Positions 1-64,000 of a stretch of 64,000 nucleotides of DNA are shown in pieces. Both the position numbers and the translations under genes were made by a program. Each line of letters starts with the position of its first letter. The first letter of the stretch is position 1. This DNA is from Thiohalobacter thiocyanaticus (GTDB lineage Bacteria > Pseudomonadota > Gammaproteobacteria > Thiohalobacterales > Thiohalobacteraceae), in NCBI RefSeq assembly GCF_002356355.1, contig NZ_AP018052.1, forward strand, positions 3,088,501 through 3,152,500. The letters are read 5' to 3'. Below the pieces are notes generated by a model. It was not told where the DNA came from, made no database searches, and saw only the letters and a list, made by a program, of their open reading frames with translations.

Positions 1-681
1 CTCGACCGGGCCGAGCGCTTCGAGCTTCTCCAGATTGATCACGACGGACTCGTCCACCAGCGGCACGGCGCTGCCGGTGTAGCCGGTGCCGCCGCCGCGC
101 GGGATGATGGCCAGGCCCAGCTCCAGGCAGGCCTGGATGATGGGGCCGACCTCCTCCTCGGTGTCCGGGTTGACCACCACGAACGGCATCTCCACACGCC
201 AGTCGGTGGCGTCGGTGGCGTGCGAGACGCGGGCCAGACCACCGAAATCGATGTTGTCCTTGCGGGTGATGCGCCCCAGCCGGCGGCGGATGCGCTTGCG
301 CAACTCGCGGGTCCGAGGGAACCAGGCCTCGAACCGGCGCACCGCCTCACGCGCCGCGCCGGCCAGGCGCAGAGCCTTGTCGTTGCCGTCGGCGCGCGCC
401 TCGATCTGGTCCAGGCGGTGATGCAGGGCATGGGTCAGCGAGCCCCAGCGCCGGCGGTTATCCAGCAGATCGTCCTGGATATAGGGGTTGCGATAGATCA
501 CCCACATGTCGCCCAGCACCTCGAACAGCATGCGCGCCGAGCGGCCGGTCTGGCGCTCGCCCCGCAACTCGTTCAGCACCTCCCACATCTCCACGCCGAG
601 AAAGCGGATGACGATTTCGCGGTCGGAGAAGGAGGTGTAGTTGTAGGGGATCTCGCGGATGCGAGCGGGTGTACTGGTCAT
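1..681 (-). CDS. FAD-linked oxidase, N-terminal part (DUF3683-like), truncated by the window edge
   Basis: The reading frame runs from an ATG at 679-681 to the first base of the window without a stop, giving the first 227 residues. The first ~160 residues form a charged helical region starting [18 protein letters not shown]. They are followed by a PCMH/FAD_binding_4 start with the flavin-contacting motif [10 protein letters not shown] near residue 200. This order, an N-terminal extension and then a glycolate/lactate-dehydrogenase type FAD domain, matches very large (over 1200 residue) proteins that end in iron-sulfur and CCG domains. That C-terminal half would lie outside the window. The substrate cannot be told; a D-2-hydroxyacid is the usual one for this flavin fold. 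No obvious Shine-Dalgarno sequence precedes the start. Confidence 0.85.
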
Positions 682-782
682 GGGTAATCCGGGGAAATCT
701 CGAGTATTGCGTAGATTAGAGGACGCTTATTGTAGCAAAGAGGCGGGGCGGGTTTCAGGTGGGGTGGTTAAAACCCTTGAAT

Positions 783-815
783 GCGCCACGGAATACACGG
801 AAGGCACGGAATACT
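783..815. repeat. Single arm of CCACGGAA-type repeat
   Basis: CGCCACGGAATACACGG followed by AAGGCACGGA belongs to the CCACGGAAAGCACGGA family, seen as paired arms at 4620-4728 and 11457-11568. No matching inverted arm is visible here, so this is a solo or decayed copy. Confidence 0.6.
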
Positions 816-832
816 CCATGTATTTCAGCATA

Positions 833-924
833 GTAGGTCGGGTTAGCGCAGCGTAACCCGACATCATCGGCGGCGGCATCCGGCTCCGATGTCGGGTTAC
901 GCCCTTCGGGCTAACCCGACCTAC
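833..924. repeat. REP pair, type A (GTAGGTCGGGTTAGC)
   Basis: GTAGGTCGGGTTAGCGCAGC continues into GTAACCCGACA; after a short spacer the inverted copy TGTCGGGTTACGC...GCTAACCCGACCTAC follows. Each half is an imperfect palindrome led by the tetranucleotide GTAG, which is how REP elements mobilised by RAYT (TnpA-REP) transposases are built. The rest of 682-1025 holds only the solo repeat arm just upstream and the porin terminator. Confidence 0.85.
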
Positions 925-966
925 AGAACTTCGGCCTGGGGATGCAGGGTTTTACGAATTCAAGGC

Positions 967-994
967 ACAAAAAAAACGGGGCCCGAAGGCCCCG
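967..994 (-). terminator. Intrinsic terminator of the porin gene
   Basis: On the minus strand CGGGGCC, loop TTCG, GGCCCCG is followed by a run of eight T (A-tract 969-976 on the plus strand). It lies 32 bases after the porin stop codon. Confidence 0.9.
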
Positions 995-1025
995 TCAAGC
1001 TCTTGCATACCGGCTTGCGCCGTTA

Positions 1026-2048
1026 TTAGAACTTGTGCTTCACACCCAGCGAGAACTTGTCCTGCTCACCACCGGCATCGGCGTCGATGTTGTTGTAGCC
1101 AACATAGACCATGGTGCGCTTGCTCATGCTGTGGGTGGCAGCCAGGGTCCAGCTGTCATAGCCGGTGTCGACAGCGGTGCTGTCGTCGTCGCCCTGACCG
1201 TAAGCAGCGTACAGCATGTTGTTGCCCATGGTGAAGGTGCCGCCCAGGTGCCAGACGTCGGCGCCGTCGATGTTGTTCGGCTTGACTTCCGGGTTGGACA
1301 GCAGACCGTCGTCGCCTTCGTACTGACCGAAGACCTTGAAGCTGCCCATGGCGTAGGAACCGCCCACCTTCCAGGCACTGTCTTCGTTGCCATGGTCGTT
1401 GGTGATGTAGGAGGCATAGGCCAGGATCGGGCCGTTGTTGTACAGGCCGGTCAGGGCGTAGGTGTCGTCGCCGTCGTCGGCATCGACATCGTTGGAGTCG
1501 AAGCTGTAGTCGACGATGGCTTGGAAGCCGCCCATGCTCGGGCTGTCCCAACGAACGTGGTTTTCCATACGGCCGCGGCCGTTCTCGCCCACGCCGGTGT
1601 GGCCGCTGGACTGCAGACCGTGGTCACGCGCCTGCAGGCTGGTGCGGTACAGCGGGTCGATCATGGCGCCGGTGCTCTTGTAGCCGGTGCTGATGGTGCC
1701 GAAGCGGATCTTGCCGAAGCCGCCGTCCAGACCCAGCCACTGGTCACGATCGGTGATGGCGTTGTTGGCGCTGTTGCCGGCACCACCCGAGGGGTTGCGC
1801 TCAGTCATGTCGAACTGGAAGTCCAGCTTGAAGATAGCCTTCAGACCGTTGCCCAGATCCTCGGAGCCCTTGACGCCGACGGAGCAGGTGGTGCAGTTCA
1901 TGTTGATGTCATCGGTACCGCCGGAAATATCGGTGTAGTCCAGGCTGGTGTCCAGGTGACCGAACAGGGTGACGTCAGCGTTGGCGGCCACGCTCATGGA
2001 AGCGGCCAGGGCGCCGGCGATCGCGGTAGAAAGAAGCTTCTTGTCCAT
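1026..2048 (-). CDS. Gram-negative trimeric porin
   Basis: A 340-residue outer-membrane protein. It has a signal peptide MDKKLLSTAIAGALAASMSV ending in ANA, then a mature start DVTLFGHLDTSLDY typical of the Neisseria/Burkholderia-type porin family (porin_4). The chain alternates short amphipathic strands and Gly/Asp-rich turns and ends in the aromatic signature FSLGVKHKF, recognised by the BAM complex. I chose the ATG at 2046-2048, because AAGGGG lies 9 bases upstream; the ATG seven codons earlier overlaps that ribosome-binding site. A general diffusion channel for small solutes is expected; selectivity cannot be read. It is monocistronic, with its own promoter and terminator. Confidence 0.92.
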   Translation of the reverse strand: MDKKLLSTAIAGALAASMSVAANADVTLFGHLDTSLDYTDISGGTDDINMNCTTCSVGVKGSEDLGNGLKAIFKLDFQFDMTERNPSGGAGNSANNAITDRDQWLGLDGGFGKIRFGTISTGYKSTGAMIDPLYRTSLQARDHGLQSSGHTGVGENGRGRMENHVRWDSPSMGGFQAIVDYSFDSNDVDADDGDDTYALTGLYNNGPILAYASYITNDHGNEDSAWKVGGSYAMGSFKVFGQYEGDDGLLSNPEVKPNNIDGADVWHLGGTFTMGNNMLYAAYGQGDDDSTAVDTGYDSWTLAATHSMSKRTMVYVGYNNIDADAGGEQDKFSLGVKHKF

Positions 2049-2108
2049 TTGGTGTTTCCCCTTATCCATTACAGATGGTACGAAAGGATTGAATTGAATC
2101 GCGAAGTA

Positions 2109-2137
2109 AAGCTACTCCAGTTTTCGCACTTGTGCAA
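2109..2137 (-). promoter_or_regulatory. Candidate sigma-70 promoter of the porin gene
   Basis: On the minus strand TTGCAC (2137-2132), a 17-base spacer and TAGCTT (2114-2109) place transcription start near 2102, about 54 bases before the porin start. Both hexamers are only moderate matches, so this is a prediction. Confidence 0.4.
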
Positions 2138-2184
2138 CAGTCTATCCCAAAAAAACCACAATGTTGTTTTTCTGTCGCAAAAGT

Positions 2185-2208
2185 ACAACACCAGATACTG
2201 TGTGTTGT
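2185..2208. promoter_or_regulatory. Inverted repeat upstream of the porin promoter, possible operator
   Basis: ACAACAC and GTGTTGT form 7-base inverted arms around 10 bases, 50-70 bases upstream of the proposed porin -35. The surrounding 2100-2300 is strikingly AT-rich for this genome. The repeat could bind a dimeric regulator; which one cannot be told. Confidence 0.3.
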
Positions 2209-2295
2209 CGGGTCAATAACGGCAGGGGATACAAAATATTGAGTTTTAATTATTTTTATTTTTTATATGGGTATAGAATATTTCTAATACCTAGG

Positions 2296-2381
2296 GCGCA
2301 AAAAAGCCGCAGTCGCCCGGTTCAGCACGCAGAAAACAGCTGTTTTCTGCGTTCTTTCCAGGGCTTCTGCGGTCTTCTTAA
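2296..2381 (-). terminator. Terminator of the ompW-like gene containing a 26-base perfect palindrome
   Basis: Reading the minus strand, an outer stem CCGCAGAAGCCC/GGGC..CTGCGGC followed by TTTTTT encloses a perfect palindrome at 2327-2352, half-site ACGCAGAAAACAG. The T run and the position directly after the OmpW-like stop codon identify a terminator. The inner palindrome is unusually long and A/T-rich in its centre. Confidence 0.7.
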
Positions 2382-2390
2382 TCCAGCAGA

Positions 2391-3029
2391 TCAGAAACGG
2401 TAGCCGATGCCTGCAAACAACACCATCGGGTCGATGGCGACCTCGAAGTTGGAATTCGTGGCACCGCTGATGCTGGCGTCGGTGTCGATATTCATATACC
2501 AGACCGAGCCGTTCACGAACCAGCGATCGTTGAGGTCGATATCCACGCCCGCCTGCAGCGCCAGACCGAAGGAATCGTCCAGATCCAGGTTGCTGTTGGG
2601 CAGCACGCCTGATTCCAGATCCTCGTCGAAGAAGGTGGTGTAGTTGACGCCGATGCCGACATAGGGCCGGATCTTAGCGCTGGGCTGGAAATAGTACTGC
2701 GCAGTCAACGTCGGCGGCAGATGCTTGGTCGAACCGACCTTGATGCCGTTCTCAGCGACATTGACGTCATGCTCGAACGGGGCTGCACCCAGCAGTTCGA
2801 TACCGAAATGGTCGGTCATCATGTAGGTCAGCGTGAAGGCGAAACTGGCGCCCGAGTCCGCCTCGACATTCAGCCCCAGACCGGTCGGATCGCTTTCACC
2901 GGTCGGTTCGATGTAGCCGAGGCCGCCGCGGACCAGGATATCGCCCTGCTCCAGCGCATTTGCCGTACCCGCACCCAGCGCCATGGCCAGCGCCGCGGTC
3001 AGTGCCGTTGTCTTGATCGTCCTGGACAT
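2391..3029 (-). CDS. ompW: OmpW family outer-membrane protein
   Basis: A 212-residue beta-barrel protein. The signal peptide MSRTIKTTALTAALAMALGA ends at TANA. The mature chain carries family landmarks: QGDILVRGGLGYIEP at the start, the central THLPPTLTAQYYF-like segment (here KHLPPTLTAQYYF), IRPYVGIGVNYTTFF, and the C-terminal aromatic FAGIGYRF. OmpW forms an eight-stranded barrel with a hydrophobic side channel, linked in other bacteria to uptake of small hydrophobic compounds and to stress adaptation. AAGGGG sits 7 bases before the ATG. It is transcribed alone, ending in the palindrome-containing terminator. Confidence 0.9.
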   Translation of the reverse strand: MSRTIKTTALTAALAMALGAGTANALEQGDILVRGGLGYIEPTGESDPTGLGLNVEADSGASFAFTLTYMMTDHFGIELLGAAPFEHDVNVAENGIKVGSTKHLPPTLTAQYYFQPSAKIRPYVGIGVNYTTFFDEDLESGVLPNSNLDLDDSFGLALQAGVDIDLNDRWFVNGSVWYMNIDTDASISGATNSNFEVAIDPMVLFAGIGYRF

Positions 3030-3283
3030 TAGTCATCCCCTTTAAACTATATTTAAAATACATGTTATGCGCCTGTGCATCAGGGCATGGGCGGCAGACT
3101 ATGCACAGCACTGCTGTGCAACCATGACGCACATCAACAGTTGCTTCAGGGGAATGAGGGCGCGCGGGGTTTTCTTGATCTGGGGCAATTTTGAACGCGG
3201 CGGATACGCCCGGGTGTGTACGGAAGGAACGGAGCAAACGTCAGGTCAGGCCAGGCGTTCACTGACACATCCTGCCGATGCAG

Positions 3284-3314
3284 TGTCGGGTTATGCTTCG
3301 CTAACCCGACCTAC
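3284..3314. repeat. Single REP, type A
   Basis: TGTCGGGTTATGCTTCGCTA then ACCCGACCTAC is the right half of the type A REP pair, ending in CTAC (GTAG on the other strand). The left half is missing. It is the only feature I see between the OmpW-like start and the tRNA-derived repeat at 3378. Confidence 0.7.
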
Positions 3315-3377
3315 TCCTGACGCCTGCGCAACAGTCATTGGCTTTAGTGGATTTCGTGGGATTCGTGGCCATCGGCC

Positions 3378-3550
3378 CCAACAAAAAAGCCCCGCCAGAG
3401 GGGCGGAGCTTCTTATTGGCTGGGGGACTAGGATTATTCGGCGCCAAGGCGCCTCACCCCTTCGGGGCCGTCCTGCGCTGCGCTCCGGACGTTCACCCTC
3501 GCTCTGCTCGGGTGTCGAACCTGGCTAGGTTCTCACCCCTCGACCGCAAG
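3378..3550 (-). repeat. tRNA-Gln-derived repeat: hairpin array, tRNA 3' end copy and terminator copy
   Basis: Read on the minus strand, 3550-3436 holds a string of GC-rich hairpins, including CGTCC..GGACG, CCCC-GAA-GGGG and GGCGCC-TT-GGCGCC. It is followed by an exact copy of the last 19 bases of the neighbouring tRNA-Gln including CCA (3435-3417) and a near copy of its terminator (3409-3383). The true tRNA and terminator lie just upstream on that strand at 3555-3664. This is a partial duplication of the tRNA-Gln transcription unit with a structured insert in place of the tRNA body. Confidence 0.7.
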
Positions 3551-3555
3551 CCAAC

Positions 3556-3588
3556 AAAAAAGCCCCGCCACAGGGGCGGGGCATTTTT
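3556..3588 (-). terminator. Terminator of the rplM-rpsI-tRNA-Gln unit
   Basis: GCCCCGCC (3562-3569), a 5-base loop and GGCGGGGC (3575-3582) are flanked by A6 and T5, so the hairpin can work in both directions. It starts right after the tRNA CCA end. Confidence 0.9.
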
Positions 3589-3590
3589 GT

Positions 3591-3664
3591 TGGCTGGGGG
3601 ACTAGGATTCGAACCTAGGTTGGCGGAGTCAGAGTCCGCAGTCCTGCCGCTAGACGATCCCCCA
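3591..3664 (-). tRNA. tRNA-Gln (anticodon CTG)
   Basis: The 74-base cloverleaf on the minus strand has the 7-bp acceptor TGGGGGA/TCCCCCA, discriminator G and encoded CCA. Its anticodon stem GCGGA/TCCGC holds the loop CTCTGAC with anticodon CTG, reading CAG codons, and the T-arm contains GGTTCGAATCC. U1-A72 and G73 agree with glutamine identity. It lies 38 bases after rpsI and is probably co-transcribed with it. Confidence 0.95.
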
Positions 3665-3702
3665 AGAACAGGTTGCGGACAAACGCCCGCAGCCGATCGC
3701 GA

Positions 3703-4095
3703 TCAGCGCTTGCTGAACTGGGTGGCGCGACGGGCCTTGCGCAGACCAACCTTCTTGCGCTCGACCTCGCGGGCGTCGCGGGTGACGAAGCCGGCGCGGC
3801 GCAGCGGGCTGCGGTTGTCCTCGTTGTACTTGATCAGCGCACGGGTGATGCCGTGACGGATGGCGCCGGCCTGGCCGCTCATGCCGCCGCCCTCGACATT
3901 GACATAGATGTCGAACTGCTCGCCGGTGTTGGTGGTGTCCAGGGGCTGGCGGACCACCATGCGGGCGGTCTCGCGGCCGAAGTATTCATCCAGCGGGCGC
4001 TTGTTGACGACGATGTTGCCGCTGCCCGGGCGCAGATAGACGCGGGCGGTGGAGGTCTTGCGGCGACCGGTGGCGTAGTGTTGTTCCTGCGGCAT
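3703..4095 (-). CDS. rpsI: 30S ribosomal protein S9
   Basis: 130 residues, the usual bacterial length. It begins [20 protein letters not shown] with the S9 signature [10 protein letters not shown]. The centre has [19 protein letters not shown], and the tail ends in [11 protein letters not shown], whose C-terminal Lys-Arg contacts the P-site tRNA anticodon loop. S9 is a late-assembly protein of the small subunit head. The start was chosen at 4095 because it matches the family N terminus and has AGGA upstream; a longer frame extends into rplM. It follows rplM by 14 bases, the conserved L13-S9 operon. Confidence 0.98.
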
Positions 4096-4109
4096 GGCGC
4101 GTTCCTGTC

Positions 4110-4538
4110 TCAGAGTTCCAGTGTTTTGGGCTGCTGGGCAGCGTGGTTGTGCTCGGGGCCGGCGTAGACCTTGAGCTTGCGGCACATGGCCCGGCCCAGC
4201 GGGTTCTTGGGCAGCATGCCCTTGACCGCGGTCTCGATGATCTCCTGCGGCGCCTTGGCGCGCAGCTTGTCCAGACTGATGGACTTCATGTGGCCGATGT
4301 ACCCGGTGTGGTGATAGTACATCTTGTCCGTTTCCTTGTTGCCGGTCACGGCGACCTTGTCGGCATTGACCACGATGATGTAGTCGCCGGTATCCACGTG
4401 CGGGGTGTACTCCGGCTTGTGCTTGCCGCGCAGGCGACGGGCGACCTCGGTGGCCAGACGCCCCAGGGTTTTACCTGCTGCATCAACCACATACCAATCA
4501 CGCTTCACCGTTTCCGGCTTGGCAGTATAAGTCTTCAT
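4110..4538 (-). CDS. rplM: 50S ribosomal protein L13
   Basis: 142 residues, the same length as E. coli L13. It starts [20 protein letters not shown], continues with [20 protein letters not shown] and carries the family signature [15 protein letters not shown]13 is an early-assembling 23S rRNA binder. The ATG at 4538 is preceded by AGGACTTACG. The frame stays open upstream into repeat DNA but that part does not resemble L13. It is first gene of the rplM-rpsI-tRNA-Gln unit; the leader holds a CCACGGAA element and a strong terminator hairpin (4750-4788) that may attenuate it. Confidence 0.98.
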
Positions 4539-4619
4539 CGTAAGTCCTGCTCCACAGACCAGCGTTGGAAAGACGCGGAATACTACAGAAAACCGCCCCT
4601 GGATACAAGCCTTCCAAAT

Positions 4620-4728
4620 GGCCACGGAAAGCACGGAAAGCACGGAAAAACACCTGAATTTCGGGCCGGGCGCGAAGCGCCCCGGCGGAAAACGCGAACA
4701 AGTCCGTGCTTTCCGTGTAGTCCGTGGC
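4620..4728. repeat. CCACGGAA-type inverted-repeat element
   Basis: Left arm GGCCACGGAAAGCACGGAAA and right arm TCCGTGCTTTCCGTGTAGTC then CGTGGC are inverted copies around a GC-rich palindrome (GGGCCGGGCGCGAAGCGCCC at 4662-4681). It sits in the leader of rplM. Confidence 0.75.
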
Positions 4729-4749
4729 TATCTCACAGAAATTTCAGGC

Positions 4750-4864
4750 AAAAAAAAAGGCGTGGCCAAGAGGGAGGGGCGCCACGCCGAAGTATAACCA
4801 CCAAAGGAGGATGGAGGAGTACTGAATCGCCGGCTAATGAGGGGGATCCGGCAACTCAGTATGT
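4750..4864 (-). ncRNA. Candidate small RNA with three C-rich (anti-Shine-Dalgarno) segments
   Basis: Minus strand, ~115 bases. It would start just before a 13-bp hairpin (arms 4860-4848 and 4833-4821, with two G-T wobbles) whose loop contains CCCCCTC. A single-stranded CTCCTCCATCCTCCTT (4819-4804) follows. It ends in a terminator, GGCGTGGC/GCCACGCC (4788-4759) with CCCCTCCC in the loop and nine T. A TTGACA box lies at 4897-4892. Nothing protein-like fits. CU-rich loops that pair with ribosome-binding sites are known from several regulatory RNA families. It could instead be an attenuated leader of rplM, which lies downstream. Confidence 0.5.
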
Positions 4865-4870
4865 GAGTAG

Positions 4871-4897
4871 TTTCTAATATGCCGATTCGCTTGTCAA
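4871..4897 (-). promoter_or_regulatory. Candidate promoter of the small RNA or rplM leader
   Basis: A perfect -35 TTGACA (4897-4892) is followed after 15 bases by TAGAAA (4876-4871), a weak -10. The short spacing lowers confidence. Confidence 0.4.
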
Positions 4898-4950
4898 CCC
4901 CTGCTGCGGAATTTTTTCCGCCCGGCGCCGCGGAGCGGCAGGACTGGCCG

Positions 4951-5036
4951 GTAGGATGGGTGGAGCGCAGCGCAACCCATCGTTTTCCGCCAGGCGATTG
5001 ATGGGTTACGGCGCTGCGCGCCTGCACCCATCCTAC
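4951..5036. repeat. REP pair, type B (GTAGGATGGGTGGAGC)
   Basis: GTAGGATGGGTGGAGCGCAG then CGCAACCCATC, and the inverted half GATGGGTTACGGCGC..GCACCCATCCTAC. It has the same GTAG-led design as type A but a different palindrome (GGATGGGT instead of GGTCGGGTT). It lies between the ferredoxin gene and the small RNA candidate. Confidence 0.85.
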
Positions 5037-5066
5037 GGGGTAGGACAGGAAGCACTGGAAAAGGTT

Positions 5067-5375
5067 TCAGATCTTGAGGCGTTCGACCGGGCGGCCGTTG
5101 ACCAGGTGCTCCTCGATGATCTCGTCGATGTCCTCCTGATCCACATAGGTGTACCAGGTCTCGTCGGGGTAGACGACGATCACCGGGCCCTCGGCGCAGC
5201 GGTCCAGGCAGCCGGCGGTGTTGATGCGGCACTGCCCCGGGCCGGCGATGCCGAGTTCCTTGGTGCGCTGCTTGGCATAGTCGCGCATGGCCTGGGCATC
5301 GAATTTCTGACAGCAGGCCGTGCCGTCCTCGCGCAGGTTGGTGCAGAAGAATACGTGATGTTTGTAGTAGCTCAT
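5067..5375 (-). CDS. Thioredoxin-like (2Fe-2S) ferredoxin
   Basis: 102 residues beginning MSYYKHHVFFCTNLREDGTA. It matches the (2Fe-2S) ferredoxins with a thioredoxin fold (Azotobacter ferredoxin I / NuoE-like): Cys11 and Cys22 in CTN..CC near the N terminus and the second pair in AGCLDRC (Cys56, Cys60) ligate the cluster, followed by GPVIVVYPDETWY. Such proteins are small soluble electron carriers. The long upstream frame belongs to the antisense of coq7 and was not used. It is transcribed divergently from coq7, with a REP pair between. No strong ribosome-binding site is seen. Confidence 0.9.
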   Translation of the reverse strand: MSYYKHHVFFCTNLREDGTACCQKFDAQAMRDYAKQRTKELGIAGPGQCRINTAGCLDRCAEGPVIVVYPDETWYTYVDQEDIDEIIEEHLVNGRPVERLKI

Positions 5376-5415
5376 CGGGATGCGGATTCCAGGCAGCCGG
5401 ACACAAGGGACGATC

Positions 5416-5488
5416 GCAGGTCGGGTCAGCGTAGCGTAACCCAACATTTCCGGGTGTCGGATTACGCCCTGCGGGCTAATCCGACCTA
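5416..5488. repeat. REP pair, type A, decayed
   Basis: GCAGGTCGGGTCAGCGTAGC and the inverted GTCGGATTACGCCCTGCGGG then CTAATCCGACCTA show several substitutions, and both ends have lost perfect GTAG. It lies in the divergent gap between ferredoxin and coq7, 26 bases before coq7. Confidence 0.75.
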
Positions 5489-5513
5489 AATCTGCTGTGC
5501 TATTATCGCAGAC

Positions 5514-6161
5514 ATGGCCAGCGAGCGCAGTTACAGTCCCTTCGATCATCTGATTGCCAACTTCGATCAGGCACTGCGGACCCTGTTCGGCCGTCCCGAC
5601 ACCACCGGGCGGCCGGATCCGTCCGCGGCCGAGCCGGAGGGCGAATTGTCCGAGGCCGACCGGCTGGAGTCGGCCCGGCTGATGCGCATCAACCATACCG
5701 GCGAGGTCTGCGCCCAGGCGCTGTACCAGGGCCAGGCGCTGACCGCGAAACTCGAGGCGGTGCGGGAGAACATGGAACGGGCCGCGCGCGAGGAGAACGA
5801 CCACCTGGTCTGGTGCGAGCAGCGCATCGAGCAACTCGGCGGTCACACCAGCTACCTCAACCCCTTCTTCTACTCCGGGGCCTTCGCCATCGGGGCGGCG
5901 GCCGGCGCGGTGGGCGACAAGTGGAGCCTGGGCTTTGTGGGCGAGACCGAGAAGCAGGTCATCGCCCACCTGGACGGCCACCTGCAGCGGCTCTCTCCCA
6001 ATGACCGCAGGAGCCGCGCCGTGCTGGAACAGATGCGGGTCGACGAGGCCCAGCACGGCCACACCGCCATGGCCGCCGGCGGCGCCCCCCTGCCCGGCCC
6101 GATCCGCCTGGCAATGAAGCTGTCATCGAAGGTCATGACGGGGACGACCTACTGGGTCTGA
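5514..6161 (+). CDS. coq7: 2-polyprenyl-3-methyl-6-methoxy-1,4-benzoquinone monooxygenase (Coq7)
   Basis: 215 residues. It performs the last hydroxylation of ubiquinone biosynthesis at the membrane. It is a four-helix di-iron carboxylate protein: ligands sit in [16 protein letters not shown] (Glu and His of EVCAQ context), [10 protein letters not shown] (ExxH) and [10 protein letters not shown] (ExxH). The glycine-rich [20 protein letters not shown] lies between the helix pairs and fits membrane or quinone contact. The length matches proteobacterial Coq7. The gene lies beside speD and crp as in Pseudomonas. A decayed REP pair occupies its promoter region. Confidence 0.96.
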
Positions 6162-6199
6162 GCAAGCCCACCCTTCGGCTGGAGGCCGGAATGCCTTAT

Positions 6200-6285
6200 G
6201 TAGGATGGGTGAAGGCGCGCAGCGCCATAACCCATCACCTGGCCGTCGGACCACGATGGGTTGCGCTTCGCTCCACCCATCCTAC
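6200..6285. repeat. REP pair, type B
   Basis: GTAGGATGGGTGAAGGCGCG then CAGCGCCATAACCCATC, with inverted GATGGGTTGCGCTTCGCTCC then ACCCATCCTAC. It lies between the convergent ends of coq7 and speD, the classic REP position. Confidence 0.85.
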
Positions 6286-6319
6286 CTCGCTGCGTTGACG
6301 CCACCCGGGCCCGGGACAC

Positions 6320-7132
6320 CTACAGCTTGGTGATGTTGCGCCCGTAGAAGATCTCCATCATCTCCTTCTGCAGGCGCTTGCGGATCTCCTTCTCCTCCTT
6401 GCCGCTCAGCTCCTCCACGCCGGTCCCGAACAGGTAGTTGTCCAGGTCGAACTCCTTGAGAATCATCTTGGTGTGGAAGCTGTGCTCCTGATAGACGTTG
6501 ACGTCGATCATCTGGTAGCGGTTGCGGGTATCCCGCGACATGAAGTTCTGGATGGAGTTGATCTTGTGATCGATGAAATGCTTCTTGCCCTTCACATCGC
6601 GGGTGAAGCCGCGCACCCGGTAGTCGATGGTCAGAATATCCGACTCGAAGCTGTGAATGAGAAAGTTCAGCGCCCGCAGCGGCGAGATGCGTCCGCAGGT
6701 GGAGACGTCGATGTCGGCGCGGAAGGTGCTGATGCCGCCGTCGGGATGGCTTTCCGGATAGGTATGCACCGTGATGTGGCTCTTGTCCAGGTGCGCCACG
6801 ACGGCATCGGGCAGCGGACCCGGCCGCTCGACGTTGGCCAGATCCTCCTCGGACAGCACCGGCTCCTCGGAGATCAGCATGGTCACGCTCGCCCCCTGAG
6901 GATCGTAGTCCTGATGGGCGATGTTGAGGATATTGGCACCGATGATGTTGGACACCTCGGTCAGGATCTGGGTCAGGCGCTCGGCGTTGTAGGCCTCGTC
7001 GATGTACTCGATGTATTCCTTGCGATGCCGGGCAGTCTTGGCATAGCAGATATCGTAGATATTGAAACTGAGGGTCTTGGTGAGATTGTTGAAGCCGTGC
7101 AGGCGCAGTTTTCGCATCGAACCTCTCACCAT
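6320..7132 (-). CDS. speD: S-adenosylmethionine decarboxylase proenzyme
   Basis: 270 residues, E. coli-type SpeD. It makes decarboxylated S-adenosylmethionine, the aminopropyl donor for spermidine. The self-cleavage site is [13 protein letters not shown], where Ser becomes the pyruvoyl group; the catalytic Cys is in [31 protein letters not shown] at the front is almost identical to the E. coli sequence. I used the ATG at 7132 because AAGGAG lies 9 bases upstream; an ATG five codons later matches the E. coli start. No spermidine synthase gene is in the window. It is linked functionally to metK (57948) through its substrate. Confidence 0.96.
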
Positions 7133-7181
7133 GATCACACTCTCCTTGCCAGTGCCGTTGGGTGTCGCTGAAAGCGGCGGA

Positions 7182-7586
7182 TTATGTCACATTCCCGGCG
7201 ATGGGGGGATGGTAGATCATCTGGACGATATTCCCCTCGGGGTCGGCGCAGTAGAAGCTGCGGGCCCCGTCGCGGTGGGTGCGGGGCGCGGCCTTGATGA
7301 CAACCCCGTTCGCCACCAGGAAGTCGTGCCAGGCGTCGACGTCCTGGGCCCGGCGCAGAATGAAGCCGATATGGTCCAGCCGGGTCTCGCCGCCGCCCTT
7401 GCCCGCCTCGCGGTGCAGGGCCAGATTGTCCTGACCGGCGCTGCTGAGGTAGACGTTGTCGGCATCCGGCTGCCACTCCAGTTCCATGCCCAGCAGGTCG
7501 CGGTAGAAGTGCAGGCTGGCGTCCAGGTCATTGGCATACAGGGCCACGTGGCGCAGGCCCAGGGTTGCGGGGGGGCGTTGAGTCAT
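7182..7586 (-). CDS. VOC (glyoxalase/bleomycin resistance) family protein
   Basis: 134 residues. It contains one vicinal-oxygen-chelate unit: [20 protein letters not shown] at residues ~10-30 supplies the first metal His, RLDHIGFIL the second half start, and [15 protein letters not shown] the Glu ligand. A chain this short works as a dimer. Reactions of the family range from methylglyoxal metabolism to dioxygenation and antibiotic binding; nothing here decides between them. AGGAA precedes the ATG. It stands alone between speD and the OsmC-like gene. Confidence 0.85.
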
Positions 7587-7660
7587 GGTGTTCCTCGGAT
7601 CAGGGTGAATTGAACTACTCGGGTGCGCGTCGCTGCGAAGGAAAGAACCAAAACCAGGAT

Positions 7661-7738
7661 GTAGGTTGGGTTAGGCGCGCAGCGCCGTAACCCAACAGAC
7701 CGCGAGTTGTCGGGTTACGCTACGCTAACCCGACCTAC
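7661..7738. repeat. REP pair, type A
   Basis: GTAGGTTGGGTTAGGCGCGC then AGCGCCGTAACCCAACA, with inverted TTGTCGGGTTACGCTACGCT then AACCCGACCTAC. The two halves differ slightly in their palindromes (TTGGGTT against TCGGGTT). Confidence 0.85.
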
Positions 7739-7743
7739 GGCAC

Positions 7744-8184
7744 TTAGTCTCCTGGCGACTCCGACTCCCCGAGCTCAATGATTTCATAATCATGGGTAAT
7801 GGTAGCGGCCTTGCCCAGCATGATCGAGGCCGAGCAGTACTTGTCCGCCGACAGGCTCACGGCACGGGCCACCTGGCGCTCGGCCAGCCCCCGGCCGGAG
7901 ACGATGAAATGGACATGAATATGGGTGAACACCTTGGGCGGCTCGGCGGCCCGGTCGGCCTGCAGCTCGACCACGCAGTCCTCGATGGGCTGACGCGCCC
8001 GGCGCAGGATATGCACCACGTCGAAGGCGGTACAGCCGCCCATGCCCAGCAGCAGCATCTCCATCGGCCGCACGCCCAGATCGCGGCCGCCGTTGTCCGG
8101 CGGCCCGTCCATGACCACGGCATGGCCGCTGCCCGATTCGCCGATGAAGGTCGCCGCCTCCACCCACTTGACCCGCGCCTTCAT
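7744..8184 (-). CDS. OsmC family protein (YhfA-like)
   Basis: 146 residues starting MKARVKWVEAATFIGESGSG. The OsmC/Ohr fold is shown by RPMEMLLLGMGGCTAFDVVH, which carries the conserved Cys of the alpha-beta core, and LSADKYCSASIML with the second Cys. The pair of cysteines suggests thiol peroxidase activity toward organic hydroperoxides; YhfA-type members are of unknown role and often lie next to crp, as here and in Pseudomonas. The start at 8184 is preceded by GGAGG; the frame upstream runs into the cruciform element and was excluded. Confidence 0.9.
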   Translation of the reverse strand: MKARVKWVEAATFIGESGSGHAVVMDGPPDNGGRDLGVRPMEMLLLGMGGCTAFDVVHILRRARQPIEDCVVELQADRAAEPPKVFTHIHVHFIVSGRGLAERQVARAVSLSADKYCSASIMLGKAATITHDYEIIELGESESPGD

Positions 8185-8256
8185 AGTGCCTCCGGGCGTT
8201 GTACAGGAAAATTTCGTGAAGCCTATCACAGATCGACAGCCCACAGGACCTGCCCA

Positions 8257-8523
8257 AGTGCCCTGGCATGCGTCTATTATTACCTTCAGCAAGGCGAGAA
8301 GCGGCCGGCTGCTAGGCGCGCGAGCGCAGGACTAGCCATCGCTAATTCAAGCGAGCGCAACAACGCAGCCGGCCGCTTCTCGCCTTGCCCGGAGGGAGCC
8401 CCGCATACACGCCAATGCGGCGTTGCAGCCCTTGAAAAGGGCGCGCCATTTCCTGCGGACTGCGCCTTGCCTTGACCCGTATGCGGGGCTCTGAAGGTGA
8501 TAATAGACGCATGCCAGGGCACT
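8257..8523. mobile_element. Three-way-junction inverted-repeat element (MITE-like)
   Basis: Outer arms 8257-8289 and 8491-8523 are 33-base inverted copies with one mismatch (AGTGCCCTGGCATGCG.. start). Inside them two further stems sit side by side: a perfect 22-bp stem, 8291-8312 with 8365-8386 (AAGGCGAGAAGCGGCCGGCT..), and a perfect 12-bp stem, 8397-8408 with 8479-8490 (AGCCCCGCATAC). One strand therefore folds into a near-perfect three-way junction. No open reading frame of note lies inside. No clear target-site duplication is visible. It fills most of the gap between the OsmC-like gene and crp. Confidence 0.8.
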
Positions 8524-8532
8524 ATGTATAGT
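8504..8532 (+). promoter_or_regulatory. Candidate crp promoter straddling the element edge
   Basis: TAGACG (8504-8509) in the right arm of the cruciform element, a 17-base gap and TATAGT (8527-8532) just outside it resemble -35 and -10 boxes. Transcription would start near 8539, about 38 bases before the crp start. Confidence 0.35.
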
Positions 8533-8576
8533 CTGAGTCCGCTCAAGGAGATAGGGCGCAAGCCCGATAAGCCGGC

Positions 8577-9221
8577 ATGACCATGGAAACCAAGCCAATC
8601 AAATCCACCGGAAATGCGTCCATCGACAAGTTCCTGGAGCATTGCCACCGGCGGCGCTACCCGTCCAAGAGCGTCATCATCTACGCCGGTGATGCCCCCG
8701 ACGTGCTCTACTACATTGTGGACGGGTCGGTGACCGTGCTCAACGAGGACGAGAACGGCCACGAGATCATCCTCGCCTACCTCAACAAGGGGGACTTCTT
8801 CGGCGAGATGGGCCTGTTCGGCGAGAACGTCACCCGCAGCGCCTGGGTGCGCACCCGCACCGAGTGCGAACTGGCCGAGATCAGCTACGCCAAGTTCCGC
8901 CAGATCGCCCAGGAGGATGCCGAGATCCTGTTCGCGCTCGCCACCCAGATGGCGGCACGCCTGCGCACCACCAGCCGCAAGGTCACCGATCTGGCCTTCC
9001 TCGATGTCACCGGCCGCGTGGCCCGCACCCTGCTGGACCTGTGCAAGGAACCGGACGCCATGACCCATCCTGACGGCATGCAGATCCGCGTCACCCGCCA
9101 GGAGATCGGCCGCATCGTCGGCTGCTCGCGCGAAATGGTCGGTCGGGTACTCAAGAGCCTGGAGGAACAGGGCCTGATCACGGCCCGGGGCAAGACCATC
9201 GTGGTGTTCGGGACGCGCTGA
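8577..9221 (+). CDS. crp: cAMP receptor protein (CRP/Vfr)
   Basis: 214 residues. The N-terminal cyclic-nucleotide domain (about 20-130) has the phosphate-binding motif [10 protein letters not shown] followed by [12 protein letters not shown]. The C-terminal helix-turn-helix (about 170-205) reads [20 protein letters not shown] in CRP fashion (here [20 protein letters not shown]), nearly identical to Pseudomonas Vfr. It is a global dimeric transcription regulator responding to cAMP. Two in-frame ATGs (8577, 8583) are possible; neither has a close ribosome-binding site, AAGGAG being 25 bases upstream. Convergent with trpC as in Pseudomonas. Confidence 0.95.
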
Positions 9222-9309
9222 CTATCCAACTTTGGCGCTGTAAACGCAGAGGGCGCAGAGGCGCGGAGACGCAAAGGAAATATAAGGATATTTCGTCATC
9301 GCGAGTCTC

Positions 9310-9389
9310 GTAGGTCGGGTTAGCGCAGCGTAACCCGACAGTGTCCGGGTACAACGTCGGATTACGCCCTTCGGGCTAATCCGACCTAC
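9310..9389. repeat. REP pair, type A, nested
   Basis: GTAGGTCGGGTTAGCGCAGC then GTAACCCGACA, with inverted CGTCGGATTACGCCCTTCGG then GCTAATCCGACCTAC, inside the larger ACGCAGAG element. Confidence 0.85.
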
Positions 9390-9448
9390 GAAGCTGAGCC
9401 GGACAAGCCCAACACAAGAGAACCCCGCGTCAGCCAGTACGTATTCCC

Positions 9449-9519
9449 CGTCATCCCGGCGAAGGCCGGGATCCAGATACCGCGGCGGGTACTGGATTCC
9501 CGCCTTCGCGGGAATGACG
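9449..9519. repeat. TCATCCCGGCGAAGGC-type inverted pair, nested
   Basis: CGTCATCCCGGCGAAGGCCG and, inverted, CCCGCCTTCGCGGGAATGAC. Each arm is itself a small hairpin (CGGCGAAGGCCGG). This intergenic family is widespread in proteobacteria. Confidence 0.8.
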
Positions 9520-9586
9520 GGAAGGGGGGATAGTCGGCTTTCTCCTGGATTTTCCTCTGCGCCCTCTGCGTTACACAGCACCTGGC

Positions 9587-10387
9587 TCAAAAGAACAACT
9601 CCGCCAGCTTCGCCCCCGGCTCCTCCGCGCGCATGAAGGCCTCGCCGACCAGGAAGGCATGCACGCCGTGCTCGCGCATCAGGGCGACGTCGGCCGGGGT
9701 ATGGATGCCGCTCTCGGTGACCACGAGCCGGTCGCCGGGGATCTCGGCCAGCAGGTCCAGGGTGGTGTCCAGACTCACATCGAAGCTGCGCAGGTCGCGG
9801 TTGTTGATGCCGATCAGCCGGCAGGGCAGGCGCAGGGCGCGTTCCAGTTCGGCGGCGTCGTGGACCTCCACCAGTACGTTCATGCCCAGGTCCTGGGCCA
9901 GACCGGCCAGTTCCTGCATGCGCGCATCCTCCAGCGCGGCGACGATGAGCAGGATGCAGTCGGCGCCGATCGCGCGCGCCTCGACCACCTGGTAGGGATC
10001 GAGCATGAAGTCCTTGCGCAGCACCGGCAGCGGACAGGCCGCGCGCGCCTGCTGCAGATAGGCATCCGCCCCCTGGAAGAAATCCACGTCGGTGAGCACC
10101 GACAGGCAGGCGGCACCGCCGCGGGCATAGCTGGCGGCGATGGCGGCGGGGTCGAAGTCGGCGCGCAGCACCCCCTTGCTGGGCGAGGCCTTCTTGATCT
10201 CGGCGATCACCGCGGCCTGATTCCGGGTGATGCGGCTGTCCAGGGCGGCGGCGAAACCCCGCACCGGCGAGGCCTCGGCCAGGCCAGCCTCGAGTTCGGC
10301 CAGCGGCAGCCGCTGCCGGCGCTCGGCCACCTCCTCCGCCTTGCGGTCCAGGATCCGGCGCAGGATGTCCGGGACTTCCGCACTCAT
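9587..10387 (-). CDS. trpC: Indole-3-glycerol phosphate synthase
   Basis: 266 residues, a monofunctional TrpC barrel. It closes the indole ring in tryptophan synthesis. Catalytic-site motifs run in order: [12 protein letters not shown] (catalytic Lys, substrate phosphate), [31 protein letters not shown] and [12 protein letters not shown]. The ATG overlaps the trpD stop codon region by four bases (10384-10387), so translation is probably coupled. It is the last gene of the rpe-gph-trpEGDC block; the convergent gap to crp holds nested repeats instead of a visible terminator. Confidence 0.97.
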
Positions 10388-11415
10388 GCCGATGTAGCCT
10401 TCAGGCTGCGGCTGAACTCGGCCAGCGCGGTGAGGCGCTCGCCGGCATGGCCGGCATCGATCACCTCGGCAGCCCGCTTGACCCCGGCCTCCAGGGAATC
10501 CACCAGATCGGCGGCATAGATGGCCGCGCCGGCGTTGAGCAGGACGATGTCCCGGGCCGGGCCGGGCTCACCCGCGAACACGCCGCGGATGACGCTCAGG
10601 CTCTGGTCGGCATCGGCCACGCCCAGCGCAGTCACGTCGCCGCGGCTCAGACCGAACTGCTCCGGTTCGATGGCATATTCCTCGATCACGCCATGCCTGA
10701 GTTCCGCGATCCAGGTCGGCGAGCCGATGCTGATCTCGTCCATGCCGTCCTCGGCATGCACCACCAGCACATGGACACTGCCCAACTCCTTCAGTACCTC
10801 GGCCAGCGGCCGCAGCCAGGCGCGGTCATACACGCCCAGCACCTGGTGCGGGGCGCCGGCCGGATTGGTCAGCGGCCCCAGCACATTGAACAGGGTACGC
10901 ACACCCATCTCCCGGCGCGGGCCGACGGCGTGCTTCATGGCGCCGTGATACAGGGGCGCGAACAGAAAGCCGACCCCGACCTGCTCCACGCACTCCGCCA
11001 CCTGGACCGGGGTCAGATCCAGATTGATGCCGGCCGCCTCCAGCACATCGGCGCTGCCGGACCTGCTGGAGACCGAGCGGTTGCCGTGCTTGGCCACCCG
11101 GGCCCCGGCCGCCGCGGCGACGAAGGCGGTGGCGGTGGAGATGTTGAAGGTACCGGCACCGTCGCCGCCGGTGCCGCAGGTATCCAGCAGGTGCGGCCCG
11201 TTGACTTCGACCCGGGTCGCCAGTTCGCGCATCACCCGGGCCGCGGCGACGATCTCGTCGACCGTCTCGCCCTTCATGCGCAGGCCGACCAGGAAGCCGC
11301 CGATCTGGGCCGGCGTGGCCTGGCCGGTCATAATCAGGCGCATGACCGCGGTCATCTGGTCGCGGTCCAGGTTGCGCCGTTCGGTCACGGCGCGGATGGC
11401 GGCCTGCATGTCCAT
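10384..11415 (-). CDS. trpD: Anthranilate phosphoribosyltransferase
   Basis: 343 residues. It transfers phosphoribose from PRPP to anthranilate. The family core is intact: [20 protein letters not shown] (PRPP/Mg site), [20 protein letters not shown], and [16 protein letters not shown] lies upstream of the ATG at 11415. The downstream end overlaps trpC. Upstream, a 162-base gap to trpG contains a CCACGGAA-type element, which is unusual inside an operon. Confidence 0.97.
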
Positions 11416-11456
11416 CAGTTCATCTCCATGATTATTATCAAGAAAACCTCAAGAGC

Positions 11457-11568
11457 GCCACGGAAGACACGGAAAGCACGGACGATTTCTTAATTGTCAT
11501 TGCCTGGGTGCTGCGCACCCGGGCAATGACAAAGCCTGAGTGTGCGCTTGTCCGTGCTTTCCGTGGCC
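11457..11568. repeat. CCACGGAA-type element with an inner 35-base palindrome, between trpD and trpG
   Basis: Arms GCCACGGAAGACACGGAAAG and, inverted, TCCGTGCTTTCCGTGGC enclose GTCATTGCCTGGGTGCTGCG..CCCGGGCAATGAC (11496-11530). The inner palindrome has the GTCATTGC ends of another repeat family, so one element appears nested in another. Confidence 0.75.
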
Positions 11569-11577
11569 ATCTTCATA

Positions 11578-12159
11578 TCAGGTGTTTTTCAGGAAATTGC
11601 GCAGCATGGCATGGCCGTGCTGGGTCAGGATCGACTCGGGGTGGAACTGCACCCCCTCGATCGGCAGCTCCCGGTGACGCACGCCCATGATCTCGTCCAG
11701 CTCGCCGGCCGCGTCCAGGGTCCAGGCCGTCACCTCCAGACAGTCGGGCAGGCTTTCCTTTTCGATCACCAGCGAGTGATAACGGGTCGCCTCCAGCGGG
11801 CTGGGCAGGTCATGGAAGACACCGACATCCTTGTGATACACCTGCGAGGTCTTGCCGTGCATGATGGCGCCGGCGTGGACAATACGCCCGCCGAAGGCCT
11901 GGCCGATGCTCTGATGCCCCAGGCATACGCCCAGAATCGGCAGTCTGCCGGCGAAATGCCGGATCGCCTCCACCGATATCCCGGCCTCGGTCGGCGTACA
12001 GGGGCCGGGCGAGATCACCAGGTGATCCGGGCGCATGGCCTCGATCTCCGCCACCGTGATCCGGTCGTTGCGGAACACCCGCACGTCCTCCCCCAACTCG
12101 CCCAGGTACTGGACCAGGTTGTAGGTGAAGGAGTCGTAGTTGTCGATCATTACCAGCAT
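11578..12159 (-). CDS. trpG: Anthranilate synthase component II (glutamine amidotransferase)
   Basis: 193 residues, a class I glutamine amidotransferase that feeds ammonia to TrpE. The oxyanion motif [12 protein letters not shown], the nucleophile Cys79 in [10 protein letters not shown], and the His-Glu pair in VQFHPESIL are all present. Start [20 protein letters not shown] is the family standard. The 36 bases upstream lead directly into the repeat-bounded GxxExxY cassette that separates it from trpE. Confidence 0.97.
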
Positions 12160-12175
12160 TTGACGTTTCCGGTAG

Positions 12176-12618
12176 TAACGCAGAGGACGCAGAGTTTATA
12201 AGGAATTCACAACTCTGTAGACGCCCTGTTTGATGACAGGAACCCGGAAGTTGAGCAACAGACCAAGCTTCCTGTTCATCAGCCTCAAGTATGTCAGCAA
12301 TTGCGCTTTATGTACCTCTTCGACTTTTTCGATTGATTTCAACTCGAGCACCAGGCAGTTCTCGACCAGAAAATCGGCGCGACAGGCCCGGTCCAGCACC
12401 AGCCCCTTGTAATTGATCGCAATCGGCACTTCGGTCTCGAACCCGATCCCCTGCAATCGCAGCTCGTGTGCCAGACATTCACTATACGCCGACTCGAGTA
12501 ACCCGGATCCCAATGCCCGATGCACCTCAATGGCTGCGCCGATCGCAGCTCCTGCAACCTGATTTTCCAGCATTACGCATTCCTTTGCGCCTCTGCGTCT
12601 CCGCGTCCTCTGCGTTAA
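12176..12618. mobile_element. Repeat-bounded cassette carrying a GxxExxY nuclease gene
   Basis: The left arm is TAACGCAGAGGACGCAGAG (12176-12194). The right arm, read inverted, is TTAACGCAGAGGACGCGGAG continuing into ACGCAGAGGCGCAAAGGA (12618-12582). The enclosed gene stops two bases from the left arm, and its ribosome-binding site AAAGGA is the inner end of the right arm. The cassette splits trpE from trpG, which are adjacent in most relatives. Empty copies of the repeat lie at 9241, 14938 and 61804. Confidence 0.75.
12196..12573 (-). CDS. GxxExxY family protein (PD-(D/E)XK nuclease superfamily)
   Basis: 125 residues. The name-giving motif is GLLESAY at residues 24-30 within LGSGLLESAYSECLAHEL. 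A nuclease-like core follows: RADFLVENCLVLELKSIE with Asp67 and Glu77-x-Lys79, then the helix HKAQLLTYLRL with a conserved Gln. These match the metal-binding D..ExK arrangement of the PD-(D/E)XK fold. No function is established for the family. The gene is unrelated to tryptophan synthesis and is packed between ACGCAGAG repeats, which suggests it came in with them. AAAGGA at the repeat edge precedes the ATG. Confidence 0.9.
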   Translation of the reverse strand: MLENQVAGAAIGAAIEVHRALGSGLLESAYSECLAHELRLQGIGFETEVPIAINYKGLVLDRACRADFLVENCLVLELKSIEKVEEVHKAQLLTYLRLMNRKLGLLLNFRVPVIKQGVYRVVNSL

Positions 12619-12624
12619 TTCCCG

Positions 12625-14109
12625 CTATTTATGGCTCCCATCCAAACCCGCCTCCGCCATGGCCACGGCGCGGAAGATGGCGCGGCCCTTGTTCATGGTC
12701 TCGTCCCATTCGTTGCGGGGGATGGAGTCGTGCACGATGCCGGCGCCGGCCTGGATGTGCAGGGCGGCATCCTTGATCACGGCGGTGCGGATGGCGATGG
12801 CGGTGTCCATGTTGCCGTTCCAGGCCAGATAACCGACCGCGCCGGCATAGACGCCGCGCTTGACCGGTTCCAACTCGTCGATGATCTCCATGGCGCGGAT
12901 CTTGGGCGCGCCGCTCACGGTGCCGGCCGGGAAGGTGGCGCGCAGCACATCCATGGCGCTCATGCCCTCGCGCAGTTCTCCGGTGACATTGGAGACGATG
13001 TGCATCACATGCGAGTAGCGCTCGATCACCATCTTCTCGGTCAGCTGCACGCTGCCTGTCTTCGCGATGCGGCCCACGTCGTTGCGGCCCAGATCGATCA
13101 GCATCAGGTGCTCGGCCAGTTCCTTGGGGTCGGCCAGCAGATCGGCTTCCAGCCGCCGGTCCTCGGCCTCGTCGGCGCCGCGCGGGCGGGTGCCGGCGAT
13201 GGGGCGCACCGTGACCTCGCCGTCCTCCAGCCGGGTGAGGATCTCCGGCGAGGAGCCCACCACGTGGAAATCCCCCAGGTCCAGATAGAACATATAGGGC
13301 GAGGGGTTGAGGGTGCGCAGCGCCCGGTACAGGTCCAGCGGCCGGGCCTTGAACGGAATGGACAGGCGCTGGGACAGCACCACCTGCATCACGTCGCCGT
13401 CGACGATGTACTGTTTGGTCCGCTGCACCGCCTCCTCGAACCCGGCCTGGGTGAAGCCGGAGACGAAATCGGTCTCCTCGACCGCGACCGGGGTGGCATT
13501 GACCTGGTGCTTGAGCGGCCGGTCCAGCTGCTGCACCAGGGCATCCAGGCGCGCCTGACCGCGGGCATAGGCCGCCTCGCCGTCGGGCTCGACATGGGTG
13601 ATCAGGAACAGCTTGCCGCGCAGATTGTCGAACACCGCCACTTCCTCGGACACCATCAGCAGGATGTCCGGCACCTGCAGGGTATCGGGATTGGGGCATG
13701 CGGCCAGGCGCGGCTCGATATAGCGGATGGTGTCGTAGCCGAAATACCCGACCAGGCCGCCGGTGAAGCGCGGCAGGCCCTCTATCTCCGGGACCTGGAA
13801 CTGCTGCTGGTAATCGGCGATCCAGGCCAGCGGGTCCTCCACAGTCTCGGTGGCGACCGCCTCCCCGTCCTGCCAGGTGGTGATCTCGTGGCCACTGATG
13901 CGGATCACCCTGGAACAGGGCAGCCCGATGATGGAGTAGCGGCCCCATTTCTCGCCGCCCTGCACGGACTCGAACAGATAGGAATAGGGCCCGTCGGCCA
14001 GTTTCAGGTAAGCACTTAGCGGCGTATCGAAATCGGCCAGGATTTCCCGGGCCAGCGGGATGCGGTTATAGCCCTCGCGGGCCAGCTCGCGGAAGCGGGC
14101 AATGTCCAT
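12625..14109 (-). CDS. trpE: Anthranilate synthase component I
   Basis: 494 residues. It converts chorismate to anthranilate. The N-terminal regulatory part includes [14 protein letters not shown]-like [17 protein letters not shown], close to the LLES tryptophan-feedback motif (here LFES). The catalytic half has [41 protein letters not shown] and AGAGIVHDS. The ATG at 14109 has GAGG upstream; a TTG four codons earlier is less likely. No leader peptide or trp attenuator is apparent in the 120 bases upstream. It follows gph. Confidence 0.97.
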
Positions 14110-14232
14110 CAGACACCTCAAGAGACGAATTCAACGGATACAGCGGTACGACTGACGTATTACTTACGCCATCGCCGGGGCTGATATGTCGAATCCGTCT
14201 GCATGGGTTGCGGTATTGTTATCGTCGTAAAT

Positions 14233-14910
14233 CTAGGCCGCCTGCTCCAGCAGGCCGCGGATCTCGGTCAGGGCATCGATCACCGCGTCCGGACGGGCAT
14301 CGCGGATATCGTTGCCGTGGTTGTAGCCGTAGCTCATGCACACGATCTGAAAGCCGGCGGCGCGCGACGCCTTCACGTCACTGACCGAATCGCCCACCAT
14401 CATTGAATGCGTCGGCTGGACACCGAAGAATTCGGCGGCGTGCAGCAGCGGCGCCGGATCGGGCTTGCTCTGCGGCAGCGTATCACCGCTGACGATGATC
14501 GCAAAATAGTCCGCCACGCCCAGATCGCGCAGCAGCGGCTCGGTGAAACGGGCCGCCTTGTTGGTCACGCAGCCCAGCTTGTAGCCGGCGGCCTTGAGAT
14601 AATCCAGGCCTTCGCGCACCCCCGGATACAGCACGCTGCGTTTGGAGGTGTTCTCGGCATACAGTTCCAGAAAGATCGGATAGGCGCGCTCGAACAGGGC
14701 CGCATCCGGCTCGCCCTCGAGTTGGCCGATCAGGGCACGGCGCACCAGCCGCTCCACCCCGTTGCCGACCCAGTTGCGCACCTTCGCCTCGCCGTGGGCC
14801 GGCATGTCGAGCTGTTGCATCATCGCGTCGACGCACCAGGCCAGGTCCGGGACGCTGTCCACCAGGGTGCCGTCCACGTCGATGAGGATCATGTCGGGTT
14901 TATTGATCAT
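14233..14910 (-). CDS. gph: Phosphoglycolate phosphatase
   Basis: 225 residues, a HAD-superfamily hydrolase with motif I DVDGTLVDS (nucleophile Asp), motif II VTNKAA, motif III Lys in LPQSKPDPAP and motif IV MVGDSVSDVKAS. The helical cap sits between motifs I and II. Gph removes 2-phosphoglycolate, made by Rubisco oxygenation or by DNA repair. Position between rpe and trpE is the standard gammaproteobacterial arrangement. No clear ribosome-binding site; an internal ATG at 14892 is an alternative. Confidence 0.93.
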   Translation of the reverse strand: MINKPDMILIDVDGTLVDSVPDLAWCVDAMMQQLDMPAHGEAKVRNWVGNGVERLVRRALIGQLEGEPDAALFERAYPIFLELYAENTSKRSVLYPGVREGLDYLKAAGYKLGCVTNKAARFTEPLLRDLGVADYFAIIVSGDTLPQSKPDPAPLLHAAEFFGVQPTHSMMVGDSVSDVKASRAAGFQIVCMSYGYNHGNDIRDARPDAVIDALTEIRGLLEQAA

Positions 14911-14937
14911 TGATTTGCTTGGTTTAGTGTTGCGGCA

Positions 14938-15070
14938 TTAACGCAGAGGTCGCAGAGGCGCAGAGACGCAAAGTCATCGATACGCAAACAAACACTCTTT
15001 CAACAATGCAGACTCTCTGATTTTGAATATTTCTATCTCTGCGCCTTTGCGTCTCCGCGTCCTCTGCGTT
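14938..15070. repeat. Empty ACGCAGAG-type element between gph and rpe
   Basis: Left arm TTAACGCAGAGGTCGCAGAG then GCGCAGAGACGCAAAG; right arm inverted AACGCAGAGGACGCGGAGAC then GCAAAGGCGCAGAG. About 60 AT-rich bases lie between the arms with no reading frame. It is the same family that carries the GxxExxY gene at 12176. Confidence 0.8.
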
Positions 15071-15094
15071 CCTTCAACCCAGGCCAGATAACCC

Positions 15095-15781
15095 TCAGGC
15101 CTTGGCCAGTTCGTCGCGCATCTGCTTGACGATGCTGTCGTAGCGGTTCGGGTCGGAATCCTGGCCCTTGCCGAAGATGCCCGAGCCGGAAACGAAGGTG
15201 TCGGCGCCGGCGGCGGCGATCTCGCGGATGTTGTCCACCTTCACTCCGCCGTCGATCTCCAGCCGGATGTCGCGGCCGGAGGCGTCGATCAGCTTGCGCG
15301 CCTCGCGCAGCTTGTCCATCGCACTGGGGATGAAGCTCTGACCACCGAAGCCGGGGTTGACCGACATCAGCAGGACCATGTCGACCTTGTCGATGACGTA
15401 TTTGAGGTAATCCAGCGGCGTGGCCGGGTTGAACACCAGGCCGGCCTTGCAGCCCTCGGCCTTGATCAGCTGCAGGGTGCGGTCGACGTGATCGGAGGCC
15501 TCCGGGTGGAAGGTGATGTAGGTGGCACCGGCAGCGGCGAAGTCAGGCACGATGCGATCGACCGGCTTGACCATCAGATGCACGTCGATGGGCGCGGTCA
15601 CGCCGTGCTTGCGCAGGGCCTCGCAGACCAGCGGGCCGATGGTCAGGTTGGGCACATAGTGATTGTCCATGACATCGAAGTGCACGATGTCGGTACCGGA
15701 CTTGAGCACATTGTCCACTTCCTCGCCCAGCCGGGCGAAGTCCGCCGACAGGATGGACGGTGCGATCATGTAATCTGCCAT
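15095..15781 (-). CDS. rpe: Ribulose-phosphate 3-epimerase
   Basis: 228 residues. It interconverts ribulose 5-phosphate and xylulose 5-phosphate, in the pentose phosphate and Calvin cycles. The barrel carries [31 protein letters not shown] (metal-binding His and Asp), [20 protein letters not shown] (phosphate loop) and EIDGGVK. GGGGA precedes the ATG at 15781; an upstream in-frame start is not preferred. Its products feed transketolase, encoded at 54197. Confidence 0.97.
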
Positions 15782-15922
15782 GGTGTTCGATCCCCTGATT
15801 CTGGTTGCAGGCAACTCGCGCTAGCGAATAAAGTTGCGCACTGTACCTCAATATCGGCGGATTTTCAGCCTTTGCCACGCAAATCAACCGGGTATAGCCC
15901 CCGAAGACTGTCGGAGCGCGGG

Positions 15923-16726
15923 ATGAAACATTTCAAGGGCTTGTTTTTTCTGGCCTGCAGCCTGCTGCTGGCGGCCCCGGCCGGCTTCGCCGCCGGCGAC
16001 CGCGCCAAGGAGCAGCGCTGGGCCGACCAGATCGTGGACATGCTGATCGACGGCGAGGCGGTATGGCTGGGCCCGGACGACGCCCGGTTCCTGGCCATCC
16101 ACACCCCGGACCTGACCGGCGCGCCGAAGGGCGCGGTGATCCTGGTCCATGGCATGGGCGCCCATCCCGACTGGCAGGAAGTGATCCAGCCCCTGCGGGT
16201 GCAGCTGCCGGAGCATGGCTGGGCCACCCTGTCGGTGCAGATGCCGGTCCTGCCCAATGACGCCGCTCCGGCCGACTATGCCCCGCTGGTGCCGGAGGCC
16301 GCGCCGCGGCTGCGCAGCGCCCTGGACTGGCTGCAAGGCCGCAGCAACGGCCCGGTCTTCATTGTCGCCCACAGCCTGGGGGCCATCATGGCCGCCGCCG
16401 CCCTGGCCGGTGACACTGGCCCGGAGGCGGACGGGCTGGTCCTGATCGGCATGGGCGGCAGCAGCGAGGATCCGCACCTGAACAGCGCCGCCCATCTGGA
16501 ACAGATCACCCTGCCGGTACTGGACCTGTTCGGCAGTCGTGACCTGGACAGCGTGCTGGCCGGCCGCGAGGCCCGCGCCCGCGCCGCCCGCCGGGCCGGC
16601 AACGACGCCTATCGCCAGGTCGAGGTCACCGGCGCCAACCATTTCTTCACCGGCCTGGAAGCGGTCCTGGTGCGCCGGGTGCGCGGCTGGCTCGAATCCA
16701 CCTCCGACAATCTCGAACAGGAATAA
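15923..16726 (+). CDS. Exported alpha/beta hydrolase, DUF3530-like
   Basis: 267 residues with a signal peptide MKHFKGLFFLACSLLLAAPA ending GFAAG. The hydrolase fold shows an oxyanion strand VILVHGMGAHPDWQEVIQPL, a nucleophile elbow VAHSLGAIMA (Ser in A-H-S-L-G) and a C-terminal GANHFFTG with the catalytic His. This pattern is typical of the DUF3530 group, periplasmic proteins of unknown substrate. GGAG-like sequence (CGGAGCGCGGG) precedes the start. It is 10 bases upstream of the CopD-like gene, so the two form an operon, divergent from rpe. Confidence 0.85.
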   Translation: MKHFKGLFFLACSLLLAAPAGFAAGDRAKEQRWADQIVDMLIDGEAVWLGPDDARFLAIHTPDLTGAPKGAVILVHGMGAHPDWQEVIQPLRVQLPEHGWATLSVQMPVLPNDAAPADYAPLVPEAAPRLRSALDWLQGRSNGPVFIVAHSLGAIMAAAALAGDTGPEADGLVLIGMGGSSEDPHLNSAAHLEQITLPVLDLFGSRDLDSVLAGREARARAARRAGNDAYRQVEVTGANHFFTGLEAVLVRRVRGWLESTSDNLEQE

Positions 16727-16736
16727 GGAGTAATCC

Positions 16737-17201
16737 ATGACTCTGATGCCCGTACTGATCAGCCTGCACCTGCTCGCCGCGGTGGTGTGGATCGGCGGCA
16801 TGTTCTTCGCCTGGATGGCGCTGCGGCCGGTGGCCGCCAGCCTGCTGGAGCCGCCGCTGCGGCTGCCGCTGTGGTCGCAGACCTTTGCGAAGTTCTTTCC
16901 CTGGGTGTGGCTGGCGGTGATCCTGCTGCCTGTCACCGGCTACTGGATGCTGTTCGACGTGTTCGGCGGCATGGGCCGGGCGGGCATGCACATCCACCTG
17001 ATGCAGGGCATCGGCTGGCTGATGATCCTGCTGTTCATGCATGTCTTCTTCGCCCCCTACAAACGGCTCAAGCGCGCCGTGGCGGCAGGCGACTGGCCGG
17101 CCGGGGGCCAGCAGCTGGCGATCATCCGCAAGCTGATCGGCATCAATCTCACGCTGGGGCTGGTGCTGGTGGTGATTGTGGCGGCGGGGCGGTATATGTG
17201 A
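16737..17201 (+). CDS. CopD-like integral membrane protein
   Basis: 154 residues with four predicted membrane helices: VLISLHLLAAVVWIGGMFFA, FPWVWLAVILLPVTGYWMLF, LMQGIGWLMILLFMHVFF and IGINLTLGLVLVVIVAAG. Histidines at the ends of helices 1 and 3 (SLHLLAAVVWIGG, HIHLMQG, FMHVFF) are those shared with CopD/YcnJ-like proteins and could bind heme or copper. Start ATG follows GGAGTAATCC. Co-transcribed with the hydrolase gene before it. A REP pair follows; no terminator is seen. Confidence 0.8.
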   Translation: MTLMPVLISLHLLAAVVWIGGMFFAWMALRPVAASLLEPPLRLPLWSQTFAKFFPWVWLAVILLPVTGYWMLFDVFGGMGRAGMHIHLMQGIGWLMILLFMHVFFAPYKRLKRAVAAGDWPAGGQQLAIIRKLIGINLTLGLVLVVIVAAGRYM

Positions 17202-17231
17202 ATGATTGCACCACAACGGCCACAAAGCCTT

Positions 17232-17309
17232 GTAGGTCGGGTTAGCCTGTAAGGCGTAACCCGACGCACGCCGCGGCATTTCGGGTTACGCTGCGCTAAC
17301 CCGACCTAC
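17232..17309. repeat. REP pair, type A
   Basis: GTAGGTCGGGTTAGCCTGTA then AGGCGTAACCCGACG, with inverted TTTCGGGTTACGCTGCGCTA then ACCCGACCTAC. It sits between convergent CopD-like and djlA genes. Confidence 0.85.
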
Positions 17310-17344
17310 TATTGTTGCTTTGTGTCCCTGGTGGTGAATCCACT

Positions 17345-18163
17345 CTATTTCTTGCCACGCGACTCCATCACGGTATCGTAGGCCGCACGGATCTCCTGCG
17401 ACTTCTCGGTGGCCAGTTCGATCATCTCCTCGGGCAGCCCCTTGGCCACCAGCTTGTCGGGATGATGCTGATTCATCAGCCGCCGGTAGGCCTTCTTGAC
17501 CTCGGCATCCGAGGCACTCTCGGCAATATCCAGCACCTTGTAGGCCTCCGCCAGCCGATCGCGCGAGGGCGGCGCACCGGCGCCGGGACGCGCCCCCTCC
17601 CCGGTGAAGAAGCGCGCGGCCTTGACCAGGTTCTCCAGGTGCTCGAACTCATGGCGGGAAAAACCCAGCCGCTCCCGGATCCGATCCAGAATGCGCCGCT
17701 CGGCTGTATCGATGCTGCCATCGGCATAGGCGGCATGCAGCTGGATCTCCAGGAACATCTGCAACAGGTGACGGCGGCGGTGGGCTTCGCGGCGGAACTG
17801 ATCCAGCACCGCATCCAGATCGAATCCGGAGTCCTTGCCCTCGTGGAACAGGCGGATGGCGGTCCTGCGCATCTCGGGCGAGAGCCGCATGCGGTCCATC
17901 ACCGCCTCGGCCAGCGAGATCTCGTCGCGCGAGACCCGGCCGTCGGCCTTGGCGATGTGACCCATCACGGCGAAGCTGGCGGTGAAGAAGGCCGTCTGCA
18001 CCCGGGCCTGATCGCCCGGCCGCGGCCCCCCGCCGCCGAGCGGCTCCATGCCGCGCAGCCCCTTGTCGAACTGGTGTCCCAGCGCCCCGCCCAGCAAGGC
18101 CCCCAGCGGACCGCCCAGCATGAAGCCGAAGGCGCCGCCGATGAGCTTGCCCCACCAGCTCAC
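17345..18163 (-). CDS. djlA: Co-chaperone DjlA (TerB-like plus C-terminal J domain)
   Basis: 272 residues. A glycine-rich N-terminal membrane segment WWGKLIGGAFGFMLGGPLGA is followed by a TerB-like helical domain (about 55-175) and a C-terminal J domain (about 205-270) with the HPD signature in MNQHHPDKL. This is the DjlA layout: an inner-membrane type III J protein that stimulates DnaK ATPase. A GTG start at 18163, preceded by GGAG at good spacing, is used. Convergent with the CopD-like gene. Confidence 0.92.
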   Translation of the reverse strand: MSWWGKLIGGAFGFMLGGPLGALLGGALGHQFDKGLRGMEPLGGGGPRPGDQARVQTAFFTASFAVMGHIAKADGRVSRDEISLAEAVMDRMRLSPEMRRTAIRLFHEGKDSGFDLDAVLDQFRREAHRRRHLLQMFLEIQLHAAYADGSIDTAERRILDRIRERLGFSRHEFEHLENLVKAARFFTGEGARPGAGAPPSRDRLAEAYKVLDIAESASDAEVKKAYRRLMNQHHPDKLVAKGLPEEMIELATEKSQEIRAAYDTVMESRGKK

Positions 18164-18493
18164 TGTGCCCGCTCCCGCCGCGCGCCGTTCGCATCGGGAG
18201 AGCCGCCGCCGGCACGCCGTGCCGGCAGGGCAAATTCAGACGAATCAAGTACTAGGGCCTTCACTGTCATGATCTCCAGGTTAGCGCTTGCGCGTACCGC
18301 CGGCAGGTCCTATGTTAAGGGAAGTCTGATCGTTGCTCCTTGCGTCTTTCCCGCATAAACGGGAATCCACATCCTGCACGGATCATGGATGTCCGCGTGC
18401 GCGGACCCGACGGATGAATCAGGGGTCCCTCAACCAGCCCCGCAGCGAAAACGACTGCATACTAACCCAGGCGCCTGCAAGAGGTAAGCGACC
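18164..18493. other. Gene-free stretch between djlA and the DUF6763-like gene
   Basis: The 330 bases separate two divergent genes and must hold both promoters, but I can point to no convincing boxes. A solo CGGGAATCC-type repeat arm (TTTCCCGCATAAACGGGAAT) lies at 18348-18367. AGAGGTAAGCGACC precedes the next start. Confidence 0.5.
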
Positions 18494-18784
18494 ATGGCAA
18501 CCGAGTTCGACCCCCGCATCGGTGACTGGTATCAGACCAGCGAAACGGGAGAGCAGTTCGAAATCGTGGCCGTCGACCCCGACGACCAGACCGTGGAGAT
18601 CCAGTACTTCGACGGCACCGTCGAGGAACTGGACATGGACGCCTGGCGGGAACTGCCTATCGTTCCGGGCGAGCCGCCGGAGGACTGGTCCGGTTCGCTG
18701 GACATCGAGCGTGAGGACTATGGGGTGGATCTGGAGTTCTCCCGCCACGACGACTGGACCAACCCGCTCGACACCCTGGATTGA
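18494..18784 (+). CDS. Small acidic protein, DUF6763-like
   Basis: 96 residues, very acidic. It starts [20 protein letters not shown] and contains [20 protein letters not shown] followed by [10 protein letters not shown], a short beta-rich fold, and an acidic tail with [14 protein letters not shown]. The pattern of GxWY, a VxVD strand and QYFDGTVEE is common in gammaproteobacterial proteins of unknown role; I recall the name DUF6763 but cannot verify it. AGAGG precedes the ATG. It shares four bases (TTGA) with the next gene, nfi, implying coupled translation. Confidence 0.75.
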
Positions 18785-19467
18785 ACCTCCCTGTCACCGC
18801 GGCACATCCCTGGGTCGTCAGCCCGGCACTGGCGCGCGGTATCCAGACCGAACTGGCGCGCGAGGTCATCCGTGAGGATCGCCTGGGCCCGGTCCACCGG
18901 GTGGCCGGCGTCGACATCGGCTTCGAAGCCGGCGGGCGGACCACCCGGGCAGCGGTCGCCGTACTCGATTTCCCCGCCCTCACCCTGCGCGAGCGTCTGC
19001 TGCTCAAGCGTCCCACCCGTTTCCCCTACATCCCGGGACTGCTGTCCTTTCGCGAGGTGCCGGCGCTGCTGGAGGCGCTGACCGGGCTGCGCCATGCACC
19101 CGATCTGATCCTGTGCGATGGCCAGGGGCTGGCCCATCCGCGTCGCTTCGGCCTGGCCTGTCACCTGGGGGTGTTGAGCGGCATTCCGACCATCGGCGTG
19201 GCCAAGTCGCGCCTGATCGGGAACTACCAGGAGCCGGGCCCGGAGCGCGGCGACTGGAGCCCGCTGCATGACGGCGATGAGGTGATCGGCGCTGTACTGC
19301 GAACCCGCTCCCGTACCCGCCCCCTGTTCGTCTCCATCGGCCACTGCGTCAGCCTGGCCACGGCGATCGACTATGTCCTGGCCTGCGCCCCGCGCTACCG
19401 CCTGCCCGAGACCACGCGCGCGGCACACCGGCTGGCATCGGAGAAAGAAACACCTCAGATCGGGTAG
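18781..19467 (+). CDS. nfi: Endonuclease V (deoxyinosine 3' endonuclease)
   Basis: 228 residues. It nicks DNA one base 3' of deoxyinosine. Hallmarks in order: [19 protein letters not shown] (metal Asp), [15 protein letters not shown] (wedge region), [20 protein letters not shown] (catalytic Asp), [13 protein letters not shown] and [18 protein letters not shown]. The start is a TTG overlapping the previous stop; no ATG or GTG occurs before the conserved region. The stop codon TAG is part of the GTAG that opens a REP pair, so the C terminus may have been reshaped by that insertion. Confidence 0.93.
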
Positions 19468-19547
19468 GATGGGTGGAGCGCAGCGCAACCCATCATTACA
19501 CAGGCGGAGACGATGGGTTACGGCGCAAGCGTCTCCACCCATCCTAC
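19464..19547. repeat. REP pair, type B, supplying the nfi stop codon
   Basis: GTAGGATGGGTGGAGCGCAG then CGCAACCCATCA, with inverted GATGGGTTACGGCGCAAGCG then TCTCCACCCATCCTAC. The first GTAG contains the TAG that ends nfi (19465-19467). Confidence 0.85.
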
Positions 19548-19690
19548 TCCTCACTCCTCAACAAAATATCCCCCACATTCAATCTCATGGGCACGAGACC
19601 CTTGAAACCGCCCGCCCCCGCCTCAACCTTGATGTTGTCAGGCCGCTAAGTTTCATGAAGGGCAGAGCCGGCCGTACCAGGAGGTGCATC

Positions 19691-19873
19691 ATGCTGATAC
19701 TGGACATGCAGGAAGGAACAGAGTTGGAATTCACCGCGCCCGCCCCGACGGCCGCAGCGCAGTCCCCCATTCCGCCGGCACCGGCACTGCAACTGCAGGA
19801 ACATCTTCAGCCTGCTGTTCAGGGTCCCGATCCGGAACTGGTACGCCGTACACTCACCCGCTTCCCCGACTGA
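19691..19873 (+). CDS. Small orphan protein, 60 residues
   Basis: The ATG has an excellent ribosome-binding site (AGGAGGTG, spacing 4), and the gene is followed by its own intrinsic terminator. The product starts MLILDMQEGTELEFTAPAPT, has a Pro/Ala/Gln-rich middle and ends in the basic helix-like PELVRRTLTRFPD. No membrane segment or known motif is present. I do not recognise it. The pairing of ribosome-binding site and terminator makes a real, monocistronic gene likely despite its size. Confidence 0.6.
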   Translation: MLILDMQEGTELEFTAPAPTAAAQSPIPPAPALQLQEHLQPAVQGPDPELVRRTLTRFPD

Positions 19874-19903
19874 GCGATACGGATTGCATTGAATCCTCCT
19901 TCG

Positions 19904-19929
19904 ACCCGCCCTCGCGGCGGGTTTTTTTT
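19904..19929 (+). terminator. Intrinsic terminator after the 60-residue gene
   Basis: ACCCGCC (19904-19910), loop CTCGC, GGCGGGT, then eight T. The stem is strong and lies 31 bases after the stop codon. Confidence 0.92.
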
Positions 19930-19990
19930 CGCCTGTTCCCTGAACCCGGCCGGAGTTGCGCCCTGGTTGCGCTGCCAGCCGGAATGACAT

Positions 19991-20337
19991 CTAGCTCTGC
20001 GCTTGCCGGCCGAGACAGATCCAGCCATCGACCAGTTCCAGCGCCACCGGCGTGAGCCGGTCGCCCACGCAGGGTCCGGCCACGCATTCCCCCCCATCAA
20101 GGGTGAACAGGGCAGCATGGGTCGCGCACTGGATGTGGCGTTGGTCCAGACTGAGAAACTGATCCGGCATCCAGTCCAGCGGGCTGCCGGCATGCGGGCA
20201 GCGATTGATGTAGCCGTACACCGATCCCCCCGGCGTACCACCAGGATGGACTCGGGCACGCCGTTCAGTTCGACCTCGAATCCGCGGCTGCCGGGATCGG
20301 CCAGTTCGTCGAAGCGGCACAGGCGGGCGTCAGGCAT
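19991..20337 (-). pseudogene. Rieske (2Fe-2S) protein, broken by a one-base deletion in a G run
   Basis: The start MPDARLCRFDELADPGSRGF...ESILVVRRG lies in one frame (20337 to about 20230). The rest, GGSVYGYINRCPHAGSPLDW and CATHAALFTLDGGECVAGPC, lies in the next frame to the stop at 19991. The two join at a run of six G (20227-20232); seven would restore a 115-residue protein. The Rieske ligands Cys-x-His (CPH) and Cys-xx-His (CATH) are intact. The start overlaps the stop of the kinase gene by eight bases. A sequencing error is equally possible. Functional, it would be a small NirD/ferredoxin-like electron carrier. Confidence 0.75.
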
Positions 20338-21205
20338 CGGCAGTGACTCCATGCAGGCCCTCGCGGCCGCATTTGGCGCCGGCGATGCGACAGGCCCGGA
20401 CCAGACCGGCCGGCCAGTCCATGCCCTGCAGGCGGGCGTCGATCAGGGCGGCATTGAAGGTATCCCCCGCCCCCAGGGTGTCGACCAGCTGCGGCGGCGC
20501 GACGGCAGGACTGTGATGCAGTCGCCCGCCCCGGTCCAGTGCCCAGGCCCCGGCCTCGCCCCAGGCGCAGACGCGGTCGGACCCCGGGCTCTGCGCGGCC
20601 ACCGCCTGCAGCAGCGCGGGGGCAGCGCCGTGGCCCTGCGCCCGGGCATAGTCGCGCGAGAACAGCAGCAGACCGGCGTGGGGAAACAGCCGCTCGATGC
20701 CGGGCCGCGGCTTCTCGATCTCCAGGGACACCGGCAGGTCCGGACGCTGGGTGCGCAGGTACGCCAGCATGGCCTCGGTCTGCTCCACATTGCGGCCCTC
20801 GAAATGCACCCAGTCCAGCGGGGTCAGGTCGATGCGGCGGAAGCTTTCCAGGTCGTACTCGGGCAGATCACGATAGTGCACGATGCTGCGGCTGCCGGTC
20901 GCCTGGCTGTGCAGGATATAGGAAGTCGGCATCTTGCCGGTGGCAAGCCGGCGGCAGGCGGAATAATCGATACCGTAACGGTCAAGATCCGCGCGGACAG
21001 GCGCGGCGTCGGGTTCATCGACCAGCACCCCCGCCCAGGCGCAGGCATGACCGAGCTGACTCAGCACCACCAGGCTGTTGGTGGCGTTGCCGCCGCGCAC
21101 CCGGCGCTGGGACAGCGCCCGCACTTCACTGTCCTCGGGCGGATAACTGTCCACTCGGTTGATGATGTCGAGGGTGGCGATGCCGACGGCAAGGATGCGG
21201 GCCAT
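20330..21205 (-). CDS. PfkB family carbohydrate kinase (ketohexokinase-like)
   Basis: 291 residues. The ribokinase fold shows the N-terminal GIATLDIINRVDSYPPEDSE, the glycine-rich RRVRGGNATNSLVVLSQLG and the C-terminal signature DTLGAGDTFNAALID with the catalytic Asp and anion hole. The order of motifs and length fit the ketohexokinase/fructokinase branch; the actual sugar is not determinable. The downstream Rieske gene starts inside its stop codon region, so the two were one operon. Divergent from nothing; a decayed CGTCATCCCGG arm lies just upstream at 21258. Confidence 0.88.
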   Translation of the reverse strand: MARILAVGIATLDIINRVDSYPPEDSEVRALSQRRVRGGNATNSLVVLSQLGHACAWAGVLVDEPDAAPVRADLDRYGIDYSACRRLATGKMPTSYILHSQATGSRSIVHYRDLPEYDLESFRRIDLTPLDWVHFEGRNVEQTEAMLAYLRTQRPDLPVSLEIEKPRPGIERLFPHAGLLLFSRDYARAQGHGAAPALLQAVAAQSPGSDRVCAWGEAGAWALDRGGRLHHSPAVAPPQLVDTLGAGDTFNAALIDARLQGMDWPAGLVRACRIAGAKCGREGLHGVTADA

Positions 21206-21328
21206 GGGCGCGCAGTTTACCCAATAATGGCGTGAATTGCGGTCGCGATATCCCTGACCGTCATCCCGGCGACTGCCGGGACCCCGGTACCGCGCGGCTC
21301 CTGGATGACTCGCTGCGCGCGTCCCGGC

Positions 21329-24300
21329 CTACGACTCCTCGCGGCGCCGGCGCCCGCCGAACAGCCCGGCCACCAGGCCGCCGCGGCGCGGCTCCGCGTC
21401 TTCGTCGGTGTTTGCGCTTTCCTGCGCCGCCTCGAGCACGATGAGCTGGTCGCGCAGCCGCTCGATCTCCTCCCCGGCCGCCTGCCGGTCGGTCTCGGCC
21501 TGCGAACGCAGCGTGGCCAACTCGGTCTGCAGCCGCGCGAGTTCACCCTGATCCGCCGCCGCGCCGGCCTGGGCGGCCCGCAGCCGGTCCAGTTCGGCCT
21601 GGTACTGGCCGGCCTGCTCCCGGGCCTCGTCCAGCAGCAGCTGCAGCCGCTCCACCTCCTCGCCCGGCGCGGCCCGTCCGGCAGCGGCCCTGCGTGCCTG
21701 CTCCAGTTCGGACTGCAGCGAGGCAGTGGTCTGCTGCATGGCCTGCAGATCCTGAGTGGTGACTTCACGCAGCTGCTCGAGTTCGGCCTGCAGGGCGGCG
21801 ATCTGTTCCCCGGCTTCGGTGCGTGCCGTATTCAGTTCATCCCGCAGGCTGTCGCGTTCGCCTTCCAGGCCGGTCCGCTCCTGCCGCAGCTGTTCCAGTT
21901 CTGTCTCCAGGCTGGCAACCCGCCCTTCGACTTCGGCCCGCGCCGCCTCCAGCTCCGCCTGCAGGTTGTCGCGCTCGGTTTCCAGGCCGGCCCGGTCCTG
22001 CCGCCGCTGTTCCAGTTCGCTGCTGCGAGATTCCAGTTCCGTCTGCAGCGATTCGAGCCGGGACGTCAGTTCCGTCTGCGCGGCTTCGGCCTCGCCGTCG
22101 CGGCGCGCCTGCTCAGACGCGGCCGCGTCCAGCTGCGACTGCAGCCCGGCCAGTTCCCGCTGCAGGGCCTCATGGCGGGATTCGGTCTCGGCCAGCGCGC
22201 TGTCGTGCTGTTGCCGGGCGGCGTCCAGTTCAGCCTGCAGCGACTCGTTGCGCTGCTCGCGCTCGGCCAGGGTGCCGCGCTGCTGCTCGAGTTCGGTTTC
22301 CAGTTCCTGCAGCCGCTGGGCCAGGGCCTGGTGGGCCTCCTCCTGACGCGCCTGCTCCGTGTCGCGCGCGGCCAGCTGTTCCTGCAGGGCAACACGCTGT
22401 GCCTCCAACTCGCCGCGGCCATCGCGCTCTGTCGTCAATGCGGCCTGTAATTCGTCGCGCTCCGTCTGCAGGGCCTGGAGCGAGGCCTGCAGTGCTTCCA
22501 GCTGTTCGCTCTGCCGGGCGGCCTCGGCAGACTGGGAATCGCGCACCGCCGTCAGCTGCGCCTGCAGTTCGTCACGCTCCCCGGCCAGGGCGTCTGCGCG
22601 CCCGCGTTCGGTCTCGAGCGTCCCGGCGGCCTCCTGCGCCTCGCGTTCGCGCGCCTCCAGGCGGGTTTCCAGCTCCCCGTTCTGCTCTTGCCGGCGTTCG
22701 AGTTCTGTCTGCAGCTCCTCCCGGGCCTTGCGCGCCGCGTCGAGTTCGGTCTGCAGGGTCTGCAGCTGCGCCTCCTGCGTGGCCAGGGCGGCATCACGCT
22801 CACGCTCCAGGGTGGTTAACTGCGTCTGCAGTTCTTCCCGCGCCCGCCCGGCCTCGGCGGCCCGCTTCTCGCCAGCCTGCTGCTGTTCCTGCAGGGCCCG
22901 GTACTGCTGGCGCAGTTCGGTGAGCTGGGCATCGCCGTCCTGCTCCATCGACTGCAGCTGGCGCTCCAGATCCTGGCGCACCGCCTGGGCGGCGGTCAGT
23001 TCACCGCGGGCCGCCTCGAGTTGCTGCTGCAACTCCTGCTCGGCCGCGTCCCGCGCCTGCAACTGCGATTCCAGCGCCTCGATCCGGGCGGCGGTCTCGG
23101 TCTGCGCCTGCTGCAGCCGGTCGCGTTCCGCCTCGGCCGTCTCCGCCCGCGGCATGAGTTCATCCAGGCGGGCCTGCAGGTCGCGATTGGCCTGCTGCAG
23201 CTGTTGCTGCTGTTCATCCCCTGACTGTTCCCGGGCGGCCAGTTCGCTGCGCGTCTGCTCCAGTTCCTGCTGCAGTCTTTCGACTTCTGCCTGGACGGCG
23301 CCGTGCGCCTGTTCCAGGTCCTGGCCCCGGGACTTCGCGGCCTCGAGCTCCGACTGCTGTTGCTGCTGCTGCGCCTTGAGCTGATCGCGTTCCTGCTCGG
23401 CGCTCTCGGCGCGTGCAGCCGCCTCGCTCAGCTGTGACTGCAGCGCCTGTTCCTGCTCACGCAGCGCCTGCAGCTGGCTGTCGCCGTCCTGCTGCAGTTC
23501 GCCGATTCGGGCCCGGGCCTGTTCCAGTTCGGCCTCCAGCGCAACGACGCGTTCCTGCTCCGCACTGGCCTGCTCCGCCTGCTGCGCCTTGAGTTGATCG
23601 CGTTCCTGCTCGGCGTTCTCGGCCCGCGCGGCCGCCTCGCTCAGCTGCGACTGCAGCGCCTGTTCCTGCTCACGCAGCGCCTGCAGCTGGCTGTCGCCGT
23701 CCTGCTGCAGTTCGCCGATCCGGGCCCGGGCCTGTTCCAGTTCCGTCTCCAGGGCAGCGTGCGCCTGGCGGTCCTGTTCGGCCTGTCCCGCCGCGGCCTC
23801 GTACTCTTCCAGCCGGCGGGAGAAATCGTTCAACTGCTGCTCGGCGGCGTCCTGTTCGGCGGCCAGGTTCTGCTGCGTCTCCTTGAGCTGGGTCTGCAGT
23901 TCGCGGTTCTCCGCCTGCGCCGCTTCCAGCGACTTGCGCAGTTCACCGCTGTGCTCGCTCAGTTCATCGAGTTCGGCCTTGAGGCTGCCGATACGCTCGT
24001 CCTGGTCCGCGGCCTGACTCGCGGCTTCGCCCTGGCTGTCCAGGCGCGCCTGGACGGCCTGCAGTTCCTCGCGCAGGGCGGCGACGCGGGCCTCGGCCTG
24101 ATCACGGGCCTCGGCTGCGCTCTGCGCCTCTTCGCGGGCCTGCTGAATCTTCTTCAGGGCATCCTCGCGGAACTGCTTGAAGCGGGCCAGTTCGCGCTCA
24201 TAGGTATTGGATGCCTGCGCCTCGTCCGCGGGCGCCGGCACCGGTTCGGACTCGTCGAGCGGCTCGAGCTCGACCACTCCGGCAGCGGCCGTTGTCGCCC

Positions 24301-25420
24301 CTTGTGACGGCGGTTCCGAAGCCGGCGGCGGCTCCTGCACGGCGGCGGCCGTCACTGCGGTCCCGGTCATGACGCCGGCCGGCACAGTGACCAGGCCGTC
24401 ATTGAGCACGTAGACGTCGAAACCGCGCTGGCTCAGCAGGAATCCGGCGCTGGCGCTGCGGCTGCCGGTGTCGCAGCACACGATGTATTTCTTCTGGTGA
24501 TCGAGTTGATCGAGCTCCAGACGCAGGGCCGACAGCGGTATGTTGCGGGCGTCGGGGACATGGGAATTGGCATATTCACCGGGCAGGCGCACGTCCAGCC
24601 ATTCGGCATCACCCCCCTCTGCCAGACGGGCCGCCGCGGCGTAATCGACCTTGTTGACCAGCGGCTCTTCGAGCAGTTCGGTGAAGTCCTGCTTGGACAA
24701 GCGCATCAGCATGCCGTCGGTAAGCATGGTGATGCTGGCATTGCGCTTGGCATTGGAGACGAGCGCGTCCTCGCCGAAGGCATCGCCGTCGGCCAGTTCG
24801 GCCAGCTTCACCGGCTTGGCGTTGGCCGATGGCTTGCGCGTGACCTCGCAGCGGCCGGATTTGATGATGTAGAAAAAATCACCTTCCTGTCCCTGCTCGA
24901 TGATGGCCTCTCCGGCCTTGACCGGCACGGTTTCCATGCGCATCAGCAGACGCTGGATATTCGAGGGCGGCAGCTTCAGGAAGGCCTGCGACTGGAGCAG
25001 TTTCGTCATCCAGTCCTCGCCGTCCTCGTCATCGAGTTCGGCCACCTCGTATCCGGAGGACTGATCCCAGGTCAGGAAGATGTCCAGCAGGCTGGAATCG
25101 ATATAGGCAATCGTGACCTTGGAGGCCGCCCGCGCCGCGACCTGGCGCGGCTGCTGGTTGGCCAGCGGATGCAGGCCGGCGTCGGTGCCGCCGACAACCG
25201 AGCCCACGACCTCGCCGCCGGCCAGCAGGTTGACCTCGCCTTCCAGGACATAGACAGCGCGGTTGTCGCGATCCTTTTCCTTGAACAGATAACGACCCGC
25301 ACCGACCTCTTCGACAACCGTCTTCTGCGCCACCTCGTTGAAGTGCATGGGCGACATCGCATTGAAGGGCACGAGGGTCTGTAAGGTCTTTTTATCTATG
25401 ATTTTTTTTGCTGCTCCCAT
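21329..25420 (-). CDS. Giant cyclic-nucleotide-binding, rhodanese and coiled-coil protein
   Basis: 1363 residues. From the N terminus: a cyclic-nucleotide-binding-like domain (about 20-115), a second, better one (about 140-255) with VPVKAGEAIIEQGQEGDFFY and GDAFGEDALV, and a rhodanese domain (about 262-350) with DVRLPGEYANSHVPDARNIP and active-site Cys in VCCDTGSRSA. A low-complexity linker is followed by ~900 residues of Gln/Glu/Ala-rich coiled coil. The end is basic, LFGGRRRREES. Domain trio cNMP-cNMP-rhodanese is known in shorter proteins; the long coiled coil is unusual. A scaffold or polarity role is possible but inferred. The start MGAAKKIIDKKTLQ has only a weak ribosome-binding site. 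Confidence 0.85.
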   Translation of the reverse strand: MGAAKKIIDKKTLQTLVPFNAMSPMHFNEVAQKTVVEEVGAGRYLFKEKDRDNRAVYVLEGEVNLLAGGEVVGSVVGGTDAGLHPLANQQPRQVAARAASKVTIAYIDSSLLDIFLTWDQSSGYEVAELDDEDGEDWMTKLLQSQAFLKLPPSNIQRLLMRMETVPVKAGEAIIEQGQEGDFFYIIKSGRCEVTRKPSANAKPVKLAELADGDAFGEDALVSNAKRNASITMLTDGMLMRLSKQDFTELLEEPLVNKVDYAAAARLAEGGDAEWLDVRLPGEYANSHVPDARNIPLSALRLELDQLDHQKKYIVCCDTGSRSASAGFLLSQRGFDVYVLNDGLVTVPAGVMTGTAVTAAAVQEPPPASEPPSQGATTAAAGVVELEPLDESEPVPAPADEAQASNTYERELARFKQFREDALKKIQQAREEAQSAAEARDQAEARVAALREELQAVQARLDSQGEAASQAADQDERIGSLKAELDELSEHSGELRKSLEAAQAENRELQTQLKETQQNLAAEQDAAEQQLNDFSRRLEEYEAAAGQAEQDRQAHAALETELEQARARIGELQQDGDSQLQALREQEQALQSQLSEAAARAENAEQERDQLKAQQAEQASAEQERVVALEAELEQARARIGELQQDGDSQLQALREQEQALQSQLSEAAARAESAEQERDQLKAQQQQQQSELEAAKSRGQDLEQAHGAVQAEVERLQQELEQTRSELAAREQSGDEQQQQLQQANRDLQARLDELMPRAETAEAERDRLQQAQTETAARIEALESQLQARDAAEQELQQQLEAARGELTAAQAVRQDLERQLQSMEQDGDAQLTELRQQYRALQEQQQAGEKRAAEAGRAREELQTQLTTLERERDAALATQEAQLQTLQTELDAARKAREELQTELERRQEQNGELETRLEAREREAQEAAGTLETERGRADALAGERDELQAQLTAVRDSQSAEAARQSEQLEALQASLQALQTERDELQAALTTERDGRGELEAQRVALQEQLAARDTEQARQEEAHQALAQRLQELETELEQQRGTLAEREQRNESLQAELDAARQQHDSALAETESRHEALQRELAGLQSQLDAAASEQARRDGEAEAAQTELTSRLESLQTELESRSSELEQRRQDRAGLETERDNLQAELEAARAEVEGRVASLETELEQLRQERTGLEGERDSLRDELNTARTEAGEQIAALQAELEQLREVTTQDLQAMQQTTASLQSELEQARRAAAGRAAPGEEVERLQLLLDEAREQAGQYQAELDRLRAAQAGAAADQGELARLQTELATLRSQAETDRQAAGEEIERLRDQLIVLEAAQESANTDEDAEPRRGGLVAGLFGGRRRREES
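23400..23765 (-). repeat. Internal tandem duplication in the coiled-coil gene
   Basis: Two near-identical blocks of about 195 bases each encode AELEQARARIGELQQDGDSQ followed by LQALREQEQALQSQLSEAAA and RAE(N/S)AEQERDQLKAQ. The DNA copies differ at only a few positions, so the duplication is recent compared with the rest of the coiled coil. Confidence 0.8.
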
Positions 25421-25831
25421 GCAGTCTGAACCGTCCTGTCTGTGACACACCAAGCCGCGCCCGCCTCCTGCCGGGAGGCGACATTCCACTCTGGCTATCG
25501 GCGTGCAGGGACTCGATCTTGAGTACGGCGACGGGATGAATCTGTGGCCCGGTTGGCAGCGTGAAAGACCCGGGCGGCGGGATGACAACGGACCATGGGC
25601 CGCCGTGATTTCTTACAATCAAACTGGCGCATTCACGCCGGAATATGTTTCACGCCGTCGCGACCGCGAGGTGCAGCCGTTGCGGGAACAAAGGCTGTGA
25701 TGCGGAAAATACTGCAGTAAAAGCTTCAAACCCCTTCCCCTGCAGTTCAATTGTGCTATCTTAACGGGCGTCACCACATCCATGCATATTCAATACGCAC
25801 TCGATGATGATAAACATAGGAGCTTAAATTA

Positions 25832-26185
25832 ATGGCCGCAAAGAAGAAGACCGCGAAGAAGAAAACTGCCGCCAAGGCAGCGCCCAAAGCCACCACCAAA
25901 TCCGAAACCCTCTCCTACATTGCCGACAAGACCGGCCTGACCAAGAAAGACGTCGGTGCCGTATTCGACGCCCTCTCGATGCTGATCAAGCGTGACCTCA
26001 AGCGCAACGGCCCCGGCTTCTACAACGTCCCCGGCCTGATGAAGATCAAGGTCGTGCGCAAGCCCGCCACCAAGGCACGCAAGGGCATCAATCCCTTCAC
26101 CGGCGAAGAAATGGTATTCAAGGCCAAGCCGGCCCGTAATGTCGTGAAGGTCACCCCGCTGAAGAACCTGAAAGACATGGTCTGA
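25832..26185 (+). CDS. HU family DNA-binding protein with a lysine-rich N-terminal tail
   Basis: 117 residues. The first ~23 residues, MAAKKKTAKKKTAAKAAPKA then TTKS, resemble histone H1-like tails. An HU/IHF fold follows: ETLSYIADKTGLTKKDVGAV (dimer helices), a shortened strand region GFYNVPGLMKIKVVRKPATK, and the DNA-gripping arm GINPFTGEEMVFKAKPARNV (HU consensus has RNPxTGE). It is expected to be a nucleoid protein. AGGAG precedes the ATG. The gene is divergent from the giant coiled-coil gene. Confidence 0.92.
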   Translation: MAAKKKTAKKKTAAKAAPKATTKSETLSYIADKTGLTKKDVGAVFDALSMLIKRDLKRNGPGFYNVPGLMKIKVVRKPATKARKGINPFTGEEMVFKAKPARNVVKVTPLKNLKDMV

Positions 26186-26239
26186 CCCCGGGGTCAGGGC
26201 TGACGGGACCATAGCCGGGGAGCCCCCGGCCGTGGTCCC
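26183..26239. other. Strong hairpins after the HU gene, no T run
   Basis: TGACCCCGGGGTCA (26183-26196) starts within the stop codon and is a perfect palindrome. It is followed by GGGACCATAGCCGGGG/CCCCGGCCGTGGTCCC (26205-26239). Neither is followed by T residues, so they may protect the mRNA end rather than terminate. Confidence 0.5.
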
Positions 26240-26307
26240 CCACCCTGTAATACCGCCGCGCCGGACCCAGGCCGCATGCCCGGCGCCCCGCTGCTCACCA
26301 CGCAGCG

Positions 26308-26784
26308 CTAGAATTCTTCGATGCCCAGCCTTTCCCTGACTGCATGCTTGAGCCGCATCATCTGCTGATGCGGAATATGCAGTAAATCAGTCAGCTTGCG
26401 CACCAGGTGCTCCTCGTACTTGTCCAGCACCCCGTCGGCATAGGCCATCTCCCACAGCATCCCGACGATTTCCTGCTTTTCCTCGTATGACAGCCGCTTG
26501 TCGATCAGGCGGGTGAATTCGTACAGGGAGGCCGCCTCGCGCACCTCCAGTTCCGCCAGACTCATCAGTTCATCCAGTTCCGACTGGGTGAGGCCGAAGC
26601 GGCCGGCGATCAGATCGCCGGCCAGCAGGCGTTCCTGATCCGAGGCATCGAAGTCGGCCCGCGCCATTTCGATCAGCAGGGCTGCTGTCGCCAGCCGGAT
26701 GCCGTGGGCGTGGGTATCCGGCGCGGCAGCCTCGACCTCGGCCTGGATGATATCGTTGAAAAAGGACTGGATACGATCAAGCAT
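26308..26784 (-). CDS. TerB family protein
   Basis: 158 residues, all alpha. It starts MLDRIQSFFNDIIQAEVEAA. The TerB pattern is seen in HGIRLATAALLIEMARADFD and, symmetrically, EKQEIVGMLWEMAYADGVLD, each ending in an acidic x-A-D-(F/G)-x-D motif that binds metal in tellurite-resistance TerB; the second repeat continues KYEEHLVRKLTDLLHIP. Stand-alone proteins of this kind occur widely and are not proof of tellurite resistance. There are no other ter genes nearby. It lies downstream of gspB on the same strand with a 49-base gap. Confidence 0.85.
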   Translation of the reverse strand: MLDRIQSFFNDIIQAEVEAAAPDTHAHGIRLATAALLIEMARADFDASDQERLLAGDLIAGRFGLTQSELDELMSLAELEVREAASLYEFTRLIDKRLSYEEKQEIVGMLWEMAYADGVLDKYEEHLVRKLTDLLHIPHQQMMRLKHAVRERLGIEEF

Positions 26785-26833
26785 CGGCAGGGGTTCCCCT
26801 CGACTGGTGACTGGAACGACGCGCGTTTTCCCC

Positions 26834-27541
26834 TCAGGGCCGGTCGACCCGGTAGCGGGTGCCGCGCGCCTCGATGATCACGCCCTCTGGGGTGATGGCC
26901 TCGAGCCGACCGCCCCCGGCCAGCTGTTCGCCCTCGCGGTAACGCTTGAGGTCGATCAGCACGAAGCGCTGCGCCGGCGACTCGGCGTAGACGTGCACGT
27001 CCAGCCGCGGCCGGATGAGGCCGTTTTTCTCGGCCGCGCTCAGCTCATCCCAGCGCGGCGCCTGCGGCGGCACCGCCTCGGCGGGCTGCGCCGGCGCTTC
27101 CGGTTCCGGTGGCGCCATCCAGCGTACACTGCCCCTGGACGGCTGGGCCGGGGCAACCGGGGCCGGGGCAACGGATTCGACTGCCGGGGGCGGGGGCTGT
27201 GGCGGGAGCGCCGACACGGCTGCAGCCGCCGTCGGCAGCGGCATCCGGGAACGGGCGGCGGCCGGTTCGGCGGCCTCGTCCGGTTGCGCGGCGGCGGCGG
27301 ACGCGGACGCTGCCGCCCGGCTCCCGGTTGTCTCCTGCTGTGACAGGGGCACCGGCGTCTGCGGGCGAAGCACCAGCCAGAGCAGGATGGCGGCATTGAC
27401 CAGCAACACGCCCGACAACAGCCAGGGCCACCAGGGCCGGGCCGGGCGTCGCCCCATGGCAATGCCGGCCTCGGGCCGGGGCACCGCGCCGAGTTGGCGT
27501 TCCTGTTCCGATTTCTTCAGCGCTTCGAGGATATAGGACAT
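26834..27541 (-). CDS. gspB: General secretion pathway protein GspB
   Basis: 235 residues, bitopic membrane protein. The cytoplasmic start MSYILEALKKSEQERQLGAV is diagnostic. One membrane helix follows, WWPWLLSGVLLVNAAILLWL (about 40-60), then a long Pro/Ala-rich periplasmic linker. The C-terminal T2SSB domain has LDVHVYAESPAQRFVLIDLK and YREGEQLAGGGRLEAITPEG. GspB works with the ATPase GspA to let the type II secretion secretin pass the cell wall. I use the ATG at 27541; a GTG three codons earlier overlaps the gspA stop. No other gsp genes are in the window. Confidence 0.9.
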   Translation of the reverse strand: MSYILEALKKSEQERQLGAVPRPEAGIAMGRRPARPWWPWLLSGVLLVNAAILLWLVLRPQTPVPLSQQETTGSRAAASASAAAAQPDEAAEPAAARSRMPLPTAAAAVSALPPQPPPPAVESVAPAPVAPAQPSRGSVRWMAPPEPEAPAQPAEAVPPQAPRWDELSAAEKNGLIRPRLDVHVYAESPAQRFVLIDLKRYREGEQLAGGGRLEAITPEGVIIEARGTRYRVDRP

Positions 27542-27546
27542 GCGGC

Positions 27547-29283
27547 TCACCCCCGCGGCGCACTGCGCAGACGCGGCGCCCGGTTGTCACGGTCGGCATT
27601 GTTGAGCTGAATCAGGGTCAGGGCGCCGATCACCCCATCCTGCTGCAATCCCTGCCCGGCCTGGAACCGTTCCACCGCCCGCTGCAACCCGGCATCGAAG
27701 CGCGGGCGCAGCGCGTTTGCGACCGGCGCGAGCAGATCCTGCTCCTCCAGTACCCGCCGCGCCCAGGCCACTTCCTCGCTGACATCGCCCTGGCGCAGCA
27801 GTTCACGGTCGATGGGCGAGCGCCACAGCAGGACATATTCCCCCATCCAGTAGCGGTCCAGCGTGGCCAGCGGCAACGTCAGCAGCTGTCCGTCCAGCCG
27901 CAGCCGGGCGCTGGCGTCATCCAGCCCGTCCAGCGCCGCCGGCACCCGCCGGCCGTCGCCGGCGAGCAGCTGCAGCACGGCCGGCCGATCCAGCTGGCGC
28001 AGCTGGTTCCAGTTGCCGGTCCGGTGCAGGCATCGCAGTCCCAGGTCGCGGGCCTGCTCACAGGCCGACCGCCCCGGCGTCAGGGCGGCCTCCAGGCCCC
28101 AGCGGCCGAACAGGTGGTTCCAGGCCGTGGCGGCCGGTGCGTCCGCCTCATTCAGGTGGCGCTCGAGGCGGGCGGCGGCATCCACTGCGCCGGTATCCGC
28201 GACGGCAGCGGACACCGCCGCGGCCCGCTCTTGCGCGGCCTCCAGTCCGGGCCGCGCGGACGCCGGGGTTTCAGGCGCGCCGGAATCCGTCTCGACATTC
28301 CCGGCGGCAGCCTGGACCGCGGGTTGCGAAGGCGCCAGCCAGGCCATCAGGGTACGCGCCGGTGATGACAGCGACGGCCAGGCGATACCGGCCAGCAGGC
28401 CGACCGCCAGCAGTACCAGTACGGCAATCGCGGCCGTCGCCAGCCGCGGCTGGCGAGTCGAAGCTGCCTCATGGCGCCCGGGGAGCACCTCGTGCGCGGC
28501 CCGGCGCAGGATACGGCGGTCGATGCTGCGCCGCTCCTCGACATACCCCCCCAGCAGGGCCCGGTCGCAGAGGATGTTGATCAGCCGCGGCACGCCACCG
28601 GACAGGCGCTGGACCTCGTCCATCGCCCCGGGCGTGAACAGGTCAATGGGCCCGCCGCACACCCGCAGCCGATGCTGGATATAGGCACGCGTTTCGTCCC
28701 GGGTCAGCGGCTCCAGGTGATAGCGGGCGGTGATGCGCTGGGCCAGCTGACGCAGGTCCTCGCGCGCCAGCAGGACCTTCAGTTCCGGCTGACCGATAAG
28801 GATGATCTGCAGCAGTTTCTCGTCGGCGGTCTCCAGGTTGGTCAGCAACCGTACCTGCTCCAGCACCTCGCGGCTGAGATTCTGCGCCTCGTCGATCAGC
28901 AGCACTGTCTTGCGCCCCTCGGCATGGGTACGCAGCAGGTGGCGGGTCAGCGCATCGGTCAACAGCTTGATGCTGGTACTGGCGGCGGGATAGGCCACCC
29001 CGAGTTCATCGCAGAGGGTGGCGAGCAGCTCGTGTTCGTTGATCCGGGGGTTGAGGATCATCGCCACGTCGACATGCGGCGGCACCTGCTCCAGCACCGC
29101 CCGGCTCAGGGTGGTCTTGCCGGTGCCCACCTCGCCGGTGAGCTGGACAAAGCCGCCGCCCTCACCCAACCCGAACAGCAGATGCGCCAGCGCCTCCCGG
29201 TGACGCTCGCTCAGATAGAGGAAGCGCGGGTCCGGGGCGATGGAGAAGGGCTTGCTGTCCAGTCCGTAGAATTTGAGATACAT
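27547..29283 (-). CDS. gspA: ATPase GspA/ExeA with C-terminal peptidoglycan-binding domain
   Basis: 578 residues. The start MYLKFYGLDSKPFSIAPDPR is typical of ExeA. An AAA ATPase occupies about 30-270 with Walker A GEVGTGKTTL, Walker B TVLLIDEAQNL and sensor region ILIGQPEL. A membrane helix lies at about 283-300 (AAIAVLVLLAVGLLAGIAW), then a periplasmic part with a protease-like/linker region and a C-terminal peptidoglycan-binding repeat, FDAGLQRAVERFQAGQGLQQ then DGVIGALT. It partners GspB, encoded immediately after. ExeAB remodels peptidoglycan for secretin assembly. Confidence 0.92.
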   Translation of the reverse strand: MYLKFYGLDSKPFSIAPDPRFLYLSERHREALAHLLFGLGEGGGFVQLTGEVGTGKTTLSRAVLEQVPPHVDVAMILNPRINEHELLATLCDELGVAYPAASTSIKLLTDALTRHLLRTHAEGRKTVLLIDEAQNLSREVLEQVRLLTNLETADEKLLQIILIGQPELKVLLAREDLRQLAQRITARYHLEPLTRDETRAYIQHRLRVCGGPIDLFTPGAMDEVQRLSGGVPRLINILCDRALLGGYVEERRSIDRRILRRAAHEVLPGRHEAASTRQPRLATAAIAVLVLLAVGLLAGIAWPSLSSPARTLMAWLAPSQPAVQAAAGNVETDSGAPETPASARPGLEAAQERAAAVSAAVADTGAVDAAARLERHLNEADAPAATAWNHLFGRWGLEAALTPGRSACEQARDLGLRCLHRTGNWNQLRQLDRPAVLQLLAGDGRRVPAALDGLDDASARLRLDGQLLTLPLATLDRYWMGEYVLLWRSPIDRELLRQGDVSEEVAWARRVLEEQDLLAPVANALRPRFDAGLQRAVERFQAGQGLQQDGVIGALTLIQLNNADRDNRAPRLRSAPRG

Positions 29284-29532
29284 CGGCTCTCGACCTGTAG
29301 GCGCGGCCCCAGCATAACAAAGGTGGATTGTCCTGCCATGTCCCTGCCGTTCCCGGCCGGAATCACGTCAGGCATTTTTACACCCGCGTTGGCCGGCGTC
29401 CCGCCTCCTGGATGTCACGCACAAATCTTATTTGTTATTCATACAGATAAAAAATCAGGCACGGGTGTTGCTGGGGTTTGACTATCCTGTCTGCGCGGCT
29501 CCGCCACGCATTCGCGTCAGGAGGGTCGACAC

Positions 29533-29712
29533 ATGAACATGCCGGTCAACAAGCGTATCAATGGCACTGAGGTGACGGCCAAGCCCGTATTCAAGGGCGG
29601 CGCGCTGCCCGCCTACTGGGTCGCCACCATCGACAACCACATGCTGCTCCAGACCTTTCCCTCGGCCTCGGCGGTATTCCGCTTCGCGCAGCAGCGTCCG
29701 GTCGGTTTCTGA
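29533..29712 (+). CDS. Small orphan protein, 59 residues
   Basis: ATG at 29533 with an ideal ribosome-binding site (AGGAGGGT, spacing 6). The product begins MNMPVNKRINGTEVTAKPVF and ends RFAQQRPVGF; the middle GALPAYWVATIDNHMLLQTF suggests a small beta-rich domain. I do not recognise the family. It is divergent from gspA and convergent with the hydrolase gene at 29730. Its strong start signal makes it credible despite its length. Confidence 0.6.
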   Translation: MNMPVNKRINGTEVTAKPVFKGGALPAYWVATIDNHMLLQTFPSASAVFRFAQQRPVGF

Positions 29713-29729
29713 GCCGGCCGCGCGGATAT

Positions 29730-30347
29730 TCAGCCGAGCCGCTCGAGCAGCGTCTGCCGCAACAGATTGAGGCGGCCGTGAAAGAAGTGCGAGACCCCCT
29801 CCAGGGCCACGATCTCCGGCTGCGGCCGGCAGTTGCGGGCCCACTCCAGCACCTGCTGCGCCGACACCACCTCGTCCTCCAGCCCCTGGATCAGCAGCCA
29901 GGGCGCGTCCGGCAGTTCGACCTCCTCGAATGAGAACACCGACACCGGCGGCGCGACCGTGATCAGCTGCGCCGCCCCGGCCTCCCGCGCCACTGCCAGC
30001 GCCACATAGGCGCCGAAGGAAAAGCCGGCCAGCCACAGGGGCCGGTCCGGCTGCCAGGCCCGGGCCCAGGCGATCGCCGCCCGGCAGTCATCCTGCTCGC
30101 CGCGCCCCTCGTCATAGCTGCCCGTGCTCTGCTCCACGCCGCGAAAATTGAAGCGGACCGTGGCGATGTTCAACTCGTTCAGGGTGCGGGCGAGATAGTG
30201 CACCACCTTGTTGCGCAGGGTGCCGCCATAGAGGGGGTGCGGATGGCAGATGACGGCCACGCCGGCGACCGTCTCCGGCCGGGCGGTCAGCGCCTGCAAC
30301 TCCCCCGCCGGGCCGGCGAGGGTTTCCCGGTTTTCAGTGACGGGCAT
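29730..30347 (-). CDS. Alpha/beta hydrolase of the COG2945 type
   Basis: 205 residues. The family motifs are CHPHPLYGGTLRNKVVHYLA near residue 35, VRFNFRGVEQSTGSYDEGRG, the nucleophile elbow LAGFSFGAYVALAVA (Ser in G-F-S-F-G), and a C-terminal GVSHFFHGRL with the catalytic His. This small cytosolic group (dienelactone hydrolase-like) has no settled substrate. The ATG at 30347 follows a TTG two codons earlier; no ribosome-binding site is clear. Same strand as the small gene at 30434 but with a GC palindrome (30393-30410) between. Confidence 0.85.
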   Translation of the reverse strand: MPVTENRETLAGPAGELQALTARPETVAGVAVICHPHPLYGGTLRNKVVHYLARTLNELNIATVRFNFRGVEQSTGSYDEGRGEQDDCRAAIAWARAWQPDRPLWLAGFSFGAYVALAVAREAGAAQLITVAPPVSVFSFEEVELPDAPWLLIQGLEDEVVSAQQVLEWARNCRPQPEIVALEGVSHFFHGRLNLLRQTLLERLG

Positions 30348-30433
30348 CGGCAATGGGACCGTGACGGATATCGGACAGCAACGGACGCAATGCCCCCGCG
30401 GCCGCGGGGGCCGGGAACGACACGGTCAGGGCC

Positions 30434-30658
30434 TTACAGGTCCCTGACCCGTTCCCGCCGTTCCAGCCGCGGCGAGTGGATGGACAGGTCCAGGTAGTAC
30501 CAGCCGTCGAGATCAACGAAATCACGCTTGCCGTTGGCGTATTCCAGGGCAATGGAACTGAGCCGGGCACCGGAATAGACGATGGCCCGGACCTGAACCA
30601 GCTGGCCGACGATATTGGTATACCAGTAACCCGGTATGGGTTTGTGCTGAAGCAACAT
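30434..30658 (-). CDS. Small conserved-looking protein, 74 residues
   Basis: MLLQHKPIPGYWYTNIVGQL starts the protein; a compact beta-rich stretch follows (VQVRAIVYSG, SSIALEYANGKRDFVDLDGW) and then a basic tail HSPRLERRERVRDL. The layout G-x-W-Y, a V-strand, then LEY-x-x-G-x-x-x-x-V/L-D resembles the acidic protein encoded at 18494, so the two may share a fold. Function unknown. AGGTGA lies 7 bases before the ATG. It lies 60 bases downstream of nrdJb on the same strand. Confidence 0.7.
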   Translation of the reverse strand: MLLQHKPIPGYWYTNIVGQLVQVRAIVYSGARLSSIALEYANGKRDFVDLDGWYYLDLSIHSPRLERRERVRDL

Positions 30659-30718
30659 GGCAGTTCACCTGCAGATCGAACCGAGCCCGTGCTGGGACCC
30701 TGTTTACAGTCTAGTACT

Positions 30719-31411
30719 CTAGCCGCATTTCGACTCGCCGCAATTGAGGCAGGTCATGCAGCCATCCATCTGGATCATCGCCTTGGTGTGGCACTTGCCG
30801 CACAGCTGGGCGCCCTCGGGGAAATCGTCCGGGTCCCGGGTCTCGGCGGACTTCACCGCGGCCTCGTACTGGGCCCGTTTCTCCTCGACCAGCGCCTGCT
30901 GATGCGCGTCCAGACCCTCGTCCTTGAGCATGCCGATCATGCGCAGGTGGCACTCGATGGCATCCCCGATCTCGGCGACCAGCGAGGGCATGTACTTGCC
31001 GCCTTTCTTGAAATAGCCGCCGCGCGGATCGAACACCGAGCGCAGCTCCTCGACCAGGAAGGTCACATCCCCGCCCTTGCGGAACACGGCGGAGATGATC
31101 CGGGTCATGCCGACGATCCACTGGAAGTGGTCCATGTTCTTCGAGTTGATGAAGATCTCGAACGGCCGGCGCAGTTCGTGCTCGGTGCCTGGGTTGAGGA
31201 TGATGTCGTTGATGGTGACATACAGCGCATGCTCGGACAGCGGCGTCTTGATCTTGTAGGTCGAGCCCAGCAGCATCTCCGGGCGTTCGAGCTTCTCGGT
31301 GAGGTGGACGACCTTGTCCTCCTCCTTTTCCTCCGCGACAGCGGCCGCGTCGGGCGCGTTCTCCTTCGCCACACCGTAGTCCACGATCTTCTTGTCGATC
31401 TTGACAGTCAT
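30719..31411 (-). CDS. nrdJb: Class II ribonucleotide reductase, small C-terminal subunit NrdJb
   Basis: 230 residues. It corresponds to the C-terminal TSCPD part of B12-dependent ribonucleotide reductases, encoded separately as in Pseudomonas. GSTYKIKTPLSEHALYVTIN opens the TSCPD domain, with MDHFQWIVGMTRIISAVFRK and VEELRSVFDPRGGYF following. The zinc-ribbon tail CGKCHTKAMIQMDGCMTCLN ends CGESKCG and would carry reducing equivalents to the active site. The ATG at 31411 opens the recognisable domain; the frame upstream covers a repeat. Co-transcribed with nrdJa, separated by a 116-base repeat-containing gap. Confidence 0.93.
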   Translation of the reverse strand: MTVKIDKKIVDYGVAKENAPDAAAVAEEKEEDKVVHLTEKLERPEMLLGSTYKIKTPLSEHALYVTINDIILNPGTEHELRRPFEIFINSKNMDHFQWIVGMTRIISAVFRKGGDVTFLVEELRSVFDPRGGYFKKGGKYMPSLVAEIGDAIECHLRMIGMLKDEGLDAHQQALVEEKRAQYEAAVKSAETRDPDDFPEGAQLCGKCHTKAMIQMDGCMTCLNCGESKCG

Positions 31412-31432
31412 TTTTTTACACCTGCGGTGAGT

Positions 31433-31505
31433 TGCAAGAGGCAAGATGCAGGACACAAGCAAGAACCAGACAATCCGACTTGTATCCTGCCTCTTGTATC
31501 CTGCA
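31433..31505. repeat. Inverted pair TGCAAGAGGCAAGATGCAGG in the nrdJa-nrdJb gap
   Basis: TGCAAGAGGCAAGATGCAGG at 31433 and, inverted, TGCAGGATACAAGAGGCAGG ending 31505 agree at about 19 of 27 positions. Each arm also shows an internal ACAAG/GCAAGA repetition. This is a further intergenic repeat family. Confidence 0.6.
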
Positions 31506-31527
31506 GCTGTTCTCCAGTATCTATTCG

Positions 31528-33681
31528 TCAGAACTTCCCGTAATAGCCTTCCTTGAGGGCATCGTAGAGGTTGGCGGCGGTATGCACTTCGCCGTCGTAT
31601 TCAACCTCCTCGTTGCCCTTGAGTTCGACCTTGCTGCCGTCGTCCAGGGTAAAGACATAGGTGGTACTCTCCAGGTCCTTCTCCTTGACCAGCACGCCCT
31701 GGAAGGCCTCGGGGTTGAAGCGGAAGGTGGTGCAACCCTTCAGCCCCTTCTCGTAGGCATACATGTAGATGTCCTTGAAGTCCTCGTAGGGATAGTCGGT
31801 CGGGACATTGGCGGTCTTGGAAATGCTGGAATCCACCCACTTCTGCGCCGCGGCCTGGATATCCACGTGTTCCTTGGGCGTGATGTCCTCGGCGGTGATG
31901 AAGTAGTCCGGCAGCTGCTCCTCCGGATCCTCGGAGTAGGGCATCGCCCGCTCGTTGACCAGTTCGCGGTAGGCCAGCAACTCGTAGGAGAACACCGACA
32001 CCTTCTCCTTGGTCTTGCGCCCCTCGCGGATCACGTTGCGATAGTAGTGATGGGCGAAGGACGGCTCGATGCCGTTGCTGGCGTTGTTGGCCAGCGACAG
32101 GGAGATGGTCCCGGTCGGCGCGATCGAGGAGTGGTGGGTGAAGCGCGCGCCCACCTCGGCCAGTTCCTGTACCAGCGCCGGCTCGTACTCGGCGATCTGC
32201 TGCATGTACTGGCTGTATCTGGCATGGAACACCCGGCCGGGCAGGCGATCGCCGACCTTGAAGCCGTCGCGCTTGAGATCGGGGCGGATGTCGAGCATCG
32301 CCTCGGTGACGGCGAATTCTTCGTCCATGATCGGGGCCGGACCCTTCTCCTTCGCCAGTTCCAGCGCCTGGCGCCAACCCTCCAGGGCCAGTTCGCGCGC
32401 CACCCGCTCGGTGAACTCGAGCGAGTCCGGCGCACCGTATTTCATGCGCAGCATGGTCAGGGTGGAACCCAGGCCGAGGAAGCCCATGCCGTGGCGGCGT
32501 TTGCGCAGGATCTCGTCGCGCTGGCCCTCCAGCGGCAGACCGTTGATCTCGACCACGTTGTCCAGCATGCGGGTGAACACCCCGACCACCTTGCTGAACT
32601 CGTCCCAGTCGAAGCGGGCATGCTCGGTGAAGGGATCGACCACGAATTTGGTCAGGTTGACCGAGCCCAGCAGGCAGGAGCCGTAGGGCGGCAGCGGCTG
32701 CTCGCCGCAGGGGTTGGTCGCGCGGATATCCTCGCAGAACCAGTTGTTGTTCATCTGGTTGACCTTGTCGATCAGGATGAAGCCCGGCTCGGCGAAGTCA
32801 TAGGTCGAGGCCATGATCATGTCCCACAACCGCCGCGCCTTCAGCGCCTTGTAGACCCGACAGGCCACCTTGCCGGCATCGTTGGTGATGTAACCGTTCT
32901 TCACCGGCCAGTGACGCCAGACCACCTGTTCCGGATCGCCGAGATCGATACCACCGGCCTCGACCTCGTCCTGGGTCAGCGGGAAGGCCGGCCGCCAGTC
33001 GGCGTCCTGCTTGACCGCTTCCATGAAGTCCTCGGTGATCAGCAGGCTGAGGTTGAACTGACGCAGGCGGCCGTGTTCGCGCTTGGCGCGGATGAAGTCC
33101 AGCACGTCCGGATGGCCGACGTCGAAGGTGGCCATCTGCGCCCCGCGGCGGCCGCCGGCGCTGGAGACGGTGAAGCACATCTTGTCGTAGATATCCATGA
33201 ACGACAGCGGCCCGGAGGTGTAGGCCCCGGCCCCGGCCACATAGGCGCCCTTGGGCCGCAGGGTGGAAAACTCGTAGCCGATGCCGCAGCCGGCCTTCAG
33301 CGTCAGGCCGGCCTCGTGAACCTTCTCCAGGATGTTGTCCATGGAGTCGCGGATGGAGCCCGACACCGTGCAGTTAATAGTGGAAGTGGCCGGCTTGTGC
33401 TCCCAGGCGCCGGCATTGGAGATGATGCGGCCGGCCGGAATCGCCCCGCGGCGCAGGGCCCAGAGGAAGTTCTCGTACCAGAACTCGCGCTTCTCCGGCG
33501 TCGCCTCCACCTCGGCCAGTGCCCGGGCCACGCGCTGATGGGTCCCGTCGATGTCGGCATCGACCGGCGTACCGTTCTTGGTCTTGAGACGGTACTTCTT
33601 ATCCCAGATATCCTGGGATGCTTCCTGCAGCGGCATATCCACGGCGTTCTTCGACACGGCCTTGAGGTGTGCTGTCTTCAT
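31528..33681 (-). CDS. nrdJa: Adenosylcobalamin-dependent (class II) ribonucleotide reductase, catalytic subunit NrdJa
   Basis: 717 residues. It reduces ribonucleotides to deoxyribonucleotides with or without oxygen, using coenzyme B12. The finger loop NPCGEQPLPPYG places the thiyl Cys325 and Glu327; Cys104 in INCTVSGSI is the first of the redox pair. GAGLTLKAGCGIGYEFS-like AGLTLKAGCGIGYEFST and MDIYDKMCFTVSSAGGRRGA belong to the barrel. AGGAGG lies four bases before the ATG. Regulated, by prediction, through NrdR and DnaA boxes upstream. No class I nrdAB genes lie in the window. Confidence 0.96.
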   Translation of the reverse strand: MKTAHLKAVSKNAVDMPLQEASQDIWDKKYRLKTKNGTPVDADIDGTHQRVARALAEVEATPEKREFWYENFLWALRRGAIPAGRIISNAGAWEHKPATSTINCTVSGSIRDSMDNILEKVHEAGLTLKAGCGIGYEFSTLRPKGAYVAGAGAYTSGPLSFMDIYDKMCFTVSSAGGRRGAQMATFDVGHPDVLDFIRAKREHGRLRQFNLSLLITEDFMEAVKQDADWRPAFPLTQDEVEAGGIDLGDPEQVVWRHWPVKNGYITNDAGKVACRVYKALKARRLWDMIMASTYDFAEPGFILIDKVNQMNNNWFCEDIRATNPCGEQPLPPYGSCLLGSVNLTKFVVDPFTEHARFDWDEFSKVVGVFTRMLDNVVEINGLPLEGQRDEILRKRRHGMGFLGLGSTLTMLRMKYGAPDSLEFTERVARELALEGWRQALELAKEKGPAPIMDEEFAVTEAMLDIRPDLKRDGFKVGDRLPGRVFHARYSQYMQQIAEYEPALVQELAEVGARFTHHSSIAPTGTISLSLANNASNGIEPSFAHHYYRNVIREGRKTKEKVSVFSYELLAYRELVNERAMPYSEDPEEQLPDYFITAEDITPKEHVDIQAAAQKWVDSSISKTANVPTDYPYEDFKDIYMYAYEKGLKGCTTFRFNPEAFQGVLVKEKDLESTTYVFTLDDGSKVELKGNEEVEYDGEVHTAANLYDALKEGYYGKF

Positions 33682-33836
33682 CGAGCCTCCTGGGTTCCCT
33701 GACGGCGGGCGCCGGCGCCTGGCTGGCAGCCTCGCCCGGGGTGCGGGTTGTTACGGATAATCGTCCGGCCTGCCGGGGGGCGTCTGCCCCGGTGCTCAAG
33801 TCGCTGTCGCCGGCCGTCGATACCTGTTGTTGTGAG

Positions 33837-33852
33837 ATACAATATCTTGTGT
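33837..33852. promoter_or_regulatory. NrdR box at the nrdJa transcription start
   Basis: ATACAATATCTTGTGT matches the NrdR consensus acaCwAtATaTwGtgt at 14 of 16 positions. It begins about 11 bases downstream of the -10 box, a repressing position. Confidence 0.75.
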
Positions 33853-33862
33853 CTGGGAAAGA

Positions 33863-33891
33863 AGAGTAAGCGCCCCTGCCGGACCTGTCAA
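33863..33891 (-). promoter_or_regulatory. Sigma-70 promoter of nrdJa
   Basis: Perfect -35 TTGACA (33891-33886), 17-base spacer, -10 TACTCT (33868-33863). Start of transcription would fall near 33856, about 175 bases before the ATG. Confidence 0.7.
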
Positions 33892-33973
33892 TAGCTCTGG
33901 CCAAAATCACTATTTTGCTATTTATACAAGAAGTTAACAGGTTTTCCACCTCAAAACGACGGCTGCGCACAGG

Positions 33974-33982
33974 TTATCCACA
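33974..33982 (+). promoter_or_regulatory. DnaA box upstream of nrdJa
   Basis: TTATCCACA is a perfect high-affinity DnaA box. It lies about 90 bases upstream of the nrdJa -35; TTTTCCACC at 33942-33950 is a weaker match. E. coli nrdAB is likewise controlled by DnaA. Confidence 0.65.
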
Positions 33983-34005
33983 GATCGGTTCACCGGCCCG
34001 GAAAA

Positions 34006-34021
34006 ACACAATATATTGTGT
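34006..34021. promoter_or_regulatory. Second NrdR box, perfect palindrome
   Basis: ACACAATATATTGTGT is a perfect NrdR palindrome. It is 169 bases from the first box, much farther than the usual one to three helix turns. The rest of the 551-base gap 33682-34232 has no gene that I can support. Confidence 0.7.
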
Positions 34022-34157
34022 TTCTAATATTAGCTGTCCGCCTCCTTCACGACCGCCTGCCCCATTGCCGAACATAGTCCAGCGCCACCCCCATGCAACT
34101 CGCCCGCCATCCTTGCGCTTGAGCCAGATCATGTTATCGCCCGCCACCCGGCCCGGG

Positions 34158-34189
34158 CCCTTGAAGCCGATGCAGCCGGTTCCTATATA
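34158..34189 (+). promoter_or_regulatory. Sigma-32-like heat-shock promoter
   Basis: CCCTTGAA (34158-34165), a 16-base spacer and CCTATATA (34182-34189) resemble the RpoH consensus CTTGAA / CCCCATnT. It lies 44 bases before the small heat-shock gene, consistent with that role. Confidence 0.6.
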
Positions 34190-34232
34190 GCTGTCAGGCA
34201 ACACCCACCGGACAGCTGCAAGGAGAAACATC

Positions 34233-34679
34233 ATGGCACTGGTACGTTACGAACCCTGGAACATGCTCGATCAACTGCATCGGGAAATGAATCAACTCTT
34301 CGACAGCAGGCTGCGCAAGAGCGGCGAGGACGAATCCCAGGTCGCCACCGCCGACTGGGTGCCCGCCGTGGATATCCGCGAGGAGGACAATCGCTTCGTG
34401 ATCCATGCCGACATCCCGGGCGTCGATCCCAAGGACATCGAGGTGCACATGGAAAACGGCATCCTCACCATCAAGGGCGAGCGCAAGCAGGAAACCGAAG
34501 AGGAACGCGAGGGCTACAAGCGCATCGAGCGCGTGCGCGGCAGTTTCTTCCGCCGCTTCAGCCTGCCCGATACCGCCGATGCCGAGGCCATCAGCGCCAA
34601 GGCCAGGGACGGGGTGCTGGAAGTCGTGATCCCGAAACATGAAAAACAGCAGCCCCGGCGCATTCAGGTCGAGGGCTGA
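34233..34679 (+). CDS. Small heat-shock protein, Hsp20 family
   Basis: 148 residues. N-terminal arm MALVRYEPWNMLDQLHREMN, then an alpha-crystallin domain (about 40-135) with WVPAVDIREEDNRFVIHADI, PGVDPKDIEVHMENGILTIK and the swap loop GSFFRRFSLPDTADAEAISA, ending in AKARDGVLEVVIPK. The short C-terminal tail carries RRIQVEG, an I-x-V form of the I-x-I anchor. It holds denatured proteins for DnaK. AAGGAG precedes the ATG. First gene of a chaperone cluster with cbpA, cbpM and a second Hsp20. Confidence 0.95.
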   Translation: MALVRYEPWNMLDQLHREMNQLFDSRLRKSGEDESQVATADWVPAVDIREEDNRFVIHADIPGVDPKDIEVHMENGILTIKGERKQETEEEREGYKRIERVRGSFFRRFSLPDTADAEAISAKARDGVLEVVIPKHEKQQPRRIQVEG

Positions 34680-34769
34680 AGCAGGCCGAAACGCCTACCC
34701 GGACGCCTGCGCGTCCGGGCGCCATCAACCAGCCCGGCCGTCGCAGCTTGATCACGGTTAGAAGCCACG

Positions 34770-35738
34770 ATGGAGTTCAAGGACTACTACAGGATCCTGG
34801 GACTGGAACGCGATGCCGACCAGGATGAGATCAAGCGCACCTACCGCAAGCTGGCGCGCAAGTACCATCCTGATGTCAGCTCCGAGCCCGATGCCGAGAC
34901 CCGGTTCAAGGAGATCAACGAGGCCTACGAAGTCCTGAAGGACCCGGAGAAGCGCGCGGCCTACGATAAGTTAGGGCAGAACTGGCAGGCAGGCCAGGAC
35001 TTCCGGCCGCCGCCGGACTGGGACGCCGGCTTCGAGTTCTCCGGCGGCGGCTTCACCGACGCCGACGCGCGCCAGTTCAGCGATTTCTTCGAAAGCCTGT
35101 TCGGGGCCGGCGGCCCCTTCGGCCGCCACACCCGCTATGCCCGCAGCCACGGCGGGCTGCGCGGCGAGGATCATCACGCGAAGATTCTGATCAGCCTGGA
35201 GGATGCCTTCCACGGGGCCAGCCGCCGCATTCAGCTGCAGACCCCGGTGATCGATGCCCGGGGCCGGGCCACGGTCAAACCGCGCTCGCTGGATGTGCGC
35301 ATCCCCCGCGGCATCACCGCCGGTCAGCAGATCCGCCTGGCCGGACAGGGCGCGGGTGGCATGGGCGGCGGTCCGGCCGGCGACCTGTATCTGGAAATCG
35401 AGTTCGAGCACCACCCGCTGTACCAGATCGAGGGCCGCGATCTCTACCTGACCCTGCCGGTCACACCCTGGGAAGCGGCCCTTGGCACCCGGGTCGAAGT
35501 CCCCACCCTGGCCGGGCGGGTCAACCTGAGCCTGCCGGCGGGCTCGCAGAGCGGCAGGAAGCTGCGCCTGAAGGGCAAGGGCCTGCCCGGCAATCCGGCC
35601 GGCGATCAGTACGTTGTGCTGCGCATCGTCAATCCGCCGCTGGACTCCGGCCGGGCCCGCGAACTGTATCAGGCCCTGGCCCGGGAGGTCCCTTTCAATC
35701 CACGACAGCAGCTGGAGGACTACCAGGGTGCCGCATGA
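34770..35738 (+). CDS. cbpA: Curved DNA-binding protein / DnaJ-like co-chaperone CbpA
   Basis: 322 residues. The J domain (1-70) reads MEFKDYYRILGLERDADQDE, with HPD in RKYHPDVSS. A Gly/Phe-rich linker (about 85-135) precedes the DnaJ C-terminal substrate-binding domains, with LISLEDAFHGASRRIQLQTP and the second copy starting LTLPVTPWEAALGTRVEVPT. There is no zinc-finger Cys cluster, as in CbpA and unlike DnaJ. It overlaps cbpM by 11 bases. It works with DnaK and binds curved DNA in E. coli. Confidence 0.95.
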   Translation: MEFKDYYRILGLERDADQDEIKRTYRKLARKYHPDVSSEPDAETRFKEINEAYEVLKDPEKRAAYDKLGQNWQAGQDFRPPPDWDAGFEFSGGGFTDADARQFSDFFESLFGAGGPFGRHTRYARSHGGLRGEDHHAKILISLEDAFHGASRRIQLQTPVIDARGRATVKPRSLDVRIPRGITAGQQIRLAGQGAGGMGGGPAGDLYLEIEFEHHPLYQIEGRDLYLTLPVTPWEAALGTRVEVPTLAGRVNLSLPAGSQSGRKLRLKGKGLPGNPAGDQYVVLRIVNPPLDSGRARELYQALAREVPFNPRQQLEDYQGAA

Positions 35739-36051
35739 AACAGACGCCATCACCGGCGTACTGCTGGACGAGACCGGAGAACTCGGGCTGGCCGAGTTAT
35801 GCCAGGCCTGCCAGCTGCATGCCGATCATGTGATCCGCATGGTCGAGGAAGGGCTGCTCGTGCCGCGCGGACGCAGCCCGGCGCAATGGCGCTTCCCGGA
35901 CGTATCGCTGCACCGCGCCCTGCTGGCCCTGCGGCTGGAGCAGGATCTGGATGTGAACCTGGCCGGCAGCGCCCTGGTCATCGAGCTGCTGGAACAGCTG
36001 CGCCAGGCCAACCAGCGCATCGCCCTGCTGGAGCGTCAACTCGATTGGTAG
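35728..36051 (+). CDS. cbpM: Chaperone modulator CbpM
   Basis: 107 residues from a GTG inside the end of cbpA, with GGAGGA upstream. A MerR-like helix-turn-helix start, LGLAELCQACQLHADHVIRM then VEEGLLVPRG, is followed by WRFPDVSLHRALLALRLEQD and a C-terminal coiled helix LVIELLEQLRQANQRIALLE. CbpM binds the J domain of CbpA and blocks both its DnaK stimulation and its DNA binding. The 11-base overlap points to coupled translation and a fixed ratio. Confidence 0.92.
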   Translation: MPHETDAITGVLLDETGELGLAELCQACQLHADHVIRMVEEGLLVPRGRSPAQWRFPDVSLHRALLALRLEQDLDVNLAGSALVIELLEQLRQANQRIALLERQLDW

Positions 36052-36082
36052 TGTTGCCTGGCCCTGAAGCAAGGAGGACATC

Positions 36083-36583
36083 ATGAGCACATTGCAGCAA
36101 CTCAAGCAGGGGCTGGGGCGTTTCTGGGACAGCCTCAGCGAAGGCTGGCAGCAGCTGCAGCAGCGTGCCGGCCACGCCCTGACCCGGTTCCAGCCCGGCG
36201 CCAGACGCGGCGAACTGCAGACCCGCGAGGACCAGATCGAGCAGCAGGCCTCGCGCTGGGGCCTGCTGGCCGCCGAACTGCAGGAAGACGACGACAACAT
36301 CAGCGTGCGTCTGGAGGTCCCCGGCCTGGACAAGGAGCACCTCGACATCAGCGTGATCGACAATCACCTGGTCGTGCGCGGCGAGAAGCGTGTCCAGCGC
36401 GAACAGACCCAGGGCCGCTACCACATCATGGAGTGCGCCTACGGCCGCTTCGAACGCGCCCTGCCCCTGCCTGCCGAGGTCGATGACAGCGGCGCCCGTG
36501 CCCGCTATCGCGACGGCATCCTCACTGTCACCCTGCCCAAGTCCCCGCGCGCGCGTCAGCGCCGGATCGAGGTCCAGCACTGA
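36083..36583 (+). CDS. Second Hsp20 family protein
   Basis: 166 residues. A long N-terminal helix rich in Gln and Leu (MSTLQQLKQGLGRFWDSLSE, GWQQLQQRAG) precedes an alpha-crystallin domain (about 60-160). That domain has LRVEVPGLD-type VRLEVPGLDKEHLDISVIDN, GEKRVQREQTQGRYHIMECA and DGILTVTLPKSPRARQRRIE. The front is unlike the first Hsp20, so the two probably form different oligomers. AAGGAGGA precedes the ATG; 31 bases separate it from cbpM, so it is the last gene of the heat-shock operon. Confidence 0.93.
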   Translation: MSTLQQLKQGLGRFWDSLSEGWQQLQQRAGHALTRFQPGARRGELQTREDQIEQQASRWGLLAAELQEDDDNISVRLEVPGLDKEHLDISVIDNHLVVRGEKRVQREQTQGRYHIMECAYGRFERALPLPAEVDDSGARARYRDGILTVTLPKSPRARQRRIEVQH

Positions 36584-36778
36584 CCCGGGATGACGACCGC
36601 TTTCCGCCGCGGCCGGCATTTATATTGTCGGAATAATGATTATTTAATAGATAATTTTTAATGCCAACTATAAAAATATCCGATTTAATATCGAATTACC
36701 CAATAAAAACGACTATATAGACGGCAATTTCCTTTCCTCATCCCGGTTTATAAATCTGATTGATTACTGCCCTAATAC

Positions 36779-36807
36779 TTGACTTAAACAGTCAGGTTAA
36801 CTAGATT
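36779..36807 (+). promoter_or_regulatory. Strong sigma-70 promoter of the gene at 36851
   Basis: TTGACT (36779-36784), a 17-base spacer and TAGATT (36802-36807). It ends a 200-base stretch (36610-36800) of very low GC content compared with the genome, a likely UP-element or regulator-binding region. The rest of 36584-36850 shows no gene. Confidence 0.65.
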
Positions 36808-36850
36808 AGGGAATCGTAATGTACTGAATCTCTAACCCAGGAGGTGAACC

Positions 36851-37303
36851 ATGAGTGGTTTTATTCCGAACTTTGCGCATGACGGTGTCATCACGGTCAA
36901 CCGCGTCATCCTGAAACCCGAGTACAGCCTGGACGATCTGCAGGAACGCGTGGCGATGCTGTGCGAGAACGTGAAGACCTACCACTCCGACACCGGTTTC
37001 GTCGGCGGCTTCGTCTGCGTGAACAGCGGCCAGGTCTCCAATGAGGGCTCGTCCATCGGCCAGGCCGTGGAAAGCCCGCTGGCCGGGAAGGAGGCCCTGA
37101 TCGTCACCTTCTGGAACTCCTTCGAGGAGCACGAGGCATCGCACCGTTCCGAGAGCTTCCAGCCGCTGTTCCAGGAAGTCCTGGAACTGTGCGAGAACGG
37201 CAACGAAGAGATCGCCTACGAAATGATGTGGTCCGGCAAGGCCTACAGCGAGGATGAGGCCCGTGCCGCGCGCGAGGCCAAGGAGAAATACCAGGCTGCC
37301 TGA
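36851..37303 (+). CDS. Unknown 150-residue protein, possibly ABM-like fold
   Basis: Begins MSGFIPNFAHDGVITVNRVI. The chain is acidic, soluble and has no signal peptide or membrane segment. Middle part ALIVTFWNSFEEHEASHRSE then SFQPLFQEVLEL resembles the antibiotic-biosynthesis-monooxygenase pattern FW-x-S-x-E-x-H-x-x-S-H-x-S, with His residues that could matter. Two Cys (about 38 and 57) and one near 117 are present. A perfect AGGAGGTGA ribosome-binding site, a strong promoter and its own terminator suggest high, independent expression. I do not know its function. Confidence 0.75.
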   Translation: MSGFIPNFAHDGVITVNRVILKPEYSLDDLQERVAMLCENVKTYHSDTGFVGGFVCVNSGQVSNEGSSIGQAVESPLAGKEALIVTFWNSFEEHEASHRSESFQPLFQEVLELCENGNEEIAYEMMWSGKAYSEDEARAAREAKEKYQAA

Positions 37304-37336
37304 TCCTCCGGCACTCCTGCTCTCCTCCACCCCCCT

Positions 37337-37364
37337 GGGGGCGCACCATGCGCCCCCTTTTTTT
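37337..37364 (+). terminator. Intrinsic terminator after the unknown gene at 36851
   Basis: GGGGGCGCA (37337-37345), loop CCA, TGCGCCCCC, then seven T. It lies 33 bases after the stop. Confidence 0.95.
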
Positions 37365-37424
37365 GTGATGCCGCCGCCACGCCATGATTTGACCCCGGCG
37401 CTGGCGCATGACTAGGCTGGACCC

Positions 37425-38111
37425 ATGAAGCTCTTTCTCAGCCACCGCCGCACCAGCCTGGTGCTGAAAGCCATCCTCATCGTCGGCGTCGCCGGCGCCC
37501 TGTGGGAGCAGCAGTGGCTCACCGCGGCCGTCACCATCGGCATCCTGCTGATCACCTTCACCCCGCTGCTGCTGGCGCAACGCTTCCGGGTCGTCATCCC
37601 GTCCGAATTCGAACTGCTCGCCATCGCCTTCGTGTTCGCCTCGCTGTTCCTGGGCGAGGTGCGCGGTTTCTATACCCGCTTCTGGTGGTGGGACATCGTG
37701 CTGCATACGGCATCGGGCTTTCTGCTCGGCATCGTCGGCTTCCTGCTGGTGCATGTGCTGAACGAAATCGAGGAAGTCGGGCTGCACATGAAGGCCGGCT
37801 TTGTCGCCTTCTTCGCCTTTCTGTTCGCGCTCGGCATGGGCACCCTGTGGGAGATTTTCGAATTCAGCATGGACAGCCTGTTCGGCCTGAACATGCAGAA
37901 GCCCATGTTCGGCGACGCCTCCGGGCTGACCGACACCATGTGGGACCTGATCGTCGACGCCGTCGGTGCATTGACCATCGCCGTACTGGGCTATATTTAC
38001 CTGAAAACTGCACGGCGGCGTTCCTTCCTGCAGCGCTGGATACTGGCCTTCATCCGCCATAATCCACGCCTGTTCCGCCGCCAGGCCCATCCCCGGACGC
38101 GACGGAACTAA
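37425..38111 (+). CDS. Integral membrane protein, DUF2238/YjdF-like
   Basis: 228 residues with about six membrane helices, among them LVLKAILIVGVAGALW, WLTAAVTIGILLITFTPLLL, LLAIAFVFASLFLGEV and FVAFFAFLFALGMGTLWEIF. Conserved polar residues lie in the membrane: FYTRFWWWDIVLHTASGFLL and GTLWEIFEFSMDSLFGLNMQ, then DTMWDLIVDAVGALTI. The pattern W-W-D..H and W-E-x-x-E-F..D-x-x-x-D fits the DUF2238 family. No function is known. It follows the terminator at 37337 and has no clear ribosome-binding site. Confidence 0.8.
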   Translation: MKLFLSHRRTSLVLKAILIVGVAGALWEQQWLTAAVTIGILLITFTPLLLAQRFRVVIPSEFELLAIAFVFASLFLGEVRGFYTRFWWWDIVLHTASGFLLGIVGFLLVHVLNEIEEVGLHMKAGFVAFFAFLFALGMGTLWEIFEFSMDSLFGLNMQKPMFGDASGLTDTMWDLIVDAVGALTIAVLGYIYLKTARRRSFLQRWILAFIRHNPRLFRRQAHPRTRRN

Positions 38112-38165
38112 CAACGGACCGGCCGGTCACACCCGCAAGATCGATATCCAGGGATCCTCCGCAAT

Positions 38166-38756
38166 ATGAAAACAACACTGACGCTGCAACTGATTCTGCT
38201 GCCCGTACTGTGGCTGCTGCTGGCAAGCGCAAAGGCCGGGGAATCGCCGATGAAGGTGGTGCGTGAAACCTCGGAGCAGGTGTTCGCCGAACTGCGCCAG
38301 AACGGCGAACTGAGCCCGGAACAGCTCAATGGTCTGATCGAGCGGGTCATTCTGCCGCACGTCGACTTCGAGGCCTTTTCCCGGCTTACACTGGCCCGCT
38401 ACTGGCGCGAGGCCAGTGAAGCGCAGCGCCGGGATTTCACCCGCGAGTTCCGCAGCCTGCTGGTCCGCACCTACGCCACCTCCCTGAGCGAGTATTCCGG
38501 GGAGGAGGTCGAATACCTCAGGGAACGCATGGAGGATGACGACCGCGCCCTGGTCAACACCCGGATCGTACGGCCCGATGGCCCGCCCATCCCGGTGGAT
38601 TACCGCCTGCGCCTGAACGGGGAGAAATGGCAGGTGTATGACATCATGATCGACGGCATCAGCCTGATCATCAATTACCGCAGCAGTTTCCAGCAGACCA
38701 TCCGCCAGCAGGGCCTGGACGCCCTGATCCGCCAGCTCGCCGAGCGGCGGGCCTAG
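38166..38756 (+). CDS. MlaC-like periplasmic phospholipid-binding protein
   Basis: 196 residues with a signal peptide (LQLILLPVLWLLLASAKAG). The family shows in NGLIERVILPHVDFEAFSRL (the (V/I)xPHxDF motif), ARYWREASEAQRRDFTREFR, LVRTYATSLSEYSGEEVEYL and the end WQVYDIMIDGISLIINYRSS followed by FQQTIRQQG. MlaC shuttles phospholipids between the outer membrane and the MlaFEDB transporter. Here it stands alone, without mlaFEDB genes. The closest neighbour, 54 bases upstream, is the DUF2238-like gene, which may be co-transcribed. Confidence 0.9.
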   Translation: MKTTLTLQLILLPVLWLLLASAKAGESPMKVVRETSEQVFAELRQNGELSPEQLNGLIERVILPHVDFEAFSRLTLARYWREASEAQRRDFTREFRSLLVRTYATSLSEYSGEEVEYLRERMEDDDRALVNTRIVRPDGPPIPVDYRLRLNGEKWQVYDIMIDGISLIINYRSSFQQTIRQQGLDALIRQLAERRA

Positions 38757-38913
38757 GGACCCGCGCCCCGTGGGTGCGGGCCGCGGCCGCCTGCAGCCGG
38801 CCGCTAACAGGCGTCGGGCCGCCGATTAAAGTTTCCATCGTCAGCCGCCGATCTCAATCTGCGGCACTCCTGACCACCCTGCCGCCAGCCTCACCGCATC
38901 GCAGGCATAACCT

Positions 38914-39975
38914 ATGGATCAAGGACATTCACGGCCCCGGCTTCACGGCCTGATCGGACGCATCGCGCCCGATCTGTCGTCCCTCTGGTGTCCGCAGCTG
39001 AGCGCGGCCGGCGCCATGTCCACAAGTTTCCGCTTCCAGGACCCCGGCGGCCCGGTACTCGAGCAACTCGACGCCGTCCATGCCAACCTGCGCGCCACCC
39101 TGCTGAGCGCCCACGCCGGTCAGCACATAGACGACCGCGTGGAAATGCTGGCCGATGCCGTGGAAGACGCCGTCAAACTCAACGCAGACACGGCCCTTGC
39201 CTACCTGTTCATCCGCAACGGCGAGGGCTATCCGCTGCTGCATGCCATTCATTGTGCGGTGGTGGTCTGCCTCGGGGCTCAGGCCGCCGGACTGGGAACC
39301 GACGAACGCCACCCGCTGCTGTGCGCTGCACTGACCCAGAACATCTCCATGTGCGCATTGCAGGCCGAACTGTTTCACCTGCACGGCCCGCCGGCCTCGC
39401 TGGACCGGTTGCTCATCCGCCGCCACCCACTCACCTCGGTCGGCATCCTCAAGGCCCTGGGGGTGACGGATCCCGACTGGCTGGAGGCCGTCGCCCTGCA
39501 TCATGAACGCTTCGACGGTTCCGGCTACCCGTTCTCGCTGCGCGGCGCAGCGCTGCCATTCGGCGCCCGGCTGATCGGTGCCGCCGATATTTATTGCGCC
39601 GCGGTCTCGCCGCGCGGATACCGCCACGGGCGACCGGCGCACGAGGCCATGCGCAACCTGTTCATGGGTGCCGGGCGGGTGGTGGACGATGCGCTGGCAC
39701 GCCTGCTGGTCAAGACGCTGGGCATCTATCCGCCCGGCAGTCTGATCGAACTACGCAATCGCGAGTTGGCACTGGTCGTGGCACGGGGAGACCGGGTGGA
39801 CCGGCCCTGGATCAAACGGCTCAAGGTCAGCGAGGCCCCGCAGCTGGTGCCGGCCGAGGGCGAACACTGCGCCGTCCGGGTGCTGAGTACGGGCCAGTGG
39901 CCGGAAGGTTTGCGCCTGGAGCGGACCTGGCGGGAAGCCGAGGCCCTGCAGCAGGGCCTGACGGTCGGCCCCTGA
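38914..39975 (+). CDS. HD-GYP domain protein with degenerate HD site
   Basis: 353 residues. The HD-GYP layout is clear in the second half: RRHPLTSVGILKALGV and LHHERFDGSGYPFSLRGAAL (HHE and GYP motifs), then ARLIGAADIYCAAVSPRGYR and a C-terminal PGSLIELRNRELALVVARGD. The first half has YPLLHAIHCAVVVCLGAQAA, but where HD-I-G is expected the chain reads AALTQNISM. The catalytic His-Asp pair is therefore lost. The protein may bind cyclic di-GMP or act as a scaffold rather than hydrolyse it. A PilZ gene lies convergent at 39982. A start at 39016 is possible. Confidence 0.82.
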   Translation: MDQGHSRPRLHGLIGRIAPDLSSLWCPQLSAAGAMSTSFRFQDPGGPVLEQLDAVHANLRATLLSAHAGQHIDDRVEMLADAVEDAVKLNADTALAYLFIRNGEGYPLLHAIHCAVVVCLGAQAAGLGTDERHPLLCAALTQNISMCALQAELFHLHGPPASLDRLLIRRHPLTSVGILKALGVTDPDWLEAVALHHERFDGSGYPFSLRGAALPFGARLIGAADIYCAAVSPRGYRHGRPAHEAMRNLFMGAGRVVDDALARLLVKTLGIYPPGSLIELRNRELALVVARGDRVDRPWIKRLKVSEAPQLVPAEGEHCAVRVLSTGQWPEGLRLERTWREAEALQQGLTVGP

Positions 39976-39981
39976 CACCCG

Positions 39982-40329
39982 TCACGGGAACGGGAGGGCA
40001 ACCCGGTCGGCCACTGCCTGTTCCGGCAACTGCGGGCGCAGCAGTTCCAGGACGTCACTGAACTCCTCCGCCTCCACCATCAGCCCCATCCCGTTCGCAT
40101 CCCGGTGCACGATCAACCCACGCAGGGCCTGGCGCCAGGTCCGGCCATCCCGGTTCAGGGTCAGTTCGAAATCGATGCAGTGCTCATGATCACCGGGCTG
40201 GTAGCTGGTCTGGATATACACCCCGGTGCGGTTGCAGTTCACGACCACCCCGATGGCGACCGGCATGGCATGATGGCAGATGACGGCCACCGCCCGGGTG
40301 GCAAAGCGGCGGGAATATCGATGATCCAT
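39982..40329 (-). CDS. PilZ domain protein
   Basis: 115 residues. The N-terminal RYSRRFATRAVAVICHHAMP carries the R-x-x-x-R motif that grips cyclic di-GMP; the second motif, normally (D/N)-x-S-x-x-G, is NCNRTGVYIQTSYQ, with N-R in place of S. The barrel ends with GLIVHRDANGMGLMVEAEEF. It may bind cyclic di-GMP with changed affinity. Convergent with the HD-GYP-like gene, with 6 bases between the stops, which suggests a functional link around the same messenger. Confidence 0.8.
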   Translation of the reverse strand: MDHRYSRRFATRAVAVICHHAMPVAIGVVVNCNRTGVYIQTSYQPGDHEHCIDFELTLNRDGRTWRQALRGLIVHRDANGMGLMVEAEEFSDVLELLRPQLPEQAVADRVALPFP

Positions 40330-40603
40330 GGTTCCATCCTGTGAGTCTTGTTCGTTTTATATATTGTCGTTGTTACAGCCGGATGACGCATTGACTGACG
40401 TCAACCGACCGGCCCCGGCGGCCGCGGTCGGTCCCTGCATAGCGGCCGCTCGCCGCTCGACTTTACAAACCTCTGTTAGGCCGGCCACCTTCCCCCTCCA
40501 CGACAGCAAGCGTCGATTTCGGGTATAATGCCGGGCCAGACTGCCAGGGCGGGACCCGCGCCCGGCTCCCCTAACTCATTGATTCAAGGCGCTACCCCCG
40601 CTC

Positions 40604-42445
40604 ATGTCAGACGTTTCCAGACCCTCCCGCCCGGCACCGGACTGGCTGCTGCAATGGCTGCCCTTCCTGACCTGGCTGCCGCAGCTCACCCCACGCACCA
40701 TCCGCGCCGACCTCATGGCCGGCCTGACCGGCGCCATCGTGGTCCTGCCCCAGGGCGTGGCCTTCGCCACCATCGCCGGCATGCCGCCGGAATACGGCCT
40801 CTACGCCGGCATGGTGCCGGCCATCATCGCCGCCCTGTTCGGCTCCTCCTGGCACCTGGTCTCGGGACCGACCACCGCCGCCTCCATCGTGGTCTTCTCC
40901 GGCCTGTCCGCCTTCGCCGAACCGGCCAGCGCGGAATACGTGCAGCTGGCCCTGACCCTGACCTGCATGGTCGGCGCCATCCAGCTGATCATGGGACTCG
41001 CCCGATTGGGCACCCTGGTCAATTTCATCTCCCACTCGGTGATCATCGGCTTTACCGCCGGCGCAGCCCTGCTGATCGCAAGCAGCCAGCTCAAGCACTT
41101 CTTCGGCATCGAACTGCCGCGCGGCGGCCACTTCCATGACACCCTGATCGGACTGTACCGGAACTTCGATGACATCAATCTGTGGATCACCACGGTCGGC
41201 GCAGTCACCTTGATCAGCGGCATCCTGGTCAAGCGTTACCTGCCGCGCGCCCCTTACATGATCGTGGCCATGCTGATCGGCAGCCTGGTCTCGGTCCTGT
41301 TCAACCGCAGTTTCGGACCCGAGGTCACCGGCATCGTCACCGTCGGCGCCCTGCCGCGCTCGCTGCCGCCGCTGTCGGCCCCGGCCTTCGACCTGGCCAC
41401 CATCAAGGAACTGGCCCCCACGGCGCTGGCGGTGACCCTGTTCGCGTTGACCGAGGCGGTCTCCATCGCCCGGTCCATCGCGGCCCGTTCCGGCCAGCTG
41501 GTCAACGGCAACCAGGAATTCGTCGGCCAGGGCCTGTCCAACATCGCCGGCAGCTTCTTCTCGGCCTACGTCGCCACCGGCTCCTTCAACCGCAGCGGGC
41601 TGAATTACCAGTCCGGCGCCAGGACCCCGCTGGCGGCCATCTCGGCCGGTGTGCTGCTGATGGCCGTGGTCCTGCTGGTCGCCCCCTACGCCGCCTACCT
41701 GCCCAATGCGGCCATGGCCGGCATCCTGCTGCTGGTGGCCTGGGGACTGATCGACTTCCACCACATCCGCACGATTCTGGGCGCCAGCCGCTCCGACAGC
41801 AGCATCCTGATCGTGACCTTCCTGGCCACCCTGTTCCTGGAGTTGGAGTTCGCCATCTTCCTGGGCGTGATCCTGTCGCTGGTGATCTACCTGGGCCGGA
41901 CCTCGCGGCCGCGCATCGTGCCCCGGGTGCCGGACCCGCGTCTGCCCAAGCGCAAGTTCAACACCGATCCCGGCCTGCCCGAATGTCCGCAGGTGAAGAT
42001 CCTGCGCATCGACGGGTCGCTGTTCTTCGGCGCGGTGAATCATGTCCAGGAACGGCTGCGCGAGATCCGCGACCGCCATCCCGAACAGAAGCACCTGATG
42101 ATCGTCGCCACCGGCATCAACTTCATCGACGTGGCCGGGGCCGAACTGCTGGCCCAGGAGGCGGAGGCGCGACGCAGGATGGGCGGCGGGCTGTATCTGA
42201 TCCGGATCAAGCCCGGGGTGTGCGAGCCGCTGGAGCGCGGCCCCTATCTGGATGCCATCGGCGCCGAGAATATCTTCGAGGGTAAGGGCGAGGCGATCCG
42301 CACCGTGTTCGACCGGCTCGATCCGGACATCTGCCGCAGGTGTACGGCCCGCATCTTCAATGAATGCGCCAGCCGTGAACCGACGCCGTCGGATCAACGC
42401 CGCCGTGTCGACGCCCAGCAGCCGCTGTTCGACAGCGGCACCTGA
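40604..42445 (+). CDS. SulP family anion transporter with STAS domain
   Basis: 613 residues. About 12-14 membrane segments span 20-430, starting with the SulP signature IRADLMAGLTGAIVVLPQGV and AFATIAGMPPEYGLYAGMVP; the substrate region LTEAVSIARSIAARSGQLVN followed by GNQEFVGQGLSNIAGSFFSA is well conserved. A C-terminal STAS domain (about 460-570) has VKILRIDGSLFFGAVNHVQE and VATGINFIDVAGAELLAQEA, lacking the usual Ser but with a Asp-Val-Ala-Gly motif. The family moves sulfate, bicarbonate or molybdate; modABC next door does not decide it. Confidence 0.92.
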   Translation: MSDVSRPSRPAPDWLLQWLPFLTWLPQLTPRTIRADLMAGLTGAIVVLPQGVAFATIAGMPPEYGLYAGMVPAIIAALFGSSWHLVSGPTTAASIVVFSGLSAFAEPASAEYVQLALTLTCMVGAIQLIMGLARLGTLVNFISHSVIIGFTAGAALLIASSQLKHFFGIELPRGGHFHDTLIGLYRNFDDINLWITTVGAVTLISGILVKRYLPRAPYMIVAMLIGSLVSVLFNRSFGPEVTGIVTVGALPRSLPPLSAPAFDLATIKELAPTALAVTLFALTEAVSIARSIAARSGQLVNGNQEFVGQGLSNIAGSFFSAYVATGSFNRSGLNYQSGARTPLAAISAGVLLMAVVLLVAPYAAYLPNAAMAGILLLVAWGLIDFHHIRTILGASRSDSSILIVTFLATLFLELEFAIFLGVILSLVIYLGRTSRPRIVPRVPDPRLPKRKFNTDPGLPECPQVKILRIDGSLFFGAVNHVQERLREIRDRHPEQKHLMIVATGINFIDVAGAELLAQEAEARRRMGGGLYLIRIKPGVCEPLERGPYLDAIGAENIFEGKGEAIRTVFDRLDPDICRRCTARIFNECASREPTPSDQRRRVDAQQPLFDSGT

Positions 42446-42481
42446 ACGGGACACGGGCGGGTATAGCGTAAGGCGACCGGC

Positions 42482-42730
42482 TCAGGTGAGCCACTCGACC
42501 AGATAGAAGATATACTGACCTTCCGATGATTTGGATGGCCCGATGACCTGGGCCGGATGCAGGTTGCGCGCAGGATCGGCCTGCGCCACCGCCGTCTCGC
42601 CGTCCTCGACCAGATGCACGCAGCCGGCAGGAAAGCGCTTGCGATTCCGGCGCGGGGTCTGGATGACGGCATAGCGGACCTCGGACACCGAGGTCTGCGG
42701 ATCGGGGGGGACGTAACCGCGCAGGCTCAT
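42482..42730 (-). CDS. Hypothetical small protein, 82 residues
   Basis: MSLRGYVPPDPQTSVSEVRY, then a basic stretch TPRRNRKRFPAGCVHLVEDG and a C-terminal GPSKSSEGQYIFYLVEWL. No signal peptide, membrane helix or known motif. There is no good ribosome-binding site before the ATG. Codon use is like the neighbours and no longer frame competes with it, so it is kept at modest confidence. Confidence 0.5.
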   Translation of the reverse strand: MSLRGYVPPDPQTSVSEVRYAVIQTPRRNRKRFPAGCVHLVEDGETAVAQADPARNLHPAQVIGPSKSSEGQYIFYLVEWLT

Positions 42731-42835
42731 GACGGCTCATACTCATCAAGGGACCGGGACTCAACCTTAGCGCGCCGTCGGGGCGACGGCAAATACGTAA
42801 CAGATCCGAATGGCATCCACTCAAGGCCCCACCTA

Positions 42836-42865
42836 CCGTCATCCCGGTGCAGGCCGGGATGACGG
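42836..42865. repeat. Solo TCATCCCGG-type palindrome before modA
   Basis: CCGTCATCCCGGTGCAGGCC followed by GGGATGACGG is one compact palindrome of the TCATCCCGGCGAAGGC family, ending 22 bases before the modA start. It could also act as a hairpin in the modA leader. Confidence 0.7.
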
Positions 42866-42887
42866 TGATTCAGACAAAGGAACCCTC

Positions 42888-43643
42888 ATGCCCGTCTGGT
42901 TTCGCTATCTGCTCATTCCTCTCTGGCTCGTCCTGCCGCTCCCGGCCACGGCCGACACTCTGACCCTGGCCGTGGCGTCCAACTTCGCCCGGCCCATGCA
43001 GGCGCTGGTCGAAGCCTATGAGGCGGAACACCCGCACCGGGTCAGGCTCAGCATCGGCTCGACCGGCAAGCTCTACGCCCAGATCCGTCATGGCGCGCCC
43101 TTCGATGCCTTTTTCGCCGCCGATCGCGAGCGGCCGCAGCGGCTTGAGTCCGAGGGCCTGGCCGTCAGCGGCAGCCGCTTCACCTATGCCGTCGGCCGGC
43201 TGGTGCTGTGGAGTCCGGAACCGGAGCGGATCGTCGCCGCAGGCAAGGCCCTGGGCCGGGATGATTATGCGCATCTGGCCATCGCCAATCCCCGCCTCGC
43301 CCCCTATGGCCTGGCTGCGCGCCAGGCACTGGCGGGGATGGGGCTGTGGGGGCACGTGCAGTCGCGGCTGGTGCGCGGCGAGAACATCGGCCAGACCTTC
43401 CACTTCGTCAGTTCCGGCCACGCCGAACTGGGCTTCGTTGCCCTGTCCCAATTGCCCCGCAATGCCGGAAACGCAATCTCCGGCAGCCACTGGGTGGTAC
43501 CGGCCTCGCTCTACGACCCGATCGAGCAACAGGCCGTCCGCCTGAGCGAGTCAGCGGCGATCCGCGACTTCATGCGTTTCATGCGCAGTGAGCAGGCCCG
43601 CACCCTGATCCACGGCTACGGCTACAGCACGCCTGCCGACTGA
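42888..43643 (+). CDS. modA: Molybdate ABC transporter substrate-binding protein
   Basis: 251 residues with a signal peptide MPVWFRYLLIPLWLVLPLPA cut near TADT. The ModA pattern follows: LTLAVASNFARPMQALVEAY, SIGSTGKLYAQIRHGAPFDA, FFAADRERPQRLESEGLA, LAIANPRLAPYGLAARQAL and FVSSGHAELGFVALSQL. Binds molybdate or tungstate in the periplasm and hands it to ModB. AAGGA precedes the ATG at 42888; the frame upstream covers a repeat. Six bases separate it from modB. Confidence 0.95.
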   Translation: MPVWFRYLLIPLWLVLPLPATADTLTLAVASNFARPMQALVEAYEAEHPHRVRLSIGSTGKLYAQIRHGAPFDAFFAADRERPQRLESEGLAVSGSRFTYAVGRLVLWSPEPERIVAAGKALGRDDYAHLAIANPRLAPYGLAARQALAGMGLWGHVQSRLVRGENIGQTFHFVSSGHAELGFVALSQLPRNAGNAISGSHWVVPASLYDPIEQQAVRLSESAAIRDFMRFMRSEQARTLIHGYGYSTPAD

Positions 43644-43649
43644 GCCCCG

Positions 43650-44330
43650 ATGTTCAGCCCCGCCGACATTGTCAGCCTGTGGGTCACGCTGAAGCTGGCT
43701 ACGGTGACCACGCTGATCCTGCTATTGCTGGGTACGCCCCTGGCCTGGTGGCTGGCGCGCACGCAGCGGCGCTGGAAGGTGGCGATCGAGGCCCTGGTCG
43801 CCCTGCCGCTGGTACTCCCGCCCACCGTGCTGGGCTTCTACCTGCTGGTGGCGCTCGGTCCCCACGGGCCGGTCGGCACCCTGCTGGATATGCTGGGCGG
43901 GCCGACACTGGTGTTCTCCTTCCCCGGCCTGGTCATCGGCTCGGTGATCTATTCCCTGCCCTTCGTGGTCCAGCCGCTGCAGGCCAGTTTCAGCGCGATT
44001 CCGGCCGGACTGCTGGACGCCGCCGCCACCCTGCGCGCCGCCCCGCTGGACCGCTTCTTCAGCCTGGTGCTGCCGCTGGCCCGGCCCGGCGTGCTGACCG
44101 CCGTGGTGCTGGGCTTCGCCCATACCGTGGGCGAGTTCGGGGTGGTACTGATGATCGGCGGCAACATCCCCGGCGAGACTCAGGTGCTGTCGATCAGCAT
44201 CTACGATCATGTCGAGGCGCTCGACTATGGCCAGGCCCACTGGCTGGCCGGTACTCTGCTGGTGTTCTCCTTTGGCATGCTGCTGCTGGTCTACCGCTTC
44301 AACCGCCGCTTCGGACTGGGCCGGCCATGA
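43650..44330 (+). CDS. modB: Molybdate ABC transporter permease
   Basis: 226 residues with about five membrane helices. The front is LWVTLKLATVTTLILLLLGT, and LVALPLVLPPTVLGFYLLVA is typical ModB. The cytoplasmic coupling loop is AATLRAAPLDRFFSLVLPLA (the EAA motif, here DAAATLRAAPLDRF). It forms the channel with ModC as ATPase. ATGA overlap with modC makes the two translationally coupled. Confidence 0.95.
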   Translation: MFSPADIVSLWVTLKLATVTTLILLLLGTPLAWWLARTQRRWKVAIEALVALPLVLPPTVLGFYLLVALGPHGPVGTLLDMLGGPTLVFSFPGLVIGSVIYSLPFVVQPLQASFSAIPAGLLDAAATLRAAPLDRFFSLVLPLARPGVLTAVVLGFAHTVGEFGVVLMIGGNIPGETQVLSISIYDHVEALDYGQAHWLAGTLLVFSFGMLLLVYRFNRRFGLGRP

Positions 44331-45406
44331 GCCTGTGGTTCCGGTTCGATCATCGGCGCGGGGAGTTCCGGCTGCAGGCCGCGGGCGAGGTGCCGGCCAC
44401 CGGGATCACCGCCCTGTTCGGCCCCTCAGGCTGCGGCAAGTCCACCCTGCTGCGGCTGATCGCCGGGCTGGAGCGCTGCGACGACGGCGAAGTGCGGATG
44501 GGACAGGACTGCTGGCAGAACGATCGGACCTTCCGGCCACCCCATCAGCGTCCCATCGGCTATGTCATCCAGGAAGGCCAGCTGTTTCCGCATCTGAGCG
44601 TGCGCGCCAACCTGCGTTACGGCTGGAAGCGCGCCGGACGCACGAACGGCACCGCCGCCGGGCCGGCTTTCGCTACCGTGATCGAGTTGCTCGGACTGAC
44701 CGGACTGCTTGACCGCCGCCCGGGCCAGCTGTCCGGCGGCCAGCGCCAGCGGGTGGCCATCGGCCGCGCCCTGCTGACCCGGCCGCGGGTGCTGCTGCTG
44801 GACGAACCCCTGGCCGCGCTGGATGCCGGGGCCAAGCGCGCCATCCTGCCCTACCTGGAGCGCCTGCATCGGGAACTGGCCCTGCCCGTGCTCTATGTCA
44901 GCCATGACGGCGATGAAGTGGCGCGCATCGCCGACCGGCTGCTGCTGATGGAGGCCGGGCGGATCCGGGCGGCAGGCGACCTGAGCGCCATGCTGACCCG
45001 CACCGATCTGCCGCTGGCCCGGGGCGAGCAGGCCGAAACCGTGCTGGAGGCGACGGTCGACGGCCATGACGCCGACTGGCACCTCACCCGGCTGCGCTTT
45101 GCCGGCGGGGAACTGAGCCTGGCCACCGGCACCGAACTGGCGGTGGGCGAGCGCCGGCGCGTTCGCATCCTGGCCCGTGATGTCAGCCTGACGCTGAGCC
45201 CGGCCGCCGACAGCAGCATCCTCAACATCCTGCCCGCCCGGGTCAGCGAGATCCGCCCGCTCAACCCGGCCCAGGCACTGGTGTGCCTGGATCTGGGCGG
45301 CACCCCGCTGCTCGCCCATATCACCCACAAATCGGTCGCCGCCCTCGGGCTGGAACCCGGCACGCCGGTCTACGCCCAGATCAAGAGCGTCGCCCTGCTG
45401 GTATGA
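44327..45406 (+). CDS. modC: Molybdate ABC transporter ATP-binding protein
   Basis: 359 residues. Walker A FGPSGCGKSTLLRLIAG, Q-loop IGYVIQEGQLFPHLSV, signature LSGGQRQRVAIGRALL, Walker B VLLLDEPLAALD and switch His in VSHDGDEVARIA form the ABC domain (1-235). The C-terminal ~70 residues are the TOBE/Mop domain, DSSILNILPARVSEIRPLNP and THKSVAALGLEPGTPVYAQI then KSVALLV, which binds molybdate and may regulate transport. Begins in the modB stop. Confidence 0.96.
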   Translation: MSLWFRFDHRRGEFRLQAAGEVPATGITALFGPSGCGKSTLLRLIAGLERCDDGEVRMGQDCWQNDRTFRPPHQRPIGYVIQEGQLFPHLSVRANLRYGWKRAGRTNGTAAGPAFATVIELLGLTGLLDRRPGQLSGGQRQRVAIGRALLTRPRVLLLDEPLAALDAGAKRAILPYLERLHRELALPVLYVSHDGDEVARIADRLLLMEAGRIRAAGDLSAMLTRTDLPLARGEQAETVLEATVDGHDADWHLTRLRFAGGELSLATGTELAVGERRRVRILARDVSLTLSPAADSSILNILPARVSEIRPLNPAQALVCLDLGGTPLLAHITHKSVAALGLEPGTPVYAQIKSVALLV

Positions 45407-45412
45407 TGCCGC

Positions 45413-46399
45413 ATGGATGAACTGCAACATGCCTACGCCGAACTGGGCCCGGCCACCGTACTCGACGCCGTCGATGCGCAGGGCTTTCGCACCAGCGGCC
45501 ACCTGCTGGCGCTGAACAGCTACGAGAACCGGGTCTATCAGATCGGACTGGAGGACGCCGGTTTTCTGGTGGCCAAGTTCTACCGCCCCCGTCGCTGGTC
45601 GGATGCCGCCATCCGCGAGGAACACGCCTTCTGCCAGGAACTGGTGGAAGCCGAGATACCGGTGGTCGCACCACTGGCCGATGACAAGGGCGAGACCCTG
45701 TTCAGCTTCGCGGGTTTCCGCTATGCCCTGTACCCGCGCCGTGGCGGCCGCTGGCCCGACCTGGACGACCCCGAAAACCTGGAATGGCTGGGCCGCTATC
45801 TGGCGCGGGTGCACAATGTCGGCCAGACCCGGCCCTTTGCGCACCGTCCACGGCTGGATGTACAGAGCTTCGGGGTTGAATCGTACCAGTACATCCTCGA
45901 AGGCGGCTTCATCCCCCCGCACCTGGATGTCGCCTACCGCAGCCTGGTCGAGGACCTGCTCCAGCAGATCGAGGCGGCCTATGCAGCCGCCGGCAGAATC
46001 GAGACCCTGCGTCTGCATGGCGACTTCCACCCCGGCAACATCCTCTGGACCGAAGCCGGCCCGCACTTCGTCGACCTGGACGACTGCCGCACCGGCCCCG
46101 CCGTGCAGGACATCTGGATGCTGCTCTCCGGCGAGCGCAGTGAGATGGCTCTCGCTTTGAGTGAACTGATCGAGGGCTATGAACTGTTCCGGGAATTCAA
46201 CCGCCGCGAACTGGCGCTCATCGAGCCCCTGCGCACCCTGCGCATGATCCATTACGCCGCCTGGCTGGCCCGGCGCTGGGACGACCCCGCCTTCCACCAG
46301 GCCTTCCCCTGGTTCAACACCGACCGCTACTGGGAGGAGCACATCCTGGGACTGCGTGAGCAGGCCGCGGCCATGAACGAGCCGCCGCTGACCATTTGA
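45413..46399 (+). CDS. srkA: Stress response serine/threonine kinase SrkA (YihE/RdoA)
   Basis: 328 residues, an aminoglycoside-kinase-like fold. Motifs: LNSYENRVYQIGLED (nucleotide loop), FLVAKFYRPRRWSDAAIREE (ATP Lys and helix Glu), catalytic LRLHGDFHPGNILW (H-G-D-x-H-x-x-N) and the metal motif FVDLDDCRTGPAVQDIWMLL. This matches E. coli YihE/SrkA, which counters stress-induced death. It starts 6 bases after modC, so it is probably co-transcribed with modABC, an unusual association. Confidence 0.95.
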   Translation: MDELQHAYAELGPATVLDAVDAQGFRTSGHLLALNSYENRVYQIGLEDAGFLVAKFYRPRRWSDAAIREEHAFCQELVEAEIPVVAPLADDKGETLFSFAGFRYALYPRRGGRWPDLDDPENLEWLGRYLARVHNVGQTRPFAHRPRLDVQSFGVESYQYILEGGFIPPHLDVAYRSLVEDLLQQIEAAYAAAGRIETLRLHGDFHPGNILWTEAGPHFVDLDDCRTGPAVQDIWMLLSGERSEMALALSELIEGYELFREFNRRELALIEPLRTLRMIHYAAWLARRWDDPAFHQAFPWFNTDRYWEEHILGLREQAAAMNEPPLTI

Positions 46400-46488
46400 T
46401 CCAGCTCGTCATTGCTACTCGGGGCGGGGAAATCTCAGGATAGAGCAAGGGGAAGTCAGCTAACGACCAGAAGCGGTCTCTGATTACC

Positions 46489-46894
46489 CGTCATTGCGAG
46501 GAGCGAAGCGACGTGGCAATCTCCTTCAGCCACAAATTTCCTCGAAAAGATCCCGCCATACCGGGTTTCCATCCTCTATCAACGCAACCTTCGCTTTTCT
46601 CGGCCTGCCCTTCAGCTGCTTCTCTCTTTCAATGGCCAGGTCCATTGTTTCAAAAAGCTCAAACCAGATCAGTCGCGTTACATTGTATTTTGCAGTAAAT
46701 CCCTTGACTGTCTTGCTTCTATGCTCCCAGATGCGTTTTGGAAGATTGCTTGTGACACCAATATACAAAGTGCCATTCGGCCGGTTGCACAGGATATACA
46801 CAGCGGGCTTTTTTTCCATTTCGTCATCCTTGACGATGATGGTTCGGCTGTATCTTTGGGAGATTGCCACGTCGCTGCGCTCCTCGCAATGACG
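46489..46894. mobile_element. Repeat-bounded cassette carrying a GIY-YIG nuclease gene
   Basis: Arms of 36 bases, CGTCATTGCGAGGAGCGAAG continuing GACGTGGCAATCTCC (46489-46524), and the inverted copy at 46859-46894, differ at one or two positions. The enclosed gene stops two bases from the left arm and starts 39 bases from the right one, so nothing else fits inside. The cassette lies between srkA and the antiporter gene. Gene-free pairs of the same repeat lie at 54094 and 57079. Confidence 0.8.
46526..46819 (-). CDS. GIY-YIG family endonuclease-like protein
   Basis: 97 residues. The motif is split as VYILCNRPNGTLYIGVTSNL (residues 6-25): Y-I-L takes the GIY position and LYIG the YIG position. 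HRSKTVKGFTAKYNVTRLIW carries the catalytic-region residues, FETMDLAIEREKQLKGRPRK includes the metal-binding Glu, and the tail NPVWRDLFEEICG is typical of the small single-domain group. Such proteins may cut DNA, but their role is not settled. I use the ATG at 46819, preceded by AAGGA. It is bounded by inverted repeats. Confidence 0.92.
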   Translation of the reverse strand: MEKKPAVYILCNRPNGTLYIGVTSNLPKRIWEHRSKTVKGFTAKYNVTRLIWFELFETMDLAIEREKQLKGRPRKAKVALIEDGNPVWRDLFEEICG

Positions 46895-46933
46895 TGGAAC
46901 TTTTAACGTCCGCTGTGTGCCCGCCAGCTGACA

Positions 46934-48118
46934 TCAACCACCCGTCCCACGTTTTCTGCCTTCCCCCACCTGTCCGAGCGCATAACGCGTGATCACGGGC
47001 CCGAGCAACTCGAAAAAGACGGTCGCGCCGATGGCGATGGCGAGGATGCTTTCCGACAGTTCCGGGAAGCGCTGGGAGGCCACCAGGGCCATGCCCATCG
47101 CCACACCGGCCTGGGGCAGCAGGGCCGGGCCCAGCCAGCGACGCACGCTGCGGTCCGCCTTGCCGATATAGCCCCCGGTGGCCGCGCCGGCCAGCTTGCC
47201 CAGGATGCGCAGAAGAATGTAGGCGCCGGCAATGTAGCTGGCATCGAGTAATGACTCCAGATGCAGCGAGGCGCCGGCGAGGATGAAGAACAGGATCTTG
47301 AACGGCCAGTCGATGTGCTCGATTTCGTGGAACGGACGCAGATGATGGCTGGCCAGGCGGTAGACCACTGCGCCCATGACCATCGCGGCCAGCAGGAAGG
47401 AGACCTGCAACCACTCCGCCAGGCCGCCGCACAGGAACACGAAGCCCAGCGCCTCGGCCAGGGTCGGCTGTCCGGGGCGGATGCGTCCGGTGAGATAGGC
47501 CATGGGTACACCCAGGCACAGACCGAGCAGCAGTGCGCCGCCGACGTCGTACAGGCCCAGCCACAGTCCGTCCAGGCCGCTGCCATTGCCGCCCAGTACC
47601 AGGGCGGCGGCCAACAGCAGGCTGAACAGGATCATGCCCCAGGCGTCGTCGATGGCGACCACACCGACCAGCACCGAGGTGAACGGCCCTTTCGCACCGG
47701 ATTCCTCGATCACATCCGTGGTTGCCGCCGGCGCGGTGGCGGCAGCGATACCGGCAAGCAGCAGGGCCGTGACCAGCGGCACACCCAGCAGCCAGAGCCC
47801 ACCCAGCACCACCAGGGCGGTAAGTATCACATCGAAAACGGAGACGGTCAGGATCACCCGGCCCAGTCTGCCGCTGAGCAGGCGCACCAGCTGTTCGCCC
47901 AACAGGAAACCGATCATCAGCAGCGCCATGTCGGCCACCAGCGGGAACCAGCGGCCATGGATATCGGGCAGCATGTCCCAGCCCGACGGTCCGATGGCAA
48001 AACCGAAGGCCAGCAGCAGGGTCACGCGCGGCAGCGGGGTATGGCGGCCGATGGCCTCGACCGCGAGTCCGGCCAGCAGCAGGCCGCCCAGCGTGATCAG
48101 GAAGGTGCTGATCTGCAT
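46934..48118 (-). CDS. Cation:proton antiporter, CPA2-like
   Basis: 394 residues with about 12 membrane helices, such as ISTFLITLGGLLLAGLAVEA and GWDMLPDIHG-flanked LVADMALLMIGFLLGEQLVR. The Na+/H+ exchanger signature region is LLLAGIAAATAPAATTDVIE followed by SVLVGVVAIDDAWGMILFSL, with the paired acidic residues (here A-I-D-D) of the antiport core. There is no C-terminal TrkA-N domain. Ion specificity (Na+ or K+) cannot be told. Convergent with nothing on the left but the nuclease cassette, divergent from the gene at 48148. Confidence 0.9.
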   Translation of the reverse strand: MQISTFLITLGGLLLAGLAVEAIGRHTPLPRVTLLLAFGFAIGPSGWDMLPDIHGRWFPLVADMALLMIGFLLGEQLVRLLSGRLGRVILTVSVFDVILTALVVLGGLWLLGVPLVTALLLAGIAAATAPAATTDVIEESGAKGPFTSVLVGVVAIDDAWGMILFSLLLAAALVLGGNGSGLDGLWLGLYDVGGALLLGLCLGVPMAYLTGRIRPGQPTLAEALGFVFLCGGLAEWLQVSFLLAAMVMGAVVYRLASHHLRPFHEIEHIDWPFKILFFILAGASLHLESLLDASYIAGAYILLRILGKLAGAATGGYIGKADRSVRRWLGPALLPQAGVAMGMALVASQRFPELSESILAIAIGATVFFELLGPVITRYALGQVGEGRKRGTGG

Positions 48119-48147
48119 CCTGTCTTCCTTCGCGTTACACTGACGGA

Positions 48148-48486
48148 ATGACGGACACCATACTCCTCGAGCGCATTGCCGAACAACTCGATGCCCATCC
48201 GCAGCATCACGCCGACTGGCTGCGGGAGGTGATTGCGCTGTTCGAGGCCGACCCCGATGCAGGCTGGCAGCAGCTCAACTCGAAGCGCATGTGGGGCGGG
48301 GCCGGCTCGGTGGCCAATGCGGCCATGGACGACAATCCCGGGATGGACGCGACCCTGTGGGAGATGCATGTGCGGGAACTGCGCAGCCTGCTGATCGACC
48401 TGGCCGTGCAGCAGAAGGCACGCGGTGAGGCCTACCCCGATATCGATTTCTGGCTGTCGGCATTTACCAGCTGGAACCAGACGTAG
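48148..48486 (+). CDS. Hypothetical protein, 112 residues, ending in a REP
   Basis: MTDTILLERIAEQLDAHPQH starts an all-helical, acidic protein. The segment KRMWGGAGSVANAAMDDNPG then LWEMHVRELRSLLIDLAVQQ and DIDFWLSAFTSWNQT look conserved in character; I recall related proteins of unknown function (possibly DUF6966). Divergent from the antiporter. The stop codon TAG is contributed by the GTAG that opens a REP pair. Confidence 0.75.
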   Translation: MTDTILLERIAEQLDAHPQHHADWLREVIALFEADPDAGWQQLNSKRMWGGAGSVANAAMDDNPGMDATLWEMHVRELRSLLIDLAVQQKARGEAYPDIDFWLSAFTSWNQT

Positions 48487-48565
48487 GATGGGTGAAGCGC
48501 AGCGCAACCCATCAACACGCGAGCCAGTGATGGGTTGCGGCGCAGGGCGCCTCCACCCATCCTAC
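48483..48565. repeat. REP pair, type B, supplying stop codons on both sides
   Basis: GTAGGATGGGTGAAGCGCAG then CGCAACCCATCA, with inverted TGATGGGTTGCGGCGC..CCACCCATCCTAC. The left GTAG gives the stop of the plus-strand gene (48484-48486), and the right one the stop of the minus-strand gene (48564-48562). Confidence 0.9.
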
Positions 48566-48759
48566 GAATCGCGGGAACGAAGGCTGGCTGCCCAGTCGGG
48601 GTTGGGTTCGGCGCTGGCGATGCGCAGGCTGCGGCCGACCTCGTTCTCGTACCAGCCGCAGTGGTATTGATGGGGTTCGGCCTCGAAGCCCCACCAGGTC
48701 CCGTCGCGGTCCTGGGCCAGCCAGTTCACCCAGTATGGAAGCCGGTCGGTATCGATCAT
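48562..48759 (-). CDS. Small hypothetical protein, 65 residues, ending in a REP
   Basis: MIDTDRLPYWVNWLAQDRDG starts a Trp- and Tyr-rich acidic protein with GTWWGFEAEPHQYHCGWYEN then EVGRSLRIASAEPNPDWAAS. No known motif is recognised, but the composition is not random and the length is intact from ATG to stop. I prefer the ATG at 48759 (AGGT upstream); the frame continues upstream into the fba terminator. Its stop TAG comes from the REP end. Confidence 0.65.
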   Translation of the reverse strand: MIDTDRLPYWVNWLAQDRDGTWWGFEAEPHQYHCGWYENEVGRSLRIASAEPNPDWAASLRSRDS

Positions 48760-48782
48760 GGCAACCTGTGTGCAGCAGACAC

Positions 48783-48808
48783 AAAAAAGGGCGGCCGCAG
48801 CCGCCCTT
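48783..48808 (-). terminator. Intrinsic terminator of fba
   Basis: Minus strand GGGCGGC, loop TGCG, GCCGCCC then six T (A-tract 48783-48788 on the plus strand). It follows the fba stop by 24 bases and ends the tkt-gap-pgk-pyk-fba block. Confidence 0.92.
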
Positions 48809-48831
48809 CCGTGTCCCGGGAACAACCTCGA

Positions 48832-49896
48832 TCAGTTGACCTTGGGATCCAGTTCGCCGGACTCGTAGCGCTTGAACATGGCCTCGAGGCTCATGGGCTT
48901 GATCTTGTCGGCGTGGCCGGCGCAGCCGAAGGCCTCGTAACGGGCCTTGCAGATGTCCTTCATGGCCGCGGTGGAGGCCTTGAGGAACTTGCGCGGATCG
49001 AAGTTCTTCGGGTTCTCGGCCAGATGCTTGCGGATGGCACCGGTGGAGGCCATGCGCAGATCGGTGTCGATGTTGACCTTGCGCACGCCGTGCTTGATAC
49101 CTTCCTGGATCTCCTCGACCGGCACGCCATAGGTCTCGCCCATGTCGCCGCCGAACTCGTCGATGATCTTCAGCCAGTCCTGCGGCACCGAGGAGGAGCC
49201 GTGCATCACCAGGTGGGTGTTGGGAATGCGGGCATGGATCTCCTTGATGCGCTCGATGGCCAGGATGTCACCGGTCGGGGGACGGGTGAACTTGTAGGCG
49301 CCGTGGGAGGTGCCGATGGCGATGGCGAGTGCATCCACCCCGGTCTCCTTGACGAACTGCGCGGCCTCTTCGGGATCGGTCAGCAGCTGGGAGTGATCCA
49401 GCACACCCTCGGCGCCGGAGCCGTCTTCCTCGCCGGCCATGCCGGTTTCCAGCGAGCCCAGGCAGCCCAGCTCACCCTCGACGGACACGCCGCCGGCGTG
49501 GGCCATCTCGACCACGCGACGAGTCACGTCGACGTTGTATTCGTAGGTGGAGGGGGTCTTCATGTCCTCCATCAGCGAGCCGTCCATCATCACGGAGCTG
49601 AAGCCGGACTGGATGGAGCGCAGGCAGACGGACGGTGCCGAGCCGTGATCCTGATGCATCACCACCGGGATGTGCGGGTACATCTCCAGCGCGGCGGTGA
49701 TCAGGTGACGCAGGAAGGGCTCGCCCGCGTAGGAGCGCGCACCGGCCGAACCCTGCATGATAACGGGGCTGTTGCATTCATCGGCCGCCTGCATGATGGC
49801 GTGGACCTGCTCCATGTTGTTGACGTTGAAGGCAGGCATGCCGAAATCGTTTTCGGCGGCGTAATCGAGCAATTGACGCAGGGATATCAAGGCCAT
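48832..49896 (-). CDS. fba: Class II fructose-bisphosphate aldolase
   Basis: 354 residues. The metal-dependent aldolase acts in glycolysis, gluconeogenesis and the Calvin cycle. [13 protein letters not shown] gives the catalytic Asp83 and zinc ligand His84; [14 protein letters not shown] contains a conserved Glu, and TSHGAYKF and [11 protein letters not shown] hold the other two zinc His residues. [10 protein letters not shown] is the phosphate loop. It belongs to the CalA subtype seen in autotrophic proteobacteria. AAGGAG precedes the ATG. Confidence 0.96.
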
Positions 49897-50047
49897 GACG
49901 TTCTCCTTGGGATTTGGGTTTTAAAGGTTTTCGAAATCTTTCGTCGACGCCCGGATCCCGGGAACCTGTCATTGTAATCAGGACACGGACGACGCTTCAG
50001 CTGTATAAAAAGTCCGGTTATTCGGTTTCCGGCCGGACTCGCCGGGT

Positions 50048-51493
50048 TTACTGCTCCCGGGTCTCGTGTTCACCGACCCGCAGTATTTTCATGGCGTTGG
50101 TGCCGCCCAGCACCCCGGCCAGATCGCCCTTGGTGATGATCACCAGGTCGCCGTCGCGTACCGCGCCGCGGCGCATCAGTTCGTCGATGGCCTCGCGGTT
50201 GACCTCGGCGTGATCGGTGGTGGTGACATCGAAGCTGACCGGATAGACGCCGCGGTAAAGGGTTACCTTTCTACGCGTCTCCACATGGCGGGTCAAGGCG
50301 TAGATCGGGATCCCGGAACTGATGCGCGACATCCACAGCGGCGTGGCGCCGGACTCGGTCAGGGCCGCGATTGCCTTCACACCCAGGTGGTTGGCGGTAT
50401 ACATGGCGGCCTTGGCGATGGCCTCGTCGATGCGGTTGAAACGCACCTTCTGGCGCCGCTCCTGCCACAGCGCGCTGCGCTGGCGCTCCGCACCCTTGCA
50501 GATGCGGTCCATGGCGGAAACGGCCTTGGCCGGGTAGCGGCCGGTGGCGGTCTCGGCCGAGAGCATCACCGCGTCGGTGCCGTCGATGACGGCGTTGGCC
50601 ACGTCGAAGACCTCGGCCCGGGTCGGGATCTGGCTCTCGACCATGGACTGCATCATCTGGGTGGCGGTGATCACCACCCGGTCCATGTTGCGGGCCGCGG
50701 AAATAATGCGTTTCTGCACCGCCGGCAGCTCGGCGTCGCCGATCTCCACGCCCAGATCGCCGCGGGCGATCATCACGGCGTCGGAGGCCTCGATGATCTC
50801 CTCCAGGTTGTGGATCGCCTCGGCGCGCTCGATCTTGGCGACCAGGCCGCCGTGACCTCCGGCCTGGCGCAGCAGCTCGCGCGCCTCGTTGACGTCCTCG
50901 GCCGAACGCGGGAAGGAAATGGCGACATAGTCGGCCTGCATGTCGGCCGCAACGCGGATATCGATGCGATCCTTGTCGGTCAGGGCCTTGGCCGACAGGC
51001 CGCCGCCCTGGCGATTGATGCCCTTGTTGTTGGACAGCGGACCACCGAGCACCACCCGACACTCGACCTCGGTCTCGCGCACGTCCTCGACCCAGAGTAC
51101 CACCTGGCCGTCATCCAGCAGCAGGGTGTCGCCCCGGTTGACGTCATCGGGCAGCTGCTTGTAGGTCAGCCCCACGCGGTCTTTGTCGCCGGCATCCGGC
51201 GCCAGGTTGGAATCGAGGATGAAGCGCTCGCCCTCCTCCAGCACCACGCTGCCTTCCTGGAAGCGCTCGATGCGGATCTTCGGCCCCTGCAGATCCACCA
51301 GCACGCCGACCTGACGGCCGTGGGCGCGGGCGCGATTGCGCACCGTCTCACAGCGGTTGCGATGTTCCTCGTGGGAGCCGTGGGAGAAATTCAGGCGGAC
51401 CACGTCCACGCCCGCCTGGATCAGTTCATCGAGGGCCTTGGGGTCGTCGGTCGCCGGACCGAGCGTGGCGATTATCTTGGTGCGTCGCAGCAT
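50048..51493 (-). CDS. pyk: Pyruvate kinase
   Basis: 481 residues. It converts phosphoenolpyruvate and ADP to pyruvate and ATP. Motifs: RRTKIIATLGPATDDPKALD, VDVVRLNFSHGSHEEH, VLVDLQGPKIR, catalytic Lys and Glu in GLVAKIERAEAIHNLEEIIE, metal site in MIARGDLGVEIG, and VMLSAETATGRYP. The C-terminal effector domain ends GGTNAMKILRVGEHETREQ. AGGAAAACAC precedes the ATG. Placed between pgk and fba, as in the tkt-gap-pgk-pyk-fba order of several chemolithoautotrophs. Confidence 0.97.
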   Translation of the reverse strand: MLRRTKIIATLGPATDDPKALDELIQAGVDVVRLNFSHGSHEEHRNRCETVRNRARAHGRQVGVLVDLQGPKIRIERFQEGSVVLEEGERFILDSNLAPDAGDKDRVGLTYKQLPDDVNRGDTLLLDDGQVVLWVEDVRETEVECRVVLGGPLSNNKGINRQGGGLSAKALTDKDRIDIRVAADMQADYVAISFPRSAEDVNEARELLRQAGGHGGLVAKIERAEAIHNLEEIIEASDAVMIARGDLGVEIGDAELPAVQKRIISAARNMDRVVITATQMMQSMVESQIPTRAEVFDVANAVIDGTDAVMLSAETATGRYPAKAVSAMDRICKGAERQRSALWQERRQKVRFNRIDEAIAKAAMYTANHLGVKAIAALTESGATPLWMSRISSGIPIYALTRHVETRRKVTLYRGVYPVSFDVTTTDHAEVNREAIDELMRRGAVRDGDLVIITKGDLAGVLGGTNAMKILRVGEHETREQ

Positions 51494-51509
51494 GTGTTTT
51501 CCTGTTGGA

Positions 51510-51586
51510 AGTAAGGAGTAAGGAGTGAGGCGTGAGGCGTGAGACGACCGTGACCGGTTTTACTCCTCACCCCCTCACACCTCACT
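51510..51586. repeat. GGAGTGAGG-type inverted pair between pyk and pgk
   Basis: AGTAAGGAGTAAGGAGTGAG and, inverted, AGTGAGGTGTGAGGGGGTGA then GGAGTA enclose a short GACCGTGACCGGT core. Solo arms of the same family (ACTCCTCACTCCTC) occur at 19545 and 62695. Confidence 0.65.
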
Positions 51587-51591
51587 GAAAA

Positions 51592-52776
51592 TCACCCCTT
51601 CGCGCGCTCCTCCAGCATGGCCACGGCCGGCAGGGTCTTGCCTTCCAGGAACTCCAGGAAGGCACCGCCGGCGGTGGAGATGTAGGACACCTTGTCGTAG
51701 ATGTCGTACTTCTGGATGGCGGCGATGGTGTCGCCGCCGCCGGCGATGGAGAAACCGTTGGACTCGGCGATGGCCAGACCCAGCGCCTTCGTGCCCGCGC
51801 CGAACTGGTCGAATTCGAACACACCGACCGGGCCGTTCCAGACGATGGTGCCGGCATTCTTGAGCATTTCGGCGTAGCGGCCGGCCGTCTCGGGACCGAC
51901 GTCGAAGATCATGTCGTCGTCGGCGACCTCGTCCACCTTCTTGGTGACGGCCTCGGCATTCTCGGAAAACTCCTTGCCGACCACCACGTCCACCGGCACC
52001 GGGATCTCGCCGCCCTTGGCGGCAGCCGCCTCCATCAGACGCTTGGCCTCGGCCACCAGGTCCTGCTCGTAGAGGGACTTGCCGACATTGTGGCCGGCGG
52101 CCTTGATGAAGGTGTTGGCGATGCCGCCGCCGACGATGAGCTGGTCCACCTTGGTGGACAGGGATTCGAGCACGGTCAGCTTGGTGGAGACCTTGGAGCC
52201 GCCGACGATGGCGACCATGGGCCGGTTGGGATTGGCCAGGGCCTTCTGCAGGGCCTCCAGTTCCTCGGCCAGCAGCAGACCGGCGCAGGCGGCCGGGGCG
52301 AACTTGCCGGCACCATGGGTCGAGGCCTGGGCGCGGTGCGCGGTGCCGAAGGCATCCATCACGTAGACGTCGCACAGGCTGGCGTACTTCTTGGCCAGGG
52401 TCTCGTCGTCCTTCTTCTCGCCCTTGTTGAAGCGCACGTTCTCCAGCAGGACCACTTCGCCGCCGGCGACCTCGGGGGCCTTGTCCAGGTAATCCCTGAC
52501 CAGGCGCACGTCTTTGCCCAGCTTGGCCGCCATGTCCTCGGCGATGGGCTGCATGGAGTTCTCCTCGTCGGCCACGCCCTCCTCGGGACGGCCGCGATGC
52601 GACATCACCATGACCTTGGCCCCGGCCTTCATGCAGTGCTCGATGGTCGGCATGGAGGCGGTGATGCGGGCATCGGAGGTCACCTTGCCGTTTTTCACCG
52701 GGACGTTCAGATCGGCGCGGATCAGCACCCGCTTGCCGGACAGGTCGAGGTCAGTGAGCTTGGTAAAGGAAGTCAT
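51592..52776 (-). CDS. pgk: Phosphoglycerate kinase
   Basis: 394 residues, the standard bacterial length. [20 protein letters not shown] is the family signature; [11 protein letters not shown] and [20 protein letters not shown] line the substrate site; [13 protein letters not shown] and [14 protein letters not shown] with [12 protein letters not shown] form the nucleotide half. Reversible transfer between 1,3-bisphosphoglycerate and ADP. AGGAG precedes the ATG at 52776. Confidence 0.98.
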
Positions 52777-52852
52777 GCACAACTCCTGTGTTTAATTTGT
52801 TGAAAGCGATTTGCGATGCCCACGGGCATGACGAATCGTTTTCCAGCCACCA

Positions 52853-52932
52853 CGTCATTCCGGCGAAGGCCGGAATCCAGCGGTTTGAAAACCGACTGCG
52901 GCTTCTGGATCCCGGCCTTCGCCGGGATGACG
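52853..52932. repeat. TCATCCCGGCGAAGGC-type inverted pair between pgk and gap
   Basis: CGTCATTCCGGCGAAGGCCG then GAATCCAG, and inverted CTGGATCCCGGCCTTCGCCG then GGATGACG, around an inner hairpin CGGTTTGAAAACCG. An additional CCCTTGCCCC/GGGGCCGGGG pair follows at 52980-53036. Confidence 0.8.
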
Positions 52933-53039
52933 GCATAAATCAACCATCGTTCATCCTGAAACCGCAGAAGGCTCAGGTTACAGGGGCCGGGGACAGCTTG
53001 TCGCTGATCCCTTGCCCCTGGCCCCTGATACCTGCGGCA

Positions 53040-54068
<1,029 letters not shown>

Positions 54069-54093
54069 TTAGTCACGAAATCTTTGTCTTGGC

Positions 54094-54178
54094 CGTCATT
54101 GCGAGGAACGAAGTGACGAAGCAATCTCTTACCGCTCCTGCCGCATTACGAGATTGCCACGCTTCGCTCGCAATGACG
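54094..54178. repeat. TCATTGCGAGGA-type inverted pair between gap and tkt
   Basis: CGTCATTGCGAGGAACGAAG then TGACGAAGCAATCTC, and inverted GAGATTGCCACGCTTCGCTC then GCAATGACG. It is the same family as the GIY-YIG cassette ends, but only ~15 bases lie between the arms: an empty copy. Confidence 0.85.
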
Positions 54179-54196
54179 GTTGTTGGGTAGAAGTCC

Positions 54197-56185
<1,989 letters not shown>

Positions 56186-56516
56186 AGCTCTCTCCTGTAA
56201 ACGCTTTATTAAGAAATCTTGTGAAGTCGCAGCACCGCCCCTGCCGGGCGTCGCCGCCGTAATTCCTGGTAAATTTTTCTTCCCGGTAAAACGAAAATGC
56301 ACCCTCGACAGCCGTACCGGCTCGCAGGGCGCATGGACTGTCACGCATCCGGTCCGCGCGGGGACCGGGCCGTCTACGGCCTCAACAACCTCGGGGGCGC
56401 GCTGGAAGTGGCATCACCCGGGCCCGGGAGAGCGGCGTATTTTCCCCTAGTTGGTGCGGTGTCGCAATAGCGGGGGGCGGAGGCCGATTTTATACGGGCA
56501 TTAGCCCGGTGCCGGC

Positions 56517-56951
56517 TCAGGAACGGGAAGGCGGTCTGCCCGGCAGGGGAAGGACTTCGCCGGCGTGCTCGGACTGCTGCCGGCTCAGATGGCGTTTTTC
56601 CATTTCTTCCAGCGCCTTGGCGAATTCGCCCTGGAGCCGCCTGGCGCTCTCCCGGCCCTTGTCCAGGTAGATCTCCAGCCGGTAGGGCACGGGCTGATCC
56701 AGGGCGGCGCGGGCCTGGGGACGGAAGTGGCTCCAGGCCACCTCGACCAGGTGCTTGGCCTCGATGTCGACGAAGATGATCTCCTCGGCGTCGATCACCG
56801 CCATGAACTGCATGCTGCGGATGGGTACGAAGACGCAGTCCCGGCCCGAGCGCTGGAGGGCAACGTGGGCCAGATTGTAGGTACGGGCCGGGAGAGTCAG
56901 CTCCCGGGCCTCGATCGGCTCATCCCGAAAGAAGGTCTCGAACCCGTTCAT
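56517..56951 (-). CDS. Unknown protein, 144 residues
   Basis: MNGFETFFRDEPIEARELTL starts a soluble protein with DCVFVPIRSMQFMAVIDAEE then IIFVDIEAKHLVEVAWSHFR, an alpha/beta-looking centre, then a charged helix EIYLDKGRESARRLQGEFAK and a Pro/Arg-rich end. I recognise no family. The ATG at 56951 has AAGG three bases upstream. No partner gene; tkt lies downstream and a cluster of repeats upstream. Confidence 0.7.
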   Translation of the reverse strand: MNGFETFFRDEPIEARELTLPARTYNLAHVALQRSGRDCVFVPIRSMQFMAVIDAEEIIFVDIEAKHLVEVAWSHFRPQARAALDQPVPYRLEIYLDKGRESARRLQGEFAKALEEMEKRHLSRQQSEHAGEVLPLPGRPPSRS

Positions 56952-57011
56952 ATACCTTATTATGGGCGCCATTCGGGCACGAGTGGCAAGCACGTTTTGC
57001 AAAAAACCCTT

Positions 57012-57038
57012 CAACGCAGAGGCGCAGGGGCGCAGAGA
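57012..57038. repeat. Solo ACGCAGAG-type arm
   Basis: CAACGCAGAGGCGCAGGGGC then GCAGAGA. No inverted partner is found nearby, so this is a solo arm of the family at 12176. Confidence 0.6.
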
Positions 57039-57078
57039 TGGAAAATTTAACCTTAAAAACAATTAGTAAAAGACACCC

Positions 57079-57217
57079 CGTCATTGCGATGCCCAGACCC
57101 GAAGGGTGGGGTACCCACAATGAAGCCCGCAGGGATTCTGTGGGAGAAGCGTGGCAATCTCGTAACGGCATAGCCGCCGGCCGGGATTGCCACGGCGCTT
57201 CGCGCCTCGCAATGACG
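57079..57217. repeat. TCATTGCGAGGA-type inverted pair, larger empty copy
   Basis: CGTCATTGCGATGCCCAGAC on the left and, inverted, CGTCATTGCGAGGCGCGAAG then CGCCGTGGCAATC on the right. The ~80 bases between include GTGGGGTACCCAC and a further internal arm GCGTGGCAATCTCG, so it may be a composite of two copies. Confidence 0.7.
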
Positions 57218-57232
57218 GGGGAGTCCTGACCC

Positions 57233-57796
57233 TCAGGCCTCTTCCTTCCATTTGATGGAGCAGCCCATGCTGGGGATCTGCTCGGCCGGGCCCTGCCCGG
57301 TCTCGGCCACCTGGACCATGGCCTCGAACAGGTCGCGCTTCACATCGGGCGCGGCGGCCTCCTTGCGGCTTTCATCCAGCCGGCCCCGGTACTGCAGTTC
57401 CAGGTCGGCGTTGTAGCCGAAGAAATCCGGGGTGCAGACCGCGCCATAGGCCTTGGCCACCTCCTGGGTCTCGTCCAGCAGGTAGGGGAAGGGGAAATCG
57501 AACTCCTCGGCCACCTGCTTCATGTTGTCAAAGCTGTCCTCGGGATAGTCGCTCGGGTCATTGGACATGATGGCCACGCTGTTGATGCCGTATTTCTCCT
57601 TCAGTTCCCGGGCGTCGCGCACGATGCGATCGCGCACGGCCTTCACATAGGGGCAGTGGTTGCAGATGAACATCACCAGCAGCCCCTTCTCGCCGCGGCA
57701 GTCCTGCAGGGTCCAGGTCCTGCCGTCCACGCCGGGCAGGGAGAAATCGACCGCCGGCCGGCCGAAGTCGCATACGGGGGTTTCCAACGACACCAT
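57233..57796 (-). CDS. Thioredoxin family protein (AhpC/TSA-like)
   Basis: 187 residues. FICNHCPYVKAVRDRIVRDA puts a C-x-x-C-P pair at the head of the first helix of a thioredoxin fold. VDFSLPGVDGRTWTLQDCRG is the usual peroxiredoxin-like start, VAIMSNDPSDYPEDSFDNMK and CTPDFFGYNADLELQYRGRL follow, and GCSIKWK ends the protein. This subgroup (C-N-H-C-P-Y) is cytoplasmic and of unknown partner. No signal peptide. Divergent from metK with 151 bases between. Confidence 0.88.
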   Translation of the reverse strand: MVSLETPVCDFGRPAVDFSLPGVDGRTWTLQDCRGEKGLLVMFICNHCPYVKAVRDRIVRDARELKEKYGINSVAIMSNDPSDYPEDSFDNMKQVAEEFDFPFPYLLDETQEVAKAYGAVCTPDFFGYNADLELQYRGRLDESRKEAAAPDVKRDLFEAMVQVAETGQGPAEQIPSMGCSIKWKEEA

Positions 57797-57947
57797 ATCG
57801 CTAATTCCTCGCTTTCATTAGGGTTTCAGTCAATTCGCACCTGATGGACATTATAACGTCCGTGACCGGTGACGTAAGGACCCGGCTATATATTTGCACA
57901 AATATTTGTTACTATAGCGGGCTCTTTGAGGCTGCAACGCAAAATAC

Positions 57948-59117
<1,170 letters not shown>

Positions 59118-59125
59118 ATTCAATC

Positions 59126-59194
59126 CGTCATGCCCGTGCAGACGGGCATCCAGGTTTCTGAAAACCATGGATTCCCGCCTTCGCGGGAATGACG
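59126..59194. repeat. TCATCCCGG-type inverted pair after metK
   Basis: CGTCATGCCCGTGCAGACGG then GCATCCAG, and inverted TGGATTCCCGCCTTCGCGGG then AATGACG. It begins 9 bases after the metK stop and could protect or end its transcript. Confidence 0.75.
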
Positions 59195-59257
59195 GGAAAA
59201 GGAATGATCAGAAATTCCTTAACAGGTTTTTTATGTAACGACTGTTAGAGAACAGTC

Positions 59258-59388
59258 AACCGCGCTTCGAGGAGCGTTGCAACAGGAGCGCGGAGTTTAT
59301 GGGATCAGGGCCCGCCCCGACCCATAAACTCCGCCGCCTCCTGCCAGGCTCGGAGAAAGCGGGTTCAGGATGAACAACTGCGCTCGGT
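59258..59388 (+). ncRNA. S-adenosylhomocysteine (SAH) riboswitch
   Basis: The leader of ahcY carries the conserved SAH-riboswitch core CGAGGAGCGTTGCAAC followed by a long variable stem (GCGGAGTTTATGGG..CCCATAAACTCCGC), then CCTGCCAGGCTCGG and the distal CTGCGCTCGG, whose GCGCTC can pair with GGAGCG as the pseudoknot. Position directly before ahcY is the known one. Rising SAH is expected to turn ahcY on. Confidence 0.9.
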
Positions 59389-59407
59389 AACTTGGGAGAC
59401 CAACTAC

Positions 59408-60820
59408 ATGAACGCCGTGATGGACAAGAACTTCACTGACTTCAAGGTTGCCGACATCAATCTCGCCGATTGGGGTCGCAAGGAAATCGATATCGCCGAG
59501 ACCGAAATGCCCGGTCTGATCGCCACGCGCGAGAAATACCGTGACGAGCAGCCGCTCAAGGGCGCGCGCATCGCCGGCAGCCTGCACATGACCATCCAGA
59601 CCGCCGTGCTGATCGAGACGCTGGTCGCGCTCGGCGCCGAAGTGCGCTGGGTGTCCTGCAACATCTTCTCCACCCAGGATCACGCCGCCGCCGCCATCGC
59701 CGCCAGCGGCGTGCCGGTCTACGCCTACAAGGGCGAGAGTCTGGAAGAGTACTGGGACTTCACCCACAAGCTGATGGAGTTCGGCGACGAGACCCCGAAC
59801 ATGATCCTGGACGACGGCGGCGACGCCACCATGCTGATCATGCTGGGCACCAAGGCCGAGTCCGACCTCTCCGTGCTGGACAACCCGAGCAGCGAAGAGG
59901 AAGTGGCCCTGTTCAACGCCATCAAGGCCAAGCTCAAGGAGTCCCCGAACTGGTACTCCAACATCAAGAAGAACATCCAGGGCGTGACCGAGGAGACCAC
60001 CACCGGCGTGCACCGTCTGTATGACATGGCCAAGAAGGGCGAACTGGCCTTCCCCGCCATCAACGTCAACGACTCGGTGACCAAGTCCAAATTCGACAAC
60101 CTGTACGGCTGCCGTGAGTCTCTGGTCGACGGCATCAAGCGCGCCACCGACACCATGATCGCCGGCAAGATCGGCGTGGTCTGCGGCTACGGCGACGTCG
60201 GCAAGGGCTCGGCTCAGTCGCTGCGTGGCCTGGGTGCGACCGTGTGGGTGACCGAGATCGATCCGATCTGCGCCCTGCAGGCCGCGATGGAAGGCTACCG
60301 CGTGGTGACCATGGAAGAGGCCGCACCGCTGGGCGACATCTTCGTGACCACCACCGGCAACAAGGACATCATCACCTATGACCACATGGCCGCCATGAAG
60401 GATCAGGCCATCGTCTGCAACATCGGTCACTTCGACAACGAGATCCAGATCGAGCAGACCCGCAAGCACGAGTGGATCAACATCAAGCCGCAGGTCGACC
60501 AGATCGTCTTCCCCGACGGTCACCGCGTGACCATGCTGGCCGAAGGCCGCCTGGTGAATCTGGGCTGCGGCACCGGCCACCCGAGCTTCGTGATGTCCAA
60601 CTCCTTCACCAACCAGGTGCTGGCACAGATCGAGCTGTTCACCAAGGGTGACCAGTACGACAACGATGTCTACATCCTGCCCAAGCACCTGGATGAAGAA
60701 GTCGCCCGCCTGCACCTGGAGAAGATCGGTGCGAAGCTGACCAAGCTGAGCAAGGAACAGGCCGACTACATCGGCGTGCCGGTCGAGGGTCCGTACAAGC
60801 CCGAGCACTACCGCTACTGA
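59408..60820 (+). CDS. ahcY: S-adenosylhomocysteine hydrolase
   Basis: 470 residues. It splits SAH to adenosine and homocysteine and relieves methyltransferase inhibition. Motifs: [36 protein letters not shown], the NAD site [20 protein letters not shown] and C-terminal PEHYRY, with Lys-Tyr pairs normal for NAD contact. The ~40-residue insert [20 protein letters not shown] is present, as in most proteobacterial forms. GGGAG precedes the ATG. Controlled by the SAH riboswitch in its leader. Confidence 0.98.
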
Positions 60821-60845
60821 TCAGGCAGTTTGAAACACCGGCGAG

Positions 60846-60870
60846 GGGCGACGGCAGACGCCGTCGCCCC
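60846..60870 (+). other. Hairpin between ahcY and metF
   Basis: GGGGCGACGGC, AGA, GCCGTCGCCCC-type stem with a three-base loop and no T run. It may shield the 3' end of ahcY mRNA while allowing read-through into metF. Confidence 0.5.
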
Positions 60871-60920
60871 GCCATCGCCTACTGTCTTCAACCACCTGCC
60901 AACAGATCAGAAGCCTACCT

Positions 60921-61778
60921 ATGAAAACTCAGCAAAAGTACGAGAAATCCTACAGCTTTGAGTTCTTCCCGCCCAAAACGGAGGAAGGCGCCAAGAAACT
61001 GCGCCTGGCCCGTTCGCGGCTGGACAAGCTCAATCCCAATTTCTATTCCGTGACCTTCGGTGCCGGCGGCAGCACCCAGGAAGGCACCTACGAGACCGTC
61101 GCCGAGATCATCAAGTCCGGTGGCGACGCCGCGCCGCACCTGTCCTGCATCGGCTCGACCCGGGACAACATCCGTGAACTGCTGCAGCGCTACAAGGACG
61201 CGGGCGTGCGCCGTATCGTCACCCTCAGGGGCGACATGCCCTCCGGCATGCGCGACACCGGCGAATTCCGCTATGCCAATGAACTGGTGGAGTTCATCCG
61301 CGCCGAGACCGGCGATACCTTCAAGCTGGAGGTTGCGGCCTATCCGGAGTTCCATCCCCAGGCACCGACCGCCTTCGAGGATCTGGAAAACTTCAAGCGC
61401 AAGGTCGACGCGGGCGCCAATACCGCGATCACCCAGTACTTCTTCAATGCCGACGCCTATTTCCGTTTCGTCGATGATTGCGAGAGGATGGGGATCGACC
61501 TGCCGATCGTGCCGGGCATCATGCCCATCACCAACTACAAGCAGCTGGCCCGCTTCTCCGACGCCTGCGGCGCCGAGATCCCGCGCTGGATCCGCCAGCG
61601 CCTGATCGCCTACGGCGACGATATGGAGTCGCTGGGCAAATTCGGCGAAGAGGTCGTCTCCGCGCTGTGCCAGCGCCTGCTGGACGCCGGTGTGCCCGGC
61701 ATCCATTTCTATGTGATGAATCGTTCGGCACCGACCATCGCCATCTGGAAGAACCTGGGTCTGCCGGTCAGGGACTGA
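60921..61778 (+). CDS. metF: 5,10-methylenetetrahydrofolate reductase
   Basis: 285 residues. It reduces methylene-THF to methyl-THF, the methyl donor for homocysteine remethylation. The start has SFEFFPPKTEEGAKKL with the catalytic Glu of the flavin barrel; SVTFGAGGSTQEGTYETVAE, SCIGSTRDNIRELLQRYKDA, LRGDMPSG and ITQYFFNADAYFRFVDDC follow. The end GIHFYVMNRSAPTIAIWKNL is standard. It completes the local methyl-cycle set with metK and ahcY. Ribosome-binding site weak. Confidence 0.97.
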   Translation: MKTQQKYEKSYSFEFFPPKTEEGAKKLRLARSRLDKLNPNFYSVTFGAGGSTQEGTYETVAEIIKSGGDAAPHLSCIGSTRDNIRELLQRYKDAGVRRIVTLRGDMPSGMRDTGEFRYANELVEFIRAETGDTFKLEVAAYPEFHPQAPTAFEDLENFKRKVDAGANTAITQYFFNADAYFRFVDDCERMGIDLPIVPGIMPITNYKQLARFSDACGAEIPRWIRQRLIAYGDDMESLGKFGEEVVSALCQRLLDAGVPGIHFYVMNRSAPTIAIWKNLGLPVRD

Positions 61779-61803
61779 CGGATCCTTCCATACCTCGGCG
61801 ACA

Positions 61804-61890
61804 TTAACGCAAAGGCCGCAGAGACGCAGAGGCGCAAAGATGAACAGGATTGAATTCTCTGCGTCTCGGCGTCTCCGCGTCCTCTGCGTT
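61804..61890. repeat. Compact empty ACGCAGAG-type element between metF and rsmE
   Basis: TTAACGCAAAGGCCGCAGAG then ACGCAGAGGCGCAAAG, about 15 bases (GATGAACAGGATTGAATT), and inverted AACGCAGAGGACGCGGAGAC then GCCGAGACGCAGAG. The whole unit is a near hairpin. Confidence 0.8.
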
Positions 61891-61925
61891 TCCCGTCACT
61901 GCCCCCAACCCCGTGCGCTGGCGTA

Positions 61926-62657
61926 ATGCCCACGCCCCGCATCTACCTGCCCCAGCCGCTCGCCAGCGGCACCACCACCCAGCTCGACGAACGCGCCCAG
62001 CGTCACGCCGTGAAGGTATTGCGACTGAAACCGGGCGCTGCCCTGATCCTGTTCAACGGCGATGGCGGCGAATACCATGCCACGCTCGAGGACACCCGCC
62101 GGGAAGGCGCTCAGGTCAGGGTCGGCGAACATATCGCACAGGAACGCGAATCCCCGCTGGACATCGAACTGCTGCAGGGCGTGGCGCGCGGCGAGAAGAT
62201 GGACCTGATCCTGCAGAAGGCGGTGGAACTGGGGGTGAACCGCATCGTGCCGCTGGCCACCGAACGCAGCCAGGTCAAGCTCAGCGGCGAGCGCCTGGAC
62301 AAGCGCATGCAGCACTGGCGGGGCATCATCATCCACGCCTGCGAGCAGTGCGGCCGCAACCGCCTGCCGGAACTGGCCGGCATGCAGACGCTGGATACGG
62401 CGCTGGCCGCGCATGCCCCGGACCGGCTCGGGCTGCTGCTGGACCCGACCGCTGAGCGCGGCCCGCACGACCTGGCGCAGACGCCAGCCCTCAGCCTGCT
62501 CATCGGCCCCGAGGGCGGACTGGCCCCGGCCGAGCGGGACCAGGCCCGCGCCGCCGGCTTTCAGGGGGTACGCCTGGGCCCGCGCATCCTGCGTACCGAG
62601 ACCGCCGGGCTGGCCGCCCTGGCTGCCCTGCAGTGCCTGTACGGGGATCTGCGCTAG
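61926..62657 (+). CDS. rsmE: 16S rRNA (uracil-1498-N3)-methyltransferase
   Basis: 243 residues. A PUA-like front (1-70) with HAVKVLRLKPGAALILFNGD leads into the SPOUT knot: LQGVARGEKMDLILQKAVEL, GVNRIVPLATERSQVKL, HACEQCGRNRLPEL, then the cofactor loops LSLLIGPEGGLAPAERDQAR and VRLGPRILRTETAGLAALAA. It methylates U1498 of 16S rRNA. It uses S-adenosylmethionine made by metK. Spacing from metF is occupied by a repeat. Confidence 0.96.
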   Translation: MPTPRIYLPQPLASGTTTQLDERAQRHAVKVLRLKPGAALILFNGDGGEYHATLEDTRREGAQVRVGEHIAQERESPLDIELLQGVARGEKMDLILQKAVELGVNRIVPLATERSQVKLSGERLDKRMQHWRGIIIHACEQCGRNRLPELAGMQTLDTALAAHAPDRLGLLLDPTAERGPHDLAQTPALSLLIGPEGGLAPAERDQARAAGFQGVRLGPRILRTETAGLAALAALQCLYGDLR

Positions 62658-62660
62658 CGC

Positions 62661-62694
62661 GCAGGTCAGGTTAGACTACGCTAACCCGACCTGC
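62661..62694. repeat. Single REP, type A, diverged
   Basis: GCAGGTCAGGTTAGACTACG then CTAACCCGACCTGC is one palindrome of the type A REP with GCAG instead of GTAG at both ends. It begins four bases after the rsmE stop. Confidence 0.7.
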
Positions 62695-62714
62695 CTCACT
62701 CCTCGCTCCAAAAC

Positions 62715-62738
62715 AAAAAAAGCCCCGCCAAGCGGGGC
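62715..62738 (-). terminator. Intrinsic terminator of the DUF4168 gene
   Basis: Minus strand GCCCCGC, loop TTG, GCGGGGC, then seven T (A-tract 62715-62721 on the plus strand). It lies 32 bases after the stop codon. Confidence 0.93.
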
Positions 62739-62769
62739 AATCATGAAGGAGGAGGCAGAACCGTCAGGT

Positions 62770-63186
62770 TCAGTTGGTACCCAGTACCTGGCTGCGCAGT
62801 TCGGGGTCCTGCTGGATGGCACCGGCAATGCGGTTATAGTCCTGCACGGACAGCCCGGAATCCTCGACGGCCTCCACCATCTCGGACTGCGCCCGCTGCT
62901 GCAGTTCGCGCGCCTTGTTCGGATCCTCGGCATTCTGCAGTTCGCCGGCATAGGCCTGACGGATGGTGCTGATCTCGTCGAACGCCGCCTTGAACTGGCT
63001 GATCTCTTGATCGCTGAGATCCACCTGGGGCGCAGTGGCACCTCCGGGCTGCTGGGCAGCGGGCGGCTGTCCCTGTTGCGGGTAGCCGCCCCCCTGACCC
63101 TGGCCATATTCCTGAGCCTGCGCGCTGAAGGACAGCCCCAGTCCGCAGAGGGCGATTGCAACGGGTGCGAGTACAGATTTGATCAT
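62770..63186 (-). CDS. Exported DUF4168 protein
   Basis: 138 residues. The signal peptide MIKSVLAPVAIALCGLGLSF ends at SAQAQ; a Gly/Gln/Pro-rich linker (YGQGQGGGYPQQGQPPAAQQ) follows. The C-terminal helical DUF4168 domain (about 55-135) reads DLSDQEISQFKAAFDEISTI, AQSEMVEAVEDSGLSVQDYN and RIAGAIQQDPELRSQV. A periplasmic location is expected; function unknown. GGAG precedes the ATG. Monocistronic, with its own terminator. Confidence 0.9.
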   Translation of the reverse strand: MIKSVLAPVAIALCGLGLSFSAQAQEYGQGQGGGYPQQGQPPAAQQPGGATAPQVDLSDQEISQFKAAFDEISTIRQAYAGELQNAEDPNKARELQQRAQSEMVEAVEDSGLSVQDYNRIAGAIQQDPELRSQVLGTN

Positions 63187-63419
63187 GGTCTACTCCGTGT
63201 TCATTGAATGGCACACGGGACAGGAGCAACCACCATGCCAGTTGCTTTCTGCAGCGCTGATCCCTCCGGTGGACAACAGGAATACAAAACAAACATCAAG
63301 AAGTTGCAGACAGGACAGAACGCGTGAAGGGCCATTCGGGCTGCGCGCCCGTGAACTGCGGGCAGCCGCTTTATCGCATCAGGGCTGTGGCAAAGCGGCA
63401 CATGTGCCGGACGCCCGGA

Positions 63420-64000
63420 TCAGTCGGTGTCACTCTCGCCCAGGCGGCGGTACAGGGTACGGCGCCCGATGCCCAGAATCTGGGCAGCCTGGCGCTTGTT
63501 GCCATCGACTTGTTCGAGCACATGGTCGATGTAGCGCCGTTCAACCTGGGCCAGTGTAGGCAGGGGTTCATCCTCTCCCCGCCAGGGCGGGGGCGCGTCG
63601 GCTGCCGGCGCGGACTCCAGCGTCACCGCCCCGGACAGCCGCTCCGGCAGATGCACCAGATCGATCTGGCTCTCATGGCAGAAGGTCACCGCCCATTCGA
63701 TGACATTGGCCAGTTCGCGCACATTCCCGGGGTAGCTGTAGGCCTGGAGCCGGCGCAGCGCGGCCTGAGTGATGCCCTGCACTGAATGATCCTGGCGGGC
63801 GCTGAACTGATCGATGAAACGCGCCGTGAGCAGTTCCAGGTCCTCACCCCGTTCCCGCAGCGGCGGGACCTGCAGGGCAAAGGTGTTGAGCCGGTAGTAG
63901 AGGTCCTCACGGAAGCCGCCCTCATTCACCTCACTGGCCAGATCGCTGTTGGTCGCGGCCAGGATGCGCACATCGACCCCTTCCTCGCGGTCGCTGCCAA
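63420..64000 (-). CDS. Sigma-54-dependent Fis-family response regulator, C-terminal part, truncated by the window edge
   Basis: The frame enters from the window end without a start. The visible ~193 residues begin in the AAA+ sigma-54 domain, GSDREEGVDVRILAATNSDL then FREDLYYRLNTFALQVPPLR and YPGNVRELANVIEWAV, which couple ATP hydrolysis to sigma-54 open-complex formation. The end is a Fis-type helix-turn-helix, QVDGNKRQAAQILGIGRRTL then YRRLGESDTD. The missing N terminus would be a receiver or sensor domain; targets cannot be told. The 233-base gap before the DUF4168 gene contains nothing I can assign. Confidence 0.92.
   Translation of the reverse strand, partial: GSDREEGVDVRILAATNSDLASEVNEGGFREDLYYRLNTFALQVPPLRERGEDLELLTARFIDQFSARQDHSVQGITQAALRRLQAYSYPGNVRELANVIEWAVTFCHESQIDLVHLPERLSGAVTLESAPAADAPPPWRGEDEPLPTLAQVERRYIDHVLEQVDGNKRQAAQILGIGRRTLYRRLGESDTD

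Follow-up and report, generated by a model that had tools for sequence, protein, structure and literature searches.

The trpE and trpG genes of the window, by which we mean the whole stretch of 64,000 nucleotides that was analysed, are separated by a gene of the GxxExxY family set between two inverted arms of short tandem units, and it appears probable (roughly 58%) that this is a copy of a widespread RAYT/REPIN-like intergenic element built on a Cas4-like nuclease, whose recognition, cutting and copying steps we infer. At the level of sequence, the comparisons described here demonstrate a shared layout, arms that are private to each locus, a link between arm type and protein clade, amplification of arms together with the gene, exchange at fixed sites and selection on the gene. 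As a package, these features point to a small mobile-like element of an undescribed kind; neither a description of a GxxExxY gene-plus-arm element nor an account of dispersed repeats such as CACAGAGGCACAGAG turned up in the literature searched, which was of limited coverage. The GxxExxY family and such repeats would be linked by a protein-to-repeat code that the sequence alone reveals, and this would offer a testable explanation for both.

The trp-operon element and its protein

The GxxExxY gene (TIGR04256/PF13366; 12196..12573, minus strand) encodes a 125-aa protein of the PD-(D/E)XK nuclease family, and its coordinates confirm that the unit separates trpE (12625-14121, minus strand) from trpG (11578-12159, minus strand). 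The trpG-side arm, AACGCAGAGGACGCAGAG (12177..12194), consists of two tandem units and lies one base from the stop codon, where the preliminary description had counted two, while the trpE-side arm, which reads AACGCAGAGGACGCGGAGACGCAGAGGCGCAAAG on the minus strand (12583..12616), consists of four. The arms form a 24-nt inverted pair with 88% complementarity, which together with the TIGR04256 match bears out the placement of a GxxExxY gene in the trp operon within inverted ACGCAGAG arms. The end of the last arm unit supplies AAAGGA (12581..12586, minus strand), which serves as Shine-Dalgarno sequence 7 nt 5' of the ATG at 12573; this second ATG of ATGCGTAATG (12573-12571) is the start codon, the first being out of frame. 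The proposal that the repeat provides the ribosome-binding site thus holds at this locus and fails as a rule for the family, where a Shine-Dalgarno sequence lies within the arm in 16 of 108 genes, stands separately in 47 and is missing in 45; the idea that such a supply by the arm defines the unit is therefore not supported. Within the window ACGCAGAG occurs 12 times, where 2.8 would be expected and none of 100 shuffles reached that count; the excess arises from several inverted pairs of it, most of them gene-less. ACGCAGAG is thus not specific to the gene, and the GxxExxY family uses many other unit sequences. No Rfam match to a known RNA family was found at the trp site.

The protein matches TIGR04256 at 1.8e-40 (137.9 bits, cut-off 35) and PF13366 at 6.8e-39 (133.3 bits, cut-off 22), and PDDEXK_3 is the only Pfam family to reach its cut-off. 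The motif that names the family is G24-L-L-E27-S-A-Y30, where E27 and Y30 are invariant among 49 homologues and G24 is conserved in at least 90%. The catalytic residues Asp67, Glu77 and Lys79, described earlier as intact, are all present, and in the same 49 homologues D67, K79 and Y95 (the latter part of Q91xxxY95) are invariant, with E77 and Q91 conserved in at least 90%. An AlphaFold2 model (pLDDT 96) has the PD-(D/E)XK fold, and its best structural match is Cas4 SSO0001 at Z 9.6, followed by a match at 7.5, with archaeal Hjc and restriction enzymes at Z about 7 and a best Foldseek E of 2e-3. Sequence searches returned no solved homologue and a weak Cas4 resemblance (PADLOC Cas4 models, 6.7e-5); beyond such weak Cas4-type matches no PADLOC system was matched, and identity with a defence system was rejected. 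The D-ExK residues, the QxxxY motif and the fold are shared with Cas4 and the RecB/lambda-exonuclease group, and the GxxExxY protein is predicted to be a Cas4/RecB-type PD-(D/E)XK nuclease. It differs from Cas4 in that it stands alone, with no CRISPR genes beside it. To our knowledge, the GxxExxY family is annotated across bacteria with no function assigned; the literature searched, where coverage was limited and a description elsewhere is possible, mentions it in passing. Within the same limits, nothing was found on the longer arm sequences, and a search with ACGCAGAG gave unrelated papers only.

Arms, protein clades and gene-less copies

The survey comprised 133 loci. Of these, 80 came from GTDB genomes, a sample that favours relatives of the three query proteins; an HMM search through 274 genomes of the class, a sample free of that skew, contributed about 50. 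The arm-gene-arm layout extends over more than ten phyla and includes one archaeon, Methanothrix (L068). When each upstream flank was compared with the reverse complement of its downstream flank, the median score was 20.5; it was 8.5 among 272 ORFs from these loci that served as controls, and 9 when flanks of different loci were paired. Of 110 GxxExxY genes, 95 exceeded the 95th percentile of the controls. Two or more units of a listed type are present in 118 of 133 loci, and most of the remainder have A-rich units visible by eye. Across phyla, the suggested survey of GxxExxY genes for flanking arms found about 86-89% of them armed. The units are tandem, 8-10 nt long and mostly of the form (C)RC(N)RAG, with a unit sequence particular to the locus. 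The neighbouring ORFs lie a median of 510 nt apart, and the element therefore fills the gap between them; among genes with co-directional neighbours, 58 of 66 point the same way and 8 the opposite way, which is what would be expected of an apparently promoterless gene that is read with its operon.

Elements often lie between genes for subunits of one enzyme, such as trpE-trpG, accB-accC and carA-carB (L056, L123, L002, L003), and such conserved junctions could help spread by flank homology. At two places (L238 on contig C11 of G127, and G223 C1:102100-102205) arms have grown locally to at least 10 near-identical 9-nt units. Carriage by phages or plasmids was rejected, with no phage match and GxxExxY genes on 8 of 72,556 plasmids.

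Arm type and protein are linked across the survey. Mapped on the protein tree, which has few columns and many unresolved forks, arm type requires 52 changes, while shuffled labels require 80 (minimum 72). When labels were shuffled within phyla only, the figures were 34 and 41.7, with 0 of 300 shuffles as low. Arm type is partly confounded with host lineage. A Mantel test gave r 0.32 (null sd 0.045), and the deepest supported split in the tree (95%) divides proteins with AG-ending units from those with units ending in AA, AT or TA. Judged by these comparisons, unit sequence follows protein clade.

The presence of a gene also predicts the amplification of its own arm type. Across 38 genomes with GxxExxY and four arm types, at least five extra copies of a type are found in 20 of 23 cases where a gene with that type is present and in 20 of 129 where it is not (odds ratio 36, p 3e-11), the latter being 20 genome-by-type cells with extra copies and no gene of matching type. 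Triple arms and a GxxExxY gene occur together in 17 genomes, where 4.9 would be expected (p 7e-8), and sampled genomes without GxxExxY have almost no arm copies. Exceptions are G082, G240, G127 and G057, which have gene-less pairs, typically of 70-190 bp, and no GxxExxY gene over the cut-off; the arms therefore persist or spread without the gene.

The 3.23-Mb genome from which the window comes (G000) holds three GxxExxY genes with three arm types, where the second (L001) lies beside argG with arm type CCGCCAAGACGCCAAGGGCGCCAAGG and the third (L002) lies between accB and accC with arm type GAGCGCCACGGAATACACGGAAAGCACGGAA. Both of these have a separate GGAGG that is not arm-derived. Counts of double units in this genome, for which a three-unit pattern was too strict given the unit spacing of 1-2 nt, were 58 for CGCAGAG, 20 for CGCCAAG, 228 for CACGGAA and 0 for both CGCAAAG and CACAGAG, with zero matches for the reversed-pattern controls. 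The arms of the three gene types are amplified and two tested types are absent, and each arm type with copies therefore has one gene. Gene-less copies of these arm types number from dozens to hundreds. Near-identical coding copies were not seen within any single genome, which argues that the coding element is not amplified in the manner of an insertion sequence.

Several gene-less copies are found in the window, which has at least three further inverted ACGCAGAG-family pairs. One (9243..9573) has other interspersed repeats inside it; another, with a short spacer (14940..15070), folds as a single long stem (z -7.0); and a nearly empty pair (61806..61891) has a 15-nt loop (z -5.9) and is missing at the same site in G275, a genome of the same genus. 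The latter two are minimal arm pairs that fold far better than shuffles. A single-sided ACGCAGAG arm lies at 57014..57041. The CACGGAA family, to which the arms of the accB-accC gene belong, contributes gene-less pairs at 4622..4727 and, in the trpG-trpD gap, at 11458..11566, along with an arm that was single-sided in the scan (786..812). Between positions 9290 and 9540, other interspersed palindromes (GTAGGTCGGGTTAGC..., CCCGTCATCCCGGCGAAGGCCGGG...) are nested between the arms, and the same is true of many further arm pairs in this genome. Where the own genome has the arm pair at 61806-61891, G275 has a plain terminator-like hairpin, and arm pairs may replace terminators.

Turnover at fixed sites

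Presence or absence at orthologous sites, or exchange there, is a trait of mobile elements, and it was found at both trpE-trpG and accB-accC. The trpE-trpG gap contains a GxxExxY gene in 14 surveyed loci, which belong to four protein clades and are all armed. It is empty in genomes of the same family such as G122, where the sequence runs TAG, one base, ATG. Of the suggested counter-example, a gene in this gap without repeats, no case was found among the 14. In the same-genus genome G274, the GxxExxY protein in the gap has 52% identity to that of G000 and falls in a different clade of the protein tree, with a synonymous difference of 0.81 compared with 0.25 in trpG. The gap in G275 (L165/L242) has kept its arms around a GxxExxY gene cut to its first codons and last few bases, the rest being a REP-like repeat.

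At accB-accC, G275 has a vertical copy of the G000 gene (pS 0.29, compared with 0.25 in accC), and the dN/dS of 0.19 between the two indicates purifying selection on the GxxExxY gene, while the gene of G274 differs by 0.82-0.89, compared with 0.20 in accC. At the sharp edges of the element, identity drops from 94-100% to 44-76% within, and it recovers beyond, with flanks overall at 90-100%. These comparisons indicate that whole elements are replaced at fixed sites (trpE-trpG, accB-accC) within a genus. Exchange of the whole stretch at two sites, together with the arms found in 14 of 14 trpE-trpG genes, upholds the earlier suggestion that gene and arms form one unit.

Gene-less pairs turn over as well, with other interiors, other arm families or no pair at the orthologous sites in G275 or G274. 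At C1:3067091 (G000 compared with G275; L243-L249), a pair of CACGGAA arms encloses 192 nt that are inverted in one genome relative to the other, scoring 151 in the inverted and 49 in the direct orientation, apparently by recombination between the arms. Part of the turnover at fixed sites could reflect ordinary recombination among like arms. At one site in two species of a single genus (L159 in G155, L162 in G266), CACGAATGAA units have given way to CACAGATGGA units in both arms together. A scan of 22 pairs, some few of which overlap, found no target-site duplication (longest direct repeat in the flanks 0.86, with 1.29 in shuffles), and the genomes compared offered no empty site that was clean and had exact boundaries.

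Known systems, proposed mechanism and alternatives

The closest likeness is to REPIN/RAYT, where a few-copy gene within inverted repeats is accompanied by many gene-less pairs, the copies are intergenic and repeat type is tied to protein type (PMC3116915, PMC8266576, PMC8049555). The RAYT protein, however, is an HUH-type transposase acting on REP hairpins, whereas GxxExxY belongs to the PD-(D/E)XK family and its arms are tandem units of 8-10 nt. No HUH (Y1) transposase was found in the trp-site element, for which reason identity with RAYT was rejected, and in place of short REP hairpins, with their conserved tetranucleotide foot, it has the tandem-unit arms. The GxxExxY system would be a nuclease-based counterpart of RAYT/REPIN. 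Short paired inverted termini and gene-less derivatives are also seen in MITEs and DDE insertion sequences, from which the GxxExxY element differs by the internal repetition of its arms; with no DDE transposase in the trp-site element and no target-site duplication found, a DDE element or MITE was rejected. The heptameric intergenic repeats of Xanthomonas and Nostoc, 7-nt G-rich units read as G-quadruplex formers, resemble the arms as short tandem units scattered between co-directional ORFs, with some in inverted pairs, and differ in that the portion of that report drawn on here links no flanked protein gene to them (PMC4692102).

In the element, a pair of inverted arms surrounds the GxxExxY gene, and each arm is made up of 2-4 degenerate tandem units of 8-10 nt. 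In the mechanism we propose, the GxxExxY nuclease would recognise its own arm unit, probably as an extruded hairpin or as single-stranded DNA, and cut there. Host repair or replication would then copy the element, or a gene-less derivative, to other intergenic places or, alternatively, replace a resident element. The few-copy gene would act in trans on many arm pairs, as RAYT acts on REPIN, and a coding element becomes gene-less when an internal deletion removes its gene, of which the trp gap of G275 gives an example.

The main rival explanation, which we regard as unlikely, holds that the arms are dispersed repeats spread by other means, such as host recombination or an unknown trans enzyme, and serve as short homology for cassette exchange in which GxxExxY is a passenger. 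It would account for interiors swapped or inverted between like arms at orthologous sites of one genus, as at C1:3067091, for the replacement of one arm family by another at a single site and for arm-rich genomes without GxxExxY. A neutral passenger, however, would be unlikely to be confined to one arm class (8-10-nt units for GxxExxY, 7-nt units for S23), and it would leave aside that arm type tracks protein clade across phyla and that the gene predicts amplification of its own arm type.

We consider it quite improbable that the host retains the package for regulation or protection, as a device in which the transcribed arms form a long stem in the operon mRNA and the nuclease acts on that stem or on invading DNA. 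The folding of arms far above shuffles (z -5.9, -7.0), the position of the gene within operons in the operon direction (58 to 8), purifying selection and the Cas4-like fold with its weak PADLOC Cas4 match (6.7e-5) fit such a device, but GxxExxY is patchy (42 of 274 genomes of the class) and present or absent at one operon within a family, whole elements are exchanged, gene-less copies run to hundreds and, apart from the likeness to Cas4, no PADLOC system was matched. Ancient vertical descent at fixed sites, in which the protein would evolve very fast and the two arms in concert, with no mobility, agrees with the finding of the gene in shared operon gaps (trpE-trpG, accB-accC) of several genera, yet it is largely excluded by the synonymous contrast, where divergence is saturated in the gene and 0.20-0.25 in the flanking gene within a genus; one pair at the same site shows no synonymous excess, and the trp-gap proteins of G000 and G274 belong to different clades.

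Beside the preferred reading of a mobile-like nuclease element stands a parallel in intergenic S23/four-helix-bundle genes (TIGR02436; L193-L222, same class), which have inverted tandem arms of 7-nt units. Tandem flanks have period 7 in 35 of 36 S23 cases, as do 6 of 254 tandem places in the background, and the period is 8-10 in GxxExxY. Two unrelated proteins thus each have their own unit class, which argues that protein and arms work together. In the 23S intervening sequence (IVS) of Coxiella, an S23 ORF lies within inverted repeats, with tandem heptamers before its start codon, and the IVS has been called a selfish element (PMC4990558). Such 23S IVS/S23 elements resemble the GxxExxY element in having a small ORF between inverted repeats (PMC4990558), and differ from it in their unrelated protein and other unit class, in interrupting the 23S rRNA and in being excised by RNase III. 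The trp-site element has no S23 four-helix-bundle ORF, its protein being PDDEXK_3, and no TIGR02436 match was found in the own genome. The parallel suggests a general principle, in which a small protein is joined to arms of short tandem units, and ties it to rRNA intervening sequences long suspected to be selfish. More tentatively than for the trp-site element itself, and at somewhat less than even odds, GxxExxY may be the enzyme of an undescribed DNA mobility class in Bacteria and Archaea with a clade-specific tandem code, a stand-alone Cas4-like nuclease reading that code in inverted arms and moving or copying arm pairs, with S23 as a second, independent 7-nt solution, and the two together may lie behind many of the short inverted repeats dispersed in prokaryote genomes. 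Some genomes rich in CACAGAG arms and without GxxExxY (G057, G127, G178, G194) carry S23.
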